DNA from: Mesotoga infera | Lineage (GTDB): Bacteria > Thermotogota > Thermotogae > Petrotogales > Kosmotogaceae | DNA length: 64,000 bases | Reading direction: 5' to 3' | Assembly: GCF_900157305.1 (NCBI RefSeq) | Contig: NZ_LS974202.1 | Coordinates: 2,356,001-2,420,000 of the forward strand | Part shown: in pieces, positions 1 to 64,000 of the stretch | Layout of the letters: each line of letters opens with the position of its first letter | How positions within the stretch are numbered: position 1 is the first letter of the stretch | Notes under the pieces: generated by a model | Told to the model about the DNA's origin: nothing | What the model saw: only the letters and a program-made list of their open reading frames with translations | The model's database searches: none | Made by a program: the position numbers and the translations under genes

Positions 1-169
1 TTTCGCTCGCACCTTCTAGAAATGAATGCAAGAGCAAGAATCTCCAAAAAATGGCAAGTGCAGACATTCCAAGCTTCTTTACACAAATACCCAGTGCCTT
101 CTCGTTCCCCAACAAGCCACAACACCTCGGTCATATTTTCAGAGTATTTTTGTTGTCAGTCTTTTTTCT
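1..169 (-). other. Left-edge stretch, possible start of a leftward gene
   Basis: No complete gene lies between the window edge and the aminotransferase. On the minus strand two overlapping frames stay open to the edge: one starts with ATG and begins MTEVLWLVGE, the other starts with TTG and contains a hydrophobic run LAIFWRFLLL. Neither has a convincing ribosome binding site and I do not recognise either product. It may be the 5' end of a further gene of the same leftward cluster, but it could equally be non-coding. Confidence 0.2.
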
Positions 170-215
170 AAAGATCATTTCTCCTGCGCGAAGCGCACTC
201 TCGTCAATGATCTTT
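170..215 (-). terminator. Two-level hairpin just after the aminotransferase stop
   Basis: Perfect 10-bp outer arms AAAGATCATT (170-179) and AATGATCTTT (206-215) enclose an inner stem TGCGC/GCGCA with loop GAA (185-197). It begins about 6 bases past the stop codon of the aminotransferase, where a transcription end is expected. There is no T run on the leftward strand, so intrinsic termination is uncertain; it may instead protect the mRNA 3' end. Confidence 0.45.
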
Positions 216-220
216 CTCTC

Positions 221-1444
221 TTATCTCTCGTTCTTCACAAATTCACCGATCTTCTCGACTACGTACTCAATCTCTTCGTCCGTCATCTCAGGGAATATTG
301 GCAAAGCAAGAGTCTCTTCACAGGCTTTTTCCGTTTCCGGAAGGCTGCCTGTGGGAACTCCTAAATACTCAAAGCACTTCTGCTGGTGAAGGCCCATTGG
401 ATAGTAGATAGATGTGCCGATACCTCTACTGGCCAGATGATCTCTCAGTCTGTCTCTCTCTTCTCTGCTGAAGCCTTCAAATCTCACCACGTACTGATGG
501 AAGACGTGAGGATAGTAACAGTCGTGGATATGGGGTATCGGGTATAGGGTTTGGCCGGGTTTCTTTACATCTTTCTCTTCAGAAACCAGACCCGAGACCC
601 CAGACCCCAAACCCGCTCTTTCGAAGTGCTCCGCGTACTTCTCGGCTATTTCTCTTCTTCTTTTCTGGTATTCTTCAAGGTGCCTGAGCTTTATGTTCAG
701 CACTATCGCCTGGAGTTCGTCGAGCCTTGAATTGATCCCTATCATATCGTGAATGTACTTGACGGGAGAACCATGGACTCTGTAGCTTCTGCAGAAGGCG
801 GCTATTTCATCGTTATCCGTTGCGATCATTCCCCCGTCGCCGTATCCTCCGAGGTTCTTTGTCGGGAAGAATGAGAAGGTCGAAATATCTCCTATCGAGC
901 CGGTCATTTTGACAGTTCCGTCGCTGTATTTCCAGTTTGCTCCTATCGATTGGGCGCAGTCTTCGATTATCTTTATCCCGTATTTCACTTTGATCTCTTC
1001 GAGTCTCTCGAGGTCGATGGCCTGACCGAAGAGATGAACGGGAATGAAGGCCTTTATCCTTTCTCTTTCCGGGTGGGTTCTGAGTATCTCTTCTACTTTG
1101 TCGAGGTCGATGTTGTAAGTTACCGGGTCGATATCTGCAAAGAGCGGCGTCGCTCCGTTTCTCGTTATGCAGCTGACTGTCGCGAAGAAGGTATAGGGAG
1201 TTGTGATCACATAGTCTCCCGGGCCTATTCCCAGAGCAGCCACTGCTATGAGAAGAGCGTCCGATCCGTTGGCGACACCGATAGCGTGTTTCACCTCTAC
1301 AAGCTCGGCAATGTTCTTCTCGAGTTCTCTGACTGCCTCTCCAAGGATTACTCTTCCACTAGATAGAGCCTCGTCTATCTTCTGGAGAACCTCTTCTCTT
1401 AACTCATCGTATTGCCTTGTCAGATCGAATAATGGAATCTTCAT
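221..1444 (-). CDS. DegT/DnrJ/EryC1/StrS-family sugar aminotransferase
   Basis: This is a 407-residue PLP enzyme of the family that transaminates keto-sugars bound to nucleotides in surface polysaccharide synthesis. The N-terminus IPLFDLTRQYDEL, the segment GSDALLIAVAALGIGPGDYV, the cofactor region IIEDCAQSIGA and the stretch STFSFFPTKNLGGYGDGG (with the lysine expected to bind PLP) are typical. The start has a GGAGG site close upstream. Between residues 275 and 310 lies an unusual loop rich in Gly, Ser, Lys and Pro; its DNA is a G-rich inverted repeat (532-614) that looks inserted in frame into a loop that is variable in the family. The neighbouring leftward gene is a regulator. The sugar substrate cannot be told from sequence. 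Confidence 0.9.
   Translation of the reverse strand: MKIPLFDLTRQYDELREEVLQKIDEALSSGRVILGEAVRELEKNIAELVEVKHAIGVANGSDALLIAVAALGIGPGDYVITTPYTFFATVSCITRNGATPLFADIDPVTYNIDLDKVEEILRTHPERERIKAFIPVHLFGQAIDLERLEEIKVKYGIKIIEDCAQSIGANWKYSDGTVKMTGSIGDISTFSFFPTKNLGGYGDGGMIATDNDEIAAFCRSYRVHGSPVKYIHDMIGINSRLDELQAIVLNIKLRHLEEYQKRRREIAEKYAEHFERAGLGSGVSGLVSEEKDVKKPGQTLYPIPHIHDCYYPHVFHQYVVRFEGFSREERDRLRDHLASRGIGTSIYYPMGLHQQKCFEYLGVPTGSLPETEKACEETLALPIFPEMTDEEIEYVVEKIGEFVKNER
532..614. repeat. G-rich inverted repeat inside the aminotransferase gene
   Basis: The left arm (532-563) has plus-strand G runs spaced G4-N4-G3-N4-G3-N7-G3. The right arm (582-614) has C runs C3-N3-C4-N3-C4-N3-C3, which is a quadruplex motif on the opposite (coding) strand. 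GGGTTTGG at 547-554 pairs with CCAAACCC at 607-614, and GGTTTC at 558-563 pairs with GAAACC at 582-587. The block keeps the reading frame. Related G-rich arms occur at 1464-1576 and 30887-30963. Confidence 0.7.
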
Positions 1445-1463
1445 AAGACCTCCGGTTTTCCAA

Positions 1464-1576
1464 GGGTCTGGGGTTTGGGGTATAGGGTATAGAAATCAGG
1501 ATTAACGATTGTTAAAGATTTTCTGTAACTGTTTGATTATGTTTTGCCAGACCCTTAACCCTATGAACCACACCCT
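1464..1576. repeat. G-rich / C-rich arm pair upstream of the aminotransferase
   Basis: A plus-strand G-rich arm (about 1465-1489, runs G3-N3-G4-N3-G4-N4-G3) is separated by roughly 55 AT-rich bases from a C-rich arm (about 1549-1576) containing CCAGACCC and AACCCTA. The arms share the words GGGTCTGG and ATAGGGT with the block inside the aminotransferase gene. It occupies the intergenic space between the aminotransferase and the regulator, so it may sit in the transcript leader. Confidence 0.6.
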
Positions 1577-1579
1577 GCT

Positions 1580-2227
1580 CTAATCTACTTGCTCGAGTTC
1601 CACTTTTCCCGTTCGCGATATTGTGAATACCATGACGTTTTTCATTCCGTTTTCTCTTGCGTTTTTGACTATGTTTTCTGCGTGCCTGAACGAAGCGACG
1701 ATTACTGCCGTATCTTCATTGCACGTGACTTCTTCAGGAGAGAAGACGTGTAGATCGTGAAAAGTGCCGTTTTGTTTTGCTATCGAGTCGTCGATGAAGC
1801 CTATTATCTTCATTCCCTCGGTTCTCAATACATCTGCCAGGATACCACCGATTATGCCCGCTCCGTAAAGATAGAAACTCTGGTGCTCGCTCTCCTTTAG
1901 AGTGTCAAGGACCTCGCCGAATATCTCTCTAGATTCGGTGTACAGTTTTGCCGCCTCTTTAAGATAGAGAATCGTTAAATACTGGAGCCTGAACTTTCCG
2001 GCCTCAGTGAGTACGTATCTCATGTTTCTCCTGTTATCACCCTCTTTGCTTATGAGGCAGGAGTCTTCGAAGTCTTTTATGTATTTGTTCACCATACTGG
2101 GAACGATTCCTGCAATTCGGGCAAGCCTTTCTTGAGAGACTGAAGAGCTCTCGGTGAGAGCCTTGAGAATGCTCATCTCCCTGAAGTTCGGTGACGGATT
2201 GAAAAACGAATACTCGGAAAGATCCAT
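1580..2227 (-). CDS. Winged-helix regulator with a nucleotide-binding-like C-terminal domain
   Basis: The first 80 residues form a MarR/winged-helix DNA-binding domain (VSQERLARIAGIVPSMVNKYIKDFE). The second half has a Rossmann-like glycine motif YLYGAGIIGGILADVL followed by IIGFIDDS, as in PglD-N/CoA-binding domains of sugar-modifying enzymes. The ATG at 2227 is preferred because AGGGGG lies four bases upstream; a longer version from 2245 has no such site. It is about 135 bases upstream of the sugar aminotransferase and in the same direction, so it may control that gene in response to a nucleotide or sugar-nucleotide ligand (inference). Confidence 0.75.
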   Translation of the reverse strand: MDLSEYSFFNPSPNFREMSILKALTESSSVSQERLARIAGIVPSMVNKYIKDFEDSCLISKEGDNRRNMRYVLTEAGKFRLQYLTILYLKEAAKLYTESREIFGEVLDTLKESEHQSFYLYGAGIIGGILADVLRTEGMKIIGFIDDSIAKQNGTFHDLHVFSPEEVTCNEDTAVIVASFRHAENIVKNARENGMKNVMVFTISRTGKVELEQVD

Positions 2228-2339
2228 AAGGCCCCCTAGTTTCATTCATTCACTGAGAGAATTATATCAGAGATTCAATTTAGCAGTCAAGCAAAAGAAG
2301 GTACATAATGGATAAAGCAAATTGTGAGAGATAATCAAA

Positions 2340-2392
2340 TTTCAAAGACATACCGCTGACATGAGTCAGCGGTTTTGTTCTGCCTTTGAAAC
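2340..2392. terminator. Nested hairpin downstream of the amidohydrolase
   Basis: The inner 9-bp stem ACCGCTGAC (2352-2360) and GTCAGCGGT (2365-2373) has loop ATGA. Outer arms TTTCAAAG (2340-2347) and CTTTGAAA (about 2383-2390) can extend it. It lies between two leftward genes, about 50 bases past the amidohydrolase stop. The T-rich flank TTTTGTT is on the plus strand, so as a leftward terminator it lacks a good U tract. Confidence 0.5.
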
Positions 2393-2439
2393 ATAATTTC
2401 CCATTTGGTTTGGAAGTTCAATGCGGTCTATAAACGGAT

Positions 2440-3603
2440 CTATTTGCTATTGTATACCTCTTCTCCTTCAATAAAGACCATTTCAACTCTTGAAGAGAAC
2501 TGGAAAGGATGTCCCGACCATACCGCTATGTCGGCATCTTTTCCTACCTCGAGTGAGCCAACTCTGTCGTCGATTTCGAGTATCTTTGCAGGATTTATTG
2601 TCACCATTTTCAACAGATCTTCCTCTTTTGAACCGTATCTGAGGGCAACACCGAGTTGTATGTTCGTACTCTCGAGCGGGATCACAGGGTGATCGCACAT
2701 AAAGGCCGCCAGAACGCCTTTTTCATTCATTATTCTCGGTGAATCGTACGTCATGTCCTTCAGTTCCAGTTTCGTTCTGAAGCCGAAGATGGGTCCAATA
2801 ACCACAGGTACGTTGTTTTCTTTTAAGTAATCGACAATTTTATAACCTTCGGTTGCGTGTTCAATCACAAGCTTGAAATCGAATTCTTTTGAAAGCCTTA
2901 CAGCCGTGAGAATGTCGTCCAACCTATGGGCGTGAATCCTGGCGGGGATCTCCTTGCGTAACACTTTTTCACCGATTTCGAGCTTTGGATCTATGTCCGT
3001 GAAAGGCTTTCCCTCTTTAGTAACTAAAGCCTTTTTTTCCATGTAACCTTGCACTTTCTGGAAGTATCCCCGTATAACCGCAGCCGTTCCAAGACGCGTT
3101 CCTGGAGTCTTTTTGAAGCCTTCGCCATAGACTCTCTTCGGATTTTCACCGGTGGCCATTTTTAAACCTGCTGGCGCTCTGACGACCATGTCATCGACTA
3201 TCATCGTATTCTTAAACTTGAATATCGCTCCCTGGCCACCTATAGGGTTGGCACTTCCTGGAACGACCATGACTGTTGTAACCCCTCCCGAGAGAGCTCT
3301 CTTTATCGCTGCATCCTGTGGACTGAAGGCATCAACCACAGAGACATCCGGTGTCAGAGGGTCGGTCATCTCGTTTCCGTCTTGGTAGTACCCTCCTACG
3401 CCTTCTTCGAATAGTCCTATATGTGAGTGAGCGTCTATGAATCCTGGTAAGATATACTTACCGGATACATCTATAACTTCGGCACCTTCACATTTGAGGT
3501 CTACTCCGATTGACTCGATCTTTCCCTTGCTAACAAGTATGTCTCCCGTGAATGGTTTCGAGGTGATAGGATAGATTGATCCGTTTTTCAAAAGTATCGA
3601 CAT
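2440..3603 (-). CDS. Metal-dependent amidohydrolase (imidazolonepropionase-like)
   Basis: This 387-residue cytoplasmic hydrolase belongs to the amidohydrolase superfamily, with an N-terminal beta domain, the metal-binding HxH at residues 59-61 (GFIDAHSHIG), further probable ligands in RIHAHRLDD and VIEHATEG, and a late Asp in MCDHPVIP. The C-terminus VGSLEVGKDADIAVWSGHPF is typical. The start has AAAGGGGG upstream. The family hydrolyses cyclic amides or related C-N bonds; the real substrate is not evident. It is transcribed alone, divergent from the gene at 3700. Confidence 0.85.
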   Translation of the reverse strand: MSILLKNGSIYPITSKPFTGDILVSKGKIESIGVDLKCEGAEVIDVSGKYILPGFIDAHSHIGLFEEGVGGYYQDGNEMTDPLTPDVSVVDAFSPQDAAIKRALSGGVTTVMVVPGSANPIGGQGAIFKFKNTMIVDDMVVRAPAGLKMATGENPKRVYGEGFKKTPGTRLGTAAVIRGYFQKVQGYMEKKALVTKEGKPFTDIDPKLEIGEKVLRKEIPARIHAHRLDDILTAVRLSKEFDFKLVIEHATEGYKIVDYLKENNVPVVIGPIFGFRTKLELKDMTYDSPRIMNEKGVLAAFMCDHPVIPLESTNIQLGVALRYGSKEEDLLKMVTINPAKILEIDDRVGSLEVGKDADIAVWSGHPFQFSSRVEMVFIEGEEVYNSK

Positions 3604-3636
3604 GGTTACCCCCTTTGGAAATCTATTGTTGAATGT

Positions 3637-3664
3637 ATTTTATCAAAAATGGTTCTTATTACAA
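3637..3664 (-). promoter_or_regulatory. Candidate promoter of the amidohydrolase gene
   Basis: On the minus strand TTGTAA (3659-3664) is followed after 16 bases by TAAAAT (3637-3642), about 34 bases before the start codon. The -35 match is moderate. Confidence 0.4.
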
Positions 3665-3699
3665 ACTATAAGAATGATTTCGGAAGAGCTGGAGAAAAA

Positions 3700-4128
3700 A
3701 TGCTAGAAGACAGTGCGGCGAATTATTACAGTGCGTTAGATGTCGACAGGAACTGCTCCGAGGCTTTGATCTATGGTGCGAACGACGAGTTCTTACTTGA
3801 TCTTCCATTAGAAGCTTTGAGGATGATGGGGCCTTTTGGTGGGGGAATGAGTATCGAAAGTATTTGTGGCGCAATAACGGGTGCTCTGGCGGTGATAGGT
3901 ATTCTTTATAATAGAGACGATCCAACAGACAGAGACAGAATGAAGAAAATCGCGGAACGATTCTTGAGAGAGTTCAGAAGTAGGTATGGCTGTCTGGACT
4001 GTGCGTGTTTGAAGGATAAATACAGAGACGAATGGAAAAAATGTGAGCCAGTAGTCAGGATGTCGGCGAGACTTCTTGAGGAGATAATAAAAGCAGAAGA
4101 AAGCAGAAGACCATTTGGAAAGGAATAG
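3700..4128 (+). CDS. C_GCAxxG_C_C family protein
   Basis: The product is about 142 residues when started at ATG 3700, which has GGAG five bases upstream; a longer frame from 3649 lacks a site and would overlap the divergent promoter. The cysteine pattern that names the family is present: RNCSEA, then ICGAITG, then YGCLDCACL. The family is thought to bind a metal or be redox active, but no reaction is established. It stands alone and its partner is unknown. Confidence 0.75.
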   Translation: MLEDSAANYYSALDVDRNCSEALIYGANDEFLLDLPLEALRMMGPFGGGMSIESICGAITGALAVIGILYNRDDPTDRDRMKKIAERFLREFRSRYGCLDCACLKDKYRDEWKKCEPVVRMSARLLEEIIKAEESRRPFGKE

Positions 4129-4234
4129 ATTCTCTTCGACATGTAAGTTCGGATCGTTAATGATCAAAACTTTAATCGCACTATGAAAGTCTTATACAAA
4201 TGAATGAATTTACTCACGGCCCAGATTCAATACC

Positions 4235-4363
4235 ATGGATAATTCTGATAATATAGATGTGAAAAGTAAAACTATTACGATGGAAGAAATGATATCCCAC
4301 TTTGGTGGAGTTTATGGAACAAAGGTTTTTGAAGAAAGCATAGATATTTCACGAAAAGTTTAA
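4235..4363 (+). CDS. Possible 42-residue small ORF
   Basis: The stretch between the C_GCAxxG protein and ychF contains an ATG frame reading MDNSDNIDVK to DISRKV. There is no ribosome binding site and I recognise no relative. It may be a gene remnant or chance. The rest of the 290-base gap shows nothing else. Confidence 0.2.
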   Translation: MDNSDNIDVKSKTITMEEMISHFGGVYGTKVFEESIDISRKV

Positions 4364-4422
4364 TTCCGAATATTGCGCGGCTATCCCGACAACTTCTGGT
4401 TCACACATAAGGAGGCGATGAG

Positions 4423-5502
4423 GTGGAAATAGGGATTTTCGGTCTGCCGCTGAGCGGCAAGAGTACTCTTTTTTCACTATTGACTGGGGTTGAACCGCAC
4501 GCAACTCACAAAAACGAAGCCAATACGGCAGTTGCAAAGGTCTACGATAAAAGGGTAGAGGAGCTTTCTAAGATTTTCAATCCAAAGAAAACCATCTATG
4601 CCACCGTCACTTTTGTAGATATCCCAGGTTATGACCTCTCTTCTGGTCAGAAAGAAAAGAGCAGGATACTCCAGTTCATTCAGAATTCCGATGCCATAGT
4701 AGCAGTAGTGAGAGCCTTCAAAGAAGCTTCCGTTCCCTGGCCAACCGGTGCGAGCAGTCCTTTAAAGCAACTGGAAACAATAGAGACTGAGCTACTGGTT
4801 CGCGATATGGAAGTAGTGGAGAACCGTATCTCGAGGCTGGACGAAGCGAGAAAGAAAAGAAAGCTGTCAAAAGAAGAAGAACGCGAACTGGAACTTCTTA
4901 GAGAGATAGAAAAAGGTTTTGAAGAGAACAGGTTCGTTTCAGTTATGGGCTTTTCCGAAGAGGATCTTAAGCTTCTGGGCTCGCTTGCCCTTTTCACCGC
5001 AAAGCCGATCATAGTTGCGGTGAACGTGGATGAAGATCAGTTCACATCGAAAGAGTATCCGGAAAAGGCAGCGATCACAGCCCGTGTAGCGGAAAGTAGA
5101 TTCGCCTATTTAGAAATCTCTGGAAAAATCGAAGTCGAGCTCAACGAGTTACCGGAAGAGGACAGAGGTATGTTCATGGAGGAGCTGGGTATCTCTGAAA
5201 GCGGCATACAACGTTTATCGAGAGTTGCATATGAACATCTGGGGTTGATCTCATTTTTGACCGTCGGTGAAGACGAAGTCAGAGCATGGACGATAAAAAA
5301 AGATACTCCGGCAAAAGCGGCAGCAGGGAAGATTCATACAGATCTTGAGAAGAATTTCATCAAGGCCGAAGTGATACCTTATGAAGAGTTCATGACTGTG
5401 AAAAGTATGCACGAAGCCAAGAACAAAGGAATGATAAAACTCGTGGGAAAGGAAGAGATCGTTAGGGACGGTGATATCTTCCATGTCAGGGCAAACGCCT
5501 GA
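4423..5502 (+). CDS. ychF: YchF/Obg-like ATPase
   Basis: A 359-residue P-loop protein of the YchF/OLA1 group, which interacts with ribosomes and hydrolyses ATP rather than GTP. The P loop is GLPLSGKST at residues 7-15, followed by DIPGYDLS (G3) and the non-standard G4 motif NVDE that goes with ATP preference. A helical insertion rich in charged residues lies around 120-170. The C-terminal TGS domain ends EEIVRDGDIFHVRANA. The start is GTG with AAGGAGG seven bases upstream. It opens a packed rightward run and overlaps tatD. Confidence 0.95.
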   Translation: MEIGIFGLPLSGKSTLFSLLTGVEPHATHKNEANTAVAKVYDKRVEELSKIFNPKKTIYATVTFVDIPGYDLSSGQKEKSRILQFIQNSDAIVAVVRAFKEASVPWPTGASSPLKQLETIETELLVRDMEVVENRISRLDEARKKRKLSKEEERELELLREIEKGFEENRFVSVMGFSEEDLKLLGSLALFTAKPIIVAVNVDEDQFTSKEYPEKAAITARVAESRFAYLEISGKIEVELNELPEEDRGMFMEELGISESGIQRLSRVAYEHLGLISFLTVGEDEVRAWTIKKDTPAKAAAGKIHTDLEKNFIKAEVIPYEEFMTVKSMHEAKNKGMIKLVGKEEIVRDGDIFHVRANA

Positions 5503-6280
5503 TAATATACGTCTTGAACTGGTGGATACCCACGCACATATTTCCTTTCCACAGTTCGATCACGACAGGGATATAATCAAAGCCCAATTAGAGAGTGGCG
5601 AACTGTCTATGCTGATAGAAGTCGGAACGACTGTTGAGGATTCTCTAAGGGCAGTTGAGGTTTTCAAGGATTTCAAGAAAGTCTTATTATCGGTTGGGGT
5701 CCATCCCCACGAGAGCGATGGTCTCGATGACAGGGGTTTGGAAACTTTGAAATCGCTGTTGAAAGACAGAAAAGTCGTTGCAGTAGGCGAAATCGGTCTG
5801 GATTTTTTCAGAGATCTCTCCCCCAGAGAAGTGCAAAAGCGCGTTTTCGTTAAGCAACTTGAGATTGCTTCATCTTTTTCGCTTCCTGTAGTGGTACATG
5901 TGAGAGATGCATATGAAGAAGTTTACGAAATACTCCGTCAATTCATGGGACTCAGAGGAGTGATACATGCCTTTTCGGGAGGTCCGGCAATAGCAAGTAG
6001 ATTTCTGGAGCTGGGTTATTACCTTGGAATAGGTGGGCCAGTTACGTACAGAAAGAACGACGGGTTAAGAGAAGTTGTAAGATTGACGCCTATGGAAAAG
6101 CTTCTAAGCGAGACGGACTGTCCATATCTTCCACCGGTTCCATTCAGGGGAAAGAGAAATGAACCACTTTATGTAAAATACGTTGTCGAAGAGATAGCCC
6201 GCCAGAAAGAGATGGATATCTATATCTGTTCGAAACGACTTATGGATAACGCGATAGAGCTATTTACTCCTAACCTCTGA
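5483..6280 (+). CDS. tatD: TatD-family metal-dependent hydrolase
   Basis: The 265-residue TIM-barrel nuclease has the metal ligands of the family: DTHAHISF near the N-terminus, GEIGLDF, VVHVRDA, IHAFSGG and SETDCPYLPP. TatD proteins are Mg-dependent 3'-5' exonucleases and deoxyribonucleases linked to DNA repair. The start overlaps the end of ychF by 20 bases; ATG 5483 has GGTGAT upstream, while a GTG at 5471 is also in frame. It is probably translated in coupling with ychF. Confidence 0.9.
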   Translation: MSGQTPDNIRLELVDTHAHISFPQFDHDRDIIKAQLESGELSMLIEVGTTVEDSLRAVEVFKDFKKVLLSVGVHPHESDGLDDRGLETLKSLLKDRKVVAVGEIGLDFFRDLSPREVQKRVFVKQLEIASSFSLPVVVHVRDAYEEVYEILRQFMGLRGVIHAFSGGPAIASRFLELGYYLGIGGPVTYRKNDGLREVVRLTPMEKLLSETDCPYLPPVPFRGKRNEPLYVKYVVEEIARQKEMDIYICSKRLMDNAIELFTPNL

Positions 6281-6293
6281 AGGAGGTGTAGTC

Positions 6294-6644
6294 TTGGGAG
6301 GATTTGAAGAATTCAAAAGTTTTCGAGAAAAGATGAACGGAAGGATACTGGAAACTGGAAGTATCAACACTAGGAGGTTCTTCTCCCTTGATGGTGCAGT
6401 CTATAAAGATGGCGCTCTCAATACTAGAACTAAGGAACTGATGGGTTTGGTTGCCTCAACGGTGCTGAGATGCGATGACTGCATTTCCTACCATATAATT
6501 CAGTGTAAATCGCTCGGAATAACTCGACAGGAAATTATGGAGGCCCTTGACGTCGCTCTCATCGTTGGTGGATCGATAGTGATACCCCACCTTCGGCGAG
6601 CCGTAGCACTGATCGACGAACTAGAAGAGAGAGGAGCCGGGTGA
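6294..6644 (+). CDS. Carboxymuconolactone decarboxylase / AhpD-like protein
   Basis: This 116-residue all-helical protein carries the AhpD-type redox motif CDDC in VLRCDDCISYHI, followed by the family histidine and the ITRQEIMEALDVALIVGGS helix. Such proteins act as small peroxidases or reductases; a decarboxylase function is not implied. It begins with TTG, supported by AAGGAGG eight bases upstream, and its stop overlaps the polA start, so the two are co-translated. Confidence 0.85.
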   Translation: MGGFEEFKSFREKMNGRILETGSINTRRFFSLDGAVYKDGALNTRTKELMGLVASTVLRCDDCISYHIIQCKSLGITRQEIMEALDVALIVGGSIVIPHLRRAVALIDELEERGAG

Positions 6645-9334
6645 TGGCTGGTAGATTGTTTCTCTTCGACGGAACCGCCATCTTCTACAGAGGATACTAC
6701 GGTATTGACGTTTCCCTAACCAACTCAAAAGGCGAGCCGACCAACGCTCTCTTTGGTCTGGCCAGGATGCTTTCTAAATTTACCCGTGAACGTATGGAAG
6801 AAGGCGATTACGCACTGTTTGCTTTCGACAGAAAGGAATTGACCCACAGGCACAAAATGTTCGAAGCCTACAAAGCGACTAGAGAAGCGATGCCGGAGGC
6901 TCTTTTAGCCCAGCTGAAAGATGTTCCCGAGCTAGTTGAGGCTTTCGGAGTGAAGTATTTATCTATCGCCGGGCTCGAGGCAGACGATATAATCGCCACG
7001 GCTACAAAGGAATTCAGAGACAGTGTCGAGAAGATCTTCATTATTTCAGGTGACAAAGATATTCTGCAACTTGTCGATGATAAAGTCCATGTCCTGCGTT
7101 TCGTTACAGGTCTTACAGATCTAGAACTATACGATAGGCAGGCAGTGATCGATAAATTCGAGCTGGAACCGGAGAGACTTCATTCTCTTCTAACTCTTGC
7201 CGGCGACCAATCCGATAACATTCCCGGTATTCCAGGAATCGGTGTAAAAACAGCACAGAAATTACTTAAGGAGTATGGGGACATAGAAGGGATCTACGAA
7301 AACATAAGACAGCTTTCACAGAGTCTAAAGCAGAAGTTGATCGACGGTAAGAGATCGATGGAACTTTCCAGAGAACTAGTTAAACTTATAACTGATGAAA
7401 ATCTAGATCTTACCCTTGATGAACTGGAATATCATGGATATAGGAAAGAAAATCTAAGAGAAATACTGCTAAGACTTGAGTTCTCTTCCATGATAGATGA
7501 GTACAGTCTGACCTGCGAAGCTGAAGCCAAGTTGTCCGATATAGATGGATATACTTTGATTACTAGTGATGAAGAGTTGCGAAATCTCCTGGAAAAGGTC
7601 AGGAGCAATCCCGTTGTCTCACTGGACCTCGAGACTTCTTCTCTCGATCCACTCAGCGCCAGAATAGTCGGTGTTTCGATATCTCTCGAGGAGAAAAGCG
7701 GATACTACATACCTGTCGGTCATGAAACGCAGAGGTGGCAGGCCGATTGTAGATGGTTGCTTTCACAACTGCGGGAGATACTCGAGAATCCCGGTACCAG
7801 GATCATTGGGCAGAATCTGAAATTCGATTATTCTATCCTTAACCTGAACGATATCCATCCTGTGATACCGGAATTTGATACCATGATTGCAGCTTATCTA
7901 CTCTCTCCTGATTCGAGACGCTTCAACCTGGATGAACTCGCACTGAAGTTTCTCGGCTACAAGACAGTTACCTTCGAAGATCTAATGAAACGCAATCAAT
8001 TGGGTGATGACTTCACAAAGGTACCTCTTGAAGAGGCCGCCAGATATTCGGTCGAAGATGCAGATATAGCGTTGCAGCTCTCTACCGTCCTCAGGAAAAA
8101 GATATATGAGCAGAAGCTAGAGAAGGTCTTCAAGGAGATAGAACTGTCTTTGATCCCTGTTCTATCGGATTTAGAGCTGAAAGGTGTTTACTTCGATATC
8201 CAATCACTTGAAAGGCTCTCGAGCGATTACGGCAAAAAAATAGATTTCATACTGGGTGAGCTCTTCGAATTAACTGGCGAGCAATTCAACCCTAACTCAC
8301 CGGCGCAGGTAGGAAGGGTTCTCTTCGACAAACTAGGTCTGGCCCCTTCCAGGAAGACCAGAGGGGGGTCTTTCTCAACGAGTGCCGATGCCCTTGAAGA
8401 ACTCTCTGGAGAGCATCCGGCAGTTCAGAAACTCCTCGACTATCGCAAATACCAGAAGCTTAAATCTACTTATCTGGATGCCTTACCTACGCTGGTAAAT
8501 CCCATAACAGGAAGGATTCATACGAGCTATCATCAGACAGGAACAGGCACCGGCCGCCTTTCAAGCAGCAATCCAAACTTGCAGAATTTACCGATAAAGG
8601 ATGAAGAAGGAAAAGAGATACGCAAGTGTGTTGTACCCCAGAAAGATGGGTGGAAGATAGTTAGCGCCGATTACTCTCAGATCGAACTGCGTATCCTTGC
8701 CCATTTGAGTGGTGATAGGGAGTTGCTGGAAGCCTTCAGAACGGGTAGGGACGTTCACAGTCTCACGGCGTCGAGATTGTACGGCATACCTGAGGAAGAG
8801 GTCGACGAGGATCAGAGACGGGTTGGTAAGATGATCAATTTCTCGATTATTTACGGAGTCTCTCCTTATGGATTGGCCAACAGGCTTAAAATAAAACTTT
8901 CACAGGCCGAAGAGATGATCTCGAATTACTTCAAAGCCTATCCAGAAGTGCGAACCTTCATTTCCAGCACAATAACAGGTGCGAAGGAGACAGGAGTCGT
9001 CAGGACCATGTTCGGGCGAAAGCGCGATATTCCCCAGTTCAAGACCAGGAATAGAAACATAATACAAGAAGGGGAGAGAATAGCCATAAACACTCCAATC
9101 CAGGGAACGGCGGCCGATATAATGAAGCTAGCGATGATAAAGGTTCACGATCTCCTCAAAAGTGAAAGAATGAAAAGCTACGCAATACTTCAAGTCCACG
9201 ACGAACTGGTCTTTGAAGCACCTGAGGAGGAGCTTTCAAGATTGAAGGAGATAGTCGAAGAGGGTATGTCGAGAGTGGTGATGCTCGATATTCCACTTGA
9301 TATAGAGATATCTACAGGAGATTACTGGTGTTGA
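6644..9334 (+). CDS. polA: DNA polymerase I
   Basis: This full-length 896-residue family A polymerase has three parts. The N-terminal 5'-3' nuclease domain starts LFLFDGTAIFYRGYY and includes SGDKDILQL and GIPGIGVKTA. A proofreading domain keeps its acidic residues (LDLETSSLDP near 326, and YSVEDADIA), so 3'-5' exonuclease activity is probably intact. The polymerase domain has motif A SADYSQIELR near 675, motif B RRVGKMINFSIIYG near 725 and motif C QVHDELVFE near 850. ATG 6644 is preferred over GTG 6641 because the upstream GAGAGGAG is well spaced. It acts in repair and Okazaki fragment processing. Confidence 0.97.
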   Translation: MAGRLFLFDGTAIFYRGYYGIDVSLTNSKGEPTNALFGLARMLSKFTRERMEEGDYALFAFDRKELTHRHKMFEAYKATREAMPEALLAQLKDVPELVEAFGVKYLSIAGLEADDIIATATKEFRDSVEKIFIISGDKDILQLVDDKVHVLRFVTGLTDLELYDRQAVIDKFELEPERLHSLLTLAGDQSDNIPGIPGIGVKTAQKLLKEYGDIEGIYENIRQLSQSLKQKLIDGKRSMELSRELVKLITDENLDLTLDELEYHGYRKENLREILLRLEFSSMIDEYSLTCEAEAKLSDIDGYTLITSDEELRNLLEKVRSNPVVSLDLETSSLDPLSARIVGVSISLEEKSGYYIPVGHETQRWQADCRWLLSQLREILENPGTRIIGQNLKFDYSILNLNDIHPVIPEFDTMIAAYLLSPDSRRFNLDELALKFLGYKTVTFEDLMKRNQLGDDFTKVPLEEAARYSVEDADIALQLSTVLRKKIYEQKLEKVFKEIELSLIPVLSDLELKGVYFDIQSLERLSSDYGKKIDFILGELFELTGEQFNPNSPAQVGRVLFDKLGLAPSRKTRGGSFSTSADALEELSGEHPAVQKLLDYRKYQKLKSTYLDALPTLVNPITGRIHTSYHQTGTGTGRLSSSNPNLQNLPIKDEEGKEIRKCVVPQKDGWKIVSADYSQIELRILAHLSGDRELLEAFRTGRDVHSLTASRLYGIPEEEVDEDQRRVGKMINFSIIYGVSPYGLANRLKIKLSQAEEMISNYFKAYPEVRTFISSTITGAKETGVVRTMFGRKRDIPQFKTRNRNIIQEGERIAINTPIQGTAADIMKLAMIKVHDLLKSERMKSYAILQVHDELVFEAPEEELSRLKEIVEEGMSRVVMLDIPLDIEISTGDYWC

Positions 9335-9365
9335 TACCGGGCGGAAGATTCCGGAACATGTTGAG

Positions 9366-9644
9366 ATGAGCAGAAAAAAAACAAATTGGGGGGCTATATC
9401 CTCTCTCTACCAATTTGCGATTATAATAATAACGAACATACTTGTTTCGGGAGGAATAGGATACCTTCTGTACAGGTTTGCCTGTATGGCGAAGATCTGG
9501 ATCTCTTTTTTTCTGCTTTTTGGAGCTTTTTCCGGTATTTACAACGGGATAAAATATCTACTGAAAGAGGCAGAGCGTTATGATAGAAACAAGAACCTTG
9601 ACGATAAAGATAGCGGTAATAATGGCGCTTCTGACGCTGGTTGA
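9366..9644 (+). CDS. atpZ: AtpZ-like ATP synthase accessory membrane protein
   Basis: A 92-residue protein with two hydrophobic helices (about 13-37 and 41-62) separated by a short turn and followed by a charged tail. The size, the topology and the place before atpI and atpB match AtpZ, which with AtpI helps Mg transport or assembly of the c ring. Its 3' end overlaps the next gene by 65 bases in another frame. Confidence 0.75.
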   Translation: MSRKKTNWGAISSLYQFAIIIITNILVSGGIGYLLYRFACMAKIWISFFLLFGAFSGIYNGIKYLLKEAERYDRNKNLDDKDSGNNGASDAG

Positions 9645-9919
9645 GAGTGCGTTTCTTTCCTTTTTGCCTTTAGGAGGAGCCGAGTATGGTGTTTTTTATG
9701 GAACGACATTCTCGTTGCTCGCTTTTTTACTCATAGTGAGTGATGCCGGTCTTCTGATGATGGAAGGCAGGCGTTTCATCTGGGGATTCGCCTTGAGGTA
9801 CGTTATCTTCGGTATATGCCTTGCCAGTTCGGCGATGTATTCGACCGGTTTCTTTTTTGGAAGTTTCGTTGGACTCATGAATCTGAAGATATCTGCCATG
9901 ATTTTCGGGAGGTGGCTCT

Positions 9920-9930
<11 letters not shown>
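9580..9930 (+). CDS. atpI: AtpI-like ATP synthase subunit I
   Basis: The 116-residue, four-helix membrane protein has the usual length and place of AtpI, the assembly factor that helps form the c ring. Hydrophobic segments are near 9-29, 38-58, 68-88 and 91-108. The ATG lies within the 3' end of atpZ with GAGGCAGAG upstream, and the end overlaps the GTG start of atpB, so translation is coupled. Sequence similarity is weak in this family; the call rests on position and topology. Confidence 0.75.
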
Positions 9931-11025
<1,095 letters not shown>

Positions 11026-11056
11026 GCACTACCCCAAAAAGGGGAGGGGTGATAAC

Positions 11057-11542
11057 TTGATCGAGATCAATTTGACTGCGGTTCTATCGATTCTGAACTT
11101 TTTGCTGTTGTATTTTGTGTTGAAAAAGGTCCTGTTCGACAAGTTTTTCGACATAATCAAGCAACGAAAAGAAAAGATCAAGGGAGAGATAGCGCAAGCC
11201 GAAAAGCTGAGGAAAGAAGCAAACGCTCTCAAAGAGGAATACACTCGAAAGATGGATGAAGCCAGAACTGCCTCCGACGAAATGCTATCCAGGGCCGAAA
11301 GGCAGTCTGAAGAGATCGTGCGCCAGGCTCGTGAAAAGGCCCAACAGGAAATACAGAGAATGTATCAGGCTGCCGAAATTCAAATCAACCAGGAACGAGA
11401 AAAGGCAATGGAAGATGTAAAGGGAGCCGTAGTGGCTTCGGCCGTGACTATGGTTGGACGTTTCCTACAAAAGGAAATGGATGAAACCGCAAGAAAACAG
11501 TACGCCAGAAGAATCCTTGAAAGTCTCGGTGATCAAGAGTGA
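11057..11542 (+). CDS. atpF: F-type ATP synthase subunit b
   Basis: The 161-residue stator subunit has one N-terminal membrane helix (about 5-25) and then a long charged coiled coil (AQAEKLRKEANALKEEYTRKMDEA and onward). The start is TTG with GGGGAGGGG upstream, and the end overlaps the atpH start by four bases. Confidence 0.95.
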   Translation: MIEINLTAVLSILNFLLLYFVLKKVLFDKFFDIIKQRKEKIKGEIAQAEKLRKEANALKEEYTRKMDEARTASDEMLSRAERQSEEIVRQAREKAQQEIQRMYQAAEIQINQEREKAMEDVKGAVVASAVTMVGRFLQKEMDETARKQYARRILESLGDQE

Positions 11543-12090
11543 AAAGAAGCCTTTCTCTGGCTGCAAAATATGCGCGGGCTCTTATAGAGAGTATCTCCCA
11601 CGAGAAGTTGGAAGGAGTCCGGAGAGATTTGAAGACTCTTTCTACCGTTATCTCTTCGGAGGAACTGGGGAAGTTCATCTTCGACCCTACTGTAGCGGGT
11701 GAAAGAAAGGAAGCCATGTTGTTGAGCTTTCTCTCCAATCCAGTTGATGAGACAACGCTTCTTGTGAAACTTCTGGTCAATGTGAAGAAGATCTGGCTTT
11801 TTCCCGATATCCTGCTCTCATTCGAAGAAATGATACTGGAACGATCGAACCGGGTGCTGGTGGAAGTGATTTCGGCTATACCGCTGAGCGATGAAGAGAA
11901 GATAGAAATAATAGAAAAGGTTCGAAAAATGACCGGTTATGAAGGTTTACTGGAATCAAGAGTGGATGAATCACTAATAGCCGGTTACGTAATAAAGTTC
12001 CACGATGAAGTGATAGATGCCAGTCTGTCTGGACGTCTTAAGAGAGTCGGCATGGAATTGGGTAACACTGGCTCTCAGGAGGTGATTTAG
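11539..12090 (+). CDS. atpH: F-type ATP synthase subunit delta
   Basis: This 183-residue stator protein (OSCP family) links subunit b to the top of the alpha3beta3 head. The N-terminus [14 protein letters not shown] and the C-terminal [27 protein letters not shown] are family hallmarks. It starts at a GTG inside the atpF stop and its last base is the first base of atpA. Confidence 0.95.
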
Positions 12091-13598
12091 TGAGGATCAG
12101 CCCATCTGAAATTACCAAGGTCATACAGGATCAACTTCAGAAGACTGATATAGAGTTTGATTATTTCGAGGCCGGTAAAGTCATTCAGATAGGTGACGGC
12201 ATTGCAAGGGCGTACGGTCTGAAAGGCGTTATGGCAAACGAGCTTGTGAAATTCGAGAACGGTGTTTTCGGTCTAGCCCTTAACCTCGAAGAAGATAATG
12301 TGGGTGTCGTAATACTTGGTTCTTACAAAGATATAAAAGAGGGAGACCTCATAAGAAGAACCGGCCGAATCATGGAGGTTCCAACCGGAAACGCACTGCT
12401 TGGACGGGTAGTAAACCCCCTTGGCATACCGCTGGACGGTAAGGGTCCAATAGAGAGTGACAGTTACAGGCCTATCGAAGTCAAGGCTACAGGTGTAGTC
12501 ATGAGGAAACCTGTCGATACGCCTCTTCAGACCGGTATAAAGGCGATAGACGCTACGATACCAATAGGTAGAGGTCAGAGAGAACTGATAATTGGCGACA
12601 GGCAGACTGGGAAGACGGCGATAGCGATCGATACGATTATCAACCAGAAAGATCAAAACGTGAAATGTATATATGTGGCTATCGGTCAGAAAACGGCGGC
12701 GTTGGCCAAGATACTTGACAGACTTAACCAATTCGGTGCAATGGAGTACACAACCATCGTTTTTGCTTCTGCTTCCGATACCGCCGCACTTTCTTATCTT
12801 GCTCCGTATGCCGGTGCGGCCATGGGCGAGAGTTTCATGTTTCAGGGACAGGATGCGCTGGTGATTTACGACGATCTTTCAAAGCACGCCTCGGCCTATA
12901 GAGAACTATCACTCCTTCTGCGCAGACCACCCGGTCGTGAAGCCTACCCCGGAGATGTTTTCTACCTGCACTCAAGATTGCTGGAGAGAGCGGCCAGGTT
13001 GAACGAGAGCTTTGGAGGAGGTTCGATGACGGCTCTTCCAATAATCGAAACACAGGCCAACGATGTTTCGGCTTATATACCGACCAATGTTATCTCGATC
13101 ACTGATGGGCAAATTTATCTCGATCCAAACCTATTCTACGCCGGTAACCGCCCAGCCGTGAACGTGGGGCTTTCGGTTTCGAGAGTCGGTGGAGCGGCCC
13201 AAATAAAGGCCATGAAAAAGATAGCCGGAAGCCTGAGAATCGAGCTGGCACAGTACAGGGAATTGCTCTCTTTTGCGCAATTCGCTACCGAACTCGACAA
13301 GGCTACGCGTGACCAGCTAATCCGGGGAGAGAAACTCACCGAACTTTTGAAACAAAACCAGTATGTACCGATGCCAGTTCAGGAGCAAGTTGCAATCCTG
13401 TACGCCGGTGTAAAAGGATATTTGGACGATATCGATACGGAAAGAATAAGCCAGTTCGAATCCTCATTATTGAAAAATCTGAGGAGTGAATACGCGGATG
13501 TTCTCGATTCAATAAAAGTAAAGAAAGTTATCGAAGACGAGATAGAAAAGAGGCTTATTGAGGCTATTAAGACAACCAAAAAGCTTTTCGTTCGATGA
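12090..13598 (+). CDS. atpA: F-type ATP synthase subunit alpha
   Basis: The 502-residue subunit has a beta-barrel domain, then the nucleotide domain with P loop GDRQTGKTA, and the signature [17 protein letters not shown]. It forms the non-catalytic sites of the head. The start is GTG with AGGAGGTG upstream at the end of atpH. Length and motifs are normal. Confidence 0.98.
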
Positions 13599-13610
13599 GG
13601 ATGATCTGAA

Positions 13611-14444
13611 ATGAGTAAGGGAAAACTGAGGGCAATAAAGAAGCGTATTGAATCCACCAACTCCACGATGCAGATAACAAGGGCAATGGAGATGGTAGCA
13701 CGGGCCAAAATAAACAAAGTCCAGAAGGGACTCAAGTTCGTAAGACAGTACGAGCAGTCGATGGAACGTGTCCTGAAGCGGGCGTATTTCGGTCTTGAGA
13801 ACCGGCCCCAACCCAGCGGTGAAGGCGACTTGCTGCTGGTAGTAACGGCCGATATGGGATTGGCTGGGGCCTTCAACGCTGAAATACTCAAGCTTGCGGA
13901 ACTGGAATTGAAGAAGCAGAACGTGAAACGACTTGTCACCGTTGGGTTGAAAGCCGAAAGTTATTTCAAAAGGCATGGTGTCGAACTCTCGGCTTTCAGT
14001 CATTTCTATGACATTCCAGATCTTGATGAAGCCGCGATTATCGTAGATGATATCATGGACACCATGGAGGCTAATAACCTAGGCGGTTTAAGCATGGTTT
14101 ACAGCAACTTCAAAACGCCTCTTGCACAGATACCAAAAGTAGTGAAGATACTGCCCCTGAAACCCTTCGAAAGAACTGAGAATGATCTCTACGATTTCGA
14201 ACCTCACATAGAACTTCTGTACTCCGATGTTCTGTATTCATGGATAGTGTCGATCGTGCTTCGAGGTCTTTTCGAAACCAAGGTAGGCGAGCTGTATGCC
14301 AGACAGAACGCCATGAAGAATGCCACGGAGAATGCCAGTAATATGATCGAAAGACTCACGCTCGTGAGAAACAAACTTCGCCAGTCGAACATAACCCAGG
14401 AAATCATAGAGGTTGTGAATGGTGCCGAAGCTCTTAACGGGTAA
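13611..14444 (+). CDS. atpG: F-type ATP synthase subunit gamma
   Basis: The 277-residue central rotor shaft has the conserved N-terminal helix LRAIKKRIESTNSTMQITRAMEMVARAK and the C-terminal helix NASNMIERLTLVRNKLRQSNITQEIIEVVNGAEAL. In the middle LLVVTADMGLAGAFN is the family signature. It is spaced 12 bases from atpA and 15 from atpD. Confidence 0.97.
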   Translation: MSKGKLRAIKKRIESTNSTMQITRAMEMVARAKINKVQKGLKFVRQYEQSMERVLKRAYFGLENRPQPSGEGDLLLVVTADMGLAGAFNAEILKLAELELKKQNVKRLVTVGLKAESYFKRHGVELSAFSHFYDIPDLDEAAIIVDDIMDTMEANNLGGLSMVYSNFKTPLAQIPKVVKILPLKPFERTENDLYDFEPHIELLYSDVLYSWIVSIVLRGLFETKVGELYARQNAMKNATENASNMIERLTLVRNKLRQSNITQEIIEVVNGAEALNG

Positions 14445-15881
<1,437 letters not shown>

Positions 15882-15882
15882 T

Positions 15883-16287
15883 ATGTTGTTTAAGACAAAA
15901 ATAGTGACGCCTTACGGCATTGTTTGGGAGGGAGAGGCCGAATACATATCTTTCAAGTCTGTAGAGGGTGAAATCGGTTTCCTACCAGAAAGGGCACCGG
16001 CGGTAATGAAGCTTGTCGTCGATGTGGTAGAGATAAGAGCTGCAGGCGTAGTTCATACCTTCGCGGTTCACGGTGGATACATACTTCAAGAGAGAGACAT
16101 GACGACTATCATTACTGACGCGGCGGAAAGGCCGGAAGAGATCAATGTAGAGCGCGCTAGGCAACGATTAAAAAGGGCTGAAGAGCTTCTAGAGATAAGC
16201 GACTCCAGAAGAGAAAGAGCCAGGAATCAGGCTAAATTGCAGAGACATATGCTCCGTATAAAGTTAGGCTCTGAGAGATGGCAATAA
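15883..16287 (+). CDS. atpC: F-type ATP synthase subunit epsilon
   Basis: The 134-residue protein has an N-terminal beta sandwich (VTPYGIVWEGEAEYISFKSVEGEIGFLPERAP) and two C-terminal helices (VERARQRLKRAEELLE and on) that in this family can inhibit ATP hydrolysis. It is the last gene of the operon, followed by a strong terminator. Confidence 0.95.
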   Translation: MLFKTKIVTPYGIVWEGEAEYISFKSVEGEIGFLPERAPAVMKLVVDVVEIRAAGVVHTFAVHGGYILQERDMTTIITDAAERPEEINVERARQRLKRAEELLEISDSRRERARNQAKLQRHMLRIKLGSERWQ

Positions 16288-16314
16288 CTAGAAATATAGA
16301 CTGATTTTATTATC

Positions 16315-16349
16315 ACCGGGGATATGTTGGAAGTATCTCCGGTTTTTTT
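16315..16349 (+). terminator. Rho-independent terminator of the atp operon
   Basis: A 10-bp stem ACCGGGGATA (16315-16324) and TATCTCCGGT (16334-16343), with one G-T pair and a 9-base loop, runs straight into a seven-T tract, 28 bases after the atpC stop. Confidence 0.9.
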
Positions 16350-16425
16350 ATATTTATAGACCTTCTGGCATTGATTTGCATAAACAATTTTCAAACTCAA
16401 AAATTAACCGGAAGAAGGGACAGAT

Positions 16426-17337
16426 ATGCTGAAACAGGATCACACCGGGGATGGGATTTTGGATCAGGCGATAAAACTCAAAAGTGTACTTGAAAGTTTT
16501 CCTGATCCATCGGCCATTATCTCTTCAACGGGAAGAATCCTGCGTGGTAACTCTCATTGGGAGAGACTGGCTTCCTCTCTCACTATGGAATCAGCTGCCT
16601 TTATGGAGTGTGGTAAAGAACTCAGGGGATTGGTGAAAAGGTTTACAGAAGATAAAAATATTGAAGAATTTAACGATCTTCTCTCGGGGAGAAAAAACTC
16701 TCTCAGTCTTGAACTTAACCTCTCGGAGATTTCTGAGGGGAAAGGCCTTTCATTGTTCGTTTCGCGCATCACTCTTGAAGACATGCCTATATTTCTCGCT
16801 ATCATTAAAGACGGTACCGAAATAAATAACCTCCGCAGCTTACTCAAGGAAATCATATACCACGATAACCTAACGGGACTTGGAAACGAAAGTTATTTCA
16901 ATCTCTATCTATCACGCAAAATCCTTCGTGCGATGGATGATGGCAGTTCTCTCTTCGTTCTATATATAGAGATTAGCAATATAAAAGAGATAATGGCTAT
17001 GTTCGGAAAACGTATCTCTAATTCCCTTGTGGTTAGGACTTTTAGAAGATTGAAAGAGAACCTAGGAGGTAAAGAGTTTTTCAGAGTTCAGCATGATGCC
17101 TTCGCAGTAGTTTTGGAGTCGATTGACAGGGGGGTTCTATATCTTGAGCTGAGTTCTCTTATAGTCAAACTAGAGAAGAAAATAATCTGCGAAAACCTAG
17201 AACTATTCCCCGATATTCTGGTTGGCGTTTGCGAATTCCCCGTCGATGGAAAAAGTGTTGATGATATTATGAGTAATTGTCTTGGCGCACTTTTTAGGGC
17301 AAAAAGAGAGAATCTTAAGTGGAGCTTCTATAGTTGA
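16426..17337 (+). CDS. PAS-GGDEF protein with a degenerate active site
   Basis: The 303-residue protein has no membrane helix. Residues about 15-125 look like a PAS sensor (LESFPDPSAIISSTGRILRGN). From residue 140 the motif HDNLTGLGNESYFNLYL opens a diguanylate cyclase domain. The catalytic GGDEF is replaced by QHDAF (in RVQHDAFAVVLE), so cyclic di-GMP synthesis is unlikely; it could be a nucleotide-binding or scaffolding sensor. The start codon lies a few bases after GGAAGAAGGGA. It converges with the exported operon with only four bases between stops, and no terminator is visible there. Confidence 0.8.
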   Translation: MLKQDHTGDGILDQAIKLKSVLESFPDPSAIISSTGRILRGNSHWERLASSLTMESAAFMECGKELRGLVKRFTEDKNIEEFNDLLSGRKNSLSLELNLSEISEGKGLSLFVSRITLEDMPIFLAIIKDGTEINNLRSLLKEIIYHDNLTGLGNESYFNLYLSRKILRAMDDGSSLFVLYIEISNIKEIMAMFGKRISNSLVVRTFRRLKENLGGKEFFRVQHDAFAVVLESIDRGVLYLELSSLIVKLEKKIICENLELFPDILVGVCEFPVDGKSVDDIMSNCLGALFRAKRENLKWSFYS

Positions 17338-17341
17338 GCTT

Positions 17342-19480
17342 TTATTTGAAGCGAAGGGTTATGATATCGAAATCTCCCCTATTGGTTGGTATATCACCAT
17401 CTTCTGATGCTGTGTAGCCGGTTACTGCGAAACCATCGGTACACAGAGTGATCGATGTGGCGACATCTCCGAGAGTCCCTCCATAGCAATCACTCCAGAG
17501 CATTTCTCCAGTACGACTAACCTGGAAGATCCACATATCGCTATAGGTAAGGCCCAACTTATCAAGCTTTCCCTCATGGAAACTCCCCAGTATAGTTTCG
17601 TTTGATTCGGTGAAACCCACCGTGATGGCTCCGCCTGAGCCAGTAATGACCATATCGGTTAGATGATCGTTCGAACGGCCTCCATAAATTTCCTTCCAGA
17701 TTAATTCCCCATCACCGTCGAGTTTTATTATGAAGCCGTCGTAGTCTCTACTTTTCCTTTTGAAATCTCCATTCTGCGAATTAGTTGAACCGCATATATA
17801 GATCTCGCCGGCTGGACAGATTTCAACTGTGGCCGGTGAGTCCTCTCCGGTTCCTCCAAAGACTTTCGTCCATAGAACTCTACCACTGCCGTCAATTCTT
17901 AGAACTAATACCGAAGAACTCTCAATCTTGATCCCGTTTACTTTCAAGACTCCCGCAACATTACCGCTAGAATCACCGTCTATGGAAGTGGTTTCGGCTA
18001 CCACAACTATATCCCCGTTTTCGGCTATAGCCATATCTATCGCCCGCTCATAGGAACTACCTCCGTATCTCTTCTCCCAGACAGGTTTACCGTTGAGATC
18101 TAGCTTGATAAGCACAACATCGCCACAAGATATTTTCTCTGAACCGGCCGCCGTTCCAAGTATTAAAAAGCCATCATCTAGCTTTGCCAGGGAGACTTTA
18201 GAGCTGACGGTTCGCCCGAGCTCGGTCTTCCATTTCACATTGGTGAATCTGTCGAGACGGACCAGCAACAGGTTCGATGGTAATTCGCTTTTGAAACCAT
18301 TCTCTGTCGAACTTCTGCCGGCCAGAAGGAAGCCTCCATCCTCAGTCGCAATGATTGCTGATATTTCGGTCCAGCCAAATTCCAGTAACTTCTGCCAGGC
18401 GAAGTAGCCATTACTATCCAGCTTGACTACCCAACCGCTTCTGAATACATCTTCCTCCGACTTTCCATTGGATATTTCGGGAGATTCCGTCCAACCGGTA
18501 ATAGCGAATGTGCCATCTGCTAGTGCTTCGAGCGAATTAGCCGAATCACTGCCACTCCCTCCCAGAAGACGCTTCCAGACGATGGAGGGAATCTCTTTCG
18601 TAGAAAAACTCCAAAGCGGTCCTTGAACTTCTCCACCCCTTCCGTCTCTTGCGTCGATTCTCCAGGAGTATTCGCGTCCCGCCTCTATAGAGGAGATTTT
18701 AAACTCGTTTTTATCAATGTTTTTCGCGAGAAGTTCCAATCTCCCTTTCTCTCCAAAAAAGACATCGTAAAAGAGGTCGTCACCATCTGGATCTTCCGCG
18801 TTCCACAGGAGCGTGACTTCTCTAAAAAAATCGACTGTTCCATCGGCCGGGAAGGGATTTCCCGGTTTCCCAGGCAAGTTGTTTACGTCCATTACTATTA
18901 CGGAAAATGTTGTACACTGCCACTCCCCCTGTCCATCCATCGCTTTTATCGTGACACGATGTGCGGTAGGTGCCTCTTTAGATCCGGGAAGATAAGAATA
19001 CACCCCTTTATCTATACTGCCAACTCCGCTAACCAGTTCGTAAGTCACATCACTGGAGTCGGTTGAAGTGAAATCTGGAAGGTTTATGATCAGAGTTTCA
19101 CCTTCGTAAACTTTCCGGTTGCCGATTTCTATCGAGGGAGCCTTTGGATCATTTACGATCTCTATGTTTATTGTGATGACTGCCTCGCTTTTTCCCGCCT
19201 CCACCTCTATCTGGACCATATCTTCGCAATCTTCCGGTCCCCGGGGAGAAACTGTGTAGATACTTCCCTCTATCTTTCCGCTGCCTTTGATGATTTTAAA
19301 ATTGACAGGTCCATTTGGGCCGGAGATAAAATCTGACAGATTTACTCTCAGCTCTTCTCCTATCTTCACACTCAGTGAAGGCGTATCTAGAACCTTAATC
19401 TCGGTGTTTTTTTTAAGAGCAAAGGTTATTACTACTACCGATGTGATAGCTACCAGGCCTATGAGAAAAAACCTCCGCAT
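17342..19480 (-). CDS. Large exported protein: Ig-like, FN3-like and beta-propeller repeats
   Basis: This 712-residue protein starts with a membrane anchor or signal (residues 4-22) and is otherwise extracytoplasmic. Residues about 30-200 form two Ig/cadherin-like units. About 205-295 is FN3-like (LLWNAEDPDGDDLFYDVFFG and AGREYSWRIDARDGRGG). From 300 to the end there are about seven repeats with the pattern GG.. D.A....DG....G.TES, typical of a blade-repeat propeller (for example GGSGSDSANSLEALADG and GGTLGDVATSITLCTDG). I recognise no catalytic residues. It is the second gene of an operon, four bases after a WD40 protein, so the two may form a surface complex. Confidence 0.75.
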   Translation of the reverse strand: MRRFFLIGLVAITSVVVITFALKKNTEIKVLDTPSLSVKIGEELRVNLSDFISGPNGPVNFKIIKGSGKIEGSIYTVSPRGPEDCEDMVQIEVEAGKSEAVITINIEIVNDPKAPSIEIGNRKVYEGETLIINLPDFTSTDSSDVTYELVSGVGSIDKGVYSYLPGSKEAPTAHRVTIKAMDGQGEWQCTTFSVIVMDVNNLPGKPGNPFPADGTVDFFREVTLLWNAEDPDGDDLFYDVFFGEKGRLELLAKNIDKNEFKISSIEAGREYSWRIDARDGRGGEVQGPLWSFSTKEIPSIVWKRLLGGSGSDSANSLEALADGTFAITGWTESPEISNGKSEEDVFRSGWVVKLDSNGYFAWQKLLEFGWTEISAIIATEDGGFLLAGRSSTENGFKSELPSNLLLVRLDRFTNVKWKTELGRTVSSKVSLAKLDDGFLILGTAAGSEKISCGDVVLIKLDLNGKPVWEKRYGGSSYERAIDMAIAENGDIVVVAETTSIDGDSSGNVAGVLKVNGIKIESSSVLVLRIDGSGRVLWTKVFGGTGEDSPATVEICPAGEIYICGSTNSQNGDFKRKSRDYDGFIIKLDGDGELIWKEIYGGRSNDHLTDMVITGSGGAITVGFTESNETILGSFHEGKLDKLGLTYSDMWIFQVSRTGEMLWSDCYGGTLGDVATSITLCTDGFAVTGYTASEDGDIPTNRGDFDIITLRFK

Positions 19481-19484
19481 GGTC

Positions 19485-21764
19485 TCACATCAGCCTTACT
19501 TTTCGCTTCTTCTTTCTTATGAAAGAAGATCTAAATATAAGCAAAAGAAGGATAGCTATCGCTGCAACCGCAACCAACACAAGCAGCCAGTTAGTTTTTT
19601 TCTCGTCCATGGCCGGAGCTGCCAGTCTTATGGTTTTTTCAGAAGTGTTGCCTTCAAGATCTCTGGCAACGACTCTGTACTCGCCGTAATCTCCCACAAT
19701 AACGAACATCTCTTTTTCTTTGAGATCCACCGGATATCTCTTCTCGGAGACTTCTACTTCAAGCACCTTTATATCGTCACTCACCTTGAAGTTCAGCATC
19801 TTTTCCTTATTGGCATCAGCGTATTGTACATCTTCGGCCTCTATAATCGGACTCTCGGTGATGATTTTCGTCTCGGTCAGTACATCTTTTTCGACCCAGC
19901 CATATTCTTTAACGAAGAAAGAATTTTCCCCCTCGGCCGTAACGGTTACTTCCTGACCGCGTCTGAGATTTCCTTGATCCCTTTCAACCCAGAAGGTTTT
20001 TGCGTTTGCATACAACGAAAAGGTGGCCCAGGCTTCGTTGCCCTCGTTATCTATAGCTGCCACACGGTATTCGCCAGTTCCAGCGACCTTGATTCTAATA
20101 TTCTCGTGCGGAGAGTTCACAGATACCTCATCGCGTTTTTCGTCGGGTCCGATAACGATTACCGTTTTGACCTCATTGTTGTCGGTCACGACGAAATTAA
20201 GATGCTTTTCGTGGCCTATCATAACCTGTTGAGACGTTTGGCCTGTTATCTGGGGAGGTTCTATATCAGGTGCGATATCGGAAAAAAACTCACGCGAAAG
20301 CCATTCGCCGTTTACCAGAAGATCCATATCTTTGCGGTCGCTCACGACCACTTGATCGCCCCGCCTGTACGGTCCAACATTGTCTATCACATACATCTTG
20401 GTCTCTTCAAACTGAACTTCTAGTATTTTTTCATCGAAATTTCCTATTGAATCGAAAGCTTTGATGGTTAATGCACCGGCCGAGGTTGTTCTGAAGGTCA
20501 CTTTGCCTGACTCTCCGATGGGGATTTCCTCATCGTTCACGGTGACTCTCACAACGGGCTGTGAAACAACGAAGGTCAAATCGGTATTATCAATAGTAAT
20601 GGATTGTGGAGATTGAACGTATATTCTCGGGAGTTTATCTAGCTGGAGCAATAGACTTGACAACTCTGTTCCCTGCTGATTGGGCTGCTTCCCAGAAGAA
20701 GTTTTGACACGCGATGCGCCTTTACTCGAAGCAACCCAGTTACCATCGCCGTTGTAGGAAAAGTATTCCCCGTCTCCGAAGCCTATCAAGGTACCGAGAG
20801 CCACTCCTTTATCAACGTCCCATATCTTTACAGTACCGTCGCTCGAGCCAGAGTAAATTATGCTGGAATCACCCGATAGAACAATCGAAGAAACATCCCA
20901 AGTATGTCCCGTTATCATTTTTACCAGAGAGCCAAGCGGTAGAGAAAGTATCTTCACTGTTCTATCACGTGAGGAGGTGAATATCAAGTCCCCTCTTATG
21001 ATTATCGCCGTTACCTCCGCGTTGTGAGCCTTTACTATTCTCAGTGCTGACCAGGTTTTTACATCGTAGAATTTCAACGGGCCATCTTTAGATCCAACTA
21101 CCAGAATACTCCTTTTCTCATCCATATTGACAGACGAAAGAGCCCCAATTTCAGCCTTAATAACCTTCACCTGTTGACCTGTAGAAGTATCCCATATTCT
21201 CAATGTACCATCATCAGACACCGAGTATAGACGGTTTTGTTCTGGCCAGTGGACTATTGAATTTACCGGTCCCGAGTGGCCTCTCAACGATCTTATGAAA
21301 GCTAGTTCAGACAGAGACCAGACTTTTACTGTTCCATCGGAACCGGCCGAATAAAGTGTCTTACCGTCTTCCGTGACCAGTAAATAATTCACTGAACTCG
21401 TATGACTGCTAAGTGATTTTAAAGGTTTGCCAGTTTCCATCTCCCAAACTATTATCATGCCATCATCGTATCCAGCAATGCCAAGTCTTCCATCAGGTGA
21501 TACTGCTAACGAAGTAACCCAGGAGCTGTGGAGTGAGAGGTTCATAGATAGCTTTCCATCAAGTAAGTTCCAGACCTTTACCGTGTTATCTATATAGCCG
21601 GCTAAAAGGCTTTTTCCATCAGTTGATAGTGCGATGCAGTTTATGCTGAAAGCCGTCTCGTCGGGAAAGTACTCCACGGAAAAAACGGCAGTCAAGCTAA
21701 GAAAAACGATAAAAAGAACAAGTAATAATTTTCTCAAATCCATCACCTTGGAAGGAATATTCAT
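19485..21764 (-). CDS. Secreted, membrane-anchored WD40-repeat protein
   Basis: This 759-residue protein has a signal sequence (LRKLLLVLFIVFLSLTAVFS), seven WD40 repeats to about residue 330 (such as VTSLAVSPDGRLGIAGYDDGMIIVWE and VSSIVLSGDSSIIYSGSSDGTVKIWD), then about 350 residues of Ig-like beta units, and a C-terminal membrane helix (about 725-746) with a basic tail RKKKRKVRLM. Outward exposure of a WD40 propeller with a C-terminal anchor is unusual in bacteria. ATG 21743 is an alternative start. No enzymatic motif is seen; protein binding is the likely role. Confidence 0.75.
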   Translation of the reverse strand: MNIPSKVMDLRKLLLVLFIVFLSLTAVFSVEYFPDETAFSINCIALSTDGKSLLAGYIDNTVKVWNLLDGKLSMNLSLHSSWVTSLAVSPDGRLGIAGYDDGMIIVWEMETGKPLKSLSSHTSSVNYLLVTEDGKTLYSAGSDGTVKVWSLSELAFIRSLRGHSGPVNSIVHWPEQNRLYSVSDDGTLRIWDTSTGQQVKVIKAEIGALSSVNMDEKRSILVVGSKDGPLKFYDVKTWSALRIVKAHNAEVTAIIIRGDLIFTSSRDRTVKILSLPLGSLVKMITGHTWDVSSIVLSGDSSIIYSGSSDGTVKIWDVDKGVALGTLIGFGDGEYFSYNGDGNWVASSKGASRVKTSSGKQPNQQGTELSSLLLQLDKLPRIYVQSPQSITIDNTDLTFVVSQPVVRVTVNDEEIPIGESGKVTFRTTSAGALTIKAFDSIGNFDEKILEVQFEETKMYVIDNVGPYRRGDQVVVSDRKDMDLLVNGEWLSREFFSDIAPDIEPPQITGQTSQQVMIGHEKHLNFVVTDNNEVKTVIVIGPDEKRDEVSVNSPHENIRIKVAGTGEYRVAAIDNEGNEAWATFSLYANAKTFWVERDQGNLRRGQEVTVTAEGENSFFVKEYGWVEKDVLTETKIITESPIIEAEDVQYADANKEKMLNFKVSDDIKVLEVEVSEKRYPVDLKEKEMFVIVGDYGEYRVVARDLEGNTSEKTIRLAAPAMDEKKTNWLLVLVAVAAIAILLLLIFRSSFIRKKKRKVRLM

Positions 21765-21805
21765 TCAATTCTATCATTTGATGATTTCGTGCACTATATA
21801 ACCTG

Positions 21806-22159
21806 TTAATCAAGAAACTTCTGGATCTCAACTCTATAGCCTTCGGGATCTTTGAGAAAAAAGTGATAGATTCCAAATTTCTCGTTTATCGAAGGTCTAT
21901 CCGGTGCCATTCCTAACTTAATAGCTTTTTCGTGAAAATCATCCACGAATTCCGTTAGAAAAGTCATTATTGGCGAGAGCGTGCCTGCCTCGACTGGAAG
22001 GTGTTCACAAAAACCTATCATACCTCCGGACGGCACTGAGTAAATTCTACAATTTCTCTGATCCCTAAATAGCTCCAAACCTAAAAAGCCTTGATAAAAC
22101 TCGTTAATCTTTTCTAGGGAATGACAACCAAGGAAAAATATCACCCCATTAATTTTCAT
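21806..22159 (-). CDS. VOC-family (glyoxalase/dioxygenase-like) protein
   Basis: The 117-residue protein is one vicinal-oxygen-chelate module. It starts MKINGVIFFLGCHSLEKINEFYQGFLGLELF and ends IYHFFLKDPEGYRVEIQKFLD, where the final Glu is a usual metal ligand. The family includes lyases, dioxygenases and binding proteins, and the substrate is unknown. AAAGGAG lies nine bases before the ATG. It has its own leader with a strong hairpin. Confidence 0.8.
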   Translation of the reverse strand: MKINGVIFFLGCHSLEKINEFYQGFLGLELFRDQRNCRIYSVPSGGMIGFCEHLPVEAGTLSPIMTFLTEFVDDFHEKAIKLGMAPDRPSINEKFGIYHFFLKDPEGYRVEIQKFLD

Positions 22160-22187
22160 TAAACCACACTCCTTTCTATACAGTAAA

Positions 22188-22212
22188 GGTCCGATCTAAG
22201 ATCGGACCTTTT
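22188..22212. terminator. Palindromic hairpin upstream of the VOC gene
   Basis: GGTCCGATC (22188-22196) and GATCGGACC (22200-22208) make a perfect 9-bp stem with loop TAA, followed on the plus strand by TTTT and flanked on the other side by AAA. It sits about 28 bases upstream of the leftward VOC start, so it could be an attenuator in that leader or the trace of an older transcription end. Confidence 0.55.
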
Positions 22213-22660
22213 CCGGTTGATAGTTCACACTTAATACGGAGTTGCTATGAGGAGAAGTCGCACTTAAAAAGGGTGTTGACATGCATTTTCGGTCTCTTTC
22301 AGCTCCCCAATATTTAAGACAGCGAGAAAGGAATCAAAGTTCAGGATGCTGTGTACCGATTATATTTTCTTTAAATTGCATATATGTTTAATTATGCGAA
22401 ATAATTCCAGGAAACGTTCACCGTCCTTTTGAAATTACCTATGTAATAGCAGAGTTCAGAGATCACGGATAAGAGAAATGAAGGTTCGAAATACCAGATC
22501 GCCTTTAGTGACGTAATAAGCTGGCATGATAGGAGTACTTCAGGTAAGCTGTGTGTATCTGTGAAAGTTTGTATAAATGTATTTTCATATAAAACCCGCC
22601 TAATGGGAGTTCTTACTGTCATAATTAGCTGTAGCTGGTTATAGAAAGCTATAATTGTCT
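22213..22660. other. Gene-free stretch before the ABC transporter
   Basis: About 450 bases hold no credible gene. A leftward frame at 22392-22622 has no ribosome site or recognisable product, and a rightward open stretch of about 65 codons lacks a start codon. The sequence is AT rich near its end. I see no repeat or RNA structure that I can name. Confidence 0.4.
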
Positions 22661-22689
22661 TTGGAATTGTATTGACTATTATCTATAAT
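22661..22689 (+). promoter_or_regulatory. Candidate promoter of the ABC transporter operon
   Basis: TTGGAA (22661-22666), a 17-base spacer and TATAAT (22684-22689) stand 38 bases before the ATG of the binding-protein gene, in an AT-rich stretch. The -10 is consensus, the -35 is moderate. Confidence 0.55.
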
Positions 22690-22727
22690 TTTATTTGTAC
22701 AACTACCTGTAAAGGGGGAGAAGATTT

Positions 22728-24377
22728 ATGAAAAAGGCTTTTGTAATTCTTTTCATCGTTTCGCTGTTGTTATCTGTAACAGTATTTGCGACAGATGTCA
22801 AAAGAGGAGGTACTCTCAGAATTACCTCTATGAAGCAGGGAATTCTAATCGAGAATTTCAATCCCTTCTCGCCAAATACCAATGAGATAGCGATTGGAGG
22901 TTTCTATGAAACCCTTATCTACTTCAATCCTATGACGGGAAGGATCATGAACTGGCTTGCAGAAAGCTATCAGTGGTCAGAAGACCTGCTTGAACTGACT
23001 TTCAATCTGAGAGAAAACGTCTTTTGGAACGATGGAACACCTTTCACTGAGAAAGATGTTCTCTTCACAGTTGGATTGGGAAAAGAAAACAGGGCGCTCG
23101 ATGTCGCAAGCCTCTGGTCAACGGGTATCACGGGCGTTCGCTCGGATAAGCCGATGACTGTTACATTTACCTTCTCTGATGTCAACACGACTATTATCCA
23201 GAGGTTTTCCAGTGTCTTCATAGTTCCAGAACATATCTGGTCGAAAGTCGAAGATCCCCTTACTTGGATAGGAGAGGGAATTCCCGTAGGCACAGGACCA
23301 TTCATACTGAAGGAAGGTTCCTTCAGTGAGCAGTCGTTCATTGTGGTTAGAAATCCAAATTACTGGCAGATCGGCGAAGATGGCAAACCTCTTCCTTACA
23401 TAGACGAAGTCCTCACGCTTACCACCACCAACGAACAAGTGCCTCTCAGACTCGCCAGAGGCGAATTTGATTGGGCCGGTTATTTCGTAGCCAACATCGA
23501 TGAAGTCTTCGTCAAGGCTGATCCCGAACATTTCAAGTATTGGCTGCCCGAAGGAAACCTGGTCTTCTTGAACCTCAACAACCTTAAGTGGCCTTTCGAT
23601 AACTATAACTTGAGGGCAGCAGTGGCTGCAGCAATTGATCCGGTGGAGATAACCAGAATAATGGCTAGCGGAGCAGTGCCGGCTTCTTTAGCAGGGGTGA
23701 AGGCGAGTTATCTCAGGCTTGCAAAAAAGGGTCTAGATGAATACGGCATCGAATACGATCCTGATTATGCAAGGTATCTTATAGAGAAAGAAGGATATAA
23801 ACTTGGCAGAAACGGCATCTATGAGAAGAATGGCAAAGCCCTTTCTCTAAATCTTTATGTTCCAACGGGATGGACCGACTGGATCATGGGAGCAGAAGAA
23901 GTGTCAAGACAGCTGAAAGAGATCGGAATTGAGGCTATCGTTACTCTGGCTGCCTGGCCATCTCCTTACAAAGACATGATATTCAATGGTAATTACGAAA
24001 TGCTCTTTGGAATATCCGTCACCGGCACAAGTCCTTATTATCAGTTTGACAACTGGGTACATTCCAAACACTGGGCCCCGATCGGTGAAAATGCCGGTAA
24101 CTATTACGGGATGCGTTACAAAAACGATAGAATCGACGAACTCCTCGACAGCTATAAAAAGTTGACCGATCCTCAGGCTCAGGATGAGATAATGGAAGAG
24201 GTTATAAGTATCTTTCTAAGAGATCTTCCTTCCGTACCTATGTTCTTCAACCCGGTATGGTTCGAATACAGTACCCGAAACTTCATAGGCTGGCCTAGCG
24301 CCGAAAATCCTTATGCAGAGCCGAGACCGACCGGTATGGACAAGATGCCTATCATGCTTTCTATCCATCTGAGATAA
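22728..24377 (+). CDS. ABC transporter substrate-binding protein (SBP_bac_5 type)
   Basis: The 549-residue exported protein has a signal peptide (FVILFIVSLLLSVTVFA) without a lipobox cysteine. The mature part has features of the DppA/OppA cluster: RGGTLRI, WLAESYQWSEDLLELTFNLRENVFWNDGTPFTEKDV, and the late LPSVPMFFNPVWFEYS. Relatives bind peptides or, in Thermotogales, often oligosaccharides; the ligand here is open. GGGGGAG lies before the ATG. It is the first gene of a five-gene transporter, separated from the permeases by a hairpin. Confidence 0.9.
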   Translation: MKKAFVILFIVSLLLSVTVFATDVKRGGTLRITSMKQGILIENFNPFSPNTNEIAIGGFYETLIYFNPMTGRIMNWLAESYQWSEDLLELTFNLRENVFWNDGTPFTEKDVLFTVGLGKENRALDVASLWSTGITGVRSDKPMTVTFTFSDVNTTIIQRFSSVFIVPEHIWSKVEDPLTWIGEGIPVGTGPFILKEGSFSEQSFIVVRNPNYWQIGEDGKPLPYIDEVLTLTTTNEQVPLRLARGEFDWAGYFVANIDEVFVKADPEHFKYWLPEGNLVFLNLNNLKWPFDNYNLRAAVAAAIDPVEITRIMASGAVPASLAGVKASYLRLAKKGLDEYGIEYDPDYARYLIEKEGYKLGRNGIYEKNGKALSLNLYVPTGWTDWIMGAEEVSRQLKEIGIEAIVTLAAWPSPYKDMIFNGNYEMLFGISVTGTSPYYQFDNWVHSKHWAPIGENAGNYYGMRYKNDRIDELLDSYKKLTDPQAQDEIMEEVISIFLRDLPSVPMFFNPVWFEYSTRNFIGWPSAENPYAEPRPTGMDKMPIMLSIHLR

Positions 24378-24389
24378 CTCTTCTAAAGT

Positions 24390-24419
24390 AAACTTGCGGG
24401 CGTTCTCGCCCGCAAGTTT
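24390..24419 (+). terminator. Strong hairpin between binding-protein and permease genes
   Basis: A perfect 13-bp stem (24390-24402 with 24407-24419; loop TTCT) ends in TTT then CATTC. It lies 13 bases after the binding-protein stop and inside the operon. It probably acts as a partial terminator or 3' stabiliser so that more binding protein than membrane components is made, a known layout in transporter operons. Confidence 0.8.
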
Positions 24420-24487
24420 CATTCTTAAGTGCGAGAGGAGGTAAGGAGGTCCGCTTTCCAAAATGAAAAAGGGCTTTCTGGATAAAC

Positions 24488-25468
24488 GTGGCTTACTTCG
24501 CTAGAAAGATCGGATTGTTGTTTTTTGCTTTGCTTGTGGCAGTCACGCTCAATTTTTTTATTCCCAGGATGATGCCGGGCGATCCCGCACAGGATCTGAT
24601 GGACAAAATGCAGGGTATTCCATTGGAATCTCTTGAAGCTATAAGGGTCGCCTTTGGTGTTGACTCTTCCGACCCTATGATACTTCAATATGGGAAGTAT
24701 CTTTTAAATCTTCTGAAGGGTGATCTTGGAATCTCTATTTCCAGGTTTCCGACACCGGTCTGGAGAGTTTTGCAGATAGCCATTCCCTGGACAGTTGGAC
24801 TAATGGGCACCGCAACGATAATAAGTTTCTTTCTGGGTACTGTGATTGGAATAGGCGTAGCCTGGAAACGAAACACGAGGCTTGCCTCCTTCACTGTCGG
24901 GCTTTTCATTTTCGTGCGTTCCTTTCCCTACTTTTGGCTAGGATTACTGCTAATTTACTTTCTGGCTTTCAAGCTGCCGATATTCCCGCTGGGTAGCGCC
25001 TATACTCCGCAGCTTCAGAGAGGAACAATGGAATTCTTTTTGTCGGTTTTTAGGCACGCCATACTTCCGGCTCTGACCATAGTGATCTCATCTATGGGAG
25101 CCTGGATACTGACGATGAGGAACAATATGATTAATGTACTTGCCGAGGAGTACATTACTGTTGCTCAAGCCAAGGGACTTCCTCTTCGAAGGATCAAAAC
25201 TTTGTACGCAGCAAAGAATGCAATACTTCCATCTATTACAGGCTTTGCCATGTCCCTGGGGTTTGTTGTCGGTGGGGGTTTGCTAACGGAAATGGTTTTT
25301 TCTTATCCGGGAGTAGGACTGATGCTTTATCAAGCCGTTCAAAGTAAGGATTATCCGCTTATGCAGGCGATCTTTCTCTTTATTTCGGTAGCTGTCCTAC
25401 TGGCTAACTTCATCGCAGATATCGCGATCCTGATTCTCGATCCCCGTGTCCGGGATGGTGGTAAGTGA
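24488..25468 (+). CDS. ABC transporter permease (DppB type)
   Basis: The 326-residue inner-membrane protein has six predicted helices, beginning IGLLFFALLVAVTLNFFIP and the segment RMMPGDPAQDLM typical of DppB/OppB. The coupling EAA loop is near EEYITVAQAKGLPLRRIKTLYAAKNAILPSI. It starts with GTG at 24488; the gene overlaps the next permease by one base at the ATG-TGA junction. Confidence 0.92.
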   Translation: MAYFARKIGLLFFALLVAVTLNFFIPRMMPGDPAQDLMDKMQGIPLESLEAIRVAFGVDSSDPMILQYGKYLLNLLKGDLGISISRFPTPVWRVLQIAIPWTVGLMGTATIISFFLGTVIGIGVAWKRNTRLASFTVGLFIFVRSFPYFWLGLLLIYFLAFKLPIFPLGSAYTPQLQRGTMEFFLSVFRHAILPALTIVISSMGAWILTMRNNMINVLAEEYITVAQAKGLPLRRIKTLYAAKNAILPSITGFAMSLGFVVGGGLLTEMVFSYPGVGLMLYQAVQSKDYPLMQAIFLFISVAVLLANFIADIAILILDPRVRDGGK

Positions 25469-26445
25469 TGTTGAAGGATACTTTTTCTCTCTTCATAGAG
25501 AATAGAAAGGCATTATTGGGGCTAATTATACTTATCTTTTTCTCCGGAGTGGCGATCTTCGCACCGATCATTGCACCTTACGATCCAAAGACGAACAAGG
25601 TCGATGTAATGAAGATAGTGAACGAAGAAATCGGCAGAACTACAACTATTGAAAGAGAACAGATCGACGAATTGACAGAAAGAAGGGTCTATACTCAGTC
25701 GATCACAACAACATATGAAAAAGTCACAACCAGGCTACCACTGAACGCCAAGCCTTCCAATCAACATTTGCTGGGAACCACGAAAGCAGGTCAGGATCTC
25801 TTTTCTCAGATGGTTTACGGAACAAGAATCACGCTTACGGTCGGACTGGTGACGGGGCTTTTTACAACGTTTCTTGCATTGTCGCTGGCACTTGCGGCAG
25901 GCTACTTCGGGGGTATAGTGGACGATGTTATATCTCTTTTCACGAACGTTTTTCTGGTTATTCCGAGCCTTCCCCTTATGATAGTTATCGCCGCTTATAT
26001 AACCGTAAAGGGTGTGATTCCGATCGTTCTAATTCTGGGTTTAACCAGCTGGCCCTGGCCTACGAGGATACTTCGCTCGCAGGTAGTGAGCCTCAAGAAC
26101 AGAGACTTCGTGAAAGTGGCTAGAAACTTAGGTGAAAGGCCTCTTTATATTGTCTTCAAGGAGATACTTCCGAATATGATCTCCCTGGTAATGGCCTCTT
26201 TTTTTTCGTCGACTATGGCTGCCATCATGGGAGAGGCTACGCTCGAGTTCCTTGGACTTGGCAACGTATCGGTGGTAAGCTGGGGTACAATCCTGTACTG
26301 GGCTCAGAACAGTGGAGCGCTTTTGTCGGGTGCATGGTGGTGGTTCCTTCCTCCGGGCATTTGTATAGCCCTGATCGGTACGTCTTTCGCCCTAATGAAT
26401 TTTGCCATTGACGAAATCTCCAATCCAAAACTTAGAAAGAGATGA
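25468..26445 (+). CDS. ABC transporter permease (DppC type)
   Basis: The 325-residue partner permease has a first helix LLGLIILIFFSGVAIFAP, then an unusually long periplasmic segment (about residues 40-100, charged and Thr rich) before HLLGTTKAGQDLFSQMVYGTR. The EAA loop is RDFVKVARNLGERPLYIVFKEILPN. It overlaps both neighbours, indicating coupled translation. Confidence 0.92.
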   Translation: MLKDTFSLFIENRKALLGLIILIFFSGVAIFAPIIAPYDPKTNKVDVMKIVNEEIGRTTTIEREQIDELTERRVYTQSITTTYEKVTTRLPLNAKPSNQHLLGTTKAGQDLFSQMVYGTRITLTVGLVTGLFTTFLALSLALAAGYFGGIVDDVISLFTNVFLVIPSLPLMIVIAAYITVKGVIPIVLILGLTSWPWPTRILRSQVVSLKNRDFVKVARNLGERPLYIVFKEILPNMISLVMASFFSSTMAAIMGEATLEFLGLGNVSVVSWGTILYWAQNSGALLSGAWWWFLPPGICIALIGTSFALMNFAIDEISNPKLRKR

Positions 26446-27437
26446 TTTCAATGGATAAATACGATGTGACGCCGATACTGCAATGCAAAAAGCTTGTGGC
26501 CGGTTACAAGATGAAAAGCGGTTTCGTTCACGCTGTGGACGATGTCTCTTTTGATCTCGAAAAAGGCGGTTTTCTAGGAATAGCTGGTGAATCGGGGTGC
26601 GGCAAATCCACATTAGCCTTTGCCATTATGAGGCTTCTCAAAGATAACGCCAAAATAGAAAGTGGTGAAATAATCTTCAAGGGAAGGGATCTTGCTAGAC
26701 TTAAAGACAATGAGATGAAAAAGATTCGCTGGGTCGATATATCGATGGTCTTTCAGTCGGCAATGAATGCCCTAAATCCCGTTCTTTCCATCGGAGAACA
26801 ACTTACCGATGCGGTACATGCACACAGTGAAGTGACACAGAGCGAGGCGCATGATAAGGCAATCGAAGTGCTCAAACTGGTCGATATCTCTCAAGACAGA
26901 TTCAATTCATATCCTCACCAGTTGTCGGGGGGAATGAAACAGAGAGTCATGATAGCGATGGCCCTTATTCTTAATCCCACACTCGTCATAATGGACGAAC
27001 CGACGACGGCACTGGATGTTGTTGTGCAACGTACGATAATTGAAAAGATACAGGAGCTCAGGAATGCGCTGGGCTTTTCGGTGATATTTATCACTCATGA
27101 CCTCTCTCTTTTAGTAGAGATCAGCGATACTTTGGCCATTATGTATGCAGGAAAGATAGTAGAGTACGGTTCCGCCCAGGCTCTTTTCAATCATCCTTTG
27201 CACCCATATACAATTGGGCTTATGAACTCTTTCCCCTCTCTCACCGGTAAGATAAGCAGAATGGGAGGTATTGAGGGAAAGCCACCGAATCTGCTCGATC
27301 CGCCTGAAGGCTGCAGATTCAGCCCGCGCTGTCCTCAAGCTATGAGCATCTGTAGAAAGTCTTATCCATCGCTGGAAAATAAAGGTGAAAATCATAGCGT
27401 TGCCTGTTTTCTTCACGAAGGAGTTGATAAGCCATGA
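26442..27437 (+). CDS. ABC transporter ATPase (DppD type)
   Basis: The 331-residue ATPase has P loop GESGCGKST, signature LSGGMKQR, Walker B LVIMDEPTTALD and the switch His in FITHDLSL. The C-terminal oligopeptide-transporter extension carries four cysteines (GCRFSPRCPQAMSICRK and later VACF), which in the family bind an iron-sulfur cluster. Confidence 0.93.
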   Translation: MISMDKYDVTPILQCKKLVAGYKMKSGFVHAVDDVSFDLEKGGFLGIAGESGCGKSTLAFAIMRLLKDNAKIESGEIIFKGRDLARLKDNEMKKIRWVDISMVFQSAMNALNPVLSIGEQLTDAVHAHSEVTQSEAHDKAIEVLKLVDISQDRFNSYPHQLSGGMKQRVMIAMALILNPTLVIMDEPTTALDVVVQRTIIEKIQELRNALGFSVIFITHDLSLLVEISDTLAIMYAGKIVEYGSAQALFNHPLHPYTIGLMNSFPSLTGKISRMGGIEGKPPNLLDPPEGCRFSPRCPQAMSICRKSYPSLENKGENHSVACFLHEGVDKP

Positions 27438-28405
27438 ATAACGACATACTGCTTCTTGAAAGAGTTTCGAAACATTTTCCGGTAAACTCCCTCAGAAGAG
27501 GCGGTAAGTATGTACATGCCATGGATGAGATCTCTTTCTCTCTAAAAAGGGGAGAAGTTCTAGCGATAGTTGGAGAATCGGGGAGTGGAAAGACCACCAC
27601 GGCAAATGTTATAGCCAGAATTTACAAACAAACTTCCGGCAGCGTAACCTTCGAAGGCAGAGAAATAAGCAAAAATATGTCGCGCGAAGATGAATTGAGA
27701 TACCACAAAAAAGTCCAGATGATTTTTCAGGATCCCTTTGGAGCTCTCAACCCAACACGAACTGTCGAAGGAATATTGGAGCGACCTTTCCTGATTCACA
27801 AAATCGCCAGCAAGAGAAAAGACGTAAAAGACAGGATAGATGAGATACTCACCCAGGTTGGTCTTGAACCTCCTGAACAGTTCACCAGAAAGTTTCCCCA
27901 TGAACTATCTGGAGGACAAAGGCAAAGGGTAAATATTGCAAGGGCCTTCGCTGTCGAGCCTGAACTGATTCTGGCCGACGAACCTACTTCGATGCTCGAT
28001 GTTTCGAACAGAATGAGTATTATGAATATGATGCTTTACCTTAAAGAAAGTCACGGTGTATCCTTCATATACATAACCCACGATCTTGCCGGTGCCCGCT
28101 ATATGAGCGACAGAATAATAGTCATGTACGCGGGCATGATCATGGAGATTGGCACGGCCGAAAAGATTATTAACGACTCTTTTCATCCATACACAAAACT
28201 GTTAAAAACGGCTGCCCCCTCTCCAGAGATTGGGTTGAAGCGGAAGAAGCTAATTACGAGTGGAGATATTCCGTCGCTGATCGATCCTCCAGATGGTTGT
28301 CGTTTTCATCCCAGATGTCCTTTCGCAAGCGATATTTGTTCTCTGGAGATGCCGGTAATGAAGAAGATCGACGAAGATCATTATGCGAGATGTTTTCTCA
28401 GATAA
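27434..28405 (+). CDS. ABC transporter ATPase (DppF type)
   Basis: The 323-residue second ATPase has P loop GESGSGKTT, signature LSGGQRQR, Walker B LILADEPTSMLD and switch His in YITHDLAG. It too ends in the Cys-rich extension (GCRFHPRCPFASDICS and ARCFLR). It closes the operon and overlaps dppD-like by four bases. No clear terminator follows. Confidence 0.93.
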   Translation: MNNDILLLERVSKHFPVNSLRRGGKYVHAMDEISFSLKRGEVLAIVGESGSGKTTTANVIARIYKQTSGSVTFEGREISKNMSREDELRYHKKVQMIFQDPFGALNPTRTVEGILERPFLIHKIASKRKDVKDRIDEILTQVGLEPPEQFTRKFPHELSGGQRQRVNIARAFAVEPELILADEPTSMLDVSNRMSIMNMMLYLKESHGVSFIYITHDLAGARYMSDRIIVMYAGMIMEIGTAEKIINDSFHPYTKLLKTAAPSPEIGLKRKKLITSGDIPSLIDPPDGCRFHPRCPFASDICSLEMPVMKKIDEDHYARCFLR

Positions 28406-28417
28406 ATCTTCGGTTAA

Positions 28418-28627
28418 ACCCTTGGGTTCAGGGGATCCCATATAAGTCTTAAAGAAAAGATTATGGGGATTGCCAAAGTATTCGCCGCGATGAGCCATTA
28501 CAAAACCCACAGTGTAGAACACGGCGCAGGAATGACCCTGAAAGAAATAAGCGACAATTCCAGCAGATTCGACAGTGATTTGGTAGATGCCTATTTCCAT
28601 TGCTTCAAAAGAGACTCCAAAATTTGA
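28418..28627 (+). pseudogene. Remnant of an HD-GYP phosphodiesterase gene (3' end only)
   Basis: A 69-codon frame without its own start, opening after a stop, reads KEKIMGIAKVFAAMSHYK, then EHGAGMTLKEISDNSSRFDSDLVDAYF and a stop. It matches the tail of HD-GYP domains (I.AVADVFDAL..., then FDP.LV.AF). The HD and GYP catalytic parts are absent, and the DNA just upstream belongs to the transporter gene, so the front was lost by deletion. Such proteins degrade cyclic di-GMP. Confidence 0.6.
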
Positions 28628-29156
28628 TCGTTCTTCCACGCAGCGGTATAAACTATGAGAGGAATCAATTGCTGTTCAATTCTTCGACCTGTGCTTAATT
28701 CTGTTAGTATGAATTATATGTGGTTCATATATTCCGGATATTTCTATACGACACTATTCAAAGGTGTGGAATGGCCAGCCAAATGTATATAATTATACTT
28801 TACGAGAATGGAGGAGGATGAGAAGAGCTATGAGAAACAGATCTCCGGATCTTAACTACAAATCTTTTGTAAGAAACAGACTGACGATGTTCGAGTACAG
28901 GAGAAAGCCATTGCTAGATCAGCTTGAGAGAATTAAAAGCGATATGGAGAAACTCAAGCCTCAAGATGATGGTGAAAAACTCCAAAGACCCAGCTGGGCT
29001 AAGTCGGTGAACTCTGAGAAGGTTCCTTCTTTAAGCAAAATAAGTTCATTCGATGAAAGGAGATACAACGATCTTCATAAAAGAATGATAGAAGTGGAAG
29101 AAAAACTGGAGACACTGGACATCGAAGAGGAAGATATTGAATTGGAAGCGATTGCG

Positions 29157-29160
29157 GACG
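29157..29160. repeat. Target-site duplication GACG, left copy
   Basis: GACG directly precedes the left inverted repeat of the IS and recurs directly after the right end at 30385-30388. A 4-bp duplication fits the IS407-type branch of the IS3 family. Confidence 0.85.
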
Positions 29161-29222
29161 TGATATGCCCCCAAAAGTGAGACAAGTATAAAGAGAAAGA
29201 GTTGCATAAAGAGTGTCTCAAT

Positions 29223-29249
29223 AGTGATGATTCACAGTGAATCATCACT
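29223..29249. repeat. Perfect palindrome inside the IS
   Basis: AGTGATGATTCAC (29223-29235) and GTGAATCATCACT (29237-29249) form 13-bp arms around one base, seven bases past the transposase stop. It may end transcription or block read-through from outside; there is no T run. Confidence 0.75.
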
Positions 29250-29255
29250 CGCGAA

Positions 29256-30059
29256 TCAGTAACTGAGAATATGGAATCTGATCGGTGTTTCATAAGCGAT
29301 GCTCGAATGTGGTCTTTGACAATTATACTCTTTGATCCAGCCATAGATAGCCTGCTTAATCTCTTTCAAGGGCATTAGGTTGAGATCGAGCATTCTGAGG
29401 CATTCATCCTCGAATCTGGCGTTGAATGACTCGCTGAAGCCATTCTGTTGTGGCTTGCCCTTCTCTATGAATTCATGCCTTATCCTGGCATTGGAGAGGA
29501 ACCTGTTAAGTCTCCACTCTTTGAACTCGGAGCCATTGTCAGTTCTGAAGATTCTTGGTCTTGAATAGAGGGCTATTGACTTTTCAATGACCAGCAACAC
29601 TCTGGATGCGGGGATGGAGAAATCTACCAGTGTTCCAACGACGAGCCTTGAGAAATCGTCGATCACAATAAGGATTCTGAGCTTTCTACCTCTCAGGTAC
29701 AACTCAAGGAAGTCAGCGGACCATACATGAGCCGGATACTCTGGAGTGGCGAGATGTATAGGTTTGCTGCACTTGAGCTTTCTCGAGGCTTTGACTGGTT
29801 TCTGCAGAGAGAGCTGCGAGCAGATCCTGTAGACCTTCTTGTGATTGACCTTAATGCCTTCTCTCTTGAGGAGAACGTGAATCCTTCTGTAACCATACTC
29901 CGGGTGTTTGTAAGCGATCGCCGCCATTGTGGATGATAATGGATCTATCTTTGAAGGGGCCAGCAACCTGTAGAGCTTGGCCTTGGATATTGAGAAGCCT
30001 TCACAGATGACCCTGGCTGGCAAACCGAACTCCTTCAAGAACATCACCGCATCTCTCAA
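29256..30059 (-). CDS. IS3-family transposase OrfB (DDE integrase domain)
   Basis: This 267-residue frame contains an N-terminal HTH_21-type segment (HPEYGYRRIHVLLKREG) and the rve catalytic core: first Asp in WSADFLELY, second in FRTDNGSEF, and Glu in NGFSESFNARFEDE. It starts at a TTG that overlaps the orfA stop, in the -1 frame relative to orfA, so it is probably made mainly as an OrfAB fusion by frameshifting. Confidence 0.93.
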   Translation of the reverse strand: MRDAVMFLKEFGLPARVICEGFSISKAKLYRLLAPSKIDPLSSTMAAIAYKHPEYGYRRIHVLLKREGIKVNHKKVYRICSQLSLQKPVKASRKLKCSKPIHLATPEYPAHVWSADFLELYLRGRKLRILIVIDDFSRLVVGTLVDFSIPASRVLLVIEKSIALYSRPRIFRTDNGSEFKEWRLNRFLSNARIRHEFIEKGKPQQNGFSESFNARFEDECLRMLDLNLMPLKEIKQAIYGWIKEYNCQRPHSSIAYETPIRFHILSY

Positions 30060-30322
30060 GACTCGTTTTTTTTAATGAACTCCCTGAGAGCCTGGTTTTC
30101 CAGCTCCTTCTCAACTACAAGCTTTCTTAGGGATTCGTTCTCCTCCTTGAGGACAGCCATTTCTTTTGCCTGATTTGAAGATAGACCGCTGTAGTTGTCT
30201 TGCCAGCGATAGTATGTGCTTGTGCATATGTTGTACTTTCTGCAAACGGCAGTCACTGAGGTCATCTTTGCTTCCGAGAGGATCTGGATTATCTTCTCGA
30301 TTGAGTACTTTTTCCCTTTCAT
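30056..30322 (-). CDS. IS3-family transposase OrfA (helix-turn-helix)
   Basis: This 88-residue protein binds the IS ends. It has a helix-turn-helix (SIEKIIQILSEAKMTSVTAVCRKYNICTSTYYRWQ, residues 6-40) and a leucine-zipper-like helix (about 50-84). Near the end the codons AAA AAA AAC give the heptamer A AAA AAC, a classic -1 slip site, just before the stop. Confidence 0.93.
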   Translation of the reverse strand: MKGKKYSIEKIIQILSEAKMTSVTAVCRKYNICTSTYYRWQDNYSGLSSNQAKEMAVLKEENESLRKLVVEKELENQALREFIKKNES

Positions 30323-30384
30323 TTTGGTTCGCCTCCCTTAGTAAGTCTATCATTTACTTTGTCTCGTTTTAGGGGAGCAGACCA

Positions 30385-30388
30385 GACG
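30385..30388. repeat. Target-site duplication GACG, right copy
   Basis: It matches 29157-29160. Together they show insertion without later rearrangement. Confidence 0.85.
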
Positions 30389-30886
30389 AAGTCAGGCGCT
30401 TCGATACACTACAAAGGGAATATCTCGAATCACTGGAGAAGGCTAGGAAAGAATTCGAAGTCGAATGGGATCTGACCAGCATAGAACTCAAGTATTCGGA
30501 AAAAAACTATATTCATCAATTGATGTCGAAACTCGAATCTCTACGCAGCAGACAGAATGAAATCAACAACCGAAAGATACAACGTGAGCTAAAAAAGAAA
30601 CAGGAAACGACAGGCGCAACCATGGGGACCAGAACTGTAAATATCGGAGAGGATCAGACAGCTTCTGATGCAGGACGGGCTGCACAAAAACCGGCAGGCA
30701 AAGAAAACCCCAGGCAGCCGGAGACAGGAGAATCACAAAAAATAATTAGAAGAAGAGGAGGCGGGCAAATCAAGGATGACCAATGATACCCGCATGACGG
30801 AAAGGGAGTAAGACTGTCATCCAATAGTGCTACTTGCTATCTCGTCCTTCTCGTCCGTTTCCTCCTCTCTAAGTAACCGCAACAGA

Positions 30887-30963
30887 GACTAGGGGTAACG
30901 GGTCAGAGGTTAGAAAGTCAAGATCTTCACGCTCTTCACACCTCTACCCTCTGACCCCCAGTC
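30887..30963. repeat. G-rich inverted repeat downstream of the split gene
   Basis: The G-rich arm 30887-30914 begins GACTAGGGG and contains GGTCAGAGG (30901-30909). The C-rich arm 30943-30963 contains CCTCTGACC (30948-30956) and ends CCCCCAGTC. TAGA/TCTA and GACT/AGTC extend the pairing. The design resembles the blocks near 0.5 and 1.5 kb. It lies in the 235-base gap between the split gene and oraE, both of which point into it, and may also serve as their 3' structure. Confidence 0.6.
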
Positions 30964-31021
30964 TTATCAGGAACCTGGACACACATCATCGAAACTAAGA
31001 ACCGCTCTTCCTACGTTCTTT

Positions 31022-33229
31022 TTAACTTACACCTGTATCCGCTTTCCTCATCTCTCTCTTTTTTTTAACCAGGAAAGATGCAACATGTATTCCCTTGGTT
31101 CCTCTGCCAAAGCCTGCATCCATGCCGCATTCTACGGCCAGTTCATTGGTTATTTGCGTACCTCCCGAGACGAGTATGAGTTTGTCCCTAACACCCTTCT
31201 CGATCGAGAGCTCCGAAATCTTCTTCATATTATCAATGTGAACATCGTTGTGGGTGATTATAGTGGAGACTAGTATGGCGTCGGCTCCAGTCTCAATGGC
31301 CGCATCGATAAACTTCTCAGGATTCACACTCGTACCGAGATATGTGTATTTAAAACCATATTTCTCTATGCCGCCATGTTTGATATCGAGTATCTCCCTT
31401 ATGCCAACCGAGTGCTCATCGTTTCCGACGGTACCGGCTACCACTTTCATGGGAACCTCTTTCAGGTAGCCGTTTATCTCTTCTGGCTCCAACAGGTCGG
31501 GCTTTTTTGGCAATTCCAGGCTTTCTCTTTCAATTTTGAAAGGCACTCTGGCTTTCAGTTCTAGGTACGTTCCTTCGACCGGGTGAAGAACGGTCTTGCT
31601 TATTACAGTAGCCTCCTGCAGACCCATTCTTCTTGCAATTTCCAGAGCCGCGGCCTCTGCATGATCCAGATCGTCTGGTATTGTGAGATCTAACTGTACC
31701 CAACCGTCACTCCACCATTCCACTTCCGGTCCTATCAGCCCGGCCTTTCTATCCTCAAGCTGCGTAGTGATTCTCAGATTCACATTGTCACTTTCGTCTA
31801 GCTCATCTATATACTTGATCTTACTCCTATCTTCTAGAGTACACATACCTATCGGTTCATCGGGTCTATTCAAGCCCTCTGGTATGTTATTATACCCAAA
31901 GTGTTCGCAGACGGGCGCGTAATAATCATCCTCTCTTGCCACGACGGTACCGGCTCCGATGCCGCCTTCTTTCATCCTGGCTATCCCGTCTCCATTTCGT
32001 TCGGGGTACTGTCCGTTGTCAACGAAGAAGCCTTGCTCTACGGCTTCGAAGTAGCCTCCCGATTCTATTATCTCCTCCATCATAAGGATGGCTCGCATCT
32101 TCATTTCTCTTATCTGAGGTCTTACAGCCTCTTCATTTACCTTTACGAGGTCCTTTATACCATCCAGGGCCAGAAGAGTATGTTTCGCTGTTTCTATACC
32201 CCTTATTGAGTTTATGTGCCAGGGCACGTTTCTGCCTTCATCGGGGGTTATCGTGGATTGTATATCGGCTTTGGTCAGACGAGATATCAGTGTATCCAGA
32301 ACATGGATACGTGTCGCGTCCAGAAGGTCCGATTCAATGTAACGGGTGTTCATCTGGGCTCTGAAACGATATTCTTTAAAGAGTTCTCTCAACGTCAGTG
32401 CATAAATGAAGTTCAGTCTGAATTCCGGGGCCGGAGCCGTAACTGGCGGCACCGTTGAGAGGGCGATCAGATCCTTTTTCATTCCGACTCTGATCGAGAA
32501 GGCGCAATTTATGGCATGCTGGACTAGAAGTTCCGGCATGACTTTCCAGGCACTCTTTGAAGAGGCATTCGCGTTGTGCGCTCCATCGATTTGGAGCATA
32601 TCGACACTGGCCATGATCTTCTTCGCTACGGCCGCGTCCACAAAAGATCTTATGGGGTTGATTCCCCTGTAGAGAACATTGTACTGGGGGTCCTGGTGGG
32701 CACCGTTGACTCCCTCTTCGGCGAAGAGAACGGCTATCTCTGGACCGGCCACACCGCTGACGTAAGAGTGGAAGTTTATCGGACGGCCCACTTCGTCTTC
32801 GATAATATCGAGTGCCTTTCGGGTCGCCCGAAGCTGTTTTCTGGTGATCGGGATGCCTCCGATTCCCTCGGGCGTTCCCTCGATCAAACCATCTATGTGG
32901 CTCTGACCGAGCGTTCTTATAACCATTATGTGATCAGCCCCATGCCAGGCAGCCATCCTCATTCTTCGAATGTCGTCCTCGAAGCGTCCTGAAGCGATTT
33001 CCGAGGTGATCACCGGATCGGGCTGGGGATCGATATTTTCGAAATAATGTGCCGCAGGGAGTCCTATACCGTTTTTCAGAGGTTCGCTGATTTGATTGTA
33101 GGTGAAGCCATCGACTCGTGTGCCAGCAGGAAGTTGCTTTCGCCATGCCCAGCCTTTTCTTCGCGGAGAGTATTTTTCAAGGTCCTTCAGGATCTCTTCG
33201 ACTCTCAATTTTTCATTCGGCAACAGCAT
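31022..33229 (-). CDS. oraE: D-ornithine 4,5-aminomutase, large subunit
   Basis: The 735-residue subunit uses adenosylcobalamin and PLP to convert D-ornithine into 2,4-diaminopentanoate. Near the C-terminus the cobalamin motif DEHSVG (D-x-H-x-x-G) gives the cobalt ligand at about His606, and DIKHGG 11 residues later gives the PLP lysine at about Lys617; this H-to-K spacing equals that known for the Clostridium sticklandii enzyme. The Rossmann part continues with TYLGTS and LILVSGGTQI. ATG 33229 is chosen because GGAGGAAGG is directly upstream; the frame is open to 33286. It overlaps oraS by 17 bases. Confidence 0.95.
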   Translation of the reverse strand: MLLPNEKLRVEEILKDLEKYSPRRKGWAWRKQLPAGTRVDGFTYNQISEPLKNGIGLPAAHYFENIDPQPDPVITSEIASGRFEDDIRRMRMAAWHGADHIMVIRTLGQSHIDGLIEGTPEGIGGIPITRKQLRATRKALDIIEDEVGRPINFHSYVSGVAGPEIAVLFAEEGVNGAHQDPQYNVLYRGINPIRSFVDAAVAKKIMASVDMLQIDGAHNANASSKSAWKVMPELLVQHAINCAFSIRVGMKKDLIALSTVPPVTAPAPEFRLNFIYALTLRELFKEYRFRAQMNTRYIESDLLDATRIHVLDTLISRLTKADIQSTITPDEGRNVPWHINSIRGIETAKHTLLALDGIKDLVKVNEEAVRPQIREMKMRAILMMEEIIESGGYFEAVEQGFFVDNGQYPERNGDGIARMKEGGIGAGTVVAREDDYYAPVCEHFGYNNIPEGLNRPDEPIGMCTLEDRSKIKYIDELDESDNVNLRITTQLEDRKAGLIGPEVEWWSDGWVQLDLTIPDDLDHAEAAALEIARRMGLQEATVISKTVLHPVEGTYLELKARVPFKIERESLELPKKPDLLEPEEINGYLKEVPMKVVAGTVGNDEHSVGIREILDIKHGGIEKYGFKYTYLGTSVNPEKFIDAAIETGADAILVSTIITHNDVHIDNMKKISELSIEKGVRDKLILVSGGTQITNELAVECGMDAGFGRGTKGIHVASFLVKKKREMRKADTGVS

Positions 33230-33599
33230 TTTCCTTCCTCCTCTTGAAAATCTCGATAAGCTCTTCCCAGCCCCGGCCTTGGGCAAGTTCTTTCGCGGAT
33301 TCTTCTACGCTTTTACCAGTGTATTGAGAGTATCTCAATACCAAGTGACCAGCTCCTTTTCCTAGCAGACCCAGTTCCAAGGCTTTTGAAACGATCGCCC
33401 CGGCTTGAAAGCTGTCCATCCCCATTCTCAGGAGTACCGAACGTTCGATCGAAGGGCTTGTGTGCGTTCTTGCGAGTTCGACGAGAGGATCGACTATCTT
33501 TCCGGCCAGTTCCCAGAACAGTCTGTCGAGCTGCTCGTCGTTTAGACGCTGTAAATGTTCACTTCTCCGGTCGAAATCATCAGGTCGCTGTATTGCCAT
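33213..33599 (-). CDS. oraS: D-ornithine 4,5-aminomutase, small subunit
   Basis: This 128-residue helical partner of OraE has the usual size. It begins MAIQRPDDFDRRSEHLQRLNDEQLDRLFWELA and contains the conserved RTHTSPSIERSVLLRMGMDSFQA. It abuts ortB at the ATG, so the operon is translated in close coupling. Confidence 0.93.
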   Translation of the reverse strand: MAIQRPDDFDRRSEHLQRLNDEQLDRLFWELAGKIVDPLVELARTHTSPSIERSVLLRMGMDSFQAGAIVSKALELGLLGKGAGHLVLRYSQYTGKSVEESAKELAQGRGWEELIEIFKRRKENAVAE

Positions 33600-35014
33600 T
33601 ACCGACTTACCTCCTTTATGAGCCGAGCCGTCTCATCAGTTGTGAGTCTGAGTTCCTGTGCAAGATAATCCAGGTCTCTTTCCGAGGGGAGTATCTGACG
33701 TTTGATCAGCTCTCTTATATAGGACTCTCTCAGTCTATCCAGTCCAAGTTCTGTGTACATTATCTGTGAGGGATTTTCCGGAATTGCGATCACTTTGCCC
33801 GGTACATCGTCAGTTAAGGGATCGCCCCTGATTACTTTCACACCGTTTTTCCTCGCAAAGGTCAACTGGGCCGATGGAGCCTTTCCCGCGCCGGTGTACT
33901 CCGTTTCCTGAACCACTATGGTTGAGTCTTTCGGCAGTTCTTTGGCCAGCGCTATCGCAGCGGTCAAACTGGTGTTCCCGGCCGGCCCCCTCTGGAGACC
34001 TTCTAGACGTGCCAGCATTTCTGTGACGTAGAAGACTTCTCCCTGCTTGACCAACAGATAACGGTCCATATATCTGAGAGGTCTTGCGGCATTTCTGGGT
34101 ACATCGCTCCTGTCAGGGAAGACGGCGAAAGGTATTCCGAACCCGGTGTGTCCTGTAGTGAAGGATTTCCTGTTGAAATCTCTGTCGCTGGCCATGTGAA
34201 GACCTGATAGATCTACGCTCACACCTATCACGCCGGTTTTATCGGCCCCAGCCTTGATCAAGCCCCTGGCAGTTCCGGTGAGATTTCCTCCGCCGGCGTG
34301 TGTCGCGAGAACGAAGTCGGGATCTTTGCCGATCACTCTTCTGGACTGCTGGGCTATTTCGAAGCCGAGCGACTCGATTCCGGCTATCGCAAAGGGTGTG
34401 TAAAGCGAGGCATTGAAATACCCTGTCTCTTCAAGCAGGATCAAAAAGTAATAGAAGAGTTCGGGACCTACAGTGAGCTGAGCAACCTCGGCGCCATAGG
34501 CCTCGCAGGCCCTGGCCTTCTCCAGTATCTCGGGTTGACCGGTACCGGTGCTGTCGTAACACTCTTGAATGACTATGCATTTGAGACCCCTCTTCATTGC
34601 CTGCGAAGCGACAGCCGCCCCGTAGTTGCCGCTGGTCGCCGCGATTACACCTCTGTAACCGAGCTCCTTAGCCCTGGCGACGCTTATAGAAGCCCTCCTG
34701 TCTTTGAAACTTCCAGAGGGGTTGGCAGCCTCGTCCTTGAGAAAGATCCTGGCACCCTTACCCGGTTCGCTGATTTCCCTCACTAATCTTGTAATGTTCT
34801 TGAGCTCGACCAGAGGGGTATTTCCAACGCCTGTTTCACGCTGTATAGCAGTTATTTCTTCCATATGGTAAACAGTGTCGCTCATCAAACCTTCGTAGTC
34901 GAATCCGATACCTTCTAGCTCATATTTGTCGTATTCGATACCTATCGAAGCCCGCATGATTTCAGTCTTTCTTGACATCACCGATTCATAACTCATACTC
35001 ATTTTCATCACCAC
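33599..35014 (-). CDS. ortB: 2-amino-4-ketopentanoate thiolase, beta subunit
   Basis: This PLP-dependent subunit cleaves 2-amino-4-oxopentanoate with CoA to acetyl-CoA and alanine, together with OrtA. It is a fold-type II enzyme (threonine-synthase-like): the PLP lysine is in NPSGSFKDRRAS, and ATSGNYGAAVASQA and AGGGNLTGTARG follow. The frame is 471 residues; the N-terminus overlaps ortA by 29 bases, and an in-frame ATG at 35008 or 35002 is possible. Confidence 0.95.
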   Translation of the reverse strand: MVMKMSMSYESVMSRKTEIMRASIGIEYDKYELEGIGFDYEGLMSDTVYHMEEITAIQRETGVGNTPLVELKNITRLVREISEPGKGARIFLKDEAANPSGSFKDRRASISVARAKELGYRGVIAATSGNYGAAVASQAMKRGLKCIVIQECYDSTGTGQPEILEKARACEAYGAEVAQLTVGPELFYYFLILLEETGYFNASLYTPFAIAGIESLGFEIAQQSRRVIGKDPDFVLATHAGGGNLTGTARGLIKAGADKTGVIGVSVDLSGLHMASDRDFNRKSFTTGHTGFGIPFAVFPDRSDVPRNAARPLRYMDRYLLVKQGEVFYVTEMLARLEGLQRGPAGNTSLTAAIALAKELPKDSTIVVQETEYTGAGKAPSAQLTFARKNGVKVIRGDPLTDDVPGKVIAIPENPSQIMYTELGLDRLRESYIRELIKRQILPSERDLDYLAQELRLTTDETARLIKEVSR

Positions 35015-35306
35015 CGGCCAGCCAGGCGGTCAATTCGTCACCGGCCTGAGAAAGTTCGGGGATATAATCGCCAAAATCGTGTACATGTCGCGGTTCTATT
35101 ATCTCGAGAGTTCCTTCCAGCGTTCTTCCGGCAGCCGTTCGAATCCTGACGACCTGACCGATGGAAGCCACCTCATCCTGTAAAAAACCCCTGACTCTCA
35201 ATTCCAGTGGAACGTTTGCGGTATCGGAAGGAGCTGATGGAGCACGCTCTCCAGCTTTCAATAAAATGCTGTGAATCTGCACCCACTGTCCTCTTCTAGC
35301 CGTCAT
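34986..35306 (-). CDS. ortA: 2-amino-4-ketopentanoate thiolase, alpha subunit
   Basis: The 106-residue beta-rich protein begins with RRGQWVQIHSILLKAGERAPSAP and contains VRIRTAAGRTLEGTLEIIEPRHVHDFG. Size and place, directly after ord and before ortB, match OrtA. ortA starts two bases after the ord stop. Confidence 0.93.
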   Translation of the reverse strand: MTARRGQWVQIHSILLKAGERAPSAPSDTANVPLELRVRGFLQDEVASIGQVVRIRTAAGRTLEGTLEIIEPRHVHDFGDYIPELSQAGDELTAWLAGGDENEYEL

Positions 35307-35308
35307 TT

Positions 35309-36334
35309 CTAGATCTCCTTAATGTCGTCCATCAAGCATTTTGGAACGGGCAATTCACTCATGTTAAGTAATCCAGGTGCTGCGTTTATTACTTCCGGTA
35401 TCATATTGGTCGCCAGCGCTATGGTACCCTTTCCGCCGGGTATCTCCGGTTTTATCGAAAGATGTATATCGGGCTCACCGTAGATATCTATATAGTCGCC
35501 GGTTTCGATACCCTCTATCGCAGGCAGTATCTGTTGCGGATGTATAAGCTCTATCTTCAATTCGTCACCGCAGAAACCTCTGCCTGTATGCCTGCAACCC
35601 GCTACCATACCAGGCTTTACGTGGGCAACAGCAGTTTTGCGTTCTGTAATTGAGATTATCGGTTCTCTGGTTTCCTCGATTCTGTCGATTCTCCAGCCGA
35701 CGGCGTTGCCTATCATAGCTATCGATTGCTGAAAGCCTATGTGTCCCACTATCTCTCCCTTTTCTAGACCTCGTTTGAACTCCTCTGGAGTGGTTCCCAC
35801 GCCTTGGGTCTCCATGACGGTCTTGCCAAAAGGCGAGAGGTCATTTATCCTGCTGGCTTTTATTCTATCGATTTTGAGACAGGCCCCGGTCATGGCTATT
35901 ATCAGAAAATCTAGAACGAAACCAGGATTAATTCCCGTTCCAAGTATGGAGATTCCGTATTTACAAGCGAGGTTTTCCAGAATTTTAGACTCTTCGGGAT
36001 TTGACTCGTAAGGATAAGCCATTTCCTCCGCAATGGTAAGTACGTTTACGTTATTCTTCGCCGCTAGTTCTATTTTCGGCATAACTTCGTTAACGAAGGA
36101 GTTCGTTGCAATTATAACTATGTCGGGCCTCGTCTCCAGAATCGCCTTTTCCGGTTCGGAGTAAACTCTGCGACCACTTCTTTCCAGACCTAGAACTTCA
36201 CCGAGATCCCTGTCGATCTTCGATGGATCTCTCTCGATGGCACCTACCAACTGGAGCTCTTTCTTTCTTAGAACGTTTTTCGCGATGCCACTTCCCATGG
36301 CACCAAGACCCCATACAAGCACTCTGTATGCCAT
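35309..36334 (-). CDS. ord: 2,4-diaminopentanoate dehydrogenase
   Basis: This 341-residue NAD(P)-dependent enzyme removes the 4-amino group of 2,4-diaminopentanoate. The N-terminal Rossmann motif is VLVWGLGAMGSGIAKNVL, with the catalytic domain starting near GTGINPGFVLDFL. It is related to dihydrodipicolinate reductase. It is the first gene of the five-gene ornithine operon and has GGGAGG before its ATG. The 165-base leader has an AT-rich, palindrome-containing part (CGAATATTCG) in which a regulator could bind. Confidence 0.95.
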   Translation of the reverse strand: MAYRVLVWGLGAMGSGIAKNVLRKKELQLVGAIERDPSKIDRDLGEVLGLERSGRRVYSEPEKAILETRPDIVIIATNSFVNEVMPKIELAAKNNVNVLTIAEEMAYPYESNPEESKILENLACKYGISILGTGINPGFVLDFLIIAMTGACLKIDRIKASRINDLSPFGKTVMETQGVGTTPEEFKRGLEKGEIVGHIGFQQSIAMIGNAVGWRIDRIEETREPIISITERKTAVAHVKPGMVAGCRHTGRGFCGDELKIELIHPQQILPAIEGIETGDYIDIYGEPDIHLSIKPEIPGGKGTIALATNMIPEVINAAPGLLNMSELPVPKCLMDDIKEI

Positions 36335-36499
36335 AAATAACCTCCCTGTTCGATTTTCTTGTATTCCTCCATTTAAAATCCTACCATCGAAATCAGGGCC
36401 AGGCTATTTGGGCAATTATCGGCTAACGGCGATAAAAGCCGAATATTCGAATCTTATTCGATTATGTTTGAGTATGCGTGAGTATAGAGTGTAACCGAA

Positions 36500-38191
36500 T
36501 CAGATTTCTATGGCGACTCTCTTTATCTCCTCGATCGAAGTCACTCCGTCTATAACTTTCTGGACTCCATCGGTGTAGAGCGTTCTCATACCACCGGAAA
36601 TTGCAACCGCGGAGATCTCTCTTTCCGACGCGTTTTCGGCAATGAGCTGTCTCAACTTGTTATCCACAATGAGAACCTCGTGGATACCGGTTCTTCCACG
36701 GTAACCCATTCCGCGGCATTCTGGGCAGCCGTTTCCCGGAATGTATTCGACGAAATCATCTCTGTTGGGATATATTTGACTCGCTACTCTCTTAACTTCC
36801 TCCCTCATCGGAATCTTTATTTTACAGTTGTTACAAAGCTTTCTCACCAGCCTCTGACCGACAACGCCGATAAGCGAGGTGCCAAGTAGGAAGGGATCGA
36901 CTCCTATATTAACGAGTCTAGCCACGGCTCCCGAAGCGCTGTTTGTGTGTATCGTCGAGAAGACGAGATGACCGGTGAGCGAGGCTTCGATTGCCAGCTG
37001 GGCCGTTTCTCTGTCACGGATCTCTCCTACCATTATGATGTCCGGATCTTGCCTGAGGAATGATCTTAAATACCGGGCGAAAGTCAGACCTATCTCCGAG
37101 TTGACCTGGCATTGAGCGATACCCTCGATCGTGTACTCGACGGGGTCTTCGGCAGTTAGTACGTTGACCTTGTCGGAAGTGACCTGGTTCAAGACCGCCA
37201 CAAGCGTGGTTGATTTACCGCTTCCAGTCGGTCCCGAGACCAGTATTATGCCATAAGGAGAGTATATGATGCTTTCAAAACGTTCTCTGTTGTAATCGGA
37301 GAGCCCGAGGTCTTCGAGTCTTTTCTTTGCGTTTGAAACCCTTAAAATCCTTAAAACTACCTTCTCTCCGAAGATGGTAGGCATGGTGGAGACTCTAAGG
37401 TCAAATTGTTCGCCACCGCGTCTTATGTAAAACTTTCCATCCTGAGGGAATCTTCTATCGGAGATATCCATATTGCACATGACTTTGATTCTAGATACTA
37501 CTGAATTATGGGCTTTTCTCGGATAACTCAACACTTTCCTAAGAACACCGTCTATCCTGAGCCGGGCTACAGCCATCTTTTCGTAAGGTTCTAGATGAAC
37601 GTCACTGGCATCGCTCCTTATACCGTTGTCTAGAAGGGAGTTTATGAATTTCGCGACCGGTGTGTCTTCGCTATCCTGGACTTTTTCTTCATCTATTCCG
37701 ATCTCGGAGTCCTCTATGTTGAAAGTATGCTCTATGATCTCGCTGGAAGCTGATTCTTCGTAAGAAGACTTGTAGAGGGCGTCGAAGATAGGTGGAGGAA
37801 CGAGCAACGTATTCACACGACTTCCGGTCAAAAACGAAAGTTCCCTGTCTATCTGCGGAACTTTCAGAACATCGGTCGTGACGACCCTTATCGTGTTTGT
37901 TTCCGGCAGGTATTCTATGGGAATAACTTTGAGTCTATCGGCAACAGGCTTGGGAATCATCCGGAGAATCTCCGGAGAGAGCAAGTTGGGAACCTCTTCA
38001 AGGACCTTGAGACCGTACTGCCTCGAAAGGGCACCGTAGATATCCTCCCAGGAGATCACTCCCATTCCTACCAGAGTCTCTCCGAGGGGTTTCCCGACTT
38101 TTTTTTGGATAGCGACGGCCTGCTTAAGATCGTCTTCACTCAGGAGACCGTGTTCGACGAGCATCTCCCCGAGCCTTTTATAGACCTTCAA
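36500..38191 (-). CDS. pilB: GspE/PilB-family secretion or pilus ATPase
   Basis: The 563-residue hexameric ATPase has an N-terminal GspE domain (LGEMLVEHGLLSEDDLKQAVAIQ), then the Asp box DASDVHLEP, Walker A GPTGSGKST, Walker B region IIMVGEIRDRETA and His box HTNSA. The C-terminal zinc motif is intact (CNNCKIKI and CPECRGMG). It powers type IV pilus or type II secretion assembly. It stands three bases after ftsZ, away from other pilus genes; no pilin is in the window. Confidence 0.9.
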   Translation of the reverse strand: MKVYKRLGEMLVEHGLLSEDDLKQAVAIQKKVGKPLGETLVGMGVISWEDIYGALSRQYGLKVLEEVPNLLSPEILRMIPKPVADRLKVIPIEYLPETNTIRVVTTDVLKVPQIDRELSFLTGSRVNTLLVPPPIFDALYKSSYEESASSEIIEHTFNIEDSEIGIDEEKVQDSEDTPVAKFINSLLDNGIRSDASDVHLEPYEKMAVARLRIDGVLRKVLSYPRKAHNSVVSRIKVMCNMDISDRRFPQDGKFYIRRGGEQFDLRVSTMPTIFGEKVVLRILRVSNAKKRLEDLGLSDYNRERFESIIYSPYGIILVSGPTGSGKSTTLVAVLNQVTSDKVNVLTAEDPVEYTIEGIAQCQVNSEIGLTFARYLRSFLRQDPDIIMVGEIRDRETAQLAIEASLTGHLVFSTIHTNSASGAVARLVNIGVDPFLLGTSLIGVVGQRLVRKLCNNCKIKIPMREEVKRVASQIYPNRDDFVEYIPGNGCPECRGMGYRGRTGIHEVLIVDNKLRQLIAENASEREISAVAISGGMRTLYTDGVQKVIDGVTSIEEIKRVAIEI

Positions 38192-38194
38192 TGA

Positions 38195-39247
38195 CTATTC
38201 CTCCTCGTTGATATCCAGTCCAAATCTGTAAATAGCCGGGATGTCGGAAGCGTCTCCCATGAGCTCTCCTTCGTCCAGTTCCAGGCCTGCGGCTATTAGA
38301 GTTATGTTCAATTCATCGTTGCTCATTTCGGGATCGACGATCAAACCCAGTTTGACATCGGCGTCTTCACTGCAGTTCTGCCTGACTATCGCCGCGGCTA
38401 TGTTCATCTCTCTGAGCGTGATATTCTTGGCCGAGACGTTCAGGATGATACCTGTGGCGTTGTCGATCGGCTTTTCGAGGAGTCTGCTTTCCAAGGCTCT
38501 TCTGGCAGCCTCTTCGGCCCTTCTCTCTCCCGAACCGACACCGATACCGAGCATCGCGGTTCCTGCGTTTCTGAGAACCGATTCTACATCGGCGAAATCG
38601 AGATTAATGTAACCTCTTTTAGTTATCAACTCGGAGATACCTTTGATTCCATGGTGAAGCGTCTCGTCGGCCTTGGCAAAGGCATCAACGATCGAAGTGT
38701 TCGGAGGGAGCTCCTGGAGAAGTTTGTTGTTGGATATTCTGATCAGGGTGTCCACCGAGTTCTTCAGCTTTCTCAAACCCTCATGTCCGGTCCTCAGTCT
38801 GGTGTTACCTTCGAAGAAGAAAGGCGTTGTGACGACAGCAACCGTTAATATTCCCATTTCTCTGGCGATCGACGCCACGATCGGCGCTGCTCCGGTACCT
38901 GTACCGCCGCCCATTCCTGCTGTTATAAAAAGCAGATCCGTGTCTTCGAGGAAAGTTCCTATCTCATCGACACTCTCCTCGGCGGCTCGCTCTCCAACAT
39001 TTGGATTTCCACCGGCCCCCAGACCCCTTGTGAGTTCGGTGCCTAGCTGGATCTTCAGTTCGGCTTTGTTGCTTTCTAGAACCTGGATATCGGTGTTGGC
39101 TGCTATAAAAGTGACTCCATGTATTCCTTCAGAAATCATTCTGTTAACGGCGTTTCCGCCGGCACCTCCTACCCCTATTACCTTTATGGAAGGAAGCCGG
39201 ATTTCTGTCTTGCTTTTCTTACCCGTGTCAAGCTCAAAGCTCATCAT
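38195..39247 (-). CDS. ftsZ: Cell division protein FtsZ
   Basis: The 350-residue tubulin homologue has VIGVGGAGGNAVNRM and the GTP-binding loop GGGTGTGAAP, then the T7 loop with NLDFADV. The C-terminal tail ends SDIPAIYRFGLD, like the peptide that binds FtsA. Two adjacent ATGs at 39247 and 39244 both follow GGAGGTG. The start overlaps ftsA by 14 bases. Confidence 0.97.
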   Translation of the reverse strand: MMSFELDTGKKSKTEIRLPSIKVIGVGGAGGNAVNRMISEGIHGVTFIAANTDIQVLESNKAELKIQLGTELTRGLGAGGNPNVGERAAEESVDEIGTFLEDTDLLFITAGMGGGTGTGAAPIVASIAREMGILTVAVVTTPFFFEGNTRLRTGHEGLRKLKNSVDTLIRISNNKLLQELPPNTSIVDAFAKADETLHHGIKGISELITKRGYINLDFADVESVLRNAGTAMLGIGVGSGERRAEEAARRALESRLLEKPIDNATGIILNVSAKNITLREMNIAAAIVRQNCSEDADVKLGLIVDPEMSNDELNITLIAAGLELDEGELMGDASDIPAIYRFGLDINEEE

Positions 39248-40526
39248 CGACACCTCCAAAGAAGAGGGATTTTATGAATGATCCAAAACCTTTTTTAGGT
39301 CTTTCGACTGCACTTTCCAAGATCTCTCCCTGTACTTCTTCGGGGGATACGAGATTGCCAAGACAGGAGCTGAATATCGGATCGTTGGAGACATCGTGGC
39401 TGTTCTCTATACGTCGATTGAAACTGGTTTCGTAGGTTCCGATCCTTACAGGCATTTTCAGAGATTCAACCCCAACATCGGTTAGCCCTCTCAATTTCGA
39501 ACCGCCACCGGTGAAGACCACTCCACCAGGAATCCTCTCTTCAGAGTACTCGGGATTATTTATCACAAAAAGCTGAATTTCCTTTCTGATCTTATTCAAC
39601 AGTTCTTTCACTCTTGCATATATGACTGTCGAGAGTCTCCTGACAGAGACGTTCTTTCTCGTTCTTTCATCGAGTCCGAAGTATTCTACTACATCTTCGG
39701 GATCGGGTGGATACATACTGCAGTGGCCGTAATTCACGAGCAGTCTTTCGGCCTCGTCGACCGAAGTTCCAAGCACTCTAGCCACGTCTAGAACTATATG
39801 TCTTATCCCGAGGGGTATTCGAGATATATAGACCGGGAGATTTTCCTTGTATATCACTATCTCGGAAAAACTGTGCCCAAGAACCACACAGACGACACCG
39901 TGTTGCTTTTCGGTATCTGTTAAAACCGCTTCTGAAGCCGATATCAGTGCTGGAGATATCAGGAAGTCCCCGCGGCCGAAAAGTTCTTCAAATAGTCTGC
40001 GGAAGATCTCGACGGATTTCCCTTCACTTGATACGAAGACCATTTCCACATCGAGTTTTCGAGCGTACATCTCTACAGGATTGAAAACCACTTTGTCGGC
40101 ATCAAGTATGTATTTTCTGATATAACTCCTGTGTATGTTGGTGTTACCGGTCTTCATTTTCTCGGTCTTGAGACGACTAATGAGGTTCTGTATAGTCTTC
40201 TCAGTAACCATAACCTGCTTCTCTTCGGAAAGAATCTCCTCAATATTTTCGGAAAAAACCGAATAGTCGCCGTCAGTGAAACTAATTCTGAAGTCTGCTT
40301 CGACATCCTTCTTTCCCATTTGTCCAGTAAGTTCTTCAATAAGCTTTTGTATCGATTGCTTTAGGGCAACAGCATCCTTCACTTCGCCCTTGTCGAGTCC
40401 CACGGTCTTAACGCTCCCATAGGCCTCCAAAACCATTTGTCCCGTCTGTTCCCTACTGACCACCACGCCTTTCAGTGTGTTGGTGCCAACATCGAGAGAA
40501 ACTGTATAGTCTTTCCCCCTGGCCAT
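39234..40526 (-). CDS. ftsA: Cell division protein FtsA
   Basis: The 430-residue actin-like ATPase begins SLDVGTNTLKGVVVS and contains GVVCVVLGHSFSEIVIY and VVFTGGGSKLRGL. The C-terminal GFGSFIKSLFFGG is the amphipathic membrane-binding helix that tethers FtsZ filaments. GCGAGGTG is upstream of the ATG. The middle 1C-like region (QSIQKLIEEL to LISRLKTEK) is present. Confidence 0.93.
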   Translation of the reverse strand: MARGKDYTVSLDVGTNTLKGVVVSREQTGQMVLEAYGSVKTVGLDKGEVKDAVALKQSIQKLIEELTGQMGKKDVEADFRISFTDGDYSVFSENIEEILSEEKQVMVTEKTIQNLISRLKTEKMKTGNTNIHRSYIRKYILDADKVVFNPVEMYARKLDVEMVFVSSEGKSVEIFRRLFEELFGRGDFLISPALISASEAVLTDTEKQHGVVCVVLGHSFSEIVIYKENLPVYISRIPLGIRHIVLDVARVLGTSVDEAERLLVNYGHCSMYPPDPEDVVEYFGLDERTRKNVSVRRLSTVIYARVKELLNKIRKEIQLFVINNPEYSEERIPGGVVFTGGGSKLRGLTDVGVESLKMPVRIGTYETSFNRRIENSHDVSNDPIFSSCLGNLVSPEEVQGEILESAVERPKKGFGSFIKSLFFGGVDDEL

Positions 40527-40532
40527 CTAGTG

Positions 40533-41171
40533 TCACCTCGCTCTCAACAGTTTACCATCGCTCAAAAAGATGTATTCGCTTCTGTCTGAGGCGTTTTCAA
40601 GCTGAAGAAGCAATTCTTTGCTCGCGCTAAGTTTCTCCCAGTCAAGTACTTTGATCGTTATTCCCCGTCTGAGAAACAACGTGTTGTTCCTGTAATCAAA
40701 GTAAGCTACCAATCTGGAGATCCTTCTTTCAGCGAGGATACCCTCAACCGCCCCGGTAAAATCATCTATATTGTTATCGATAGCTTTATAGACGCCTTCC
40801 ACCAAAACAAAGTTTAATCCGCCAACCACGGGAAAACTGGTGATTTCGTCCATCGAAGCGTGATCTACAATGACGAAATCCTCCGAAACCCAGTAATAGG
40901 AATCATCATAAAACACGATGTACTTCCCGGGTTTCAAAAAGACTCTATTCCCCGAAACATCAACAGTTGCCGGTGGGTAAATTATATCAGTTTTCCACCT
41001 TCTTCTGAATGCCAGCGGAAATTCTATAACGGTTTCCTCGGGATTGACTATCTTTGTAAACTGGGCTAGAGGAACCGTAAAAAAAGACTCAACGATAAAA
41101 TTGATTATTGCAACGAACCATATGGCAATTATAGCTACCATACAGATCGCCGCTCTCAAAGAAAGACTCAT
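40533..41171 (-). CDS. ftsQ: FtsQ/DivIB-like division protein
   Basis: The 212-residue protein has one N-terminal membrane helix (about 8-30) and an extracytoplasmic domain. The parts VSEDFVIVDHASMDEITSFPVVGGLNFVLVEG and ISRLVAYFDYRNNTLFLRRGITIKVLDWEKL recall the beta domain of FtsQ (LPxVxG and a final strand pair). Its place just before ftsA supports the call. It is shorter than usual, with a reduced POTRA region. Confidence 0.75.
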   Translation of the reverse strand: MSLSLRAAICMVAIIAIWFVAIINFIVESFFTVPLAQFTKIVNPEETVIEFPLAFRRRWKTDIIYPPATVDVSGNRVFLKPGKYIVFYDDSYYWVSEDFVIVDHASMDEITSFPVVGGLNFVLVEGVYKAIDNNIDDFTGAVEGILAERRISRLVAYFDYRNNTLFLRRGITIKVLDWEKLSASKELLLQLENASDRSEYIFLSDGKLLRAR

Positions 41172-43063
41172 ACGTCAAGATTGGAAATGCTCAAAGCGTG
41201 TCGCTCAATGAACGACCTTCTCTCCTCCACCTCGCTACCCATAAGAATTGTGAAAACTCTATCGGCTTCTTCCGCATCTTCCATCGTTATCTGGACTAGT
41301 TTTCTATCGGTTGGGTTCATTGTTGTCTCCCAGAGTTGCTCGGGATTCATCTCACCAAGTCCTTTGAATCTAGAGTAGTTCAGCTTTTTATCGGGATATT
41401 TCTCGACAAAGGCATTCAATTCCTCGTCACTGTAGAAGTAATGCTTTTGTCGGTTCATCTCTATTTTATAAAGCGGTGCTTGAGCGACGAAGACTTTCCC
41501 AGCGATTATGAGCGGTTTCATATATCTGTAGAAGAGTGTGAGAAGCAGCGTAGTTATATGGGCACCATCAACATCGGCATCGGTCATTATTATGATCTTA
41601 CCGTATCTAAGGCCTGTGATTTCGAAGTCCTCGCCAATACCGGTACCAAGAGCCACGACTATATTGCTTATCGTCTCGCTCTTGAGCATTTTGTCGAAGC
41701 TGGCCTTTTCAACGTTCAAAATCTTACCCCTGAGCGGCAAAATCGCCTGTGTATCCCTTGAACGAGCCATTTTTGCCGAGCCTCCGGCCGAATCGCCCTC
41801 TACTATGAAGATTTCCGTCTCTTCGATGTTCTCGGATATACAGTCGGCCAATTTTCCAGGTAATGTCGTGTTCTCGAGTACGTTCTTTCTCCTGACCATC
41901 TCCCTGGCCTTCTTGGCCGCAAGTCTAGCCCGGGCAGCCTCTAACGCTTTGGTCAGTATGAGCTTGAGGTCCTTCTGGTTGTAATCGAAGAACTCTTCCA
42001 TCTTTTCTTTGACGACTTTTATCACGGCCTCGTACGCTTCTTCATTTCCGAGCTTGGCTTTCGTTTGACCTTCGAACTGTGGCTCTTTAACGAAGACGCT
42101 CAGTATCGCAGTCAGGCCTTCTCTCACATCTTCACCCTGAAGGTTCTGGTCCTTCTCCTTGAGTATGTTGTGCTTTCTGCCAAGATCGTTCATCGTCTTC
42201 GTCAGGACCGTCTTGAAACCGGTGAGATGAGTGCCGCCCTCCACGGTTTTTATGTTGTTGACAAACGTTAACGTTTCCTCTTCGTAAGCGGTCGTGTACT
42301 GCATCGCGAGCTGGATTTTAACATCGTTGAAGGAGCCCTCGAGGTAGATCGGGTCTTTGTGGATCGGCTTCTTGCTCTTATTGAGGGCTCTGATGAATTC
42401 GACGATCCCGCCTTCGAAATGATAGCTCCTGCTTTCATCTATCCTTCTGTCCTCGAAATTCAATCTCAGGCCTCCATTGAGATAGGCCAGCTCCTTGAAG
42501 CGCGATTCGAGAATATCGAAATCGAAATCCGTAACTGCGAAGATCAGCGGGTCGGGTTTGAACGTGGTCACAGTACCGTGCAAATCCGTCTCACCGACTA
42601 TCTCCACCGGTGTAACTGCCTTTCCCCGTTCGTACTTCTGTCTATAGATCTTTCCGTCTGTCATGACCCTCACTTCCATCCACTCGGAAAGAGCGTTCAC
42701 GACAGAAGCACCGACACCATGAAGACCTCCACTGATCTTGTACGAATCTTTCGAGAACTTTCCTCCGGCATGTAGGGTGGTCATGACGACCTCCAGCGCG
42801 CTGGTGCCTGTGTCGGGATGAGTATCGACTGGAATACCTCTCCCATTGTCACTGACCATGACCGATCCATCTTCTAGTATCGTGATATCGATCCGGTCGC
42901 AAAAGCCACCCATCGCCTCGTCTATGCTGTTATCGACAATTTCATACACCAGATGATGAAGACCGGATTTTCCAGTAGACCCTATGTACATTCCCGGTCT
43001 CTTTCTAACAGGGTCAAGACCTTTAAGTATCTTAATATTCTGAGCGTTGTATAGTTCAGACAT
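41168..43063 (-). CDS. gyrB: DNA gyrase subunit B
   Basis: The 631-residue subunit has the ATP-binding GHKL motifs (EIVDNSIDEAMGG, DNGRGIPVD, GLHGVGASVVNALS) and the TOPRIM metal site (EGDSAGGSAKMARSRDTQAILPLRGKILNVEKA and DADVDGAHI). It supplies the ATPase part of the supercoiling enzyme. It overlaps the ftsQ-like gene by four bases. gyrA is not in the window. Confidence 0.97.
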   Translation of the reverse strand: MSELYNAQNIKILKGLDPVRKRPGMYIGSTGKSGLHHLVYEIVDNSIDEAMGGFCDRIDITILEDGSVMVSDNGRGIPVDTHPDTGTSALEVVMTTLHAGGKFSKDSYKISGGLHGVGASVVNALSEWMEVRVMTDGKIYRQKYERGKAVTPVEIVGETDLHGTVTTFKPDPLIFAVTDFDFDILESRFKELAYLNGGLRLNFEDRRIDESRSYHFEGGIVEFIRALNKSKKPIHKDPIYLEGSFNDVKIQLAMQYTTAYEEETLTFVNNIKTVEGGTHLTGFKTVLTKTMNDLGRKHNILKEKDQNLQGEDVREGLTAILSVFVKEPQFEGQTKAKLGNEEAYEAVIKVVKEKMEEFFDYNQKDLKLILTKALEAARARLAAKKAREMVRRKNVLENTTLPGKLADCISENIEETEIFIVEGDSAGGSAKMARSRDTQAILPLRGKILNVEKASFDKMLKSETISNIVVALGTGIGEDFEITGLRYGKIIIMTDADVDGAHITTLLLTLFYRYMKPLIIAGKVFVAQAPLYKIEMNRQKHYFYSDEELNAFVEKYPDKKLNYSRFKGLGEMNPEQLWETTMNPTDRKLVQITMEDAEEADRVFTILMGSEVEERRSFIERHALSISNLDV

Positions 43064-43079
43064 TCAGCACCTCCAATTT

Positions 43080-43373
43080 CTATCCTACTCTGAATCTGAT
43101 TCTCTTCACAGCTTCGCTTCCAACAGCTTCATTTATTTTCTCGATAAAGGCTCTCTCTCGCAACTTCAACTCGTGTAACCACATACCGTCAGTGACGGAC
43201 ACGGTAAGCAACCCGTCTGAATAATCGGCGATTGACGAGTGTCTGGCTATTGATTCGCCGACTATTACAGCCCAGTCCCTGTTCAGGTCCAGTACTCTGA
43301 GCTTCCTGAAGAGTCCGGATCTGCGGGCCAGTTCTTCAAATATCTGCCCTATAGTCTGATGGTTCCACTTCAT
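43080..43373 (-). CDS. DUF721 / DciA-like protein
   Basis: The 97-residue protein is one DUF721 domain (NRDWAVIVGESIARHSS, then YSDGLLTVSVTDGMWLHELKLRE, ending RIRFRVG). In other bacteria DciA loads the replicative helicase, and the gene often sits beside gyrB or recF, as here. The start overlaps the previous gene by 38 bases. Confidence 0.8.
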   Translation of the reverse strand: MKWNHQTIGQIFEELARRSGLFRKLRVLDLNRDWAVIVGESIARHSSIADYSDGLLTVSVTDGMWLHELKLRERAFIEKINEAVGSEAVKRIRFRVG

Positions 43374-44220
43374 CTAGGCCACTCCAATTGCTGTCCTCAG
43401 TCATTATATAATCCTCGAAGTTGTCCAGTAACAATCGGGTCATTCCGTCGGTGAAGTCTTCTATCAAAATTTTCTCTTCGAGTTTCCGGATCGGTACGAT
43501 CCCGACACTCGTGTGGGTAAGAAAGAGCTCGTCGGCTGAGAACATCTCCCAGGCAGCGACTGGCCTCTCCACAACGTTGATTTCGATGCTTCTGCACAGC
43601 CCTATAAGGTTATCCCGGGTTATTCCGGGTAGCACTCCGGAACCGATATCGGGGGTTATCACCCGGCCGTCTTTTACAAGAAAGACGTTGCTGAAAGAAC
43701 CTTCGCAAACATTACCCTTTTCATTCAATATGATCATATCGTAATTATCACCCAGATTCTTCCTGGTTCTGATGTTCCAGCTAGCTCCCGGTATCTTCAA
43801 CCTCGGATCGACGATAGCTCCCGAGGGTTTTGTGTAAGGGGAGATAGCAATCTTAACTCCCAGCTCATATATATCCTTGGAGACCGATGGTAGTAGAGCG
43901 TAAATGACTGCAGGCAACACATTTTCTCCATTGCCAAAAAGAACTATCCTGATCCTTAAATCGCCGCTTGGGGAGGGTCGGTTTTTATCTATCCCCTCCA
44001 GTATTATTGAGTTCAACTCCTTGCACGTGAAGGGGACTTCCATTGACATAAGCGCTGCCGATCTTTTCAATCTGTCGAAATGCTTTCTGAAGGCGAACGG
44101 AAGTCCGTTGTACGTTCTTACCACTTCGTAAACCGATTCACCGTTCAGAACTCCCGTTATCAGCGCGCTGATGAGGGAGTCGTCTTCATCGTACCACCGA
44201 CCTGCAATATAGTTCTGCAT
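43336..44220 (-). CDS. Class IV aminotransferase (branched-chain/ADC-lyase type)
   Basis: The 294-residue fold-type IV PLP enzyme has ESVYEVVRTYNGLPFAFRKHFDRLKRSAALM, the likely catalytic Lys in PRLKIPGASWN, and the PLP-binding tail GNVCEGSFSNVFLVKDGRVITPDIGSGVLPGITRD. It could be a branched-chain aminotransferase, a D-amino acid aminotransferase or an aminodeoxychorismate lyase; sequence alone does not decide. It overlaps mtaB and dciA. Confidence 0.88.
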   Translation of the reverse strand: MQNYIAGRWYDEDDSLISALITGVLNGESVYEVVRTYNGLPFAFRKHFDRLKRSAALMSMEVPFTCKELNSIILEGIDKNRPSPSGDLRIRIVLFGNGENVLPAVIYALLPSVSKDIYELGVKIAISPYTKPSGAIVDPRLKIPGASWNIRTRKNLGDNYDMIILNEKGNVCEGSFSNVFLVKDGRVITPDIGSGVLPGITRDNLIGLCRSIEINVVERPVAAWEMFSADELFLTHTSVGIVPIRKLEEKILIEDFTDGMTRLLLDNFEDYIMTEDSNWSGLDEVEPSDYRADI

Positions 44221-45472
44221 CGGAACCCTCCTTATGCGTTTCCAGACTGACTACGGTCGAATCGACGAAACCGTCGTATCGACCGGCTATACGATGGGGA
44301 ATATAATACTCATCGTAACCGACACTCTCTTTTCGATGGACCCTTTCAACGAGAACCGTGTTGGTCATGCCTATATGTCCGGAGAGGTACGCTCTCCTAG
44401 ATTCTTTGGCTGCGCTGGCGACCTGAAGCGCTCTCTTCTTTTTCAGGGACGACTCCACCTGGCTTTTCATAGAGGCTGCTTCAGTATCCGGCCTGCTGGA
44501 ATATCTGAAAACATGTACTTTCAGAAAACCGACCGTCGCTAATGTCTGAAGCGTCGCTTCAAAATCAGAATCATCTTCTCCCGGGAAACCGACTATAACA
44601 TCGGTGGTGAGGGAGAACCTCGAATCCATAGATCTCACTTTATCCACCGCTTTCAAATAGTCTTTCATTTCGTACTTCCTTTTCATCAGACGAAGCACCC
44701 TGTCCGAGCCGCTCTGAAGAGAGAGGTGAAGATGCCTGGCAATATGTTTTGTATCGAATATTACGTTCAGAAGATCGTTGTCTATCCTGTCGGGATCGAG
44801 CGAACCCAGTCTGATTCTCCATTCGCCGGGCACGGTGTCGAGTTCCCTCAAAAGCCTTGCAAGATTGCTGCCCGTTTCAAAACCGTAGTAACCTATATTT
44901 ATACCGGTCAAGACTATCTCGCGATAGCCGTTTTCTATGAGCCCTACGAACTCGCTTTTGATGATATCTATTGGCTTACTTATTATCTTGCTACCCCTGG
45001 CCAGGCGTATTCTGCAATAAGTACAGTTATTCAAGCAACCATCTTCGATTCCTAGAAAGGCTCTCGTTCGTCCCTCAGGGCTGGAGGTGACCGTTAGAAA
45101 ATCGTCCCTGGTCACTTCAACACTTTCGCTACCGTCTTTCAAAAGCTCCGAGACATACCTCTCTATTTCACCTTTGGCCCGCACTCCTAGAACGGCGTGG
45201 GCTCCGATTTTCTTCAGCTCTTCACCGGCAAGCTCCGAGTAACATCCGACTACAACGATTTTGGAGTCGGGGTTAAGGGCCAAGAGACGTCTGAAAAGTT
45301 GCCTCAACTTTCTTTCGGCTTCTGAAGTGACTGTACAGGAGTTCAGCACGAAAAGATCCGACTTCTCTTCCGAGAAACGAACATCGTAACGCTGTAGTCT
45401 TTCGGCCATGGCTTGAGATTCATACTGGTTCATTTTACAGCCGAAAGTGAAAATCGATACGGTTTTCTTCAT
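44186..45472 (-). CDS. mtaB: tRNA (t6A37) methylthiotransferase MtaB-like
   Basis: The 428-residue radical-SAM enzyme has the N-terminal iron-sulfur domain with three Cys (FGCKMNQYES, LNSCTVTSEAE, VGCYSE) and the radical SAM motif GCLNNCTYCRIRLARG. It belongs to the MiaB superfamily; the GCKMNQ and NSCTV wording favours MtaB (ms2t6A formation) over MiaB or RimO. The C-terminal TRAM-like part is short. Confidence 0.88.
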   Translation of the reverse strand: MKKTVSIFTFGCKMNQYESQAMAERLQRYDVRFSEEKSDLFVLNSCTVTSEAERKLRQLFRRLLALNPDSKIVVVGCYSELAGEELKKIGAHAVLGVRAKGEIERYVSELLKDGSESVEVTRDDFLTVTSSPEGRTRAFLGIEDGCLNNCTYCRIRLARGSKIISKPIDIIKSEFVGLIENGYREIVLTGINIGYYGFETGSNLARLLRELDTVPGEWRIRLGSLDPDRIDNDLLNVIFDTKHIARHLHLSLQSGSDRVLRLMKRKYEMKDYLKAVDKVRSMDSRFSLTTDVIVGFPGEDDSDFEATLQTLATVGFLKVHVFRYSSRPDTEAASMKSQVESSLKKKRALQVASAAKESRRAYLSGHIGMTNTVLVERVHRKESVGYDEYYIPHRIAGRYDGFVDSTVVSLETHKEGSDAELYCRSVVR

Positions 45473-45921
45473 CTATCGATCTTGCCCTGAGCCGCAGCGT
45501 GAATCAAGAAGATTCTGTTGACTATCCCTATCAGTCTTCTCTCTTCGTCTATCACAGGCAAAATCTTCAAATTGTTCTTTATGAGTAAATCGGCCGCATA
45601 GATGACGGTATCGTCCAGCTTGACGCACGTCACCCTCTTGACCATGTGCAACGACACTTTGTCGCTCTTTATTTTTTCCAATCTCTGCACAAACTGGTGA
45701 GTATCGGGAATGAACGAGGCCGATTGGAGGAGACTGAAGTAACTTGGCAAAGCGCTTCTTATAACGTCGCTCTCGCTCAAGAAGCCGACGACTTTGAACT
45801 CGTCATCGACCACCGGCAGACCCGATTTGTTCTGTCTCAAGCAACTTACGATGAAATCTTCGATAGTTTCGTCTTCAAATATCGCGGAGACATCCCTGAT
45901 CATCGCTTCTCTTACTTTCAC
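45469..45921 (-). CDS. Two-CBS-domain protein
   Basis: The 150-residue protein has CBS1 (about 1-58: KVREAMIRDVSAIFEDETIEDFIVSCLRQNKSGLPVVDDEFKVVGFLSESDVI) and CBS2 (about 88-145: VKRVTCVKLDDTVIYAADLLIKNNLKILPVIDEERRLIGIVNR). Such modules bind adenine nucleotides and regulate other proteins. It starts at GTG and ends within the start of mtaB, so co-translation is likely. Confidence 0.9.
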   Translation of the reverse strand: MKVREAMIRDVSAIFEDETIEDFIVSCLRQNKSGLPVVDDEFKVVGFLSESDVIRSALPSYFSLLQSASFIPDTHQFVQRLEKIKSDKVSLHMVKRVTCVKLDDTVIYAADLLIKNNLKILPVIDEERRLIGIVNRIFLIHAAAQGKIDR

Positions 45922-45927
45922 CCTTTA

Positions 45928-46887
45928 TCACTCCAGCCTGCGAATCTCGAAGGATTCGAGGTTTTCCTCGATATCTTTCGGTGTTATGAGCTCCTTGCTT
46001 ATAAAACCGGCCTCCGCTATAGCGGCGGCCATGCCCTTTCGGGCTGCTTGAAAGAAGTCTCGCTCGTCGTTCATTATAGAGTAGACCATTCCGGCCATGA
46101 AAGCGTCCCCCGTGCCGAGAAGGTGAGATTTCTCTATATGGCTTTTTGCCCTGAAAAGCCATACGCCTTCTCTGGTCGCTATTACGTCGCCCTCTATAGC
46201 ATAGGAGAGAACCGAAAGCCTGGAACCCCTGGAGATCATATATTTGGCCGCATCTATGTAGTCCCTAAGCTCGACCAGGGTTTGGCCAAAAAGTATCTTC
46301 CTGCTTCTGAGGTCGGGCCTTGAAACAGTAACCAGACCGGCATCCACGGCGTTCTCGAAGGTCGGGCCTATAGCTTCGACGAAGGAGAACTTGCCGGCCT
46401 CTATCGTTTTCCTGCATATAAGCGAATAGAAATCGTTTTCTATACCTCTGGGGATGCTCCCGGAAACTACAACATGATGTACCCTTGATAGGGCCACGTC
46501 GAATCTTCTGAGAAACATCCTCAAATCGTCGGGTTTTATCAGAGGACCGGAGGAGTTGATCTCGGTTATTGTATCCATTATCGGATCGACAATAGCTATA
46601 TTTTCTCTGGTCTCTTCTTCAACATAAATAAAATTCGTGGTTATCAAGTCGCTCATGGTTCTCAATTTCTCTTCTACGACCTTGCCTATATAACCGCCCA
46701 GAAAACCCATCGCTACGTTTCTCACACCTATCCCCGAGAGAATAATCGAAACGTTTATTCCCTTTCCGCCCGGGTCCATCTTTGAATAAAAGGGGTTTTT
46801 GACCCGGTGAAAGTCGTTAATCGTGAAATTCTCAACAACTATCTCCCTGTCAAGGGCAGGGTTCAGAGTGACGGTTAGGACGTCCAC
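45928..46887 (-). CDS. PfkB-family sugar kinase (1-phosphofructokinase type)
   Basis: The 319-residue kinase begins VLTVTLNPALDREIVVENFTINDFHRVK and has DPGGKGINVSIIL, typical of fructose-1-phosphate or tagatose-6-phosphate kinases. The catalytic Asp is in HLLGTGDAFMAGMVYS. It lies six bases before the CBS protein. No PTS gene is near, so the sugar phosphate source is unclear. Confidence 0.88.
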   Translation of the reverse strand: MDVLTVTLNPALDREIVVENFTINDFHRVKNPFYSKMDPGGKGINVSIILSGIGVRNVAMGFLGGYIGKVVEEKLRTMSDLITTNFIYVEEETRENIAIVDPIMDTITEINSSGPLIKPDDLRMFLRRFDVALSRVHHVVVSGSIPRGIENDFYSLICRKTIEAGKFSFVEAIGPTFENAVDAGLVTVSRPDLRSRKILFGQTLVELRDYIDAAKYMISRGSRLSVLSYAIEGDVIATREGVWLFRAKSHIEKSHLLGTGDAFMAGMVYSIMNDERDFFQAARKGMAAAIAEAGFISKELITPKDIEENLESFEIRRLE

Positions 46888-46911
46888 AATTCACCTCCGA
46901 TAAATTTATAA

Positions 46912-47628
46912 TCAGCGGTTCTGAAGAACGAAAACCTCTGGACTTCCTACATAAGAGATTTTACCACTTTCCAGCACTATCAACAAATCGGAAATGTCTA
47001 GAAGCCTGAGAGAAAACCTGGAAGAGATGATCAAAGTGCGGTTTTTCTGCGTGTCGAGGAGTATATTTTTCACCTCAGTGCATGCCGAATCGTCCAGGTG
47101 GTCCAAAACGTTGTCCAGCATTATTACTTCCGGTCGTCTGAAAAGAGTCGAAAAGATCAGAAGTGAGAGCCTTTTGGAAAGAGAGATGGAGCTCAGATAA
47201 GACCTGTTCTTGTTAGCCAGTATATCCAGCAGGTTGAGATCTTCAAGTAGATCGAGCTCCTCCTCCGAAAAGTCTTCGAACTTAAACCACTTTCCCTTTA
47301 AAAATCTGAAAAACTCTAAAAGGGTGAAGTTGCTGAGAGCCTCAAGAAAAGAAGTATCCACGTAAGCCACTTTTTGCCTGACTCTTTTCCGATCGAGTTC
47401 TGATACATCTTCTCCAAAAAGGCGGATATAACCTGAGAAGGAGACATTGTCGAAGAGCTCTTCGTTGAGATGGATGAAACTTCTCATCAACGCAGACTTC
47501 CCGCTACCTCTGACCCCTTGCACTAGCGCTATACTTCCGCTTGGAATGTCGAGAGTTATGTTTTCGAGTACGTTTTCGCCGGATACGGAAAGTGTGAAGC
47601 CCTTCAAAGAAAGAGCAGTCTCACTCAC
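46912..47628 (-). CDS. Degenerate ABC-type ATPase
   Basis: The 238-residue protein has an ABC nucleotide-binding fold with P loop GVRGSGKS, but the signature is ISLSKR instead of LSGGQ, Walker B reads VIMLDNVLDHLD with Asn in place of the catalytic Glu, and the switch His is Ser (TLIISSRFS). ATP may bind, but normal hydrolysis is unlikely. No permease is adjacent. It starts with a GTG overlapping the small gene upstream by 8 bases. A regulatory or structural role is possible. Confidence 0.8.
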   Translation of the reverse strand: MSETALSLKGFTLSVSGENVLENITLDIPSGSIALVQGVRGSGKSALMRSFIHLNEELFDNVSFSGYIRLFGEDVSELDRKRVRQKVAYVDTSFLEALSNFTLLEFFRFLKGKWFKFEDFSEEELDLLEDLNLLDILANKNRSYLSSISLSKRLSLLIFSTLFRRPEVIMLDNVLDHLDDSACTEVKNILLDTQKNRTLIISSRFSLRLLDISDLLIVLESGKISYVGSPEVFVLQNR

Positions 47629-47782
47629 GAGACTGCCCTTCTTCCGATGTTCTATTATTCAACCTATCAATAATCTCCTTGCTGGCGCTCGTATCACCGT
47701 TTTTCGCCATTCTTAAGAGGTCAATCTGAGAAAGAATACGGGGACTGGTTGTGACTGGTCTAGCGATCTTTTTTTCAGCCAA
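47621..47782 (-). CDS. Small gene, 53 residues, coupled to the degenerate ABC ATPase
   Basis: A TTG frame with GGGGCGTGAG upstream encodes a charged protein beginning MAEKKIARPVTTSPRILSQ and containing IDLLRMAKNGDTSASKEIIDRL. It ends inside the ABC gene, whose GTG start overlaps its last codons, so translation is probably coupled. I recognise no family; a helical partner of the ATPase is a guess. Confidence 0.5.
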   Translation of the reverse strand: MAEKKIARPVTTSPRILSQIDLLRMAKNGDTSASKEIIDRLNNRTSEEGQSRE

Positions 47783-47881
47783 GTTCTCACGCCCCTTTTT
47801 ACCGGTAAATAATTATAAACACATCCTCTTTTCCCGTTTATGATACTTAAATTAAGGTGCTGTAATTTGTGGGATGTAAAT

Positions 47882-49168
47882 TCACTCCCGTTTGGAGCTA
47901 TTAAGCATACCGAGAAGTGCTTTAAGTTGCTTGCTTCGAGAGGGATGACGCAACTTTCTTAGGGCCTTCACCTCTATCTGTCGAATCCTCTCGCGTGTAA
48001 CATTGAAGAACTGGCCCACCTCTTCCAAGGTCTTCGTCTTACCGTCAAGCAGACCGTACCGCATCTTCAAAACCATGGCCTCCCTCGGGGAGAGCGTATC
48101 GAGTATTTGGTCGATCTGTTCTCTGAGCAGCATTTTCATCGCAGCCTCTTCGGGTTGCTCTAAAGAATCATCGTGTATGAAGTCGCCCATGGTAGATTCC
48201 TCGTCGCCACTAATAGGAGATTCCAAAGATACTGTCTCCTTTGAAGCCGCCAGAATCTCTTCAATCTTTTCCGGGGTCTTTCCAGTGATCCTTCCCAGTT
48301 CCTCCACGGTAGGATATTCGCCATAATCCTGCAGATGCTCTCTGATCACTTTGTTCAACTTGTTGATGGTCTCGACCATGTGCACGGGCACCCTTATTGT
48401 TCTTGCCTGGTCGGCGATCGCTCTGGTTATTGCCTGCCTGATCCACCAGGTGGCATAAGTGCTGAATTTGTACCCCTTCTTCCAATCGAACTTTTCTACG
48501 GCCTTTATGAGACCAATGTTGCCCTCCTGGATGAGATCTAGAAAAGTCAGGCCACGACCTATATATCTTTTAGCGATTGATACGACGAGCCTCAGGTTGG
48601 CCGTTATTAGCTCTTCTTTTGCCTTAGGATCGCCCTTCTGAGCCCTCCTGGCCAGTTCTCTCTCCCTGCTGGGGGTTAGCAGTGAAATCTTTCCTATCTC
48701 CTTTAGGTACATCTTGATCGGATCCTTCAACGATATATTGTCGTACATCTCAGGCGAGGTCTCGAGAATCGATACGAGCTCTTCACTGCTCTCGTTGTCT
48801 ATTTCATCGTCTTCCTCTACAGGTTCCTTTTCGACGATGCTGATCTTGTTCTTTTCGAACTCCTCGTAGATTGATTCCACGAGTGTAGAGTCGAATCCTT
48901 CATAGTCTGGAGGGAAAGCACTGTCAATATCTTCGTAAGTGATGTATCCTTTCTTCTTGCCCTGCTTAAGAAGCTTCTTTATCCTTTTTTCAATTTCCTC
49001 TTTTGTAACAGGTGCTTCTCTCTCTTCGTTTTCCCCGCTTTCTTCGTTACTGCCATCTTCTTTTACCGTTTCCTCTTCGTCGTCATCTATCACTTTTTCC
49101 GCCAGAGATTGGATCTTTTCCTCCAGATCTTCGACCTCCGACTTGGTTTTCTTTTTATTATTTTCCAT
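47882..49168 (-). CDS. rpoD: Primary sigma factor RpoD
   Basis: The product is about 428 residues. It has an acidic N-terminal part, then region 1.2 ([33 protein letters not shown]), regions 2.1-2.4 ([16 protein letters not shown]-like, then [28 protein letters not shown]), region 3 and the helix-turn-helix of region 4.2 ([24 protein letters not shown]). ATG 49168 follows the dnaG stop by one base; a GTG at 49180 is also in frame. Confidence 0.95.
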
Positions 49169-49169
49169 T

Positions 49170-50882
49170 TCAGTCGCCACCCCTCTTTCTTTTAACGAGC
49201 AGTCTGCGTAGCTCTATCCTCCTGATCAACAAGGCTGCTTTCGCTTCCTCGTCTTCCAGTGTAGATAATCGCCGATCTATTTCGGCGATCTGTTCTTCGA
49301 CTAATCTTTTATTTGTGTATTCTCCGGTGCTGTCTAAAATCTTGAGAGCTGTACTCTCATCTATGCAACTGGATGCCAGCTCAATCAGCTCTCTTCCGAG
49401 TTCCACGTCAACCAGATCGAGAAGTTCCTCGAGCTCCAGCCCCTTCTTCATGCCTCTCAAAAGCTCCCTGAATTCCTTCCTCTGCTCAAGGAGCTCCAGT
49501 TGCCTTGCGGCACGACTACGCAGGATCGGGTATTGGAGGTAGACGCGTAGAATATCTTTGTTCCTGAGATTTATAGGCGTCTTTTGGTCAAGTTGATCCA
49601 GCTCCCTGGATTCCTTTCTGGTGAACCTTACCAGTTCGTCTTCGGAAAAACCGGTCTTCTCCGAAAGTGCCCTTAAGGTCATCTCTCTGGCAGAAAAATT
49701 ACCACTCGAACCAAAAGCCTCGATGTAAGGCTTGAGATATTCGATCAGATGTTTTTTCGCCTGTGAAAGTGAAAGATCTAGCTTCCTCGAGTAAAACTCT
49801 ACTCTGAAAATCGACCCAGGAATCGACATCGAAAGGGCATCACTGATCCCCTGAGAACCCTTCAGGGCGAAGAGCTCGGCAGGATCCTTCGCCCCCTTAA
49901 CCATTGCCACAGCCGTCGAGAAATCCATTTTTTCAGCGATGTCTATCGAGCGTAAAGATGCAGATTGGCCGGCCGAATCGGAATCGAGAAAGAAAAGAAG
50001 GTTCTTCGTGTAATTCCCTAAAATGCGTAGATGCCCTTCGGTCAGTGCGGTGCCGAGAAGGCCGACTACGTTGACTACTCCGGCCTGGTAAAGAGCCATG
50101 ACGTCGAAATAGCCTTCCACTATCACCGCATAATCGAGCTCCTTGATCACACCCCTGGCCCTGGAAAGATTGAACAACAAGCGGTTCTTCTGAAAATATC
50201 TGGTTTCCGGAGAGTTTATGTATTTCGATCCCTGGCCGCCAGAAGTGAGCCTTCCTCCGAAACCGACTATACGTCCAGATTCGTTGCTGATCGGCACTAT
50301 TAGCCTTCCTTCGAATCTATCCTTCAGCGATCCTCCTCTACGGTACGCGATTCCCATATCGATCATAGTCTTTTCATCTACTGAGAGTTTCGACGCCAAA
50401 AAGGTACCAAAGGTTCCATTGTTGGGCGAATAACCCAGCTGGAACTCCCTGATCGTGCTCTCGGAGATCTTGCGTTCGTTGACCAGATACTCCAGGATAC
50501 TCGAATTACGGCTTTCGAAGAGCTCACACGAATATAGCCCGGAGAGTCTTGTCAACACAGAGGTATAGCGGTCATATTCAGACTCGCCGTTATCGATTTT
50601 GATCTGTACTCCGGCAAGGTCCGCAAGCCTCCTGATCGCTTCCGAGAATGATATACTCTCTATCTTCTGATAGAAAGAGATCAGATCACCCTTCTCGCCG
50701 CAACCGAAGCAGTGATAGAAGCCTCTCTGGGGGTGGACGTAAAATGAAGGATCGTTATCGTTGTGAAATGGGCACAATCCCCTGTAAGAGCTTCCGGCCT
50801 TCTGCAGGTTCACGTACCGACCAATGAAATCGACGATATTTATGGCTTTTTTGATCTCGTCGAGTTCTTCTTTAGTGAACAC
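49170..50882 (-). CDS. dnaG: DNA primase
   Basis: The 570-residue primase has an N-terminal zinc finger ([19 protein letters not shown] then [10 protein letters not shown]), the polymerase core, and the TOPRIM motifs [16 protein letters not shown] and [14 protein letters not shown]. The tail probably binds DnaB. GTG 50882 with GGTGGTGA upstream is chosen; the longer frame would run back into the terminator of the ribosomal operon. It is followed directly by rpoD. Confidence 0.95.
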
Positions 50883-50897
50883 TGAATCACCACCGGC

Positions 50898-50933
50898 AAA
50901 AAATGGGCCCATACTCTCTCAGGTACGGGCCCA
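50898..50933 (-). terminator. Rho-independent terminator after rpsI
   Basis: On the minus strand TGGGCCCGTAC pairs with GTATGGGCCCA (11 bp with one G-T; arms 50923-50933 and 50904-50914), followed by six T (50903-50898). It lies 17 bases after rpsI and just before dnaG, so it separates the two transcription units. Confidence 0.9.
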
Positions 50934-50949
50934 GCTTATGTAAGAGTAA

Positions 50950-51354
50950 TTAACGTTTGGAGAATTGAGGAGCTCTTCTTGCTTTCTTCAAACCATACTT
51001 TTTTCTTTCGACTTCTCTGGAATCCCTTGATAGAAGCCCGTTCTGTCTTAGAAGACCCTTCAGATCTGGGCTGAACTTGACCAAGGCTCTCGCTATACCC
51101 AGACTTATTGCGCCGGCTTGACCGGCCAAACCGCCTCCGTCAACCCTGATAAGCATATCGAATCTGCCGATGGTGTTGGTCATAACGACTGGCTTTAAAG
51201 CGTGGCGCACCCAGGCGTCGTTACTGAGGTATCCTTTGAGATCCCCGTATTCCTTGCCGTTTATCAGATACTTTCCACTGCCCGGTCTTAAATGAACTCT
51301 GGCCACGGCAGTCTTTCTTCTTCCAGTTCCGTAATAATCCACAAAATCAGCCAT
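50950..51354 (-). CDS. rpsI: 30S ribosomal protein S9
   Basis: The 134-residue protein has the family start [21 protein letters not shown] and the conserved tail [26 protein letters not shown], whose last residues reach the P site. It follows rplM by 12 bases. Confidence 0.97.
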
Positions 51355-51366
51355 ACGTCAACCCCC

Positions 51367-51891
51367 TCATTTCACCAGTACTACAAGCTCGGGCTTCTGC
51401 GCTTGATGGTCGTGTTCGGGACCCGCATAGACCTTCAGCTTCTTCAACATCTTGTCTCCAAGAGCCTTCTTGGGAAGCATCCTCTTCACGGCCAGTCTTA
51501 TGACTCTGTCGGGAGCCTTCTCCATCATCTGCCTGGCCGTTCTCTCCTTGATACCACCCGGATAACCGGAGTGTCTGTAATAAATTTTTTGATCCAGCTT
51601 CTTGCCGGTCAGTTTAACCTTGTCGGCATTTACTACGATGACAAAGTCACCGGTATCGATGTGGGGGGTGTAGAGAGGTTTGTTCTTTCCCATAAGGACC
51701 ATGGCTACCTGCCCTGCGAGTCTTCCTAGAGGGACATCGGTGGCATCGATTAGGTACCATTTTCTCTCTATCTTGTTTCCATTATGATCAACGAGGTAAC
51801 CGAGAGTCTTCTCGATCTCGCCTTTTCTCTTCGTTTGCACCTTTGAGTGGGTAACTGCCCATCTGCACAAAGGTGTTTTCTGTATTTTCAT
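51367..51891 (-). CDS. rplM: 50S ribosomal protein L13
   Basis: The product is about 174 residues, roughly 30 longer at the N-terminus than E. coli L13. The core is [55 protein letters not shown] and [18 protein letters not shown] 51891 has GGAGG ten bases upstream. Confidence 0.95.
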
Positions 51892-51919
51892 AAGACACAA
51901 TCCTCCTTAACAGAACAGC

Positions 51920-52165
51920 TCACTCGCTGTAGACACTGGCGTACTTACGGTTGTTTCTGAGCTCGAAATGAACCTTTCCATCGACTAGAGCGAAGAGAGT
52001 GTGATCTCTTCCAAGTCCTACATTGTTTCCGGCATGGATCTTAGTACCCCTCTGTCTGACTATTATCGTTCCAGCTTTTACGAGAGAAGCCTCGCCTCTC
52101 TTAATACCGAGGTACTTCGGGTTACTGTCTCTACCGTTGGATCTTCCCGCGCTCTTTCGGGCCAT
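51920..52165 (-). CDS. rpmA: 50S ribosomal protein L27
   Basis: The 81-residue protein has the usual [22 protein letters not shown] and [30 protein letters not shown]. It begins one base after the rplU stop and lacks the N-terminal extension that is cleaved in Firmicutes. Confidence 0.97.
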
Positions 52166-52166
52166 A

Positions 52167-52490
52167 TCACTTCACCCCCAGTTCGATCTTCTCGATCGTA
52201 ACCTCTGTGAACCACTGCCTGTGGCCGTTGACTCTGTCGAAGTTCTTACGCGGCCCGAATTTCACAACCAGTACTTTTTTGCCTCTACCGTGTGAAACAA
52301 CTTTGCCTACAACCTTTGCGCCGTCCACGTAAGGCTTGCCAACTTTCGTTCCTTCCCCGTCGCGGACAAGTAAAACCTTGTCGAAGACGATCTCGTCTCC
52401 ATTACCTAGACCATTCTGCCTTTCGGTGAAGAGAGTCATACCTTCCTGGACTCTGTACTGTCTTCCCGAGGCCTCAATGATGGCATACAC
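52167..52490 (-). CDS. rplU: 50S ribosomal protein L21
   Basis: The 107-residue protein begins [20 protein letters not shown] and ends with the basic [25 protein letters not shown]. The GTG start has GGAGGTG eight bases upstream. It leads the rplU-rpmA-rplM-rpsI operon with a 5' leader of about 90 bases in which autoregulation could occur. Confidence 0.96.
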
Positions 52491-52589
52491 CTAAGAGCCA
52501 CCTCCTCATGCACTAAAGATGTGCTGAAACAAGGTACCCACAGGGATTTTTGACCCGTTTCATGCACAGAAAAACTGCTCGCGATCAAA

Positions 52590-52617
52590 ATTTTATCATA
52601 ACTAGTCACTCAAGCAA
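52590..52617 (-). promoter_or_regulatory. Candidate promoter of the rplU operon
   Basis: On the minus strand TTGCTT (52612-52617), 16 bases and TAAAAT (52590-52595). Transcription would start near 52583, giving a leader of about 93 bases before rplU. Confidence 0.5.
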
Positions 52618-52697
52618 ACTCCACCGGTAACTTTTTCTTTACGAAACCAACAGGATCCTCTCTCCTAAAAAAGGGGCGATCACCTTTAGGGAGCGTG

Positions 52698-52725
52698 TTG
52701 ACACTCTTACAGACCGTGATATAAT
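52698..52725 (+). promoter_or_regulatory. Promoter of tRNA-Ser
   Basis: TTGACA (52698-52703), a 16-base spacer and TATAAT (52720-52725) are both consensus, 14 bases upstream of the tRNA. Confidence 0.85.
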
Positions 52726-52738
52726 CAAATACGACAAC

Positions 52739-52827
52739 GGAGGCGTATCCTAATTGGCTAAGGAGCCGGTCTCGAAAATCGGTGGGGTTGACGCCCCTTG
52801 TGGGTTCGAGTCCCACCGCCTCCGCCA
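52739..52827 (+). tRNA. tRNA-Ser (anticodon CGA)
   Basis: This 89-base class II tRNA has a long variable arm. The acceptor is GGAGGCG with CGCCTCC, then G and an encoded CCA. The anticodon loop CTCGAAA sits between CCGGT and ATCGG and gives CGA, which reads UCG. The T arm is GTGGGTTCGAGTCCCAC. Confidence 0.95.
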
Positions 52828-52829
52828 GT

Positions 52830-52864
52830 GGCTCAATCGTTGAAAGATGGTTGAGTCTTTTTTT
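52830..52864 (+). terminator. Terminator after tRNA-Ser
   Basis: GGCTCAA (52830-52836) pairs with TTGAGTC (52851-52857), followed by seven T. It starts two bases after the tRNA CCA. Confidence 0.85.
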
Positions 52865-53058
52865 ATTGAAATGGTCTTTCAATTTTGGGAGAGTTCGCAC
52901 CGGGAAGTTGGTCAGGCCCGGAAGGTGGTAAAATCGTTGAGAGAAAGTGAAACACTCCGAAAGAGAATATGTTGGCTTTGACTGATGGATCTTAACTGAA
53001 ACGGCACAGATCTTACAGTTTCTGGCCCGGGCGGTTGGAAGTATCTTGACAATGAACG
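52865..53058 (+). other. Unexplained stretch with an SRP-RNA-like motif
   Basis: There is no gene here. GGTCAGGCCCGGAAGG at 52910-52925 equals the 5' side and tetraloop of the signal recognition particle RNA apex, and a tRNA-Ser next to the SRP RNA gene is a known arrangement. However, the 3' side that should read AGCAGCC is TGGTAAAATC, so a working apex is not formed. A related word GGCCCGGGCGGTTGGAA follows at 53024-53040. It may be a decayed or unusual small RNA ending at the terminator 53059-53084. Confidence 0.25.
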
Positions 53059-53084
53059 GAGGGCGTTTTTCGCCCTCGTTTTTT
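53059..53084 (+). terminator. Terminator or attenuator directly before mmtA
   Basis: GAGGGCG (53059-53065) and CGCCCTC (53071-53077) with a T5 loop are followed by GTTTTTT. The mmtA ribosome site GGAGG begins at the next base, so any mmtA transcript starting upstream must pass this hairpin. Confidence 0.85.
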
Positions 53085-53096
53085 GGAGGTGATAAA

Positions 53097-55097
53097 GTGT
53101 ACCTTGAGAGAGTGGCGGCTCATCTTAAGGAGAAACGAGGGAAGATAGACTACTCTGTACCCCGTGAATGGCTACCCGCAAATTACACCGGCACGGTGAA
53201 GCTAAAAGATCGCTATATATTCGTCGATCCCTCGGAGTTCGGTCATAGCATAGTGGATGGGATTTTGAAAAAGAAGCGATCAGACGTTGACTATTCAAAG
53301 TCTCTCGGAAGAATCCGGGGAGAAAGCGACAACTCCTGGCTGAAATCAGCGATAGTGTACGGTGCCTTCGTCAGATCGACGACGGCGTACCCGCATTTCG
53401 ACCCGGAATTGTTCTCCGATCTCCAGTCGCCAGAATACTCTGAATCGGGGACCTTTTACAAAATGATCCTCATGCTTCCCTACCTTTCTGGGATGGGTTT
53501 CGACACGCTATACTTCCTACCTGTTACACGTTACAGCGACGCTTTCAAGAAGGGGACGCTGGGGTCGCCTTATTCGGTTAAGGACTTCTTCAACATTGAC
53601 GAAAGGTACCACGATAGACTTCTTGGTAACATGAGGGTTGATGAAGAGTTCAAGGCTTTCGTTGAGGCTGCACACATTATGGGAATGAGGATAATTCTCG
53701 ACTTCATTCCACGGACATCGGCCCGCGATTCCGACCTTATATTCGATCATCCTGACTGGTTCTACTGGATAGACGCAACCGGCCTGAAAGAATATGGCCC
53801 TCCAAAAATAGAAGGGCTTGGCTTTGCGCAGGCAAGCGTTGAAAATCTCGAAAAGATCTACAATTCGTCACAGGTAAAGAAGCACCTTTCGCTTTTCAGA
53901 CCTTCTCCGGAAAGGATCGCTCCTGAAAGATGGATCAACTTTGTGAAGGCCAACAGAGGCAAAAAAGAATTTCTCGAAGACCTGGTGGCGGAATTCGGCG
54001 TGATAACTCCTCCGGGCTTTTCCGACTGGATAAACGACAACCAGCCGACTTGGGACGATATAACCTTCCTGAGACTCTACAGGGATCATCCCGTTCAGTC
54101 GAAGAAGTATGTCTCAGGCAACCAGCCGCCATACGTACTATTCGACGTGATTAAGTCCTCCTTCTTCCCTGGCGCTGAACCGGCCGAGGATCTCTGGGAA
54201 AGTATAGAGTCAATCATGCCCTTCTACAACGAGAATTTCGGCGTCGATGGAGCAAGGTTGGACATGGGACACGCCCTGCCGCGTGAGCTGGAGTTGAGAA
54301 TCATAGAAAAGGCGAAGTCGACCGATCCCTCTTTTGCGATAATCGCCGAAGAGCTTGTTATGGGAAACGACAGGAAGGCCGCCGATTCCGGTTACGATTG
54401 CATACTCGGAAACACCTGGTGGATGGAACCTCGTGTGGCAGAAGGAAGGCTGAAGGAACTGGTCTATAAGGTTCTTCCGGGTTTGAGGATAAAAACGCTA
54501 GCGAGTGTCGAAACGCCGGACACTCCTAGAGCCGTTGCTCGCGAAAACGGCAAGGCTTTCTCTCGGTTTGCGACAGTGCTCAACTTCTTTCTACCCAATA
54601 CGATTACTTATATCAACTCCGGGCAGGAAATTTTCGAGATACAGCCCATGAATCTCGGATTGGACAACAACGAGGAAGGTCGCTACGTTTTGAAACCTAA
54701 CGATCCTTTCTATGGGAAACTGGCCTTCTTCGACCATTATGTGCTTCACTGGAATTCTGACGCCGATATGATCGACCTTATCACTTCATTATCGGTTCTG
54801 CGAAGAGAAAATCAGTCCCTTTTGGAAAGTGAATACCTGAAGCTCATGTGGGAAGAGGATCACCTGTCTATCGGTCTCTTCTACTGGAACGGAACAAAAG
54901 GCTTACTTATAGCGGGAAACGGCGATTTTTCTAATATGAAGGATTTATATGTCGATCTTGGCTACCATACCTGGAGGGGAGAACATAGAATCCACTGGAA
55001 GTTGAAAGACTCCTGTACCTCTTCGCATTGGAACGTTGGAGGCAATTTTCATCTGTCGCTAGGTCCCGGTGAAATCGTCGTAGCAACCGTAGAATAA
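53097..55097 (+). CDS. mmtA: GH13 maltosyltransferase (Thermotoga MmtA type)
   Basis: The 666-residue cytoplasmic enzyme closely resembles my memory of Thermotoga maritima maltosyltransferase, which moves maltosyl units between malto-oligosaccharides and starch. Shared stretches include GSPYSVKDFF, DERYHD, DEEFKAFVEAAHIMGMRIILDFIPRT, ARDSDLI, HPDWFYWI and TPPGFSDWINDNQPTWDD. Catalytic residues are the nucleophile Asp in GARLDMGHA, the acid Glu in IIAEELVMG and the Asp in SVETPDTPR. GTG 53097 has GGAGGTG upstream; the earlier frame runs into the terminator hairpin. Confidence 0.9.
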   Translation: MYLERVAAHLKEKRGKIDYSVPREWLPANYTGTVKLKDRYIFVDPSEFGHSIVDGILKKKRSDVDYSKSLGRIRGESDNSWLKSAIVYGAFVRSTTAYPHFDPELFSDLQSPEYSESGTFYKMILMLPYLSGMGFDTLYFLPVTRYSDAFKKGTLGSPYSVKDFFNIDERYHDRLLGNMRVDEEFKAFVEAAHIMGMRIILDFIPRTSARDSDLIFDHPDWFYWIDATGLKEYGPPKIEGLGFAQASVENLEKIYNSSQVKKHLSLFRPSPERIAPERWINFVKANRGKKEFLEDLVAEFGVITPPGFSDWINDNQPTWDDITFLRLYRDHPVQSKKYVSGNQPPYVLFDVIKSSFFPGAEPAEDLWESIESIMPFYNENFGVDGARLDMGHALPRELELRIIEKAKSTDPSFAIIAEELVMGNDRKAADSGYDCILGNTWWMEPRVAEGRLKELVYKVLPGLRIKTLASVETPDTPRAVARENGKAFSRFATVLNFFLPNTITYINSGQEIFEIQPMNLGLDNNEEGRYVLKPNDPFYGKLAFFDHYVLHWNSDADMIDLITSLSVLRRENQSLLESEYLKLMWEEDHLSIGLFYWNGTKGLLIAGNGDFSNMKDLYVDLGYHTWRGEHRIHWKLKDSCTSSHWNVGGNFHLSLGPGEIVVATVE

Positions 55098-55098
55098 T

Positions 55099-55129
55099 GA
55101 TCAGGCCCCTCACGGGGCCTGATCTTTTT
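55099..55129. terminator. Terminator between mmtA and spoVS
   Basis: GATCAGGCCCC (55099-55109) and GGGGCCTGATC (55114-55124) form a perfect 11-bp stem with loop TCAC, then TTTTTA. It ends mmtA and sits 7 bases from the convergent spoVS stop; in the leftward sense it has only ATTATT after the stem. Confidence 0.9.
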
Positions 55130-55135
55130 ATCGCC

Positions 55136-55399
55136 TCATTTCTTAGGTTCAACGAAAAATCTTACGGCCGTTCTCACTTCACCGTCGATTTCCACATCTG
55201 AAAAAGTAGGAATACACACTAGGTCGATTCCGCTTGGTGCCACATATCCCCTGGCTATTGCTATGGCCTTTATAGCCTGGTTCACCGCACCAGCACCTAT
55301 TGCCTGAATCTCTGCGACGCCCTTCTCTCTCAAAACACCAGCCAGGGCACCAGCGACTGCGTTTGGCTTTGAGTTCGTTGCGACTTTTAGAATCTCCAT
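55136..55399 (-). CDS. spoVS: SpoVS-family protein
   Basis: The 87-residue protein is a single SpoVS (Alba-like) domain: EILKVATNSKPNAVAGALAGVLREKGVAEIQAIGAGAVNQAIKAIAIARGYVAPSGIDLVCIPTFSDV. Despite its name it occurs in non-sporulating Thermotogota, and a nucleic acid-binding role is likely. AAAGGAGG is before the ATG. It lies downstream of the tRNA cluster on the same strand. Confidence 0.92.
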   Translation of the reverse strand: MEILKVATNSKPNAVAGALAGVLREKGVAEIQAIGAGAVNQAIKAIAIARGYVAPSGIDLVCIPTFSDVEIDGEVRTAVRFFVEPKK

Positions 55400-55446
55400 G
55401 ATTGCTACCTCCTTTTTGCCACTTTCAAGCTATTGGGAGGATGGTA

Positions 55447-55522
55447 TGGTGCGCCCGGCAGGATTTGAACCCGCAACCATCGGAGCCGAAATCCGATGCT
55501 CTATCCGTTGAGCCACGGGCGC
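55447..55522 (-). tRNA. tRNA-Arg (anticodon UCG)
   Basis: The 76-base tRNA has acceptor GCGCCCG with CGGGCGC, A and an encoded CCA. Anticodon stem TCGGA/TCCGA encloses loop TTTCGGC, giving UCG, which reads CGA. It is the last of the five-tRNA cluster. Confidence 0.95.
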
Positions 55523-55544
55523 ATTCCGAAGGAATAAAGAAAAG

Positions 55545-55621
55545 TGGGGTGGCTGGCGGGGTTCGAACCCGCGGCCGCCTGATCCACAGTCAGGCGCTCT
55601 TCCAGCTGAGCTACAACCACC
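55545..55621 (-). tRNA. tRNA-His (anticodon GUG)
   Basis: The 77-base tRNA includes the extra G at -1 paired with C73, which marks tRNA-His. The acceptor is GTGGTTG with CAGCCAC, and CCA is encoded. Loop CTGTGGA gives anticodon GUG. Confidence 0.95.
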
Positions 55622-55639
55622 ATGAATAATCAGAGGATA

Positions 55640-55715
55640 TGGCGCGCCCGGCAGGACTCGAACCTGCAACCCTCGGATTAGAAGTCCAATGCTCTATCCA
55701 TTGAGCCACGGGCGC
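55640..55715 (-). tRNA. tRNA-Arg (anticodon UCU)
   Basis: The 76-base tRNA has acceptor GCGCCCG with CGGGCGC, discriminator G and an encoded CCA. Loop CTTCTAA gives UCU, which reads AGA. It directly abuts the tRNA-Gly gene. Confidence 0.95.
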
Positions 55716-55791
55716 TGGAGCGGCCGACGGGAGTCGAACCCGCAACATTCGCCTTGGAAGGGCGATACTCTACCAATTGAGCTACAGCCGC
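55716..55791 (-). tRNA. tRNA-Gly (anticodon UCC)
   Basis: The 76-base tRNA has acceptor GCGGCTG with CGGCCGC, discriminator T and an encoded CCA. Stem TCGCC/GGCGA and loop CTTCCAA give UCC, which reads GGA. Confidence 0.95.
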
Positions 55792-55801
55792 ATATACAGC
55801 T

Positions 55802-55877
55802 TGGTCGGGAAGACAGGATTTGAACCTGCGACCTCCTGTGCCCAAGACAGGCGCGCTTCCATCTGCGCTACTCCCCG
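55802..55877 (-). tRNA. tRNA-Pro (anticodon UGG)
   Basis: The 76-base tRNA has acceptor CGGGGAG with CTTCCCG, discriminator A and an encoded CCA. Stem CCTGT/ACAGG and loop CTTGGGC give UGG. It is the first gene of the leftward tRNA operon. Confidence 0.95.
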
Positions 55878-55889
55878 TTCACGAATCCA

Positions 55890-55918
55890 AATATATCAGA
55901 TTTTGGTCTTATCGTCAA
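55890..55918 (-). promoter_or_regulatory. Promoter of the five-tRNA operon
   Basis: On the minus strand TTGACG (55913-55918), a 17-base spacer and TATATT (55890-55895), 13 bases upstream of tRNA-Pro. Confidence 0.8.
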
Positions 55919-56104
55919 TAGTACAGAATCGTGATGTCACTTCGTATTTTACGGAGAGCAGCCTATTAACCATCACTCCCAATAGGCATGTCAAAGATCT
56001 AGGCTGATATTTAGACGTTTATTGTATAAAGCGGTTCATGGCCATCACCATGCGTGGGGACGATTGATGACGTTGTAGTAAAATAAGTATCGAGGTGGTT
56101 TATT

Positions 56105-57064
56105 TTGGAGGCAATATACGCCAGCGAACTTGTAAAGAAATTTGGAGAGCTACGGGCACTGGACGGCCTCTCGATAGAGATAGAAAAGGGGGACCTTTTC
56201 TATCTTCTCGGCCCGAACGGAGCGGGTAAATCGACTTTCATAAGGATCGTATCGGGATTGATGAAACCCACTTCAGGCCTTGTAAGAGTCGCAGGTATGG
56301 ATTTGACAGCTTCACTTTCAAAGGTGCGTCAAAAGGTCTCTCTTGTAAGCGAAAAGGCGATACTCTACGACAACCTCTCACCCGTGGAGAATCTGCTCTT
56401 CTTCGCATCTATGAGCGGAATAGGGAGGAAGGCGGCTCTGAGAAAAATCTTTGAGCTTCTGGAAAGGGTTGATATGCTCGACTGGAAAGACAAACCGGTG
56501 AGAGTCTTCTCAACAGGTATGCGCCAGAGGATCAATTTTGTGAGGGCTCTGATAAACGAACCTGAGATAATTTTTATGGATGAGCCGACTCTCGGCCTCG
56601 ATCCCCGTACTACAATCACCATAAGGGGGATGGTTGGGGAAATCAACCGCTCGGGAACGACCGTCGTTCTTACCACCCATATGATGAGAGAGGCCGAGGG
56701 GATGGCCAAGCACATAGGCATAATGCACAAGGGAAGGTTGCTCGCCTCGGGTGATCTCGAAAGTCTGAGAAGGATTATCGGGGGCGATTTAGTGCGTTTC
56801 AAGCTCTCCGGAGAGAGTGTCGGCGATCTCACCGATATCGAAGGCTATATAAGTGACAGAAAGCTCGACGGGTACCGATTGCTGGAGGTAAAACCTTCGA
56901 CCAGTATAGAAAAGGTCGTCTTTTCTCTGTCTAGCAGGGGTGCCAGGCTGTTCGATATCGAGCATGTGAGACCGACTCTGGAAGAGGTCTTCATCGAGCT
57001 GACCGGTGAGGAAGGATTTTCAGACAGACCGAAGAACCAACGATCCGCCGCAACGAATACCTAG
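56105..57064 (+). CDS. ABC transporter ATPase without adjacent permease
   Basis: The 319-residue ATPase of the CcmA/drug-export type has P loop GPNGAGKST, signature FSTGMRQR (a variant of SGGMRQR), Walker B IIFMDEPTLGLD and switch His in LTTHMMREAEG. The C-terminal part (about 220-300) matches the extension seen in such exporters. It begins at TTG with GAGGTGG upstream. The expected membrane partner is not downstream; a PC4-like gene follows instead. Confidence 0.9.
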   Translation: MEAIYASELVKKFGELRALDGLSIEIEKGDLFYLLGPNGAGKSTFIRIVSGLMKPTSGLVRVAGMDLTASLSKVRQKVSLVSEKAILYDNLSPVENLLFFASMSGIGRKAALRKIFELLERVDMLDWKDKPVRVFSTGMRQRINFVRALINEPEIIFMDEPTLGLDPRTTITIRGMVGEINRSGTTVVLTTHMMREAEGMAKHIGIMHKGRLLASGDLESLRRIIGGDLVRFKLSGESVGDLTDIEGYISDRKLDGYRLLEVKPSTSIEKVVFSLSSRGARLFDIEHVRPTLEEVFIELTGEEGFSDRPKNQRSAATNT

Positions 57065-57092
57065 ACTAACTCGTAGAAAGGATGTGCAAAAC

Positions 57093-57305
57093 ATGACCGA
57101 TATCAAGCGAAACGATACTGAGATAATAAGGGTTTCCAAGAGAGAGTTCAAAGGCCACGAATTTCTGGATCTTAGGATCTACTACGAGGGCGACGACGGG
57201 CAGTACAAACCCACCAAGAAGGGCATAACGCTCAATCCAAAACTCGTCGGTGAACTCATAGAGGCCCTGAACAAAGAGAAGGATTCCGAACCGGAAAGAG
57301 AGTGA
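57093..57305 (+). CDS. PC4-like single-strand DNA-binding protein
   Basis: The 70-residue protein MTDIKRNDTEIIRVSKREFKG, then FLDLRIYYEGDDGQYKPTKKGITLNPKLVGELIEAL, matches the bacterial PC4/YdbC fold, which binds single-stranded nucleic acid as a dimer. ATG 57093 has AAAGGATG upstream; a longer in-frame start overlaps the ABC gene and has no site. Confidence 0.85.
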   Translation: MTDIKRNDTEIIRVSKREFKGHEFLDLRIYYEGDDGQYKPTKKGITLNPKLVGELIEALNKEKDSEPERE

Positions 57306-57400
57306 AAGAACCTTCGAACCGTAGGAGGATTTGAATATACGATCTTCGTAATATATAACGAAAAAAACGTGTAACCTGTAGTTTGAAACCTACCGGCGTA

Positions 57401-57441
57401 AAATCCGGAGTCCGTGTCTAAGTTCCGCCCGGACTCGGGAT
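57401..57441 (-). terminator. Terminator after the MFS gene
   Basis: AATCCGGAGTCCG (57401-57413) and CGGACTCGGGATT (57429-57441) pair over 13 positions with one mismatch. Read leftward the stem runs into TTTTACG. It also lies after the convergent PC4-like gene and could serve both. Confidence 0.7.
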
Positions 57442-57470
57442 TATTCTCAAGTTCGCCGGAAACTTTTCCA

Positions 57471-58664
57471 TTATGCACCCCCGATGACGGCTCCCTTCCT
57501 TTTGTGTACTCTTCTAAGCTGCAAGAGGGAAAGGTTGACAACGGCCGCTATCACACCCATGGCAAAGTAAACCGGAACCGTTCCGATCCCATCAAGACAG
57601 GCGCCTATCAGGGGTGAGAAGATCGAGAAGGAAAGGTTGGCGCTCAAACTCACTATAGAAAGCTTAGTAGCCCTGAAACTGTCTTCCACTTGGTTGTTAA
57701 CGTAGAATCTCATCACCGGTGTGTACATGCCTCTTACCAGCTGCCCGGGCAGGAGAAGGACTATGGAAAAGAAACCACGGAAGAGGAGAGGTAGAAGGTA
57801 TGCTCCGGAGATCATGAATCCCATTGTCATAAGAACTTTCCTGGGTCTCACACTTCCCATGGTTTTGACCATGTACCTCGAAGAGAAAGCGCTCACAAGA
57901 TTGAAAATGGCGAAGACAACCCCATAAAAGGCTATATCGAGATTTATCAGTTTGAAATAAGGCTCATAAAGCCAGAAAGTTGCCCTGAGCATCACACCCA
58001 TCAAAGCCGCGAAGTACATCGCCCAACGTACTCTTGGCTTTTGAAAAGCCGTACCGAAAACCCTTGCAACGTGAACAAGGTAGGACTGTTTGGGTTTCAT
58101 TCTTTCCGGCGGCTCGACGAACATGAGCGAAAAGATTCCCGATAAGAATAGCATCGCCACAGAGATCCAAAAAGGTATATATGGGGAGAGAGAATAGAGA
58201 AAACCGCTCGCGACGGAGCCTGCAGCCTGACCTGCGAATATCTGTGACATTGATACAGCCTCTATATTGCTGTACTCGCCCTTTCTGCCGATTCTTGACA
58301 GGCTCTCGTAAAGTATTGCAGAATCGGCTCCCGAGCTGAAAGTGAGTCCGAGACCGAACAGGACTTCAGCAATCGCGAAGGCTGCAAAACCCTTCATAAA
58401 TATGTACATGGACAGTCCGATCCCCATTATCAAAGAGGAGATAACTAATGAAAACTTTCTCGAGACCCTGTCAGCGATAGAACCTGTTGGTACTTCGAAA
58501 AGCACGACGGAAACGGCCGAGATTGATTGTAAAAGCATGATCTCCGAATAGGAGAGTCCTTTGAAGATCATGTAAGGAACGAGTACCGGTCCTATTATTA
58601 GCATATTCTGTGAAAACCGAAAACGTTTGTAAACGCGAACGTTGCGTTCCATTTTCTCTCTCAT
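57471..58664 (-). CDS. MFS transporter
   Basis: The 397-residue protein has about 12 membrane helices. The loop 2-3 motif is GSIADRVSRKFSLVISS, a version of the MFS signature GxxxDRxGRR, and FGLGLTFSSGADSAILYESLSRIGRKGEYSN is typical of a sub-group of exporters. The substrate is unknown. GGGAG lies nine bases before the ATG. Confidence 0.88.
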   Translation of the reverse strand: MREKMERNVRVYKRFRFSQNMLIIGPVLVPYMIFKGLSYSEIMLLQSISAVSVVLFEVPTGSIADRVSRKFSLVISSLIMGIGLSMYIFMKGFAAFAIAEVLFGLGLTFSSGADSAILYESLSRIGRKGEYSNIEAVSMSQIFAGQAAGSVASGFLYSLSPYIPFWISVAMLFLSGIFSLMFVEPPERMKPKQSYLVHVARVFGTAFQKPRVRWAMYFAALMGVMLRATFWLYEPYFKLINLDIAFYGVVFAIFNLVSAFSSRYMVKTMGSVRPRKVLMTMGFMISGAYLLPLLFRGFFSIVLLLPGQLVRGMYTPVMRFYVNNQVEDSFRATKLSIVSLSANLSFSIFSPLIGACLDGIGTVPVYFAMGVIAAVVNLSLLQLRRVHKRKGAVIGGA

Positions 58665-58682
58665 GATAAGAATCTCCCGTAT

Positions 58683-58706
58683 AAAAAAGGTGGCCTTCCG
58701 GCCACC
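58683..58706 (-). terminator. Terminator after the short GGDEF gene
   Basis: On the minus strand GGTGGCC/GGCCACC (58700-58706, 58689-58695) with loop GGAA runs into six T. It separates the GGDEF gene from the MFS gene. Confidence 0.9.
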
Positions 58707-58731
58707 AGTTATCGTTTACTGATAATACTCT

Positions 58732-59328
58732 CTAAAGCCGGTACTTCCTTAACAAATCGTCGAGAGCCTCCCTCAAGAGCGAAGACTCGGTTCGACCGAG
58801 AAGAGCGGTCAACTTCGTCAGTCCATCAAGTTGGGATTTGAGGTAGTAGTTCGACTTGAGTACCATCTTCGACTCCCTTTCAAGAGGGGCGAAGATGACC
58901 TGTCCCCTCCCTCCAATCTTAGCTTTCCTCATACCCTCAGATAGAAGGTTGAGAAGCTTCTCGACGGTTGAGGCGTTCCTGGGAAATTCTCCAACCGAGC
59001 CACTCACGGTGAATCTGACAATCTTACCCCTGCATTCGAAAGAGAGATTGGCGATAGTTTGCTTCAGATCCTGCATCTCCATAAACAGAGTTTCAAGAGT
59101 ATACTCGCTGCTATAAATGAAGAATTCGTCTCCAAACCTCACATACGAAAGTTTATCGGGGAGGTTTTCTCTTAAAGTCCTATCGAGTATCTCAAAGACC
59201 CTATCACCGCAATCCCTGCCGAATTCACTGTTGATCTCCGCAAACTTGTCGATATCAATATCTGCGATTGCAAATGGTCCTTCTTTCGCGAGCTGTTCAA
59301 GTCTGCTCTTCCATTCATCGAAACTCAT
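58732..59328 (-). CDS. Stand-alone GGDEF protein with altered motif
   Basis: The 198-residue protein contains a GGDEF domain only: FAIADIDIDKFAEINSEFGRDCGDRVFEILDRTLRE and then VRFGDEFFIYSSE. The signature is FGDEF, so the first Gly is replaced, and the preceding Arg is shifted; activity is doubtful but the metal-binding Asp is present. ATG 59328 has GGAGG five bases upstream. No sensor domain is attached. Confidence 0.85.
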   Translation of the reverse strand: MSFDEWKSRLEQLAKEGPFAIADIDIDKFAEINSEFGRDCGDRVFEILDRTLRENLPDKLSYVRFGDEFFIYSSEYTLETLFMEMQDLKQTIANLSFECRGKIVRFTVSGSVGEFPRNASTVEKLLNLLSEGMRKAKIGGRGQVIFAPLERESKMVLKSNYYLKSQLDGLTKLTALLGRTESSLLREALDDLLRKYRL

Positions 59329-59466
59329 ATATACCTCCATATATATATATTTATAAACAGATATTACACACAATATATTTCATTATCTTTTAGCCGATCT
59401 TAAATCTTCACGCCCAAGCCTGATAGAATAGTGAGAATGATATCTGAATTCATGGGAGTGATTCGA

Positions 59467-60378
59467 TTGAAATTTCGGGGGAAGATACTGCTGATTTATC
59501 TTTTTTGTCTGGTAGGGACTTTCGTGGCTGGCTTCGATATCCAAGGCCACAGGGGCTGCCGGGGACTGATGCCGGAAAACTCTTTTCTGGCCTTTGAGTA
59601 TGCTCTGGAACTGGGTGTTGATACGATAGAACTGGATACGGTCGTAACTGCCGATGGCGTGGTGGTGGTCTATCACGATTTTTTCCTAAGCCCCGAAAGG
59701 GTTCGCGAAAATGGACAATTCATAACTGAAAGAGTTCTAATCAAGGATCTGACACTTTCCCGTCTGAGAGAATACGATATCGGAAGCATAGCCGAACCCG
59801 AAAAATGGCCAGATCAACTCCAGGCAAATGGTCAAGTCATTCCCACTCTCGAAGAAGTCATTCGAATGGTGGAAGCTTATAACACGTTTTCGGAAAAGAA
59901 GGTTCGCCTGAACATTGAGATAAAAGCCTCCCCAATAGAACCGGAGTTGACGGTCGATCTGCGTCAGCATGTGGAGAGTGTAATGGATCTGGTCGAGCGG
60001 TATGGGATAGGCGAATTCGTTATTATTCAGTCCTTCTTCTGGAAAGCCTTAAAAATAGTCGATGAAATAGACGGAAATGTACTCACTGCGGCTCTAGTAT
60101 CTTCGACCAACCTCGATAAGACTGCCTGGACCGATGGATTGAAACTGTGGCAATTCGGTTTTGACATTGGCAAAATGCTCGCAAGTATAGGAGTTGATAT
60201 AGTAGCTCCCAGTTACACAATCATGGCAGATGGCTGGATACAAAGCGCACACGATGCAGGGCTTGATATAATTCCCTGGACGGTCAATGACACTTCCGAG
60301 ATGGAGAGACTTATTGAGTTGGGCATCGATGGGATGATCACAGATTATCCCGACAGATTGATAAAGCTACTCAGGTGA
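59467..60378 (+). CDS. Glycerophosphodiester phosphodiesterase
   Basis: The product of about 303 residues is exported or anchored by an N-terminal helix (ILLIYLFCLVGTFVAGF). The catalytic start DIQGHRGCRGLMPENSFLAFEYALELGVDTIELDTVVTADGVVVVYHDF has the two His and the Glu/Asp metal ligands of the GDPD family. It splits glycerophosphodiesters into glycerol 3-phosphate and an alcohol. TTG 59467 has GGGAGTG upstream; in-frame ATGs at 59431 and 59437 are possible. Confidence 0.9.
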   Translation: MKFRGKILLIYLFCLVGTFVAGFDIQGHRGCRGLMPENSFLAFEYALELGVDTIELDTVVTADGVVVVYHDFFLSPERVRENGQFITERVLIKDLTLSRLREYDIGSIAEPEKWPDQLQANGQVIPTLEEVIRMVEAYNTFSEKKVRLNIEIKASPIEPELTVDLRQHVESVMDLVERYGIGEFVIIQSFFWKALKIVDEIDGNVLTAALVSSTNLDKTAWTDGLKLWQFGFDIGKMLASIGVDIVAPSYTIMADGWIQSAHDAGLDIIPWTVNDTSEMERLIELGIDGMITDYPDRLIKLLR

Positions 60379-60582
60379 TCGGATATCGCCTAATAAAAAA
60401 ACTTCGTCGTTATCCGCAAGATCGAGAAACCATTCAAAACATGAAGATATGAACGATACAAACACATAAACCGCAAATGAAAGGACTTATGAAATATGTA
60501 TATACATAAAGCCGTTTAGAGTGCAACTCGGATCAAGAAATCGCCTTTCTTTTCCGGTATATTCTTCCCGGGAGGGATCGTT

Positions 60583-61506
60583 ATGTATGAATGGCACGAG
60601 AACGTTCAGCAGATCATAGAGTTTATAGAGCGGAATCTGGATAATAGCCCATCGCTTTCTGAAGTAAGCGAGAGCCTTTTCTATTCGCCTTTCTATTGCA
60701 CCAAGAAATTCCACGCTCTCACTGGAATGAGACTGAGGGATTATATCAGGCTTCGAAAGATCTGCAAGGCTGCACTGGAGTTACGGGACACCAAAAAATC
60801 GATAGCCGAGATAGCCCTCGATGGAGGCTTCTCCTCGCAAGCATCATTCAGTAGATCGTTCAAGAAAGCTTATTCGGTTTCTCCGAAGGAGTACAGATCC
60901 TCTCCAAGACCGATCCCCCTTCTGTTGAAAAGAATTGTCTATGATCCCTATGTTCTCGGTTTAAAAAGGAGGTGCAATTTGATCGAGAAAGAACTAGAAA
61001 AGATCAAAATGAAGGTCGAGGTGAAGTTCGAAAAACTGCCCGCACACAAGTTTATCGGGATCAGAAACATTGAAGCAAAGGGATATTTCCACTTCTGGGA
61101 GCTTCAGGAAAGCATTCCCGGTCAGGATTGCCAAACAGTTACAGGTCTGCTGGAGAGCATCCCGAGTCTTCGCGGCCAGGTCGGCGGCTGGTATTTTGAA
61201 GGTGGTAAGCATGGCTACTTGTATGGGATCGAAGTGCCGATCGATTACAAAGGAGAAGTTCCAGAAGGTATGGAGTGCTCTATTATTTCAGAGAGTGAAT
61301 ACATTGTCTTTTACTACCCACCATATGTATATGAGGAGAACAACGACGTAGTTATGTCAACAGTGAACGATCTTGCATGGAGCTGGAATCCAGCAGATTC
61401 CGGCTGCGAATGGAACGCTGAAAATCCGATCTACCAAAGAAGCGATCCAGAAAAATATGGCTACGCCGTTTGCCGTCCCGTGAGACCTCTGAAAAAGTGG
61501 AAATAG
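60583..61506 (+). CDS. AraC-type regulator with GyrI-like effector domain
   Basis: The 307-residue regulator has two helix-turn-helix motifs in residues 1-105 (PSLSEVSESLFYSPFYCTKKFHALTGM and SIAEIALDGGFSSQASFSRSFKKAYSVSPKEYR). A GyrI/effector-binding domain covers about 145-305 (KFEKLPAHKFIGIRNIE and LYGIEVPIDY). It is the Rob/SoxS-like layout that senses small cationic or drug-like molecules. GGGAGGG is upstream. Confidence 0.9.
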   Translation: MYEWHENVQQIIEFIERNLDNSPSLSEVSESLFYSPFYCTKKFHALTGMRLRDYIRLRKICKAALELRDTKKSIAEIALDGGFSSQASFSRSFKKAYSVSPKEYRSSPRPIPLLLKRIVYDPYVLGLKRRCNLIEKELEKIKMKVEVKFEKLPAHKFIGIRNIEAKGYFHFWELQESIPGQDCQTVTGLLESIPSLRGQVGGWYFEGGKHGYLYGIEVPIDYKGEVPEGMECSIISESEYIVFYYPPYVYEENNDVVMSTVNDLAWSWNPADSGCEWNAENPIYQRSDPEKYGYAVCRPVRPLKKWK

Positions 61507-61683
61507 AAGTTGTAATGAAACCCCTGACTTCAGGGGTTTCTGATTCTTACACTTGATGATAGGTAATTCCCTCCATTTGCTGCTTTCTGAAAAAGGATTC
61601 ATGAACATAGATAATATCGTTCGGAGTCTATGATTAGTAAAGACTTAACCGAAATCAAGAGTGGCCGAAAGGAGAGAATTAAG

Positions 61684-62697
61684 ATGATAAGGGGAAAGCA
61701 AGACGATTATCCTACACTGTCGGAGATACTCCAATCATACAGCGCACTCCAGAACAAGGTTGAAAATTTTGTCAACATGAAGCCAGGCTTCTTTTTTGTG
61801 TTTTCGGCCGAAAAAATAGAGGGAAGTCGCGGGCCGTACTACATCTGCACCGTTGGAGACTCTAGGATTAGGATCGAGTCCAAGGCATGGATAGGAGACT
61901 CTGGAGTTATTGAACCGCGTGCTGGACATATAGCGCTTGCCGATTATATGCACGACGAGAAGTACGGACTCAGTATAAAGGTGAAGCGAAATTTCACGCC
62001 CGATGAAATGGAGGCTTATAGTGCGGGCTCTATCACCAAGCTCATACCGGTCATTAGCAATATCGCCGCTCTCAGATCCGAAATACAACGGCTGATCGAG
62101 AGTGTGAAAAATGAGTTTTTGAGAGAATTACTCGATAGTTTGCTGGGAAAAAATGGATCCTGCCAAGAATTTTTCGACTCTCCAGCAGCCAAGACTTATC
62201 ACCACGCCCTAATAGGTGGTCTCGCCAGTCACAGTCTGCAAGTAGCCAGGTATGCCCTGGGTATATACGAGCTCTCGCCTTCGCGAGATAGTATCGACAG
62301 GGATATTCTGGTTGTCGCCGCGCTTCTGCACGATATAGGAAAGGTAAAAACCTATTCAACCGACGATTATGCCTTCGAATACACCGATCGCGGTCAGCTC
62401 GAGGAACATATAGCGATAGGAATAAGGATTCTTGAGAGAGCGATCGTGAAGATCGACGGCTTTCCCGAGACTCTGGCCAGCGAGCTGATCCACGCGATTA
62501 TAAGCCATCACGGTGAATTACAGTACGGTTCTCCCGTCACACCCAAGACCAGAGAGGCGTTCATTCTAGCGCTGTGCGACAACCTCGACGCAAGGCTCGA
62601 TCATTTCGAGTCCATGGCCGCCGTGACACAGGAAGATTCTTCCTGGACCGAGTATTCGCGAATGTTCCAGAGCAGACTATACAAAGGAAACCACTAA
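61684..62697 (+). CDS. YhaM-like HD-domain 3'-5' exonuclease
   Basis: The product is about 337 residues. An OB-like domain (about 25-115) precedes an HD domain with SPAAKTYHHALIGGLASHSLQVARY and the metal pair in AALLHDIGKVKTY, then IISHHGELQYGSP. YhaM proteins are Mn-dependent exonucleases acting on RNA and single-stranded DNA. ATG 61684 has AAGGAG nine bases upstream. The frame is open earlier, from 61630. Confidence 0.85.
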   Translation: MIRGKQDDYPTLSEILQSYSALQNKVENFVNMKPGFFFVFSAEKIEGSRGPYYICTVGDSRIRIESKAWIGDSGVIEPRAGHIALADYMHDEKYGLSIKVKRNFTPDEMEAYSAGSITKLIPVISNIAALRSEIQRLIESVKNEFLRELLDSLLGKNGSCQEFFDSPAAKTYHHALIGGLASHSLQVARYALGIYELSPSRDSIDRDILVVAALLHDIGKVKTYSTDDYAFEYTDRGQLEEHIAIGIRILERAIVKIDGFPETLASELIHAIISHHGELQYGSPVTPKTREAFILALCDNLDARLDHFESMAAVTQEDSSWTEYSRMFQSRLYKGNH

Positions 62698-62825
62698 GAT
62701 GTATGAACCTTTGTCTTAATGGACGACGATTCTTTTTCTTCGTAATCACTACAATTTCGCGGGAGGTTAAAACTACCGCGACCATAGCATGTTACAATTC
62801 TTCTTGATCGGTGGGAGGGAATTTC

Positions 62826-64000
62826 ATGTTTGGTAGAGATCTGATAAGAAACATATCGATTATCGCCCATATCGACCACGGAAAGACGACGCTGGTTGAC
62901 CGTTTTCTAGATATAACAGGCACTGTCGAGCACCGGCGCATGAAGGATCAGTTCATGGATTCGATGGACATCGAGCGTGAGAGAGGAATAACGATCAAGT
63001 CCAAACCCGTAAAACTTAATTACACGGCCCGCGACGGGAAGACTTACGAGATAAATATAATAGACACGCCCGGTCACGTTGATTTCAATTACGAAGTTTC
63101 GAGGAGTCTGGCAGCCTGCGAGGGGGCGATTCTCCTTGTGGACGCCTCTCAAGGCGTTGAGGCCCAAACGGTGGGAAACACTTATCTGGCAATAGAGAAC
63201 GACCTCGAGCTGATACCGGTTCTGAACAAGATAGATATTCCTAATGCAAACATCGAGGAAACATTGGCCGAAATAGTCGATCTGATAGGCTACAAAGCCG
63301 AAGAATGTCTACTGGCGAGCGCCAAAACGGGAGAAGGTGTCGTGGAGATACTCGAAGCGGTGATTGAGCGCATTCCGCCGCCCTCGGGGGATATTTTGGC
63401 TCCGCTCAAGGCATTGATCTTCGATGCGGTTTACGATAAGTACAGGGGCGTGGTTGTTCATGTCAGAGTTTTCGAAGGTTCGGTCAGGGGCGGAGACAGA
63501 ATCATGATGATGTCCTCTCGCGAAATCTTCGAGGTTATAGAGGTCGGCTACTTCCTTCCGCAGATGGTTCCCACCGATTCTATCGACGCTGGGGAGGTTG
63601 GTTACATCATAGCCGTAATAAAAGAAGTGGCAAGCGCCAAAATCGGCGATACAATTACAGGCGCTACTAACTCCACTCCCGAGGCCCTTCCCGGTTATAG
63701 AGTCGCCAAACCCATGGTTTACGCTGGTATGTTTCCCGGTATGCCCGAGTACTACGAAGAGCTGCGAAAGGCTCTTGACAAGTTCAAATTGAACGATGCA
63801 GCCTTGGTCTTTGAACCTGAGAGCTCGCCGGCGCTGGGCTTCGGTTTCAGGGTGGGCTTTCTCGGCTTGCTCCATATGGATGTGGTCAGGGAGAGACTCG
63901 AAAGGGAGTTCGAGATAACCTGCATATTAACGGCGCCGAACGTAGTTTACAGGGTAACCATGAACGACGGGACTGTTCGTGAGATTACTAACCCGGCCAG
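62826..64000 (+). CDS. lepA: Elongation factor 4 (LepA), 5' part
   Basis: This translational GTPase is cut by the window end after 391 codons of about 600. It has all G motifs: AHIDHGKTT, RGITIKSK, DTPGHVDFNYEVSRSL, NKIDIPNA and SAKTGEGV. Domain II (GVVVHVRVFEGSVRGGD) and the start of domain III (GFRVGFLGLLHMDVV) follow. The ATG has GGGAGGG six bases upstream. EF4 helps ribosomes that stall or need back-translocation. Confidence 0.97.
   Translation, partial: MFGRDLIRNISIIAHIDHGKTTLVDRFLDITGTVEHRRMKDQFMDSMDIERERGITIKSKPVKLNYTARDGKTYEINIIDTPGHVDFNYEVSRSLAACEGAILLVDASQGVEAQTVGNTYLAIENDLELIPVLNKIDIPNANIEETLAEIVDLIGYKAEECLLASAKTGEGVVEILEAVIERIPPPSGDILAPLKALIFDAVYDKYRGVVVHVRVFEGSVRGGDRIMMMSSREIFEVIEVGYFLPQMVPTDSIDAGEVGYIIAVIKEVASAKIGDTITGATNSTPEALPGYRVAKPMVYAGMFPGMPEYYEELRKALDKFKLNDAALVFEPESSPALGFGFRVGFLGLLHMDVVRERLEREFEITCILTAPNVVYRVTMNDGTVREITNPA

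Follow-up and report, generated by a model that had tools for sequence, protein, structure and literature searches.

In the Thermotogota envelope, the toga anchor OmpA1 is an exported protein with an SLH domain and a coiled coil, whose approximately 20 hydrophobic C-terminal residues may anchor it in the toga (PMC3387000). PG1058 is a periplasmic beta-propeller component of the type IX secretion system (PMC5053529), and in CylK, an alkylating enzyme with a propeller, the catalytic Arg105 sits on an N-terminal Ca-binding domain (PMC8916777).

Here we analyse a pair of adjacent Mesotoga infera genes, P1 and P2, within a window of 64,000 nucleotides (contig NZ_LS974202.1, positions 2,356,001 to 2,420,000 of a genome that is a single contig of 2,965,660 bases). 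P1 resembles OmpA1 in being an envelope protein of Thermotogota that is exported and hydrophobic at its C-terminus; however, OmpA1 has an SLH domain and a coiled coil and neither propeller nor basic tail, while P1 is the reverse. With PG1058, P1 would share a periplasmic WD40-like propeller and a putative peptidoglycan-binding part, an analogy only; PG1058 is a Bacteroidetes protein with TPR, CRD and OmpA_C domains and five predicted blades. P2 shares its propeller type with the SBBP lipoprotein LipL53, without the lipobox, and has a propeller like that of CylK, of seven repeats, but not the CylK N-terminal domain with Arg105. No papers on Mesotoga WD40 proteins were found in the literature collection searched.

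Table 1. Features of the P1-P2 locus, in positions of the window.
Feature	Position	Strand	Length or residues	Basis
Convergent soluble protein, degenerate GGDEF	16426..17337	plus	303 aa	Pfam GGDEF 3.9e-16; PAS-like N-terminus by eye
P2, exported protein with Ig/cadherin-like and FN3 domains and seven-repeat propeller	17342..19480	minus	712 aa	
P2 seven-repeat CylK/SBBP-type propeller	17345..18586	minus	residues 299-712	NCBIfam; CylK match in sequence and fold; repeats counted by eye
P2 FN3-like domain	18593..18883	minus	residues 200-296	fn3 0.0099; Ig2-FN3 cassette; poorly modelled
P2 two cadherin/Ig-like domains	18884..19405	minus	residues 26-199	Cadherin_4 1.9e-4 at residues 100-152; beta-sandwich pattern in model
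P1, exported WD40-Ig/SH3b-like protein with C-terminal membrane anchor	19485..21764	minus	759 aa	
P1 membrane helix and basic tail (...RKKKRKVRLM)	19488..19589	minus	residues 726-759	TM in 9/9 orthologues; tail conserved
P1 stalk, Ig / SH3b-like / Ig / SH3b-like / Ig	19617..20630	minus	residues 379-716	model; BiPBP_C; profile comparison
P1 seven-bladed WD40 propeller	20784..21653	minus	residues 38-327	Pfam; model; superposition; conservation
P1 signal peptide region	21678..21764	minus	residues 1-29	hydropathy in 9/9 orthologues; helix 3-28 in model; cleavage site inferred
VOC/glyoxalase-fold protein, first gene of inferred operon	21806..22159	minus	117 aa	Pfam Glyoxalase 3.3e-4
Conserved non-coding leader upstream of VOC gene	22160..22284	minus		conserved in nine genomes whatever the upstream gene

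Domain architecture of P1 and P2

P1 and P2 are real genes under purifying selection, since both have orthologues in nine genomes, full length in the case of P1 (85-54% identity) and with one cut by a contig end in that of P2 (86-41% identity), and pairwise dN/dS for the two lies at 0.11-0.22. The first-pass annotation had placed two reading frames at 17342-21764, four bases apart, and both were recovered there on the minus strand, with exactly 4 bases between them (TGA-gacc-ATG); at 759 and 712 residues, the proteins it called giant are long, not giant.

P1 qualifies as a WD40 repeat protein by Pfam, model and superposition. Pfam WD40 matched six stretches of it (1.6e-46), and an AlphaFold2 model from a three-sequence alignment (mean pLDDT 71.5, pTM 0.48) contained a closed propeller of seven four-stranded blades (pLDDT about 76-96), which superposed on the WD40 domain of bacterial PkwA (5yzv) with a TM-score of 0.92. 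The propeller is the best-conserved part of the protein, with 48% of its positions invariant. At the threshold used, most genomes of the genus contain no, or hardly any, WD40 protein besides P1. Beyond the propeller, the model continues with three beta-sandwich units, of moderate to low confidence, and a C-terminal helix (residues 726-748).

The approximately 400 residues that follow the propeller matched BiPBP_C in 9/9 orthologues (best 9e-8), a domain of Ig-like fold found at the C-terminus of penicillin-binding proteins; matches of this tail to GldM, apicomplexan and other low-scoring Pfam families were at chance level. Two short segments that separate the Ig domains (455-497 and 589-632) resemble SH3b units on inspection by eye, with the patterns RGD.V.V and GWV.kd.L. 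In P1 itself this assignment is weak, with SH3_3 matching the tail of one orthologue only, and weakly (0.014), while exported WD40 relatives carry SH3_3 at 6e-4 and 2e-4. The Ig-like units listed in the first pass include two that appear to be SH3b-like.

WD40 propellers usually bind partners through the top-face positions of their blades. Nine of the 21 such positions in P1 are invariant, eight of them in blades 1-3 and 7 (S40, I58, W82, T84, D100, N126, S142 and D290) and the ninth in blade 6 (T252), the top face of blades 4-6 being mostly variable. Because 9/21 is no excess over the domain mean of 48%, only this clustering argues for a conserved binding face on blades 1-3 and 7, of which it is a hint.

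The N-terminal half of P2 was less clearly resolved, its cadherin-like (1.9e-4) and FN3 (0.0099) matches being weak and under curated cut-offs, although its Ig2-FN3 cassette recurs at up to 41% identity in many proteins of the family. The P2 model, also from a three-sequence alignment, had a mean pLDDT of 60.6 and a pTM of 0.53, falling to a pLDDT of about 30 in the FN3 region. The propeller matched the NCBIfam LipL53/SBBP model at 1e-14, at a score of 54 bits that is below the LipL53 equivalog cut-off of 400, and P2 has no N-terminal cysteine. Its nearest solved relative is the propeller of CylK (3e-16 by sequence and 3.2e-16 by fold), and P2 is not a WD40 protein.

Orthologues of P2 share a hydrophobic N-terminus and have no cysteine lipobox and no C-terminal or second transmembrane segment. 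Of the first-pass description of P2, the Ig, FN3 and propeller units are there, and an anchor is one of two possibilities: P2 may either be cleaved and secreted or be held by an uncleaved N-terminal helix. Lipoprotein anchoring was rejected for P1 and P2 alike, neither having an N-terminal cysteine. As had been noted at the outset, no enzyme domain is visible in either protein.

The four-gene block and its relatives

Across the genus, the pair sits in a block of constant order, VOC gene, P1, P2 and a convergent degenerate-GGDEF gene, which was found in all ten genomes (in one of them split by contig ends). The spacing of P1 and P2 varies between a 4-bp overlap and a 9-bp gap, a range that leaves out the reading frame of G001, where the called start is too far upstream; the VOC gene lies 41 bp upstream of P1, and the stop codons of P2 and the GGDEF gene are 0-5 bp apart. 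With this operon-like spacing, VOC, P1 and P2 would form an operon, and P1 and P2 are probably made from the same transcript. The two-gene operon of the first-pass annotation was right in its spacing but too small, and the annotation had missed the four-gene block around it.

Two assemblies are interrupted at the locus. In G002, P2 is cut by the end of its contig, and the GGDEF gene is found at the end of a second one. The VOC gene of G008 stops at a contig edge, and the last 64 residues of P2 open another contig beside the GGDEF gene; because both remnants stop at contig ends, the G008 pair lies in an assembly gap and is not absent.

The intact block occupies three genomic settings. In M. prima-type genomes it adjoins GNAT and DppA-like genes; G007 has it in inverted orientation between these two; and in the window and in Kosmotogaceae bacterium UBA1373 (G003) its neighbours are atpC on one side and a peptide ABC transporter on the other. 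Conversely, five further genomes lack the block at the ATP synthase loci that were read, and the window genome and UBA1373 lack it at their DppA loci. The four genes therefore move together as a block, through only two rearrangements, both among close relatives.

Upstream of the VOC gene, the leader of ~125 nt carries a perfect 9-bp hairpin (GGTCCGATC-TTA-GATCGGACC, positions 22208-22188) and a CTCCTC motif, a possible pairing partner of the ribosome-binding site. It is present as a single copy per genome in the five genomes searched, and its covariation is negligible, with only one pair showing two-sided change. A known RNA family was rejected, since no Rfam family matched; the element could be a leader, an attenuator or a terminator. 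The VOC gene itself belongs to the block throughout the genus, and its product scores 21.5 bits against a Pfam Glyoxalase cut-off of 20.6.

At the other end of the block, all eight aligned orthologues have a broken GGDEF motif (QHDAF, QYDTF or M(D/E)DV(F/Y)), which places the protein outside the active diguanylate cyclases, defined by GG(D/E)EF. Because the motif is broken in every orthologue though the domain is kept, the protein is probably a receptor or docking protein and no cyclase. It is the most divergent of the four, with 33-40% identity to distant orthologues, and was not found beyond the genus in 61 genomes at E<=1e-25.

No full P1 orthologue turned up outside the genus in a set of 103 Thermotogota genomes; relatives do have exported WD40-Ig-SH3b proteins resembling P1 and, separately from these, proteins resembling P2. 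The former, of about 800-860 residues in Petrotogaceae and other Thermotogota families, share with P1 the signal peptide, the WD40 propeller, a 'GDGEYFSYN'-type junction and, less certainly, the order of Ig and SH3b units. Unlike P1, they end in SH3b or further Ig units, show no C-terminal transmembrane segment by eye and have no P2 neighbour; their profile matched that of the P1 tail at 1.2e-7, over the junction, the Ig domain and the start of the SH3b unit only. Ig/FN3/SBBP-type segments are likewise frequent, with about 20-30 matches per genome in much of the family, so that the first-pass view of such outward-facing proteins as uncommon needs qualifying. In one sister genus (G013) a P2 homologue of 30% identity occurs by itself, and in another a VOC homologue of 52-55% identity is solitary among metabolic genes, without the leader (G014 C64 and G010 C121; L105 and L106). 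Most simply, the block would have been put together from pieces in the Mesotoga lineage and retained thereafter.

Two further observations concern these relatives. In three Petrotogaceae genera, the WD40-Ig-SH3b gene (~800 residues) lies beside an apparent dnaN (L063 4316-6721, L064 3681-6068 and L065 4036-6438). The window genome also encodes a second WD40-Ig protein, of 920 residues (L062 2433-10695; G000 C1, about 1.162-1.171 Mb), whose Ig/SH3b-like part matches the P1 tail (hhalign 1.3e-21) and whose gene shares a gene run with a weakly matched zf-HC2 protein (zinc-finger, anti-sigma type).

Cellular location and candidate roles of the pair

Hydropathy analysis found an N-terminal h-region and a single C-terminal transmembrane segment in 9/9 P1 orthologues, in agreement with the earlier description of a secreted WD40 protein with a C-terminal anchor. 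The membrane segment varies in sequence, while the basic tail of about 12 residues beyond it is conserved (RKKxRK[VI]RL, with K..RK.RL invariant). Since by the positive-inside rule basic residues mark the cytoplasmic side, P1 most likely sits in the inner membrane with its tail in the cytoplasm and its propeller in the periplasm. Anchoring through a C-terminal sorting signal was rejected, as no NCBIfam sorting model matched P1 and little is conserved just before the membrane segment except A-P.

The first-pass annotation had instead entertained a role in the toga. The C-terminal helix of P1 would then lie in the outer sheath, with the propellers forming part of the sheath or linking it to the wall, and as the hydrophobic C-terminus of OmpA1 may anchor in the toga (PMC3387000), such a helix alone is no proof of an inner-membrane location. 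However, no SLH domain was among the matches listed for whole P1 or its tail, the signal peptide leading straight into the WD40 domain, and P1 has no coiled-coil regions; it thus falls outside the OmpA family, which is defined by an N-terminal SLH domain. Moreover, the basic tail present in 9/9 P1 proteins is missing from the Mesotoga SLH protein that we take to be the OmpA homologue, whose C-terminus (...WLILSTVSSLAALGISIWVLIDSGIR) is uncharged after its helix, save for an aspartate and a terminal arginine in one species. P1 is also confined to one genus, whereas the toga is common to the order. Given the basic tail and the lack of an SLH domain, inner-membrane anchoring fits P1 better, and we regard a toga role as very unlikely.

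We give about an even chance to a reading in which P1 is an inner-membrane-tethered, wall-facing binding scaffold and P2 its exported partner, a reading whose topology, proximity to the wall and protein contact we infer. P1 would be a Sec-exported type I membrane protein, its C-terminal helix in the cytoplasmic membrane and its basic tail inside, and its stalk of alternating Ig-like and SH3b-like units would position the seven-bladed WD40 platform close to the cell wall within the periplasm. P2 would be exported to the same space, whether cleaved or held by its N-terminal helix, with a propeller of its own on Ig/FN3 units. The face formed by P1 blades 1-3 and 7 might then hold a protein partner, for which P2 is the first candidate, and it is most likely that the two act together as a binding complex. 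This is close to the periplasmic adhesion or sensing complex that the first-pass annotation had offered as its other guess, which is still possible. Of the two outcomes it had named as counting against its proposal, neither a cytoplasmic location nor a lack of co-conservation was seen, the pair being present in nine genomes, while in the tenth both of its flanks stop at contig ends.

If P1 and P2 were instead independent adhesin-like proteins that merely share an operon, one would expect to meet their kind apart, as is the case for the P2-type segments so common in the family, for the solitary P2 homologue of the sister genus, for the Petrotogaceae proteins beside dnaN and for the lone VOC gene; yet once assembled, the block is not split in any of the ten genomes, and we consider this independence unlikely. 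Gene order alone suggests a tie of P1 and P2 to the cytoplasmic GGDEF and VOC proteins. Degenerate c-di-GMP receptors such as LapD control envelope adhesins, and by a comparable logic P1 and P2 might bind a ligand outside while the P1 tail passes the signal to the degenerate PAS-GGDEF protein, possibly also to the VOC protein. Such trans-envelope sensing would suit a P1 tail better conserved than its membrane segment, a degenerate GGDEF protein suited to a receptor or docking role, and four genes kept together in ten genomes through two rearrangements. It is distinctly unlikely all the same, as the convergent GGDEF gene lies outside the P1-P2 transcript and encodes the least conserved of the four proteins, the P1 tail is so short, and no shared regulatory element was found. 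Its fuller form, a genus-specific module in which both propeller proteins make up one receptor signalling through the P1 tail to the PAS-GGDEF protein, with the VOC protein in the operon and the RNA leader controlling synthesis, strikes us as highly improbable.

It is barely conceivable that P2 is a CylK-type enzyme for which P1 serves as the docking platform. CylK is the closest solved structure to P2 by both sequence and fold, and Tyr580 of P2, invariant in its orthologues, aligns with the apparent catalytic Tyr473 of CylK. But only the propeller aligns by sequence (P2 residues 382-624), and upstream of it P2 has Ig/FN3-like units in place of the Ca-binding domain that bears Arg105 in CylK (PMC8916777), so that P2 does not combine that domain with a Tyr473 propeller as CylK-type alkylating enzymes do. 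The tyrosine match is itself expected, because its motif, YD[GA][FW], is a repeat feature that recurs within CylK's own blades. CylK-like catalysis by P2 was rejected on these two grounds.

Taken together, these analyses show that, while the domains are ordinary, the pair and its four-gene block form an arrangement that is new and specific to the genus. Characterised structural proteins of the Thermotogota envelope are few apart from OmpA and OmpB, and an anchored propeller pair kept with two cytoplasmic genes provides a defined, testable unit in the mesophilic branch.
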